IMG/VR virus record: IMGVR_UViG_3300042564_003385
Span: 1-25,790 of that record
Source: a virus
DNA: 25,790 nucleotides
Strand: one strand, 5' to 3'
Part shown: positions 1-25,790 of the stretch, piece after piece
Layout: each line of letters begins with the position of its first letter
Position numbering within the stretch: the stretch's first letter is position 1
The notes under the pieces: generated by a model
The model's input: only the letters and a program-made list of their open reading frames with translations
Databases searched by the model: none
What the model was told of the DNA's origin: nothing
Position numbers and translations under genes: made by a program

Positions 1-313
1 CCAATGAAGCTGATCCTGGTTTTAATATACCCGCTGCTTCAAGCTGTTGCGGTGTCTTTGCTAGTATACCTATCCCAGCATTAACATTTCCTGCAGCATC
101 TACAATAATACCAGTCCCATTCGCTACCACCTCGGGATACGCAGCCGCTGCTTGTGCTGCTGTGCCGCCGATCATTGCGGCAGTTACACCAGCATTTAAT
201 GATTTACTAACTGTTCCAATAGCAGGAACCGTGGCAGAAGTTGCCGCCGTGACTGGATTGTTAGGCGGAAGTCTTGTTGAATTAGCATATGTTTGACTTT
301 GATTATATTGCAT
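1..313 (-). CDS. Partial tail/baseplate structural protein (3' end outside window)
   Basis: The minus strand is open from an ATG at 313 to the window edge, giving 104 codons with no stop. The ATG shares one base with the stop of the upstream spike gene (TAATG), so translation is probably coupled by re-initiation. The visible part is rich in Ala, Gly, Asn and Thr and has no transmembrane segment. It ends with KTPQQLEAAGILKPGSASL. A motif of the form TPxQLExAGxLKPG is one I associate with tail or baseplate structural proteins of T4-like environmental phages. It is last in the minus-strand baseplate operon, which supports a virion role. The exact function is not recognisable and the C-terminal part is missing. 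Confidence 0.7.
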   Translation of the reverse strand, partial: MQYNQSQTYANSTRLPPNNPVTAATSATVPAIGTVSKSLNAGVTAAMIGGTAAQAAAAYPEVVANGTGIIVDAAGNVNAGIGILAKTPQQLEAAGILKPGSASL

Positions 314-1758
314 TAAAATGCCCTACTACTATTATTATTTACTTTAACATCAACCCCTTGATTTGCACTTGACCAAGGAGAATGAGCAGGAGCACGACTG
401 ACAATAGATAACAGATATCCAGGAGCCGCTAACCATCCTTTAATTTTGTCAAACAATGTATCAGTATGAGTTACGATAGGTATCTTAGGTACTTCTACTG
501 GGGTTACTGAAGTTGACCCTGTATTTAAATTTATTTTGCTACCATTAACATACATAGTTCCTGCGCTGGCATAAGAACCCTCACCACTTGCTTCCATACT
601 CATTGAACCATTAACTTTAACTGTATAGGTGCCTAACGTATACCCACTAAAGTTTTTACCTGAACGATAAGAAATATCAGTCTCAGCATTTATTTTAATA
701 TTATTAGCTGCTATATTTAAATCATTCTTAGCATTGATATTAATATTGTTATCTGCATGTAAATTTAAATCTCCTTGTGTCCTGATATTTACGCTGTTGG
801 TAGCGTACATATCAATAGTACCTTCTTTGCCTAATTCAATATAGCTTTGTCCATTAGCATGAATAATGAACAATGTTTGCCCATCATCACTCATTAATAT
901 TTGATGACCTAATGCTGTTCTTAATCTTATTAGTTGATCTTTGCCAACAACATCACCATCATCCATAACAATACTATGTCCACCTCTACGTGATACTAAT
1001 TTTAATGACTCGTTTGATGCTGAAGCTCCTTTGGTTAATACATTAGCGTCGGTAAACCCACCTTGGTAAATTGGTCTACCCGGCGTGCTAACTCCCCAAC
1101 CAACACGAGACGGACTTTCTCGTAGTGCGCTGCTTGATATTGGTCCTCTAATTGAATCTCTAATCAAACCTTGTTGAAAATATATAGAAGAACTATAACT
1201 ATGAATAGGTTTGGGTGCAATTAAAAAAGTTGAGACATCATTTAACTTTTTATTATTCGGGTTTAAATTAACAACTGGCAAGGTTGTTGCTCCACCCAAT
1301 CCCGCTGCTTCAGCCGTATTTGGTACAACATTATCTGTTGCACCTATTGCAGGAATCATTTGCAATAATTCCGGTGGCAGAATACTACCAATATAATATC
1401 CGTAATTTACGTCACCGTTAATAAAAAGACAAACTACTGTGCTACCAATATCAGGCGGGCTAAACCACATCCCGTACGAACTTGGATTCTGTGTGTAGGT
1501 ACCAAAATCATCTATTGCTCCACTGGCGGGAGTAGAGCCAAAGAAAGGACTCATGTAGCTTACAGTAGTCCAACTTTTGCTATCATCAGGATTAGGTGCG
1601 CCAAAATCAGCAATATAAACATCTATTCTACCTGCTCTAGTAGAATCAATATTATTTTTTACTACTCCAAGTACGGGCACGGTACGTATTACGCCGCCGC
1701 CGGCATCTGGCTTAGTTGATTTAGCTTGACCCTTTACTTTAATTTCGTTTGATGCCAT
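313..1758 (-). CDS. 5: Baseplate hub spike protein, gp5-like, without a lysozyme domain
   Basis: A 481-aa protein. Residues about 25-150 look like the OB-fold that begins gp5/VgrG spikes (a GRIDVYIADFG strand followed by MWFSPPDIGSTVVCLFINGD). A middle segment with RRGGHSIVMDDGD, LGHQILMSDDG and YIELGKEGTIDMYA is VgrG-like. From about residue 320 come short alternating repeats (NIRTQGDLNLHAD, NININAKNDLNIAANNI) of the kind that fold into the trimeric beta-helix needle. The C-terminus carries APAHSPW, a short motif I associate with this spike family in T4-like phages. T4 gp5 has a lysozyme domain between the OB-fold and the needle; nothing like it is visible here. The gene follows the 820-aa hub-like gene with a short gap and overlaps the next gene by one base. 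Confidence 0.8.
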   Translation of the reverse strand: MASNEIKVKGQAKSTKPDAGGGVIRTVPVLGVVKNNIDSTRAGRIDVYIADFGAPNPDDSKSWTTVSYMSPFFGSTPASGAIDDFGTYTQNPSSYGMWFSPPDIGSTVVCLFINGDVNYGYYIGSILPPELLQMIPAIGATDNVVPNTAEAAGLGGATTLPVVNLNPNNKKLNDVSTFLIAPKPIHSYSSSIYFQQGLIRDSIRGPISSSALRESPSRVGWGVSTPGRPIYQGGFTDANVLTKGASASNESLKLVSRRGGHSIVMDDGDVVGKDQLIRLRTALGHQILMSDDGQTLFIIHANGQSYIELGKEGTIDMYATNSVNIRTQGDLNLHADNNININAKNDLNIAANNIKINAETDISYRSGKNFSGYTLGTYTVKVNGSMSMEASGEGSYASAGTMYVNGSKINLNTGSTSVTPVEVPKIPIVTHTDTLFDKIKGWLAAPGYLLSIVSRAPAHSPWSSANQGVDVKVNNNSSRAF

Positions 1759-1776
1759 TAATTATTGTCTCCGTGT

Positions 1777-4239
1777 TTATCTTGGTCCAGGACCAGCATC
1801 ATCATTTACTACTGGACCCTGCTGAGTCTGTATAGTAACTGAACTGGCTGAAAGTCTTTGCATTGGATCCATAACATTGTTTATACTTCCAACTGAACCA
1901 AGTAAACCAGCTTGCCCCGATTGTTGAAGGTCTGATGACATTGGGTTAGCAGCAAATCCACTTCCTGATGTTGTACCTGTACCACTTGGAGTAGGTGCTG
2001 CCCCTGTACCTGCTCGGTTAAGTCTAGCCGTTTCTGCTCTTGATTGATTTGGATCTTCTCGTCCCTGATCAGCCGTTGTTTTGTCTGGTCCAGGGTTTTG
2101 AAATGTGTTAAGTGAGCAATCTAACTCTTGTGTAAATTTGCCACGTTGAAAATTACTAACTACCCGTGTAACCATATAGCTAATTCCTCCTCCCCGGCTA
2201 TCAATATCCTTTTGTATATAATCTGGATATTTATAAAAGAATATTGAATTATTTAAACTCATCGTGCCAGTACTATTTTCATAGTCTATTGGTTCAATAA
2301 AATTTATTTCAATAAAAACTTGTCCACCATTTGGATTTATAGTAAATCCGTCAGTTCCGTAAAATTGATTGTATAATGAATTTATACTGCTAGGAGCGGA
2401 TTGCATTATAAAATCTGGATCTCCCAAAATTGTAATTTTAGCAGATCCAAAATCTCTAGGACTAAACAAACTAGTCATATACATGTTTTGTGCTTCCATA
2501 CCTACATTTATTCTACCTTGGCTAGGTTGTTCTTGTGGTTGTCCAACTGTCACTGGTATATCAACAGCGCCGGCTAAAGCTGCTGAGGGAATTGGTGCAC
2601 CTAAACCAAAACCTTGAATTGTCACATTATGATAAGCAAAATCCAAATTTTGAGAATAACTAATTACTTCAGTATTTTTACCAGTATACCAATAGTTGTA
2701 TCGCTTATGTGCGCCATAATATGGCGTTGTGATTGCCGCAGATGCAGCAACCACTACTGGAGTTAAATATGGTTGGATAATATAAGTGATTTTATAAACA
2801 TAGTCACCTTGGTTAGGATCCCAACCTAAATTCTTTACTTCAGCACTTATATTGAACCATTTTAATTCTTTTGGGGAAACATCTTGTTTTTCGTATGTAC
2901 CAGTATCTGGATCTGGAGTCAAGTTTGTATTATCTATTTGTGACAATGCATCTTCTAAATACGAACTTTGTTTAATTATTTCTGATACTGCTTGAATGAT
3001 AGAAGTACCCTGGGCTATATTAATAGTACGCAAGTAATTGTTTGGTGTTTCTAGCGTAGCAGCTTTTTGATTAGATTCTGAAGTGTTGGTCGCCGTTGTT
3101 GTAGGTACTTTTCTTTTATCTAAATCAGCCTTACTTCTTAAACTTGCTTTTTTAATTTTTTCCCCGTCCGGACCAAGAAATACAACATCGTATTGTCTAG
3201 GTATGGTTACTCCTTTACCCACTAATTGTTGCTGGTCATAATTTAATTTTGAAAATAAACTTGTCATGTATACAACATTTGTCGCTTGACTATCTCTATC
3301 TGCTTCGAATTGAGCAGGTGAGTTAGATGATTCAGGTGCAAATAATGCATTATATACTGTATCGGCTACAATAGTAGTATCAGAAACAATTGTACTAAAT
3401 TTTGATCCAAACCCAACAATTTGTTGAGCAGCAACAGCAAGGATATTGTAAACTACCGGTTTTCCAGTAATTTTAAATTTCATATCCTTAATTAATATAT
3501 CAATATACCGTTCATACAGTCCAAATGCATTTCCTTCAGGGTTACCGTCAGAACTTAGAATTTTTGTAGGGTCAATTATATTTCCATCTTTATCATATCC
3601 TAAAAATCTAATTCCTAATATAAAAAATTGTCTTGCTGGATTTTGAACCATTGAAAAGTTTTTAGTATTAGTTGTTGCCGCTAACGCATTCTGTGCCCTG
3701 CGTAATTTAGTTAACAACGAAAAACCATATGGTTCAGTTATATTAAATGATATATCACTGATATTGGTTGCAGCACCAACATCTTTAGTACCAATTGTTT
3801 GCGTAAATTTTAAATCATCTATGAAAAAATCAGTGTCAAATCCAGGGGTACGTTTAGATGAAGTATTATTAATACCACCACTTTGAGCAATTAAATAGGC
3901 GCCACCTGCTTTTGCAGCAAAGTTTGCTGTTCCTGAAGTGCTTGTGCTGTTTTCTCTTGCTAATTCTGCGGCAGCTTCATTAGTTAGATCAGATGATGCA
4001 GCACTAGGTGAAATGTTGTTTATAGAATTTATATTCTGTCTTCCTGATTCCACAAAAGCATCATATGCATCAGGAGTTATCATGTACAACGATAGTTGAT
4101 AGGTGTAGCTACTAAAATTACCTAATGGATTTTCTGTTCGTTTACCAGGTTTAATTGCAGTGGTATTAGATGAGCCCGTTGCCTTAGTACCTGCTTGAGC
4201 CGGATTACGTTGATCATCATATGATAAATTAACATCCAT
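1777..4239 (-). CDS. Large baseplate structural protein, probably hub-type (gp27 position)
   Basis: An 820-aa protein that starts one base after the gp53 stop, so it is co-translated with it. There is no signal peptide or membrane segment. Landmarks are a YTYQLSLYMITPDAY stretch near the N-terminus, DISFNITEPYGFSLLTKLRRA around residue 165, and YNYWYTGKNTEVISYSQNLDF around residue 520. The C-terminal 100 residues are Gly/Ser/Thr/Asn-rich and look disordered. The YWYTGKNTEV segment resembles the strand that precedes a hub beta-domain in contractile-tail hub proteins, and the gene lies directly upstream of the gp5-like spike. In T4, gp27 is the hub partner of gp5. I infer a gp27-like hub or hub-associated role; sequence alone does not prove it. 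Confidence 0.6.
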   Translation of the reverse strand: MDVNLSYDDQRNPAQAGTKATGSSNTTAIKPGKRTENPLGNFSSYTYQLSLYMITPDAYDAFVESGRQNINSINNISPSAASSDLTNEAAAELARENSTSTSGTANFAAKAGGAYLIAQSGGINNTSSKRTPGFDTDFFIDDLKFTQTIGTKDVGAATNISDISFNITEPYGFSLLTKLRRAQNALAATTNTKNFSMVQNPARQFFILGIRFLGYDKDGNIIDPTKILSSDGNPEGNAFGLYERYIDILIKDMKFKITGKPVVYNILAVAAQQIVGFGSKFSTIVSDTTIVADTVYNALFAPESSNSPAQFEADRDSQATNVVYMTSLFSKLNYDQQQLVGKGVTIPRQYDVVFLGPDGEKIKKASLRSKADLDKRKVPTTTATNTSESNQKAATLETPNNYLRTINIAQGTSIIQAVSEIIKQSSYLEDALSQIDNTNLTPDPDTGTYEKQDVSPKELKWFNISAEVKNLGWDPNQGDYVYKITYIIQPYLTPVVVAASAAITTPYYGAHKRYNYWYTGKNTEVISYSQNLDFAYHNVTIQGFGLGAPIPSAALAGAVDIPVTVGQPQEQPSQGRINVGMEAQNMYMTSLFSPRDFGSAKITILGDPDFIMQSAPSSINSLYNQFYGTDGFTINPNGGQVFIEINFIEPIDYENSTGTMSLNNSIFFYKYPDYIQKDIDSRGGGISYMVTRVVSNFQRGKFTQELDCSLNTFQNPGPDKTTADQGREDPNQSRAETARLNRAGTGAAPTPSGTGTTSGSGFAANPMSSDLQQSGQAGLLGSVGSINNVMDPMQRLSASSVTIQTQQGPVVNDDAGPGPR

Positions 4240-4240
4240 C

Positions 4241-4549
4241 TTAGATTCCCAAAACTTGTTTTAACATATCCATTTTAGGTAAATATATTCCTGTACCAGT
4301 AGTAAAATCAAAATACGGGTCTTTTAATCTGTTTGGGTTTCTGCTTGCAAATACCCACCATAATCTACTATCACTATATAAGTCATATGCTAATGTATCG
4401 GGCCTATATTCGTATACCGTAGTTATTTCCCAATATATATCTGAAGGTTGCATAGGTATAGGCCTATTCACCATAACATCTAAAAAGTTATTATTAACTA
4501 TTTCAGTAAAATAATATGGACTTGTTGTTGGGTATAAATTATTTGCCAT
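4241..4549 (-). CDS. 53: Baseplate wedge protein gp53
   Basis: A 102-aa protein closely matching what I know of T4-type gp53: YEYRPDTLAYDLYSDSRLWWVFASRNPN, then LKDPYFDFTTGTGIYLP. The WWVFA and IYLPK blocks are typical of this wedge protein, which bridges baseplate wedges around the hub. I place the start at the ATG at 4549, not at the in-frame TTG six bases upstream, because a GGAGG Shine-Dalgarno lies 9 bases before the ATG and only 3 before the TTG. The stop of the preceding gene overlaps this start as TAATG, and the stop is one base before the next gene's ATG, so three baseplate genes are tightly coupled. It acts in baseplate assembly. Confidence 0.85.
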   Translation of the reverse strand: MANNLYPTTSPYYFTEIVNNNFLDVMVNRPIPMQPSDIYWEITTVYEYRPDTLAYDLYSDSRLWWVFASRNPNRLKDPYFDFTTGTGIYLPKMDMLKQVLGI

Positions 4550-5991
4550 TACCAAATTCCTCCACCTGCTCGTTTTGATCCTCTTAACAATGCACCTGTT
4601 GCATATTCTTTTAAACTAAACGTATTACTAATGTCATTTCTAGTTATTATTGGAAATGCTGATATAGATATACTTATTTTAGTAGGAACATAAGTAGCAT
4701 CTTTTGTTCCGATATTAGTAGTTTGCCAATTAGGTGATGATACTGTTGCACCCGGATTAAGACCACCACTACTCATTCGTGCTGCTCCTGATTGCGCCAT
4801 TAGACTTTCTCCGGGTTTACCTTGTGCAGGATTGTTTTGTCTATTAACTCCAGCCGGAGCAAAATCACTTCCAGCTTGTATGTAATCAACGTCAGTAGGT
4901 AAAGTGTAAGTAAAAGCTGTAACTACTAATGGGTGTGTATCAAATTGAAAAGCACCTAATCCAGTTAAATAGCATAACGGCGGAGGTGTGCCGTTAGTAG
5001 GATTTTGATCTAGACCATAAAACATTTTAGTTATTGACTTGAAGAAATGTATTACTGCTAGTACATATTGTGCTTCAAAGGTATCCTGTGCAGTAAAATC
5101 ACAACCAATAGTAACATTATCTACTGCACTACCTTTATACGTAAAGAACTTATAATTGCTATGTGTTAATTCAGTAGGGTCATAACCAGCAGTATATTGA
5201 ACTGATATTGCCGGGGTATACGGAAAGATGACTCCGTCTGTGGCTTGAAGTGGTGCTAATATTCCAGGTGGACTAGCTTTATACAAATATGTTGCACCAG
5301 GACTTAAACTTAATCTTACCCGCCAATCTTGTTTTGCTTGAAAGTTTACTGCATCTTGTTGTGTAGCCTGTGATTGCGTGTTTAATTTTGCAGTGGTTAA
5401 CCCTTGTTGAATACCCAATTCTCCTGCATTGCGTATTGCTTCTTCATTAGCTAACTTTTTTTGTTCAGCTACTTGTGCATCAATGCCGTCAAATTCATCA
5501 ACTTGTTTTTGTGCAACTGGTTTAACATCAGTTACTGCGGCAGCTTGTGCTACATTAGGATCGGTTACTGGATCAGGTGGGTCGAGCCTTACTGGCACTT
5601 GGGAAGTAGCCACTGCAGGTGGGGAAACAATTTTCTCTGTAGTTTGGTTAATAAATCCTCTCGCCGGATCCTTTACATTTGCTTGTTGTTCGGTAGTAGG
5701 TGGGATTTCAGAGAAGTATGACTTTCCAGTAGCCGGATTGTAATATCGCTGCTGTCCTGTTTCATCTACCCCTTCGTATAGACTAGTCGCTGGGTCCTGC
5801 TTAGTTAGGGCTGCTTCTTCGGCACCAAGTGCTTTATTTTGAAGCCGTAGTTTATCTCGCTCTATAAACGCAGCTTCTTTTTGTGCCTCGGTTGAAGTTG
5901 CGCTTCCAATAATGGCACTCTGTGCTCTAATCTTTTCCCCGACTATGTTTTGCTGTTCACCGTTCTTAGCTAATGAATCATTAGTTGCCAT
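4549..5991 (-). CDS. Tail-tube/baseplate-associated structural protein
   Basis: A 480-aa protein, first gene of the minus-strand baseplate operon. Residues 1-220 are polar and rich in Gln, Ala, Glu and Lys, probably helical or disordered. A globular domain follows (about 225-400): DWRVRLSLSPG, IFPYTPAISVQYTAGYDP, SNYKFFTYKGSAVDNVTIGCDFTAQDTFEAQY, FFKSITKMFYG, PPPLCYLTGLGAFQFDTHP, TLPTDVDYIQAG. I recognise this domain as recurrent in T4-like environmental phages next to gp53, where it is thought to belong to the tube/baseplate junction (the gp48/gp54 niche), but I cannot assign a T4 number. The start at 5991 has an AGAAGGA Shine-Dalgarno and a CTAAATA box upstream on the minus strand. Confidence 0.65.
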   Translation of the reverse strand: MATNDSLAKNGEQQNIVGEKIRAQSAIIGSATSTEAQKEAAFIERDKLRLQNKALGAEEAALTKQDPATSLYEGVDETGQQRYYNPATGKSYFSEIPPTTEQQANVKDPARGFINQTTEKIVSPPAVATSQVPVRLDPPDPVTDPNVAQAAAVTDVKPVAQKQVDEFDGIDAQVAEQKKLANEEAIRNAGELGIQQGLTTAKLNTQSQATQQDAVNFQAKQDWRVRLSLSPGATYLYKASPPGILAPLQATDGVIFPYTPAISVQYTAGYDPTELTHSNYKFFTYKGSAVDNVTIGCDFTAQDTFEAQYVLAVIHFFKSITKMFYGLDQNPTNGTPPPLCYLTGLGAFQFDTHPLVVTAFTYTLPTDVDYIQAGSDFAPAGVNRQNNPAQGKPGESLMAQSGAARMSSGGLNPGATVSSPNWQTTNIGTKDATYVPTKISISISAFPIITRNDISNTFSLKEYATGALLRGSKRAGGGIW

Positions 5992-6014
5992 ATAATAATA
6001 TTATCCTTCTTGTA

Positions 6015-6022
6015 CTATTTAG
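6015..6022 (-). promoter_or_regulatory. Possible late promoter of the baseplate operon
   Basis: Read on the minus strand this is CTAAATAG, one base off the TATAAATA/GATAAATA boxes used elsewhere in the window. It lies about 25 bases upstream of the first baseplate gene. With T4 spacing the transcript would start near 6010, leaving a short leader that contains the AGAAGGA ribosome site. It is weaker than the exact boxes at 10201, 18300, 23583 and 25117. Confidence 0.4.
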
Positions 6023-6035
6023 CATAAATATAATG
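6020..6035 (+). promoter_or_regulatory. Copy 1 of intergenic motif TAGCATAANTAYAAYR
   Basis: Reads TAGCATAAATATAATG. The right half contains TATAAT, a perfect -10 hexamer, about 90 bases upstream of gp55. Near-identical copies lie at 6100, 18615 and 23083, all intergenic and all on the plus strand. The function is inferred: either a phage-specific promoter class or a regulator site. Confidence 0.45.
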
Positions 6036-6065
6036 CTCTATTTTTACCTTTTCTACAAAAAACTG

Positions 6066-6094
6066 TTGCTTTTCTGCAACTGTTATGCTATAAT
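6066..6094 (+). promoter_or_regulatory. Sigma70-type early promoter for gp55 and downstream genes
   Basis: TTGCTT at 6066-6071 and TATAAT at 6089-6094 are separated by exactly 17 bases, and the -10 is preceded by TG one base upstream (extended -10, TGCTATAAT). Transcription would start near 6101, about 26 bases before the gp55 ATG. This looks like a strong host-polymerase promoter for the gp55-gp47-gp46 group. Confidence 0.75.
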
Positions 6095-6108
6095 CACTGT
6101 AGCATAAC
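6082..6108. repeat. 9-bp inverted repeat over the gp55 promoter -10 and start point
   Basis: GTTATGCTA (6082-6090) and TAGCATAAC (6100-6108) are exact inverted repeats separated by 9 bases. They cover the -10 and the expected start. The right arm is part of motif copy 2 (6100-6115). It could be an operator, a hairpin at the 5' end of the mRNA, or both. Confidence 0.55.
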
Positions 6109-6126
6109 TATAACACAAGGAGACCC

Positions 6127-7044
6127 ATGTCATTATTACCTGCACCACGAAAACCCGTTAATTATCTCAATAACAAAGATATACTAAAAGAAATACATGA
6201 AAGCAAAACAGCTTATTGTCATTTTGCTAAACCCGAATATCACAGATATGATTTCATAGTAGACATGCCCCAGTCTTCAATAGAAGATAGTCTAACATAT
6301 GCATTTACCCCCGAATCTATTCAACAAGCAAAAGAAACTAGAGCAACTAGGCTTAGCTTAGAAGCAGGGGTAAAAGATTCAGTTGATCCAGAATCTATCC
6401 TAGTAACAGATTTGGTATTTCGTGTAATGAATTGGGATCATGTACCGGTCGCTCCAAAAGTTCCCCGCAAAACAGTTAAAAAGAAAACAGCAAAAGATAT
6501 ATTTGAATTTGAAGAAGCTGATCCTGATGAAATCTTTGCTGACTTAGAAGACGTTACCACTAAAGCAGAAGTAGATGACATGGTTCATGTCAAGGTAAAC
6601 TTCCCCCCATTCCAACATTATAAAATAGATAACAATAACACTTTCTATTGCGTGGGCAAAAGTCATTGGAAAGGTGATTTAGAAACCGGAGAATTCAGCA
6701 AGGATCATGGGCAGGTAACAAATAAACTTGCCCGTATGTATATTATGATGTGTGAAAAATATGCCATGAAATACAATTGGCGCGGATATACATATAACGA
6801 CGAAATGCGTAATAGTGCTATTCTACAATTAACTTATGTTGGTTTACGATTCAATGAAGCTAAAAGTGCTAATCCATTCGCATACTATACCGCAGCAATT
6901 ACAAATAGTTTCTGTCGTGTTTTAAATACTGAAAAGCGAAATCAAAATATCCGTGATGACATCTTAGAAATAAATGGACTTAATCCAAGCTGGACTCGTC
7001 AGGGTCTGGGTGCTGGAATGAGTTCGGTTGTTTACGAAGAATAA
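6127..7044 (+). CDS. 55: Late-transcription sigma factor gp55
   Basis: A 305-aa protein with an AAGGAG ribosome site just upstream. The C-terminal third (about 195-291) is the gp55 sigma region: KYNWRGYTYNDEM from about residue 215, LQLTYVGLRFNEAKSANPFAYYTAAITNSF, RVLNTEKRNQNIRDDILE, and NPSWTRQ near the end, matching the T4/cyanophage gp55 pattern I know. gp55 binds host core RNA polymerase in place of sigma70 and recognises the TATAAATA box. T4 gp55 is 185 aa, so this one has a long N-terminal extension containing a basic stretch (KVPRKTVKKKTAKD) and an acidic one. Clustering with gp47 and gp46 follows T4 order. Confidence 0.88.
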   Translation: MSLLPAPRKPVNYLNNKDILKEIHESKTAYCHFAKPEYHRYDFIVDMPQSSIEDSLTYAFTPESIQQAKETRATRLSLEAGVKDSVDPESILVTDLVFRVMNWDHVPVAPKVPRKTVKKKTAKDIFEFEEADPDEIFADLEDVTTKAEVDDMVHVKVNFPPFQHYKIDNNNTFYCVGKSHWKGDLETGEFSKDHGQVTNKLARMYIMMCEKYAMKYNWRGYTYNDEMRNSAILQLTYVGLRFNEAKSANPFAYYTAAITNSFCRVLNTEKRNQNIRDDILEINGLNPSWTRQGLGAGMSSVVYEE

Positions 7045-7094
7045 TTTTACCAATGCGATTGATTTCACATTGACTTTTACTATATACTAACTAG

Positions 7095-8108
7095 ATGACT
7101 AATCTCTTTAAAAAAGCCGCTTGCCTAACTGATATTCATTTTGGATTGAAGTCAAATAGCCTACAACATAATCAAGACTGTAGTAATTTCATTGATTGGT
7201 TTATTTCTAAAGCCAAAGCAGAAAATTGTGAAACTTGTTTTTTCTTAGGTGACTGGAATCATCATCGTGCAAGTATTAACATACATACATTGCAATTTGG
7301 TTTGCAAGCATTGGAGAAATTAAATGCTAACTTTGATAGAGTATATTTTATACCAGGCAATCATGATCTTTATTATCGTGACCGCAGGGACATTCATAGC
7401 GTTGAGTGGGCTAAACATTTACCAAACGTACAAATTGTCAATGATTTCTTCAGTGAAGGAGATGTTTGCATCAGCCCTTGGTTGGTTCAGGACGATTACA
7501 AAAAAGTTCAAAAACTAAGTGGTAAATATTTGTTTGGTCATTTTGAATTACCTAGATTCTTTATGAATGCAATGATAGAGATGCCCGATCACGGCGAGAT
7601 TAACACAGATCACATGAAGGGCTTTGATAAAGTCTTTACTGGGCATTTTCATAAACGACAAAGTAAAGCTAATGTTTGGTATATTGGAAATGCATTCCCG
7701 CATAACTATGCTGATGCAGGTGATGACGCACGTGGTATGATGATGCTAGAATGGGGACAAGAGCCTGTCTTTCATAGTTGGCCTCGTCAACCTATTTTTC
7801 GTGTGCATAAACTTAGCGATATCTTAGAAAACCCAGAAGGGTTGCTATTGATTGATAGTCATGTTAGAGTACATCTTGACATTGATATTAGCTACGAAGA
7901 AGCTAACTTCATCAGAGAAACCCTTATACCCGAGCATAAATTGAGAGAGATGACATTGATACCAATGAAAGTAGAACAGACCGAGACAGAAGGTCGAGGT
8001 GATTTAAGATTTGAATCAGTAGACCAAATTATCATTGATCAAATCAATAGCATTGAAAGCAATAGTTTTGATAAGCGAATCTTATTGGAAATTTATAACA
8101 ATCTATGA
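7095..8108 (+). CDS. 47: Recombination endonuclease subunit gp47 (Mre11-like nuclease)
   Basis: A 337-aa protein, almost the length of T4 gp47 (339). It has the full calcineurin-like phosphoesterase metal-binding set: D13-I-H15, LGDWNHHR with D53, IPGNHD at 86-91, and the later GHFE and TGHFHKR motifs. With gp46 it forms the SbcCD/Mre11-Rad50-type complex that resects DNA ends for recombination-dependent replication and helps degrade host DNA. Its last codons overlap the gp46 start as ATGA, so the two subunits are translationally coupled. No late box precedes it; it is probably read from the promoter upstream of gp55. Confidence 0.95.
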   Translation: MTNLFKKAACLTDIHFGLKSNSLQHNQDCSNFIDWFISKAKAENCETCFFLGDWNHHRASINIHTLQFGLQALEKLNANFDRVYFIPGNHDLYYRDRRDIHSVEWAKHLPNVQIVNDFFSEGDVCISPWLVQDDYKKVQKLSGKYLFGHFELPRFFMNAMIEMPDHGEINTDHMKGFDKVFTGHFHKRQSKANVWYIGNAFPHNYADAGDDARGMMMLEWGQEPVFHSWPRQPIFRVHKLSDILENPEGLLLIDSHVRVHLDIDISYEEANFIRETLIPEHKLREMTLIPMKVEQTETEGRGDLRFESVDQIIIDQINSIESNSFDKRILLEIYNNL

Positions 8109-10177
8109 TAATTCTTAAGAATATAACACTCCGTAATTTTTTATCAATCGGTCAAGTAACACAAGCAGTAAACTTTGATAGACAAGAACTAACACTTATT
8201 CTAGGTGAGAACTTAGACTTAGGTGGTGATGGTGCTCGTAATGGTACGGGCAAAACTTCATTGATTCAAGCATTATCTTACGCCTTATTCGGTGTTCCTA
8301 TTAACAGTATTCGTAAAGATAATCTAGTTAATCGTACAAATGGCAAAAACATGATGGTAACACTAGAGTTTAGTGTTAACAGTATAGATTATAAAATTGA
8401 ACGCGGAAGAAAGCCAAACATTCTACGATTCTACGTGAATAGTGATTTGCAAAAAGGTAATGATGACGCACAGGGTGAAAATAAAGAAACACAATCTGCA
8501 ATTGAAAAAGTAATTCACATGAGTGCCGACATGTTTCGGCATATTGTAGCGTTGAATACTTACTCTGAACCATTTCTTGCTCTTAAAAATAATGAACAAC
8601 GGGATATCATTGAACAACTATTGGGTATCACACTGCTTAGTGAAAAAGCCGAGTCAATTAAACAACAACTAAAGAATACCAAGGATGATATTCAGCAAGA
8701 AGAATTCAATGTAAAAGCTATTGAAGAAGCCAATAAACGTGTAAAAGAACAAATTGAATCTACTAAACGTAGACAAAAATTGTGGAAAATGAAACACGAT
8801 GAAGATTTAGAGCGTCTTGCTATTGATTATCAACGATTGATTACCATTAATATTGATAGTGAATTACAGGCTCATAAAGATTTGTCCGTCTGGAATGAGA
8901 AGAAAAAACAACAAGATGCATACAATGCATTAATTGCTCGTTCAACTGCATGGCAACAAAAACATGACAGTGATATTTCTGTAGCAAGGGTTTCGTACTC
9001 ACTTAAAAACGAATATGACATTGAAACTGAATTAGCAACATGGGTTAAGTTAAATGAGTGGCTGCGTGAGTCTATCACACAAGATACTCTGGCTAGTACA
9101 ATTGCTACCCAAACCAAAAGTATAGAAAAAGAAAAAAAATTAATTTCTAAACTTGAAAAAGAGGTAGGGTCATTAGAAGATCATACTTGTTATGCGTGTG
9201 GACAAGACTTTCATGATGAGAGTCATGCCAAGGTCTTAACTGACAAGCAAGAAATGTTAACCAATGCTCGTGTGCAAGTTGCTGAATTAGCAAATTTATT
9301 AGTTGCAAATGCATTACTAGTCAAAGAACTAGGACTGCAACCTACTCCATTGTATAAAACCGAAGCTGAAGCAATACGACATAGTAGCGACTTGCGTAAC
9401 TTAAAAAAAGTTTTTGAAGATAAAAAGCTAGAAGCTAATCCCTTTGCTGATCAATTAGCAGAATATACTATGATTGCGTTGGGGCGTCAGCCAGAAACAC
9501 ATTATGATACTGAATCGCAGGCAATTGAACATCGTAGTAAAGTTGCTAATATAATTAAAGATATTGAACGAAAAAGCGAAGATGTTGACCCATATAATGA
9601 ACAAATTGCCGAGATGGAGAATCAAGCATTACAAGAGATTAACTTTGACAAGATCAATAGGTTAACACGTACTATGGAACATCAGAAATTCTTGCTTGAT
9701 ATTTTAACTAGCAAAGATAGCTTTGTTCGTAAAAAGATTATTGACCAAAATCTATCATACTTGAATAGTAGGTTAACACATTACTTAGATAAGATTGGAT
9801 TACCACATCAAGTAATATTTAAAAATGATTTACAAGTTGAGATTACAGAATTAGGCAGAGAACTTGACTTTGATAATTTAAGTCGTGGTGAACGCAATCG
9901 TTTGATTTTAGGATTGAGTTTTGCGTTTCGTGATGTATGGGAGAACTTGTATAGCCCAATCAATACATTGTTTATTGATGAATTGATTGATAGTGGGTTA
10001 GATACAATGGGTGTTGAAAACGCTATTGCTATTCTTAAAGACATGAGCCGTCGTAGAAAGAAATCTATTTGGCTAGTAAGTCATCGTGAAGAATTAGCCG
10101 GACGAGTTCCAAATGTATTGAAAGTTATAAAAGAAAATGGGTTTACACAATACAGTACTTCCACAGAAACATTATAA
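8105..10177 (+). CDS. 46: Recombination endonuclease subunit gp46 (Rad50-like ATPase)
   Basis: A 690-aa SMC/Rad50-type ATPase, longer than T4 gp46 (560), with the extra length in the coiled-coil arms. Seen in order: Walker A GARNGTGKTS (43-52), a long charged coiled coil, a zinc hook CYACG (Cys362/Cys365), a second coiled coil, the ABC signature LSRGERNR from residue 592, Walker B TLFIDE ending at Asp625-Glu626, and an H-loop SHREE. It supplies ATP-driven DNA clamping for gp47. It is followed by a hairpin and late box that separate it from the homing endonuclease gene. All ATPase motifs are intact. Confidence 0.95.
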   Translation: MIILKNITLRNFLSIGQVTQAVNFDRQELTLILGENLDLGGDGARNGTGKTSLIQALSYALFGVPINSIRKDNLVNRTNGKNMMVTLEFSVNSIDYKIERGRKPNILRFYVNSDLQKGNDDAQGENKETQSAIEKVIHMSADMFRHIVALNTYSEPFLALKNNEQRDIIEQLLGITLLSEKAESIKQQLKNTKDDIQQEEFNVKAIEEANKRVKEQIESTKRRQKLWKMKHDEDLERLAIDYQRLITINIDSELQAHKDLSVWNEKKKQQDAYNALIARSTAWQQKHDSDISVARVSYSLKNEYDIETELATWVKLNEWLRESITQDTLASTIATQTKSIEKEKKLISKLEKEVGSLEDHTCYACGQDFHDESHAKVLTDKQEMLTNARVQVAELANLLVANALLVKELGLQPTPLYKTEAEAIRHSSDLRNLKKVFEDKKLEANPFADQLAEYTMIALGRQPETHYDTESQAIEHRSKVANIIKDIERKSEDVDPYNEQIAEMENQALQEINFDKINRLTRTMEHQKFLLDILTSKDSFVRKKIIDQNLSYLNSRLTHYLDKIGLPHQVIFKNDLQVEITELGRELDFDNLSRGERNRLILGLSFAFRDVWENLYSPINTLFIDELIDSGLDTMGVENAIAILKDMSRRRKKSIWLVSHREELAGRVPNVLKVIKENGFTQYSTSTETL

Positions 10178-10233
10178 TTCTGTATAAAACTTACACAAAT
10201 GATAAATAAATGTATAAGTTTTATAAGGTGAAT
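10177..10233 (+). promoter_or_regulatory. RBS-clamping hairpin with late promoter GATAAATA in its loop
   Basis: TATAAAACTTA (10183-10193) pairs perfectly with TAAGTTTTATA (10215-10225). ACA/TGT continues the helix inward, and ATTC (10177-10180) pairs with GAAT (10230-10233) outward, placing the AAGG ribosome site in the small internal loop. The loop (10198-10210) contains GATAAATA at 10201-10208. With T4 spacing, a late transcript would begin at about 10214, just before the 3' arm, and could not form the hairpin. Readthrough mRNA from gp46 would form it and hide the ribosome site. The helices are seen; the control is inferred. Confidence 0.75.
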
Positions 10234-10234
10234 T

Positions 10235-10870
10235 ATGTGGTTTGTTTATATTTTGTATGATACTAGAAACGGTAACCCATTTTATGTGGGCAAGGGCAAT
10301 AAAAGACGATTGAAAGCGACATTGAATGTAAATGCCGGGGCTAATGCCTTGAAAAAGAAATTTTTGAAAGAAATAAGATCAGTTGGACTTGAACCTGAAT
10401 TAAAAATAGTAGGAGAGCATCCTACTGAAACTGATGCGTTGAATCAAGAAAAACAATTAATTGAACAATATGGAAGAATTATAAAAGGCAATGGATTATT
10501 AACAAACTACGCTGACGGGGGAGAAAAGGGTAGCACGGGACATATATTTTCTGAAGATACAAAAAAACTTTGGTCTTCTCAACGAACCGGAGTTAAACAA
10601 ACTAAAGAACATATTGAGAGTAGAGCAGATCAACTTAGAGGAAAAATTAGGTCAACCGAATCCAAAAGAAAATATGTTTTGGCTAGTATTCGTAGAACTA
10701 ATCCAAAACTAAAAGTTGAGATTATAAGAGAACTAGAACAAAAAGAATATACCCGAGGAATGTATACAGAATTATCTAAAAAATTGAATTGCCATCATGA
10801 ACTGATAAGTAGAATACACAATGAAATTGAACTATACAAGGAAGCATTAAATGAGTGGATCAAAAAGTAA
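10235..10870 (+). CDS. GIY-YIG homing endonuclease (Seg-like)
   Basis: A 211-aa free-standing endonuclease. The N-terminal GIY-YIG domain (1-85) has VYI at 4-6, YVGKG from 17, basic residues KRR at 23-25, and the catalytic-type EKQLIEQYG with Glu72. Residues about 100-150 contain two NUMOD3-like DNA-binding repeats (SEDTKKLWSSQRTG and related). The C-terminus (about 160-205) looks like a helix-turn-helix (YTELSKKLNCHHELISRI). Such genes spread by cutting phage DNA lacking them. It lies between gp46 and a nuclease gene whose first 20 bases it overlaps, and it is preceded by the hairpin and late box described above. The catalytic residues look intact. Confidence 0.88.
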   Translation: MWFVYILYDTRNGNPFYVGKGNKRRLKATLNVNAGANALKKKFLKEIRSVGLEPELKIVGEHPTETDALNQEKQLIEQYGRIIKGNGLLTNYADGGEKGSTGHIFSEDTKKLWSSQRTGVKQTKEHIESRADQLRGKIRSTESKRKYVLASIRRTNPKLKVEIIRELEQKEYTRGMYTELSKKLNCHHELISRIHNEIELYKEALNEWIKK

Positions 10871-11408
10871 AAATAAAGGTAACTCCTTTGAGCGTGAACT
10901 CGCAACCTTTTTGTCAACTAAGTATGGTGATTCATTTGTGAGGGCGGCGCATAGTGGTGCATATATAGGCGGTACTAATACGCACCGAAAAGAGCATCTT
11001 AGTGAAAATCAAATCAAGTCCTTTAAGGGTGATATAATCCCCCCTGATACTTGGACTAGATTTAACGCCGAAGCAAAAAGCTATGCTGATTTTCCTTTTC
11101 ATCTATTGCTTACGGGGGAAAGTAAAGTAATAGATGCATGGATCGGGCAACTTATGGATGTAGCCGACCCTAATGATTTGAACATTATTTTTATGAAGTT
11201 TAATCGGAAAGGTCGTTATATTGCTGTACAAAGCAAATTAACATGGGTTGCTGATAACTTTACTTATTACACATCAAAAAAACACGGAGACTGGATGATT
11301 TTTGAATTTGATAGTTTCTTCTTACATAACACTGATTTATTAAAATCATATAGTTCAACCGACACCAAGTCAATAGAAAATAATTCCCAATTAACAATTA
11401 ATATATAG
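10851..11408 (+). CDS. Predicted PD-(D/E)XK nuclease (resolvase-like)
   Basis: A 185-aa protein. An N-terminal helix GNSFERELATFLSTKYG with Glu14/Glu16, then KGD (Asp61), then FNAEAKSY with Glu74-x-Lys76, fits the E...D...ExK arrangement of PD-(D/E)XK nucleases such as archaeal Holliday junction resolvases and RecB-type domains. The part from about 155 on is Ser/Asn/Thr-rich and probably unstructured. The ATG lies inside the end of the homing endonuclease gene, with an AAGGAAG ribosome site there. Proximity to gp46/gp47 suggests a role in DNA processing or recombination, but the substrate is unknown. It does not resemble T4 gp49. Confidence 0.65.
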   Translation: MSGSKSKNKGNSFERELATFLSTKYGDSFVRAAHSGAYIGGTNTHRKEHLSENQIKSFKGDIIPPDTWTRFNAEAKSYADFPFHLLLTGESKVIDAWIGQLMDVADPNDLNIIFMKFNRKGRYIAVQSKLTWVADNFTYYTSKKHGDWMIFEFDSFFLHNTDLLKSYSSTDTKSIENNSQLTINI

Positions 11409-11410
11409 TA

Positions 11411-11915
11411 ACAATTTGCTGGCTCAGTTTGTGAGTCCTCCTTGAGTTTGTACAGATTGTGCTGTGCTGACGGATTCTGGAGTATGTATGAACAGCAATG
11501 TTCATAGAAAACCGAGAAGGCTCTCGTCAAAGCGAACCTTCAATGAGTCTATATTCAATTCTATCTTGCGGATATAGAACATGCGTTGTCGAAGGACCAA
11601 TTGAAAGACATTGGCAGCTTCACTACAGTCCCAAAAACATTACAGGACAACCGGTTGCGTATAATGTCAGAAATAGGTGATTATACGGGGAATAGATGGC
11701 AAAGGTCGACGGTCGTGGCAAACACACTTTTATCCAACGGTAGTGCAAATTTGCACTACCATGGCTCTCAAATCGGCAATATATACTTTGATCCAATCAA
11801 AGTATAAACAATGAAGTACCGTAAAAACAAAGAACGAACGCAGTGAGTTCTTAGATGAACGCTAGTTCATCTGTTATTGAAAGAACCCAAAATTGATAAA
11901 TGAATAATTCCGTCA
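11411..11915. ncRNA. Candidate large structured RNA in a gene-free 510-base interval
   Basis: No convincing gene lies between the nuclease stop (11408) and the minus-strand gene ending at 11920, but the interval is packed with helices: ACAATTTG 11411 with CAGATTGT 11453 (around GGCTCA/TGAGTCC); TATGAAC 11487 with GTTCATA 11500; GAAGG 11516 with CCTTC 11537; TCTATATTC 11548 with GGATATAGA 11570; GTTGTC 11585 with GACAAC 11646, enclosing GAAG/CTTC and CCAAT/ATTGG; CGTATAAT 11658 with ATTATACG 11680; a perfect 22-base palindrome 11739-11760; TATACTTTGAT 11782 with ATCAAAGTATA 11796; AAGAAC 11830 with GTTCTT 11847, abutting AGATGAAC 11853 with GTTCATCT 11865. TGACGGA 11468 can pair with TCCGTCA 11909 to close the domain. 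The strand is undetermined and no poly-U terminator is seen. No tRNA, tmRNA, RNase P or group I core was recognised. Confidence 0.55.
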
Positions 11916-11919
11916 ATAA

Positions 11920-12096
11920 TTAAAAGAATGGCAATTGAGTTTTCTTGGTTGTTTCTAAGTTTTCTTCTACTATCTGATTTAATGCCGTGCGTTCATCTGG
12001 ACTCATATTTAATACGTCCTCATATGATACCCCACCTCGAAGATACCAAGAAAACTTTAACGCATTTTTCTTAATATCTTTGCACTCTTGTTCCAT
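11920..12096 (-). CDS. Small gp51-position baseplate assembly protein; likely -1 frameshift extension of gp26
   Basis: A 58-aa reading frame from an ATG at 12096: it begins MEQECKDIKKNALKFSWYLR, continues GGVSYEDVLNMSPDER and ends TTKKTQLPFF. Its WYLRGGVSYEDVL and ETTKK..PFF blocks match a small conserved protein I associate with the position right after gp26 in T4-like cyanophages and their relatives, where T4 has gp51 (baseplate hub assembly). The ATG has no good Shine-Dalgarno. The frame stays open upstream for 20 codons, to the gp26 slippery site, with protein-like sequence (LSLSPEGVQKLLDG), so it may be made mainly as a gp26 fusion. Similarity to T4 gp51 itself was not established. Confidence 0.75.
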   Translation of the reverse strand: MEQECKDIKKNALKFSWYLRGGVSYEDVLNMSPDERTALNQIVEENLETTKKTQLPFF

Positions 12097-12107
12097 ACCG
12101 TCTAGTA

Positions 12108-12156
12108 GCTTCTGTACCCCTTCTGGGGAAAGAGATAGAAGCCTTAACCGAAAAAA
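12108..12156 (-). promoter_or_regulatory. Probable programmed -1 ribosomal frameshift signal
   Basis: On the minus strand the last gp26 sense codons read GA-T TTT TTC GGT TAA. T TTT TTC (12156-12150) is a canonical X XXY YYZ slippery heptamer in the correct phase. Seven bases later a stem begins: GCTTCT (12142-12137) pairs with AGAAGC (12113-12108), enclosing a second helix CCCC (12128-12125)/GGGG (12120-12117) with loop AGAA. A -1 slip bypasses the TAA and enters the downstream open frame. The elements are seen; the frameshifting is inferred. Confidence 0.75.
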
Positions 12157-12968
12157 TCAGTTACATTCAATGCTAGTGGTTGTTCATATTCATTGGCACA
12201 GTGAATACATTTTATTTTCTGAGGTTTAGTTGTGGAATTTTCTCGTAGAGAGCCTATGTGTTTTCTAATATTCTCAAATGTATTTTTATCACAATTTTCT
12301 AAAAATTCCACAATGTATTCTTTATTATCCACTTGTTCACCTGTAGGTATAACAATATATTCAATACTATTAGCCATCATTTCACCGTTAATTTTAGAAA
12401 TTCTAAGCATTATGGTACTAGATTTTTCTTTACGTTCTTCATCATCGGTCATGTTCTCTAAAACTGCAATCTCTCGTTGCATCTCAAATTGAGACAAATT
12501 ACCAGTGTTGATATTTTTGTAATTCAATGGTCTAAATTTAATCTTTAAATCACCTAAGTTTAATGTACTTGCGTAATCACCTGAACTCATGCCCGATAGC
12601 AATCCAATTAAATTTACTCCGTACGTAGCTTCTTCTTCACATGCGGGACATTTAGATGATATTTCTAAATCATTTCCATTCGTTGCAGCACGAATAGCAA
12701 TCAATACAGCATCAATATCCATACTAGGCATAGCCCATGGATCTTTGATTGCCGGCACGCAACTTTTAATAATGTCACTTATCGCAACTCCATTAAATAA
12801 TGCGTCTGGAGTTTTACTAGTAATCTCATCAATTGCTGTCATTGGAAATACCGGCAATTCACCGTTGTCTGGCATTTCAATTGATCCGTCAGGATAAAAA
12901 GTACCTTTACTAGGTAAAGTAACATATAGCGCAGGTCTACGGAAATATTGTCTTAGTGGGTTGTTCAT
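12144..12968 (-). CDS. 26: Baseplate hub subunit gp26 (T4_baseplate family)
   Basis: A 274-aa protein beginning NPLRQYFRRPALYVTLPSKG, followed by ELPVFPMTAIDEITSKTPDALFNG and IIKSCVPAIKDPWAMPSMD, which I recognise as the gp26-type baseplate protein of T4-like phages. It has two CxxC pairs, CPAC around residue 127 and CIHC near the C-terminus, which could bind zinc. The centre (about 160-240) is charged and helical. It is longer than T4 gp26 (208 aa). It is transcribed divergently from the tape measure gene, from a TATAAATA box at 13018-13025, with a GGAG ribosome site. The final codons contain the slippery heptamer leading into the small downstream frame, an arrangement like the tail assembly chaperone pairs of other phages. 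Confidence 0.8.
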   Translation of the reverse strand: MNNPLRQYFRRPALYVTLPSKGTFYPDGSIEMPDNGELPVFPMTAIDEITSKTPDALFNGVAISDIIKSCVPAIKDPWAMPSMDIDAVLIAIRAATNGNDLEISSKCPACEEEATYGVNLIGLLSGMSSGDYASTLNLGDLKIKFRPLNYKNINTGNLSQFEMQREIAVLENMTDDEERKEKSSTIMLRISKINGEMMANSIEYIVIPTGEQVDNKEYIVEFLENCDKNTFENIRKHIGSLRENSTTKPQKIKCIHCANEYEQPLALNVTDFFG

Positions 12969-13000
12969 TGTATGTTCTCCAAAATATGTATTTTATAAAC

Positions 13001-13008
13001 AATAAATA
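13001..13008 (+). promoter_or_regulatory. Late promoter box for the tape measure gene
   Basis: AATAAATA, one base from the GATAAATA boxes elsewhere, 41 bases upstream of the tape measure ATG. With T4 spacing the leader would be about 35 bases. It is close to, and divergent from, the minus-strand box at 13018. Confidence 0.5.
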
Positions 13009-13017
13009 CAAGTACAC

Positions 13018-13025
13018 TATTTATA
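13018..13025 (-). promoter_or_regulatory. Late promoter box TATAAATA for gp26
   Basis: The minus strand reads TATAAATA, identical to the T4 late-promoter consensus, 49 bases upstream of the gp26 ATG. A transcript starting about six bases on would have a leader of some 45 bases that includes the GGAG ribosome site. Confidence 0.7.
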
Positions 13026-13049
13026 AGTGAAATTTATGGATAAAATAAA

Positions 13050-16000
13050 ATGGCAGATATAGATCCTAATCTCGCAGAAGCCTCAGCTAAATTAACTGAA
13101 CTATTTAACCAGCTAGGTACTTCTATACGTACCGGTATGGATGCATCAGAATCGTCCGTTAGAGTTGCTGAAAGAACACAATCATCATTGGAAACAGAAC
13201 TTAAAAAGTTTGGTCTTAAAATAAATGAACTTACTAAGGATTTAGAAGAAGATGATGATGAACTGAAAAAGAGAATTGCGTTACAAAAAGAAGTAAATCA
13301 AACTATTGAAAAAGGTCTTAAGGCAGAAGCTGATGCTAAAGGAGTATCAGTTGAAACACTAAAGTTACAAAAGGAACAAAACACTGCTACTGAAAAACAA
13401 TTACGTAACTTACAAGAACAACGTGATTCTATACTGGGTTTAACAAGAGAGCAAAATGCTTCTATTGAAGCATATCAAAAAGAAAATAGACAAAGAGAAA
13501 TTCAAGCTGACAGTACTAAGCACCAAGGTGCTAAAATTACTGCTGCGTATCAACAAATGTCATCGGCTAGTGGGATATTATCAACAGCCCAAACCGCCGC
13601 AACTGCTCAATTTGGTGCTACTGCTGCAGGAGCTATAGGCGTAAATCTTGCCTTTACTGCATTAAACATTGGTTTAGATGCAGGGATTCTGGCATTTAAT
13701 CAATGGAAAGAGGGATTAGACAACGCCTTTCAAGCACAAATGGCGTACAATACGCAATTGGTATTAGGTGCAGATGGTTATAAATTAGCAAATAGCCAAC
13801 AGTTAGCCAAAATGAAATTGGATGCAAAACAGACAAGAGAACAGTCTGACATGTATCAAAAAATAGGGTTTGGTTTAGGTGCTACTGCAATTGGTCTTGT
13901 TGCATTGCGATCTACTTCCATAGGCGCAGCAGTAGGCCTGAGCGCATTGAGTTTGCCAGTCACGTTGGTAGTTGCTGGGTTGACATCATTAGCAGCACTA
14001 TTTGGTTTGAGTTTAGCTAAAGAAAAATATCTACAGGCTCAAGCAGAAGAAAAGGCAGCAGTAGACTTAGAAAATGCTACTACGCTTAAAGATAAACTAT
14101 ACGACACGTATATGGATATTGGTAAAGCCGGTCTAGTTGGTTCTCAGGGTCTTACTGCACTAACTGAAAATGCACACAAAGCAGGCTTTGCAATAAAAGA
14201 TATTGATAAGTTTACATCGGCACTTAAAAATAATCAAAAAGAAATGAGTATGTTTGCCGGTGGTGCAGCCGCAGGGGTAGATAAATTTGCATCAGTTACT
14301 GGCGAAATGACTGATTCTTTAGGTGGCCACTTTCGTAATTTAGGAATTTCAGTTGAAGAACAAGCAGAAAAAACAGCACAGTACATGGCTTTGCAAGCAC
14401 GATTAGGGTTAATTCAAGGAAAAACAATAACTGAGTTAGCAACTGGTGCAGGGAAGTACTTAGAAGAATTAGACAAATCTGCAACATTACTAGGCACAAG
14501 TCGTAAAGAACAAGAAGATGCTAGAAAAGCAGTAATGGCAATAGAGCAATTACGTGCTGCTCAGATGGTCGCTGAAGAAAAAGGTGACAAAGCAGAATCA
14601 GAAAGATTAGGTCGTTATGCAAAGATAGCTGAAAACTTAATAGCAAAAGGATTAACACAAGAAGGTGCCGGATTTGCTAAAATAGCTGCATCAAAGGGTG
14701 CAGTCACGGATAAAGATACTGTGATAGCACGGCAAATGTATAGTAACGATGTGTTTAATAAGATTGATAAGAATCTAGGATCAGCAACTGATCAAATGCG
14801 TCAAGTAGTAAAAGAATCTAAATCAGCTTACCTTAGAACTGCTGCAGGTTATGCTGCAACCGGTGCAGATGCAGGAATGACTGGAGGGAAATACGGTGCA
14901 ATGGCTGACCTGGATATTGCAGTAGGAAATCAAGAAGCGGCAGTGCGAGAAGCAGCAGCTAAAAAGGGATTAAAAGAAGGTACGCCAGAATATAATAAAT
15001 TCTTTGAAGATTTCTTAGTTGAGCAGAAAAAGGCAACTGATAAAGCAACCACTGATGCTAATAAGTTAAGAGAACAGCAACAAAAAGCTGCTATTGCTGA
15101 TGATAATCGTTTGATTGCATTTGGTAATACCTTCCAAGGTGCTACTACTACATTTTCAAATGCTGTTGACAAATTTGCAGGTGGAGGTGTTGGTGGTGAG
15201 CAAGGTGAAACAACCCCGGATGTAGCTGCTATTGAAGCCAGTGGTGGTTTGGCTGGACAACTAGAGGCTGATGAAAAATTAAAAAAATTACCAGAGTATG
15301 AAAGAACACTGGCAGAAATTGAAAAGTATCAAAGATTATTCAACGAGGGTGATGCTTTAAATGAAAAACAGTTAGCAGGTTTTAAAGCAAGAAGCGAAAT
15401 TGCGGCTCTAGCAGTTGCTGACTATAACAAAAAGTTTGCAGCACCGGCAGCAGCACCGGCAGCAGCACCAGCAGTACCAGCAGCAGCAGTACCAGCAGCA
15501 GCAGCACCGGCAGCAGCACCAGCAGTACCAGCAGCAGCAGTACCAGCAGCAGCAGTACCAGCAGCAGCAGCACCGGCAGCAGCACCAATGCAACGCATGA
15601 ACCTGAGTGTTCCTAATGCCGCGGGACCGGCAGCAGCACCGGCAGCAGCACCGGCACCGGCAGCATCAATGCAACGCATGAACCTGAGTGTTCCTAATGC
15701 CGCGGGACCGGCAGCAGCACCTCCTACATCAACAGCGTCAACTGCCGCAGGAACTATGGGTGCTTACAAATCAAGGGCAGCAGCACCTGACACTGCAAGT
15801 ATGGGATCAACCGAACCTATCAGTGATATAAGTAATTTATTAGTATTTGCAGGTAAAAGTGGCACACTAGAAACCTTTAAGGCACTGGATTCTGGGTTAC
15901 AAAAAGCGGTTATAAGTGCCGCAGCAGAATATAATAAATCTACAGGAAAAAAAATACAAGTAAACAGTGCTAAACGTGATTCGGCTGATCAACAACGTTT

Positions 16001-16496
16001 ATGGGACGAGTCGGTGAAAGCCGAACGTCCTGGTTGGGGGCCGAAAGGAATGCAAATTGCAAGACCAGGAACTAGTAAACATGAGAGAGGCGCTGCAATA
16101 GACATACAACAGTATAACGATCCTGTTGCGGTAGGATTGATGAACAAGTATGGAATGAAACAAACAGTGATGCCCAAAGACCCAGTTCACTTTGAATTAA
16201 AAGCTAAAAAAGGTGGAATGTTTAAAGGTCCTGAATCAGGATATCCTGTTGAAATGCACGGTAATGAAATTATAACACCATTGAGTCCTAATAGTATTTT
16301 AGAACAATTGGGTAAAACCCCTGCTACAACTGAAATAGCAGGATCATCGTCATCATCTACTACTAACACAATCAAAGAAATTTATTCAATGAATGCAGAA
16401 ATTATGGAAATGCTTGCAGGTAAATTGGATGATATGATTGATAGATTAGATAGGGGAAATACTTACTCTGACAAATTAGTAAAAGCTATGGCTTAA
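13050..16496 (+). CDS. Tape measure protein with C-terminal M15 zinc peptidase domain
   Basis: An 1148-aa protein. The N-terminal 150 residues are charged coiled coil. Two hydrophobic regions (about 181-218 and 272-325) are typical of tape measures, whose hydrophobic parts are thought to enter the host membrane. A helical middle leads to an Ala/Pro-rich linker (about 797-905). Residues about 950-1050 form a VanY/M15-type peptidase: SAKRDSADQQRLWD, SKHERGAAID with His1011 and Asp1018, and DPVH with Asp1044 and His1047, matching the zinc and catalytic residues of phage L-Ala-D-Glu endopeptidases such as the T5 endolysin. The SGYPVEMHGNEIITPL motif after it is common at tape measure C-termini. 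It occupies the functional place of T4 gp29 and probably opens peptidoglycan during DNA entry. The tape measure call rests on architecture, not on gp29 similarity. Confidence 0.82.
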   Translation: MADIDPNLAEASAKLTELFNQLGTSIRTGMDASESSVRVAERTQSSLETELKKFGLKINELTKDLEEDDDELKKRIALQKEVNQTIEKGLKAEADAKGVSVETLKLQKEQNTATEKQLRNLQEQRDSILGLTREQNASIEAYQKENRQREIQADSTKHQGAKITAAYQQMSSASGILSTAQTAATAQFGATAAGAIGVNLAFTALNIGLDAGILAFNQWKEGLDNAFQAQMAYNTQLVLGADGYKLANSQQLAKMKLDAKQTREQSDMYQKIGFGLGATAIGLVALRSTSIGAAVGLSALSLPVTLVVAGLTSLAALFGLSLAKEKYLQAQAEEKAAVDLENATTLKDKLYDTYMDIGKAGLVGSQGLTALTENAHKAGFAIKDIDKFTSALKNNQKEMSMFAGGAAAGVDKFASVTGEMTDSLGGHFRNLGISVEEQAEKTAQYMALQARLGLIQGKTITELATGAGKYLEELDKSATLLGTSRKEQEDARKAVMAIEQLRAAQMVAEEKGDKAESERLGRYAKIAENLIAKGLTQEGAGFAKIAASKGAVTDKDTVIARQMYSNDVFNKIDKNLGSATDQMRQVVKESKSAYLRTAAGYAATGADAGMTGGKYGAMADLDIAVGNQEAAVREAAAKKGLKEGTPEYNKFFEDFLVEQKKATDKATTDANKLREQQQKAAIADDNRLIAFGNTFQGATTTFSNAVDKFAGGGVGGEQGETTPDVAAIEASGGLAGQLEADEKLKKLPEYERTLAEIEKYQRLFNEGDALNEKQLAGFKARSEIAALAVADYNKKFAAPAAAPAAAPAVPAAAVPAAAAPAAAPAVPAAAVPAAAVPAAAAPAAAPMQRMNLSVPNAAGPAAAPAAAPAPAASMQRMNLSVPNAAGPAAAPPTSTASTAAGTMGAYKSRAAAPDTASMGSTEPISDISNLLVFAGKSGTLETFKALDSGLQKAVISAAAEYNKSTGKKIQVNSAKRDSADQQRLWDESVKAERPGWGPKGMQIARPGTSKHERGAAIDIQQYNDPVAVGLMNKYGMKQTVMPKDPVHFELKAKKGGMFKGPESGYPVEMHGNEIITPLSPNSILEQLGKTPATTEIAGSSSSSTTNTIKEIYSMNAEIMEMLAGKLDDMIDRLDRGNTYSDKLVKAMA
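15437..15721 (+). repeat. Ala/Pro-coding low-complexity tract and exact 55-bp direct repeat in the tape measure gene
   Basis: From 15437 to about 15585 the gene is built from GCAGCAGCACCG/A and CCAGCAGTA units encoding PAAAPA and PAAAVPA. A 55-base segment at 15586-15640 recurs exactly at 15667-15721, with an 81-base period; each copy encodes MQRMNLSVPNAAGPAAAP. Identity at every base implies a recent duplication or continuing recombination. The reading frame is preserved throughout. Confidence 0.9.
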
Positions 16497-16517
16497 TACT
16501 AAATACTAGATAATATT

Positions 16518-18299
16518 ATGACCTACAAAAAACGTTTTACGAATAAAAGTGGTATCTCTAGTCCAATCGGTGGCGGAAATAGCAATGCCGGCGCCTGGAA
16601 CGGTAGCCCAGGACAAAATGGTTCATCAACCGGCGGTTGGAATAACCATGAAATGGGCTATAAAAACTACATGAGTAGACTTCCAGAAGTCTATACTGGT
16701 CATCCAAATCGTATTGAACGCTATAATCAATATGAAATGATGGATGTTGACGCCGAGATTAATGCATGTTTAGATATCATTTCAGAATTCAGTACACAGA
16801 AAAACGAACACAACGATACACCATTCAATTTAGCATTTACTGAGGATCCAACACCGCATGAAGTAGAATTGCTAAAAACACAATTACAACAATGGTGTAA
16901 ACTAAACGAATTTGGAACAAGAACATTCAAAATCTTCCGCAATACAATCAAGTACGGTGATCAAGTATTTGTAAGAGATCCAGAAAACTTCAAACTATTC
17001 TGGATTGATAACACTAAAGTTATTAAAGTTATTGTTAACGAAAGTGAAGGTAAGAAGCCTGAACAATATGTTATTAAAGACATTAACATTAACTTACAGA
17101 ATCTTACAGTAGCACAGAAAACTAATTCAGACTTTGCCGCTAATCCAGCAACTGGTATGGGCGGCACCGGTGGTGGCGGGGCAGGAGGTGGATACACAGT
17201 TCCGGCTATGCCTTATAATACTACTGGTAGTCGTTTTACATTAGGACAAAGTGAAAGTGCTATTGACGCTAAACACATTGTTCACTTAAGTTTAACTGAA
17301 GGATTAGATAGATTTTGGCCCTTTGGTCAATCAATACTAGAGAACATTTTTAAAGTTTATAAGCAAAAAGAATTGCTAGAAGATGCTGTTCTTATCTATC
17401 GTGTACAACGTGCTCCGGAACGTAGAATGTTTAAGATTGACGTTGGTAACATGCCAAGTCACTTGGCTATGGCTTTTGTTGAACGTATTAAAAATGAGAT
17501 ACATCAAAGACGTATTCCATCAGTTCACGGTGGGTCAGCTATTGTTGATGCTACATACAATCCATTATCAATGAATGAAGATTACTTCTTTCCAGTAACA
17601 GCAGACGGTAGAGGAAGTAGTGTTGAAGTATTACCCGGTGGACAAAATCTTGGTGAAATTGATGACTTGAAATACTTCAATAATCGTTTGGCACGCGGTT
17701 TACGTGTTCCAAGTTCATATTTACCAACTGGCCCTGATGATAATACCACTCCAATGAATGATGGTAGAGTTGGAACAGCAATGATACAAGAGTTTCGTTT
17801 CAATCAATATTGCGAACGACTACAAAAGTATTTGAGCCATAAGTTAGATGAAGAATTCAAGTTATTCTTGCGTTGGAGAGGTTTTAATATTGATAGTGGT
17901 TTGTTTACACTAGAATTTAATCCACCTCAAAATTTTGCAGCTTATCGTCAAAGTGAATTAGATACTTCAAGAGTAAGTACATTTGCTAGTATGGAAGCAT
18001 TTCCTTATATTAGTAAACGCTTTGCATTAGAACGATTCTTGGGATTAAGTGAAGAAGAAATTAACAAGAATGAGAAGATGTGGCGTGAAGAAAATGGAAA
18101 AGAATCAGATATTGAATCATCAAGTAGCGATTTGCGTAACATTGGTGTCAGTGCCGGTGACATTGATAGTGATTTAGAAACCGCTGAAGGGATTGAAAAT
18201 AACCCAGAAGAAGGCGAACAAGCAGCTGGACCAGAAGTAGTGGGACCAGTTGGTAATGATGCCGGTGGACAGCCTGCACCATCAGCTGGTGGTATGTAA
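16518..18299 (+). CDS. 20: Portal vertex protein gp20
   Basis: A 593-aa protein with the T4-type gp20 signature: SRLPEVYTGHPNRIERYNQYEMMDVDAEINACLDII near the N-terminus, then HIVHLSLTEGLDRFWPFGQSILE, LLEDAVLIYRVQRAPERRMFKID, and a stretch from DDLKYFNNRLARGLRVPSSYL. It forms the dodecameric portal at the head vertex through which DNA is packaged. A Gly-rich insertion around residue 212-226 and an acidic, Gly/Pro-rich tail look flexible. The start lacks an obvious Shine-Dalgarno; an ACTAAATA sequence at 16498-16505 is only a weak late-box candidate. It starts 21 bases after the tape measure stop, and its stop abuts the GATAAATA box at 18300. Confidence 0.95.
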   Translation: MTYKKRFTNKSGISSPIGGGNSNAGAWNGSPGQNGSSTGGWNNHEMGYKNYMSRLPEVYTGHPNRIERYNQYEMMDVDAEINACLDIISEFSTQKNEHNDTPFNLAFTEDPTPHEVELLKTQLQQWCKLNEFGTRTFKIFRNTIKYGDQVFVRDPENFKLFWIDNTKVIKVIVNESEGKKPEQYVIKDININLQNLTVAQKTNSDFAANPATGMGGTGGGGAGGGYTVPAMPYNTTGSRFTLGQSESAIDAKHIVHLSLTEGLDRFWPFGQSILENIFKVYKQKELLEDAVLIYRVQRAPERRMFKIDVGNMPSHLAMAFVERIKNEIHQRRIPSVHGGSAIVDATYNPLSMNEDYFFPVTADGRGSSVEVLPGGQNLGEIDDLKYFNNRLARGLRVPSSYLPTGPDDNTTPMNDGRVGTAMIQEFRFNQYCERLQKYLSHKLDEEFKLFLRWRGFNIDSGLFTLEFNPPQNFAAYRQSELDTSRVSTFASMEAFPYISKRFALERFLGLSEEEINKNEKMWREENGKESDIESSSSDLRNIGVSAGDIDSDLETAEGIENNPEEGEQAAGPEVVGPVGNDAGGQPAPSAGGM

Positions 18300-18307
18300 G
18301 ATAAATA
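18300..18307 (+). promoter_or_regulatory. Late promoter box GATAAATA at the end of gp20
   Basis: Exact GATAAATA directly after the gp20 stop codon, 17 bases before the small downstream ATG at 18325. It is identical to the boxes at 10201, 23583 and 25117. With T4 spacing the leader would be only about 12 bases. Confidence 0.65.
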
Positions 18308-18324
18308 GTATATCGGAAACCAAA

Positions 18325-18546
18325 ATGAAATTGATGGAAATGTTTAATCCCGCGGTAGAAGGTTATCAAGATTTAGCTGCTGATAACAGTAAACCAAAGT
18401 GGAAAGAAAGCCGCAAAACAAAACTAACACTAAGACAGATTCGTAAACTTAGAAAAATGTTGGATGTTAGAAATTTTGAAAAATCAAAATATATCAAAAA
18501 AGTACATGAACAATATGGCGTAAAGCCAGAAGCAGTACCACAATAG
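18325..18546 (+). CDS. Small basic protein between portal and core genes (gp67 position)
   Basis: A 73-aa protein, MKLMEMFNPAVEG then WKESRKTKLTLRQIRKLRKMLDVRNFEKSKYIKKVHEQYG. It is strongly basic and helical in the middle. I start it at the ATG at 18325 and not at an in-frame upstream ATG inside gp20, because the shorter form fits directly behind the gp20 stop and late box and has the conserved-looking start. T4 has gp67, a small acidic prohead core protein, in this place; this protein is basic and is not an obvious homologue. Similar small proteins with an RKTxLTLRQIxKLRKMLD core seem familiar from T4-like marine phages. The function is unknown; a head-assembly role is inferred from position. 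Confidence 0.75.
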   Translation: MKLMEMFNPAVEGYQDLAADNSKPKWKESRKTKLTLRQIRKLRKMLDVRNFEKSKYIKKVHEQYGVKPEAVPQ

Positions 18547-18578
18547 AGTACAACTCTCTATATCTCTCCTAAAAATGC

Positions 18579-18607
18579 AAAAAATGCTATCTTATTGAGC
18601 ATTTTTT
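18579..18607 (+). terminator. Probable rho-independent terminator after the small basic gene
   Basis: AAAAAATGCT (18579-18588) pairs with AGCATTTTTT (18598-18607) across a 9-base loop, and the 3' arm ends in six T. The GC content of the stem is low, so it may be partial, allowing readthrough from gp20 into the core genes. Confidence 0.65.
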
Positions 18608-18614
18608 AATTGTA

Positions 18615-18630
18615 TAGCATAAGTACAATA
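18615..18630 (+). promoter_or_regulatory. Copy 3 of intergenic motif, probable promoter of the core-protein operon
   Basis: TAGCATAAGTACAATA, matching the copy at 23083 in 15 of 16 bases. TACAAT is a plausible -10. It sits just after a terminator and about 30 bases before the core-protein ATG, which has an AGGAG ribosome site. ATTGTA (18609-18614) and TACAAT (18624-18629) form an inverted repeat around the motif core. Confidence 0.5.
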
Positions 18631-18660
18631 CACAAAGCCATTACTTAGGAGAAACAAACA

Positions 18661-19479
18661 ATGGACCACAAAAAATTTGAAACACTTATTGATTTGATTA
18701 TCAATGAGAATGAAGAACAAGCTCGTGCATTATTTCACGATATCGTAGTTGAAAAAAGCCGCGAAATCTATGAAGATATCATGTCCGACGAAATGGATGA
18801 AGGCATGGATCCAGGCGGTCAAGTAGGTCAGATGATGGATGAAATCTCTGCTGAAGAAGAAGGCATGACTGAAGAAGAAGATGAAGAAATTGACTTTGAT
18901 GACGAAGGTGATGACGATATCATTGATATTGAAGCCGACGGTGAAATGGATCACTCAGAAGAAGGTGAAGAAGATCGTTTAGTAAGCATTGAAGATAAGT
19001 TAGACCAATTGATGGCTGAATTTGAGCAGATCATGGGCAACGGCGACGATGAAATGGCCGATGACGAAATGGCTGATGACGAAATGGCTATGGGCGACGA
19101 AGAAATGGCTATGGGTGACGAAGAAGAAGCTATGATGGAAGCAATTACTTTGAAGAAAGTATCTGTTACACACGGTGACAACGGTCAAAACACAAAAAGC
19201 ACAAGTTTACAAAACAGCGGACAAGCTGGAATGGACAGTCGTCCAGTAAAGTTTAGTGGTGCTAGTGAAGCGGTTCCAACAAGTCCTAAAGGACCTAGCA
19301 ACTTTTACTCAAAAGGTGAGACACAGGTAAAAGATGCTAACAATTGGAAAAACGCTCCAGCACAAAATAATGCTGACTTAGAAAAGGCTCCGGCTCCGTC
19401 TAAGTCACAAGCTAGTGGTACAAACACCAAGAGCCCTGTAGCTGAATCACGTAAGCCAGTAAAACGTATTATTAAGTAA
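18661..19479 (+). CDS. Acidic prohead core protein (gp67/gp68-like)
   Basis: A 272-aa protein in two parts. Residues 1-40 form a helix (ETLIDLIINENEEQARALFHDIVVEKSREIYEDI) seen in core proteins of T4-like phages. Residues 45-160 are extremely acidic, including tandem DDEMADDEMA and MGDEEMAMGDEE repeats. The C-terminal part from about 163 (LKKVSVTHGDNGQNTKS onward) is polar, low-complexity and ends in a basic tail (RKPVKRIIK). Acidic core proteins fill the prohead interior with gp22 and are cut by gp21; LMAEF near residue 118 fits the (I/L)xE cleavage pattern. It starts behind its own promoter-like motif with an AGGAG site and is followed by gp21 after 13 bases. Confidence 0.75.
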   Translation: MDHKKFETLIDLIINENEEQARALFHDIVVEKSREIYEDIMSDEMDEGMDPGGQVGQMMDEISAEEEGMTEEEDEEIDFDDEGDDDIIDIEADGEMDHSEEGEEDRLVSIEDKLDQLMAEFEQIMGNGDDEMADDEMADDEMAMGDEEMAMGDEEEAMMEAITLKKVSVTHGDNGQNTKSTSLQNSGQAGMDSRPVKFSGASEAVPTSPKGPSNFYSKGETQVKDANNWKNAPAQNNADLEKAPAPSKSQASGTNTKSPVAESRKPVKRIIK

Positions 19480-19492
19480 GGAATCTGAGAGA

Positions 19493-20128
19493 ATGGCTTT
19501 GTATCTCAAGGAGCACTTGACTTTCGACCGTGCAAGCATGGTTGTTGAAAGTATAAGTGAAGGCGATAAGAAGAACCTTTATATGAAAGGTATCTTCATT
19601 CAGGGCGGGGTAAAGAATGCTAACGAGCGTATTTACCCCGTTTCCGAAATTGAATCCGCTGTACAAACATTAAACGAACAGATTACCGATGGTCATTCAG
19701 TATTAGGTGAAGTAGATCACCCGGATGACTTAAAAATCAACCTAGATCGTGTATCACATATGATTACAGGCATGTGGATGGACGGTGCTAACGGGTTCGG
19801 AAAGTTAAAGATATTACCAACTCCAATGGGGCAACTAGTTGCTACTATGTTGGAGAGTGGTGTCAAACTCGGCGTTTCAAGTCGTGGCAGCGGTAACGTG
19901 GACGACATGAACGGAAAAGTAAGTGACTTTGAAATAGTCACTGTGGATATTGTTGCACAACCAAGTGCACCTCAGGCTTATCCTAAAGCAATTTATGAAG
20001 GCATGATGAACTTACGTCATGGTCATAGAATGTTGGATATAGCAAAAGATGCTCAGGGCAACAAGAAAGTGGAGAAATATTTGAAAGGGGAAGTAATGCG
20101 CCTCATCAATGATCTCAAAATTAAATAA
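19493..20128 (+). CDS. 21: Prohead core protease gp21
   Basis: A 211-aa serine protease, the length of T4 gp21 (212). The catalytic His76 lies in LGEVDHPDD and the Ser in GVSSRGSGN (Ser129/Ser130); VDIVAQPSAPQA follows, as in T4-type proteases. It matures the prohead by cutting scaffold, core and capsid proteins after (I/L)xE sites. The gene starts 13 bases after the core protein with a GAGAG site and ends 13 bases before the scaffold start, in canonical T4 order. Confidence 0.94.
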   Translation: MALYLKEHLTFDRASMVVESISEGDKKNLYMKGIFIQGGVKNANERIYPVSEIESAVQTLNEQITDGHSVLGEVDHPDDLKINLDRVSHMITGMWMDGANGFGKLKILPTPMGQLVATMLESGVKLGVSSRGSGNVDDMNGKVSDFEIVTVDIVAQPSAPQAYPKAIYEGMMNLRHGHRMLDIAKDAQGNKKVEKYLKGEVMRLINDLKIK

Positions 20129-20141
20129 AGGGGAAACAGAA

Positions 20142-21242
20142 ATGTTTGATGCTATCAAGCCATTACTTGAAAGTGGACTTATCAACGAGGACGTGGGCCG
20201 TGAACTAAACGAAGCCTGGGAATCTAAGTTGAATGAGGCACGTGAGCAAGTACGTGTTGAATTACGTGAAGAATTCGCACACCGTTATGAACATGACAGA
20301 ATCGTGATGGTAGAAGCCCTAGATAAAATGGTTACAGAAAGTTTATCAGAAGAAATTTCCGAATTTCAGTCTGAAAGACAAGCAATGAACGAAGACCGCG
20401 TACAAGCTAAACAACAATTGCGTGAAAATGCAGTTAAATTCAATAATTTCATGGTTACTAAACTAGCTGAAGAAATTAAAGAACTACGCAGTGAACGCAA
20501 ACTACAAATGGAAAGTCAATCTAAACTTGAACAATTTATTGTTCATGCATTGGCACGTGAAATTAAAGAATTCACACAAGACAAACAAGCTGTAGTTGAA
20601 GCAAAGGTTAAGTTGGTTGCAGAAGGTCGTCAACAATTAGAAAGATTGAAATCACGCTTTGTGAGTGAATCTGCTAAAAGATTGAATACTGTTGTAACAT
20701 CACATCTTAAGGGTGAATTAGGTCAGTTGAAGGAAGATATCAAGGTTGCTCGTGAGAACAATTTTGGACGTAGAATATTTGAAAGTTTTGCAAGCGAGTT
20801 CTCAGTTACTCATTTAAATGATAAAGCTGAAACCCGTAAACTAATGAATTCTCTACAATTGAAAGACCAACAATTAGCTGAATCTATCAAAGTAATTGGT
20901 CAATCTAAAAAATTGATTGAAAGTAAGGAACGTGAAGTTCGTATTATTAAAGAGTCTAATCAACGTGAAAAAATGATGAGCGATTTACTTGCTCCATTAA
21001 ACGAAGAAAAGGCTACTGTAATGAAGGACTTACTAGAAAGTGTGCAAACACCAAAATTGCAAAGCACTTTCGACAAGTATCTACCAGCAGTTTTAAACAG
21101 TGGAACAGAGAGAAAGTCTACTAAGACTACTCTACGTGAAAGTGTTAAAGAAGTTACTGGTGATAAATCTGCCAAAACACAAGAAGTAGATATGGATCAA
21201 CGTGATAACGTTATTGATATCAAACGCCTGGCAGGGCTATAA
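20142..21242 (+). CDS. 22: Prohead scaffolding protein gp22
   Basis: A 366-aa, almost entirely helical, highly charged protein (MFDAIKPLLESGLINEDVGR, then long Glu/Lys/Arg/Gln coiled coil). It is the main internal scaffold of the T4 prohead, built around by gp23 and later digested by gp21. I start at the ATG at 20142, preceded by AAAGGGGA, and not at the in-frame ATG at 20109 inside gp21, which has no ribosome site. gp22 sequences diverge strongly, so the call relies on composition, length and the position between gp21 and gp23. The C-terminus (VIDIKRLAGL) looks conserved and is probably the capsid-interacting end. Confidence 0.88.
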   Translation: MFDAIKPLLESGLINEDVGRELNEAWESKLNEAREQVRVELREEFAHRYEHDRIVMVEALDKMVTESLSEEISEFQSERQAMNEDRVQAKQQLRENAVKFNNFMVTKLAEEIKELRSERKLQMESQSKLEQFIVHALAREIKEFTQDKQAVVEAKVKLVAEGRQQLERLKSRFVSESAKRLNTVVTSHLKGELGQLKEDIKVARENNFGRRIFESFASEFSVTHLNDKAETRKLMNSLQLKDQQLAESIKVIGQSKKLIESKEREVRIIKESNQREKMMSDLLAPLNEEKATVMKDLLESVQTPKLQSTFDKYLPAVLNSGTERKSTKTTLRESVKEVTGDKSAKTQEVDMDQRDNVIDIKRLAGL

Positions 21243-21270
21243 AAAAAGACATAATTTAGGAGAATATAAA

Positions 21271-22467
21271 ATGTCAAAAGTATTATTAGAAGGCCGTTGG
21301 AACGAGACCAAGGATGCCCTGTTAGAAGGCTTAAAAGGAACTCGTCGTTCAACAATGGGTGTTATCTTAGAAAACACCAAAAAGCAACTACTTGCTGAAT
21401 CTTCAGCCGGTACAACAACAGCTGGTAACATCGCTACATTAAACCGTGTGATTCTTCCAGTTATTCGTCGTGTTATGCCAACCGTTATCGCTAACGAATT
21501 GGTAGGCGTTCAGCCAATGACAGGACCAGTTGGTCAAATCCACACTCTACGTGTTCGTTATGCTCAGTCATTAACAGACAATAGTTCTGCTCAAACTAGC
21601 GTTACAGCTGGTCAAGAAGCATTAAGTCCATTCTTGATTGCTCAAGCGTATTCACGTACACCTCAAGCTACTGACGCAACAAGTTATTACACAGGTAATG
21701 ACACTGCTGCTCTTGAAGGTAATGGCGGTAAGCAAATCAGTGTTCAGATTCTACGTCAAGCTGTTGAAGCTAAGTCACGTAAATTGCAAGCACGTTGGAC
21801 ATTTGAAGCTGCTCAAGACGCACAATCTCAACACGGGATTGACGTTGAAGCAGAAATCATGGCAGCATTAGCACAAGAAATTACTGCTGAAATTGACCAA
21901 GAAATTCTATTGTCTCTTGCTACTCTAGCTACAACTGAATTTACATTCAACCAAGCTACTGTATCTGGTACAGCTACATACGTTGGTGACGAACATGCTG
22001 CTCTAGCTGTTCTTATCAATCGTGTTGCTAACTTGATCGCTCAACGTACTCGTCGTGGCGCTGGTAACTGGGCTGTGGTATCTCCAGCAACATTGACAGT
22101 ATTGCAATCTGCAACTACTTCAGCGTTCGCTCGTACAACAGAAGGTACATTTGAAGCTCCTACAAACACTAAGTTTGTTGGTACATTGAATGGCGCTATG
22201 CGTGTATTCGTAAACAGCTATGCACCTGATACACAACCTGTATTGGTTGGATACAAAGGTTCTTCAGAAACAGATGCAGCGGCATTCTATTGCCCTTACA
22301 TCCCGTTGATGAGTTCTGGTGTTGTTCTTGATCCATCAACATTCGAACCAGTCGTGTCATTTATGACAAGGTATGGATACATAGAATTAACGAATACGGC
22401 CTCATCGTTCGGCAATGCTGCCGATTATGTCGGCGAGATAGCCGTGCAAAATTTAACATTCCAATAA
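21271..22467 (+). CDS. 23: Major capsid protein gp23
   Basis: A 398-aa protein with the T4-type capsid core: RVILPVIRRVMPTVIANELVGVQPMTGP near residue 60, and LDPSTFEPVVSFMTRYGY near the end. The start at 21271 has a TTAGGAGA ribosome site; the in-frame ATG at 21202 lies inside gp22 and has none. L41-A-E43 just before the Gly/Thr-rich segment fits the gp21 cleavage rule, giving a mature subunit of about 355 aa. T4 gp23 is 521 aa (about 456 mature), so this one is clearly shorter, probably through a reduced insertion domain. Codon choice is more uniform than in neighbours, as expected for a highly expressed gene. A strong terminator follows. Confidence 0.96.
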   Translation: MSKVLLEGRWNETKDALLEGLKGTRRSTMGVILENTKKQLLAESSAGTTTAGNIATLNRVILPVIRRVMPTVIANELVGVQPMTGPVGQIHTLRVRYAQSLTDNSSAQTSVTAGQEALSPFLIAQAYSRTPQATDATSYYTGNDTAALEGNGGKQISVQILRQAVEAKSRKLQARWTFEAAQDAQSQHGIDVEAEIMAALAQEITAEIDQEILLSLATLATTEFTFNQATVSGTATYVGDEHAALAVLINRVANLIAQRTRRGAGNWAVVSPATLTVLQSATTSAFARTTEGTFEAPTNTKFVGTLNGAMRVFVNSYAPDTQPVLVGYKGSSETDAAAFYCPYIPLMSSGVVLDPSTFEPVVSFMTRYGYIELTNTASSFGNAADYVGEIAVQNLTFQ

Positions 22468-22493
22468 AATTTGGTTTGTTATTTTTGTCAATC

Positions 22494-22520
22494 AAAAAAC
22501 GCACTTCGGTGCGTTTTTTT
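22494..22520 (+). terminator. Strong rho-independent terminator after gp23
   Basis: CGCAC and GTGCG form a stem closed by a UUCG tetraloop (22500-22513), preceded by six A and followed by seven T, starting 33 bases after the capsid stop. The A and T runs extend the helix. This ends the head operon. Confidence 0.93.
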
Positions 22521-22560
22521 ACCTTAAGAAAAATAGTTTGAATATGTTTACCCAAACTAG

Positions 22561-22589
22561 TTGACAATACCAGTAATAAGTGTTATTAT
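22561..22589 (+). promoter_or_regulatory. Sigma70-type early promoter for the 141-aa gene
   Basis: TTGACA (22561-22566) and TATTAT (22584-22589) are separated by exactly 17 bases, about 32 bases upstream of the ATG. TAATAA/TTATTA forms a small inverted repeat (22574-22588) overlapping the -10. It lies just downstream of the gp23 terminator and so starts an independent transcript. Confidence 0.78.
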
Positions 22590-22620
22590 GACTACTGATT
22601 AACAACCGTAATATTGTAAA

Positions 22621-23046
22621 ATGAAAAAACAAGTCACATATGAAATGATTACCCCAGTGCTTATTCAGTTTGAAAAGTTAGAATGGGTGCATCCTGAAAT
22701 TGAAAATATATTAAAATGGGAAATTGATGGGATTAATCCTGATAAATGGTCATACGACGGGCTAACTAGAATTTACATTGAAAACGACAAAAAACAACAC
22801 GCCTACTTAGTAGTATTATCAAAAGACTTAGAAGATGATAAAATTCCAATGTCGCATGTACTAATGCAACTTGAAGTGTTATTATTTGATGATACATGGA
22901 TGCCAGGAGAAAAACAGTTTTGCTTTACTAAGTTTGGTAAAGCCCTACATAAGTCATTCGGTTATGGTAAAGGTACACACATAACATTTGCATCACCTGA
23001 TGTAGGTATTCAAAATAAGAACGGTGCATATAGTTGGAGTTCATAA
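22621..23046 (+). CDS. Unknown 141-aa protein, early-promoter driven
   Basis: I do not recognise this protein. It is soluble-looking, with no signal peptide, membrane segment or Cys motif. Aromatic-rich stretches (EKLEWVHPEIENILKWEIDG, HVLMQLEVLLFDDTWMPGE) suggest a compact alpha/beta fold. The start has no clear Shine-Dalgarno, but the frame begins right behind a good sigma70-type promoter. It is isolated between two terminators: the gp23 terminator upstream and the one at 23125 downstream. An early host-takeover or regulatory role would fit the promoter class, but this is inference only. Confidence 0.7.
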   Translation: MKKQVTYEMITPVLIQFEKLEWVHPEIENILKWEIDGINPDKWSYDGLTRIYIENDKKQHAYLVVLSKDLEDDKIPMSHVLMQLEVLLFDDTWMPGEKQFCFTKFGKALHKSFGYGKGTHITFASPDVGIQNKNGAYSWSS

Positions 23047-23082
23047 ATTTATAGCTACTACTTGGTGGCAAAAAGCGTAAGG

Positions 23083-23098
23083 TAGCATAAATACAATA
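23083..23098 (+). promoter_or_regulatory. Copy 4 of intergenic motif, orphan copy before a terminator
   Basis: TAGCATAAATACAATA, 15 of 16 bases identical to the copy at 18615. No plus-strand gene follows; a terminator ends at 23147. If it is a promoter, it would make an RNA of only about 40-45 bases. Confidence 0.4.
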
Positions 23099-23124
23099 TC
23101 TCAACGGGATGGGAAGAAAACACT

Positions 23125-23147
23125 AAGGGCACTAACGTGCCTTTTTT
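23125..23147 (+). terminator. Rho-independent terminator downstream of the 141-aa gene
   Basis: GGCAC (23128-23132) pairs with GTGCC (23137-23141) across a TAAC loop, followed by six T; the A and G before the stem extend pairing into the T run. It lies between convergent genes, but the minus strand lacks a T run after the stem, so it acts on plus-strand transcripts. Confidence 0.85.
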
Positions 23148-23152
23148 GTTGG

Positions 23153-23518
23153 CTATATAGTTACATCGGCGTCAACTGTTATATCTAGTATACTTTTATT
23201 TTTTTCTTTCAACTTCTTTTGATATACTCTATTGCAATTGGCACATAGTGTTAACATATTCTTAACACTTTTGTTTTTCTTGTTACCATCTACATACACC
23301 AAATCAAGCTGACAGCTATCTTCTGGTAAAAAATTACATTTGTCGCAACAGTTTTTCTTATGCAGTAAGTAACCATACTGTGTGTTGTACATTGCTTTGC
23401 TACATTGAACGCAATATTTGTGCCATTGTTTAAATTTATGTTTACTAATACCATTGGGTTTAGCTAATGATATTTTACAGTTTTCACAGAAAGGTCTTGT
23501 TGGTTGTTGTGTAAGCAT
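23153..23518 (-). CDS. HNH-like zinc protein with degenerate active site
   Basis: A 121-aa Cys-rich protein. The N-terminal half has CxxC pairs (Cys11/14, Cys36/39) forming a zinc-ribbon-like unit. The C-terminal half follows the HNH/treble-clef layout: a CC..C group at 57-61, QLDLVYVDGN (70-79), and LCANC (91-95). In active HNH enzymes of this type the middle block reads like LDVDHIDGN and the last like CANCHR. Here Tyr75 and Asn96 stand where the His residues are expected, so nuclease activity is doubtful, although the metal-binding Cys remain. It may be a DNA-binding relic of a homing endonuclease or a co-opted zinc protein. It is single and on the opposite strand to its neighbours. Confidence 0.7.
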   Translation of the reverse strand: MLTQQPTRPFCENCKISLAKPNGISKHKFKQWHKYCVQCSKAMYNTQYGYLLHKKNCCDKCNFLPEDSCQLDLVYVDGNKKNKSVKNMLTLCANCNRVYQKKLKEKNKSILDITVDADVTI

Positions 23519-23582
23519 TTTATATTTATAGAAAAAAGATTTTTCTAGTGCTTTTTTTTGTTGGAGTATAGTTGACCAAAAT

Positions 23583-23590
23583 GATAAATA
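23583..23590 (+). promoter_or_regulatory. Late promoter box GATAAATA of the first fibre gene
   Basis: GATAAATA followed by TATTA, 21 bases before the fibre ATG. The extended sequence GATAAATATATTA is identical to that before the second fibre gene at 25117. Confidence 0.75.
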
Positions 23591-23611
23591 TATTATAACA
23601 ATGGAATATTT

Positions 23612-25108
23612 ATGGCATCAGCACCTTTTAACAGTTTAGGCGGATACTCAGTTGGCATACCTTCAAAATCAGTAGTTGATAGTAACGGAAACGTTGTATC
23701 TAATTTTTTAAATCTTTCTGGTAATGTTTCAGCTAATAAAGTTTATGCAAATAGTTTCTTTTACGCCAATGGCGATCCTTTTAATGCAAATCCAGGTGGT
23801 AGCAATACTCAACTACAATTCAATGACAACAATGCATTAGGTGGAATACCCAATGTCACTTGGAATGGTAATATATTAACATTAGGTAACATTGCAAATT
23901 TATCAATCGGCGGGGGTGTTAATGGTTATTTTTTACAAACTGATGGTGCAGGTAATTTAAATTGGACGGCAGGCGGCAATGGCGGCAATAGTTCCCCCGG
24001 TGGAGCTAACTCACAAGTTCAATTTAATGATCTAGGCTCATTTGGTGGTGATGTTGGGTTTACTTATAATAGTACAACCAATACGTTACAAGTAGCAAAT
24101 ACTATAGCCGGAAGTATAACAGCAACGGGTAATATCACTACTGGTAATATAACTAGCTTAGGTAATATAACAAGTACATATTATATTGGTAACGGATCAT
24201 TATTGACCGGCATTACTACTGAGCTTGCAAACTATGTAATACAAAATGCACAATCAAATATCACTAGTTTAGGAAATCTTGTTTTTCTAAATATTGACGG
24301 AGACACTACAAGTTTAGGTAATATAAATTCTTCAGGGAATATTAGTGGTGGTAATCTTAATGCAGGATCAAATGTAACTACCGGAAATGCGTCAATCACA
24401 AATAAGATTACAGTTGGTGGTAATTTAACTATAAATTCAGCAGCATCGTTCAGACTAGCCGGCACAATGAATACAGCTGGAAGTTCTAATATTAATTTGG
24501 GAACTATTTCAAATATTCATATTGCAGGCGGTGTTAACGGTTATGTATTGACAACCGACGGTACAGGAAATTTAAGTTGGGCAGTTGTTGGTGGTGGCGG
24601 TGGCAATGGTACTCCAGGTGGTGCTAACACACAAGTTCAGTTCAATGAGTCTGATACTTTTGCAGGTAGCCCATACCTTACTTACAATGATTACACTAGA
24701 ACCTTGCAAGTTAGCGGTAACTTAATTGCTAACTCAGTACAAGTAGGTGCAGGCATATACAAGTGGTCTACTAGCTTTGTTTATTTTGCGAATACTGCAA
24801 ATACAGACCCACAACAAATGTTATATTCTATTCCAGTTGCTAATGTTGCAGGGGTAGAATTTCAAATTTTTGCAACAGAACCGGCAGGTCCTAGTAGACA
24901 GAGTTCTAAAATTAGCTCATTGTACTATGATAACACTGTGGAATTTACCGAATATGCAAGTTTGTTTGTAAATGGTGGAGTAGGTGATTTTGAAGTAGCT
25001 TATGATGGTGGAAATATAATTGTTCCTCCTTCATTAGAACTTAACGTAACACCATACACAAGTAATCCAGTAACTTATAAAATGTTGATTACCGTATTCG
25101 CAGGATAA
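23612..25108 (+). CDS. Tail fibre / adhesin-type structural protein
   Basis: A 498-aa protein rich in Asn, Gly, Thr and Ser with no Cys. It is built from fibre-like repeats: three GGxNxQxQFNxxxxxxG units (about 66, 130 and 336), two GGVNGYxLxTDGxGNLxW units, and a run of GNIT/GNISS repeats (about 170-270) that resemble a triple-stranded beta fibre. The last 100 residues form a distinct, less repetitive domain, a candidate receptor-binding or trimerisation head. There is no signal peptide. The N-terminal LGGYSVGIP block recurs in the next gene (VGGLSVGKTP), so the two are tandem paralogues. It is probably expressed late from its own GATAAATA box. Confidence 0.75.
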   Translation: MASAPFNSLGGYSVGIPSKSVVDSNGNVVSNFLNLSGNVSANKVYANSFFYANGDPFNANPGGSNTQLQFNDNNALGGIPNVTWNGNILTLGNIANLSIGGGVNGYFLQTDGAGNLNWTAGGNGGNSSPGGANSQVQFNDLGSFGGDVGFTYNSTTNTLQVANTIAGSITATGNITTGNITSLGNITSTYYIGNGSLLTGITTELANYVIQNAQSNITSLGNLVFLNIDGDTTSLGNINSSGNISGGNLNAGSNVTTGNASITNKITVGGNLTINSAASFRLAGTMNTAGSSNINLGTISNIHIAGGVNGYVLTTDGTGNLSWAVVGGGGGNGTPGGANTQVQFNESDTFAGSPYLTYNDYTRTLQVSGNLIANSVQVGAGIYKWSTSFVYFANTANTDPQQMLYSIPVANVAGVEFQIFATEPAGPSRQSSKISSLYYDNTVEFTEYASLFVNGGVGDFEVAYDGGNIIVPPSLELNVTPYTSNPVTYKMLITVFAG

Positions 25109-25116
25109 CAGATTTT

Positions 25117-25124
25117 GATAAATA
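25117..25124 (+). promoter_or_regulatory. Late promoter box GATAAATA of the second fibre gene
   Basis: GATAAATA followed by TATTA, 8 bases after the first fibre gene's stop and 19 bases before the next ATG. AGGA lies 8 bases before that ATG as the ribosome site. Confidence 0.75.
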
Positions 25125-25143
25125 TATTAAATAGGAAAATGTA

Positions 25144-25790
25144 ATGGCGGTAAAACCCTTAAATGCAGTAGGAGGTCTTTCAGTAGGGAAAACACCAATT
25201 ACTATTATATATTCAAACGGTGATATTTTAACTAATAACTTCTCAGCCACCGGTGACTCAAATTTAAATAATATTGGAAATATTTATATTTCTGGTGGTT
25301 CAAATGGACAAACAATTCAAACTGATGGCACTGGAAATCTTAGTTTTGTAACTATCTCAAGTATTTCAAATGGTAATAGTAACATACAAGTTCTGGCCAA
25401 TGCTAATATTACATTCAGTAGTGCAGGCAATGCAAACATTGTTATCATTACGGACACTGGTGTAAATGTCAACGGATATCTAACTGTTACAGGTAATGCT
25501 CAGTTTAATAATGCTAATTTAGGTAATCTAGCAACTGCTAATTTTGCTAACTTTGCAAACGATGTAGTAGTACAAGGCAACATAGCTAATGTAAATAATA
25601 TCAGTGTCACAAATAATTTAGAAGGTAACACAGCCAACTTCAGTGGTAATATTACTTCATTGAATGCTAACTTAGGCAACTTGATAACTGCTAACTTTGC
25701 TAACTTTGCAAACGATATAGTAGTACAGGGTAATATTGCTAATGCAAATAATATCAGTGTCACTTATGAAATTATTTGCATTAGCAATAT
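25144..25790 (+). CDS. Second tail fibre protein, partial (3' end outside window)
   Basis: An open frame from ATG 25144 to the window end, about 215 codons. It begins MAVKPLNAVGGLSVGKTP, parallel to the first fibre gene, and has the same SGGSNGQTIQTDGTGNLSF unit. From about residue 118 it consists of Asn/Ala/Gly repeats (NLGNLATANFANFANDVVVQ) with a 51-residue period. The last nine residues (TYEIICISN) break the repeat pattern and come from sequence that is the reverse complement of nearby DNA, so they are probably not real. It is the downstream paralogue of the 23612 gene, with its own late box. Confidence 0.75.
   Translation, partial: MAVKPLNAVGGLSVGKTPITIIYSNGDILTNNFSATGDSNLNNIGNIYISGGSNGQTIQTDGTGNLSFVTISSISNGNSNIQVLANANITFSSAGNANIVIITDTGVNVNGYLTVTGNAQFNNANLGNLATANFANFANDVVVQGNIANVNNISVTNNLEGNTANFSGNITSLNANLGNLITANFANFANDIVVQGNIANANNISVTYEIICISN
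25533..25763 (+). repeat. Direct repeat with 153-bp period in the second fibre gene
   Basis: The segment 25533-25610 (AACTGCTAA to GTGTCAC) recurs at 25686-25763 with few substitutions, a period of 153 bases or 51 codons. The sequence stops following the repeat immediately after the second GTGTCAC, which is where the end-of-window anomaly begins. Confidence 0.85.
25733..25790. repeat. Terminal 20-bp inverted repeat, probable assembly artefact
   Basis: The final 20 bases (25771-25790) are the exact reverse complement of 25733-25752, with an 18-base spacer. The left arm is normal fibre repeat sequence; the right arm is out of pattern. It probably reflects a fold-back read or a contig end in an unresolved tandem repeat. 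Confidence 0.8.

Follow-up and report, generated by a model that had tools for sequence, protein, structure and literature searches.

The tail chaperone pairs G/GT of phage lambda and E/E′ of phage P2 are said, in work attributed to Xu, Hendrix and Duda in 2004, to be made by frameshifting. Among T4-like phages, gp26 and gp51 were identified as tail assembly chaperones by Vladimirov et al. 2022 (Virology 566:9), as reported in passages of two later papers, the first of which (PMC10885494) cites that work for T4-like phages with separate short and long genes, while the second (PMC12846349) credits it with slippery poly-T stretches in the TAC-N genes of T4-like phages. The latter paper also deals with the TAC of phage Adele (Vandenendeviridae/Andersonviridae), where a −1 PRF is predicted at a conserved poly-T motif and the −1 frame is open in every genome. 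A review on T4 (PMC3004832) places gp26 and gp51 among the hub assembly chaperones. In the annotation of phage Stupor, gp26 and gp51 are both tape measure assembly chaperones. The genes meant by the papers that cite the 2022 work are presumably 26 and 51, to which the Stupor annotation and the T4 review also point.

Here we analyse the 3′ end of a gp26 gene in a stretch of DNA of 25,790 nucleotides from an uncultivated giant phage related to T4 (IMG/VR record IMGVR_UViG_3300042564_003385, positions 1 to 25,790), referred to below as the window. This 3′ end is, in all probability, a programmed −1 frameshift cassette that makes a short and a long tail chaperone. As in T4, where PF12322 is common to gp26 and gp51, a short form would be accompanied by a long one that carries a further domain at its C-terminus. 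However, T4 uses two separate divergent genes and has no slippery site, whereas the window has one gene and a putative −1 slippage. In the Kyanoviridae, gp26 and its small ‘gp51’ (P-SSM5, S-SM1) have TTTTTTC in the same place, with a −1 continuation that mostly starts with FFR and a C-terminal domain, phrog_634, marginally similar to the one found here and in jumbo phages. The motif of the Adele TAC is GTTTTT, compared with TTTTTTC in the window. Lambda G/GT and P2 E/E′ share no known sequence homology with the gp26 locus and, unlike in those systems, gp26 here points away from the presumed tape measure gene. The features of the locus are the following:

12144–12968, minus strand: gp26 homologue (PF12322, phrog_150), short product of 274 aa (Pfam T4_baseplate, E=2.9e-20; phrog_150, E=6e-21)
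12150–12156, minus strand: slippery heptamer T TTT TTC in −1 PRF phase, invariant in 83/83 loci and 58/58 clusters
12144–12146, minus strand: 0-frame stop TAA, one sense codon past the heptamer
12977–12980, minus strand: GGAG ribosome-binding site of gp26
13018–13025, minus strand: TATAAATA, resembling a T4 late promoter, upstream of gp26; its frequency in the window is not above chance
11920–12156, minus strand: open −1 frame, 78 codons from the heptamer plus stop, with third-position-biased substitutions ahead of the ATG; predicted C-terminal extension of a 349-aa fusion
12094–12096, minus strand: internal ATG of the 58-codon frame, with no Shine-Dalgarno motif and not conserved in relatives
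12107–12143, minus strand: candidate stimulatory hairpin (outer stem 12143–12137/12113–12107, inner stem 12134–12128/12123–12117)
13050–16496, plus strand: divergent neighbour of 1148 aa, by position a probable tape measure protein (putative client), with a C-terminal VanY-like domain (VanY, E=3.6e-6)

The gp26 gene ends, on the minus strand, in GTA ACT GAT TTT TTC GGT TAA, and T TTT TTC (12156–12150) stands in X XXY YYZ phase within the overlap of the 0 and −1 frames. The original prediction had put a heptamer in −1 phase at this point, as the sequence bears out, and the gp26 stop three codons further on; in fact a single sense codon (GGT) precedes TAA. After a tandem slippage of one base the ribosome would sit on TTT TTT, with CGG as the next codon. 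Slippery heptamers in frame (X XXY YYZ, with Y being A or T) occur in the genes of the window at 0.0059 per codon, which predicts about 0.03 within the final five codons of any one gene, and no window gene other than gp26 combines a stop-adjacent slippery heptamer with a long −1 continuation. At the other end of the gene, the ATG is preceded by GGAG at 8 nt, and the motif at 13018–13025 could, by count alone, have arisen by chance.

No stop codon interrupts the −1 frame between 12156 and 11923 (78 codons), and the product of this frame is FFRLRLLSLSPEGVQKLLDGMEQECKDIKKNALKFSWYLRGGVSYEDVLNMSPDERTALNQIVEENLETTKKTQLPFF. As had been proposed, the frame passes through 18 codons that separate TTT TTT from the ATG at 12096 and continues into a 58-codon frame, whose ATG, in contrast to the gp26 start with its GGAG, is indeed without a Shine-Dalgarno motif. 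The predicted fusion has 349 aa (273 + 76), beside the 274-aa gp26.

The comparison with relatives covered IMG/VR contigs together with the phages Phosso, Atu_ph07, PA5oct, RaK2, Munch, 121Q and SNUABM_47, which gave 109 loci, 83 of them distinct in the 3′ region and falling into 58 clusters at 70% gp26 identity. The named relatives are jumbo phages with gp26 identities of 27–37%, and a nucleotide search for close phage relatives found nothing. In phase, TTTTTTC is present in all 83 distinct loci, and the −1 frame is open in every complete one; the heptamer, its spacing and the open −1 frame that the original prediction expected to be kept in relatives are kept, and relatives devoid of the slippery heptamer but with the downstream gene under a strong ribosome site of its own, which it had named as counter-evidence, number 0 of 83 in this group. 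The two phenylalanine codons are TTT and TTC in 58 of 58 clusters each. The preceding codon varies (GAT 45, AAT 7, CAT 3, AGT 2 and CGT 1 among the 58 clusters), with T as its third base in every case, in clusters and loci alike, and among 33 conserved two-fold codons the one that comes next in constraint is at 87%. It is thus exactly the seven slipping bases whose synonymous sites are frozen in these alignments. Clusters and loci share ancestry, and 58/58 and 83/83 are not probabilities from independent trials, but the remaining codons of these genes had equally long to change.

Constraint on the coding level follows the −1 frame as well. The 0-frame residues after FF are variable (G, A, E, D, V, AVRS, RES, DLSFSS or GFSFSLPNQKK), whereas the −1 product starts with a conserved and unbroken FFRxRLLxLxPE. 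Between the heptamer and the ATG, substitutions counted over 130 related pairs fall on −1 codon positions 1, 2 and 3 in the proportion 340/255/548. A conserved start codon in the −1 frame was found nowhere across the 83 loci: its first 30 codons hold no ATG, GTG or TTG in 25 loci, and a start with a four-base Shine-Dalgarno match in only 4. These observations bear directly on a rival explanation, in which the 58-codon frame forms a small gene of its own, read from 12096 and perhaps coupled to the termination of gp26, and the heptamer is incidental. There is an ATG at 12096, some relatives have the frame annotated as a separate hypothetical gene, and coupling does occur elsewhere in the family, in Ackermannviridae-type relatives with no heptamer and with TAATG overlaps. 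However, a start that is devoid of a Shine-Dalgarno motif and not conserved fits poorly with a −1 frame conserved from the heptamer onward, upstream of any start, and with a synonymously frozen heptamer, and we regard a separate gene as highly improbable.

Downstream of the heptamer, the RNA may fold into a hairpin with a 7-bp outer stem that encloses a second 7-bp stem (−15.2 kcal/mol, z −2.05); the same hairpin folds in a 70-nt context, where z is about 0, i.e., of ordinary stability. The spacer up to the first (G-U) pair is of 6 nt (12149–12144), so the stem that had been proposed 7 bases past the heptamer is there, with that distance valid only when counted to GCTTCT. At 6 nt, and covarying, the structure lies within the 5–9 nt considered for −1 PRF. 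Covariation was examined in the 68 loci that align with no gaps and have the stem at fixed spacing. Across the 14 stem pairs, 77.7% of the cells are standard pairs, versus 36–57% when the partner is slid by 1–3 columns. Cells changed on both sides amount to 56, as compared with 29.6 after shuffling, and stem covariation to 0.242 versus 0.199, neither value being reached in any of 500 shuffles, a control that ignores the relatedness of the loci. Replacements in the outer stem include GC to AU at pair 15-49 (in 5) and CG to UA at pair 19-45 (in 4). Conservation of the stem could come in part from coding constraint (RLL, QKL). RNAalifold returned an empty consensus structure for all 68 loci, probably owing to register shifts of the inner stem, and an Rfam search matched no known RNA element. 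In Atu_ph07, GGCTCTTTGT and ACAAAGAGCC, spotted by eye, could pair as a longer-range stem.

The hairpin and the heptamer's last base also weigh on a second rival, which we likewise regard as highly improbable: an invariant run of six T residues might make the RNA polymerase slip, with the same short and long outcome. Transcriptional slippage generally requires longer runs than T6. Moreover, every heptamer of the jumbo group ends in C, outside that group the last base differs from phage to phage as a Z position should, and the stem covaries at ribosomal spacing. That the two frames read as one protein once joined could also suggest faulty sequencing or a gene that has decayed and come apart, a reading that is hardly credible and is refuted by the recurrence of this split across 83 distinct loci, finished phage genomes included.

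On the comparative evidence, the frameshift cassette is almost certainly real, and from it we infer the slippage itself, its efficiency, the protein products and the chaperone function. Most ribosomes would terminate at the TAA of GAT TTT TTC GGT TAA, giving the short form of 274 aa. A minority, delayed by the hairpin 6 nt downstream, would slip by −1 on T TTT TTC and enter the −1 frame, which adds an all-helical C-terminal extension of 76 residues and so gives a long form of 349 aa. Both forms would then coat or recruit the tape measure protein during polymerisation of the tail tube, the client probably being the divergent 1148-aa neighbour.

The N-terminal part shared by both forms is homologous to the T4 gp26/gp51 family (PF12322, E=2.9e-20), and this family identity makes it very probable that gp26 and its long form work as a chaperone pair. 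The original prediction of a chaperone-like pair agrees with what the passages of PMC10885494 and PMC12846349 say of T4-like gp26/gp51; its remark that it knew of no such pair established for the T4-type gp26/gp51 position is qualified by the earlier identification (Vladimirov et al. 2022) credited there. AlphaFold2 models of gp26 and of the extension, folded separately, are confident (pLDDT of 91.5 and 85.7, respectively). A PDB fold search with these separate models gave no match for either one and no GT-like fold similarity, a result that concerns a fold shared with other TAC branches and not membership in PF12322. The gp26 protein also has two CxxC pairs (C107/C110 and C254/C257), nearly invariant in the jumbo group, which possibly constitute one split zinc site; one locus (L019) has neither pair.

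The gene at 13050–16496 occupies the position where RaK2 and SNUABM_47 have genes with a tape-measure-like annotation. The chaperone gene adjoins it, but divergently, and does not precede it in an operon. Long Ala/Pro-rich repeats stand ahead of its VanY-type D-Ala-D-Ala carboxypeptidase domain, and the tape measure may, judging from this domain, carry a peptidoglycan hydrolase. On the other side of gp26, about 500 bp between converging genes (11409–11919) hold no convincing gene, no match to Rfam, a perfect 11-bp palindrome (GGTAGTGCAAA/TTTGCACTACC, 11739–11760) and an inverted repeat (11782–11806); 121Q and Munch have several hundred unannotated bases at the equivalent point. Near the gp26 region, the plus strand encodes a GIY-YIG domain protein (10235–10870) and, overlapping it, a PDDEXK endonuclease (PF24608, 10851–11408).

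Beyond the jumbo phages, TTTTTTC lies 0–6 nt from the gp26 stop in the cyanophages P-SSM5, RN05-S, S-SM1, P-HM1 and S-CRM01, and also in OLIVR5/LG08, phiAS5 and S13, with the variants TTTTTTT in VmeM-32 and TTTTTTG in RL2RES. The groups with a TTTTTTC/T/G heptamer include cyanophages, Pootjesviridae and some Straboviridae, and all the heptamer-bearing non-jumbo gp26 genes listed continue in the −1 frame. The Ackermannviridae-type Vibrio phages VP-1 and D508 and Pseudomonas phage Cygsa01 have no heptamer and show TAATG overlaps instead, a third route of expression for the extension, perhaps as a separate protein. In these three phages the extension is kept in the −1 frame.

In T4, Stupor and AS-gz the heptamer is absent, gene 25 follows gp26, and gp51 lies divergently upstream. 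The ‘gp51 position’ assigned by the original prediction to the −1 frame is apt for cyanophages, where a small ‘gp51’ comes after gp26, and not for T4, where gene 51 lies upstream of gene 26 as a divergent paralogue of full length. Both T4 proteins match PF12322, 26 being short and 51 long, and the C-terminal part of T4 gp51 is homologous to the −1 product of cyanophages (hhalign 90.8%, E 1e-6; phrog_634). Being composed of PF12322 and this cyanophage-like part, T4 gp51 looks like a long form made permanent by genomic fusion. The similarity of the jumbo extension to the cyanophage one is weak or marginal (hhalign 43%), and a direct hhalign comparison with T4 gp51 was not significant (1.4%).

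A tree of the family groups the expression states, and because its deep branches are weak, a frameshift ancestry is something we can only infer. On balance we lean slightly towards a scenario where frameshifting on T TTT TTN was the ancestral route to short and long chaperones in the whole T4 superfamily. The jumbo lineage of RaK2, 121Q, PA5oct and Atu_ph07 would have retained it without change, as would cyanophages, Pootjesviridae and some Straboviridae. In T4-type Straboviridae, duplication and in-frame fusion (26, 51) would have taken its place, and in Ackermannviridae-like phages a start-stop overlap. The jumbo phages would, besides, have a covarying hairpin stimulator of their own and an extension diverged almost beyond recognition.

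Judging from the two citing papers, both the chaperone identity of gp26/gp51 and the slippage of this family on poly-T have apparently been published before. What this comparison of sequences shows is the conserved site of the jumbo group, a well-conserved putative stimulator, and the observation that none of the eight jumbo-phage records inspected has gp26 and the −1 frame annotated as joined, several annotated relatives having the downstream frame as a separate hypothetical gene. The cassette accounts for the small downstream frame that annotators call hypothetical or overlook, and gene finders ought to merge the two frames. Jumbo T4-like phages (RaK2, 121Q, PA5oct, Munch, Atu_ph07 and many uncultivated ones) gain a testable tail chaperone pair, and the finding supports the notion that gp26 and gp51, T4 hub chaperones of long obscure function, correspond to such a frameshift pair divided between two genes.
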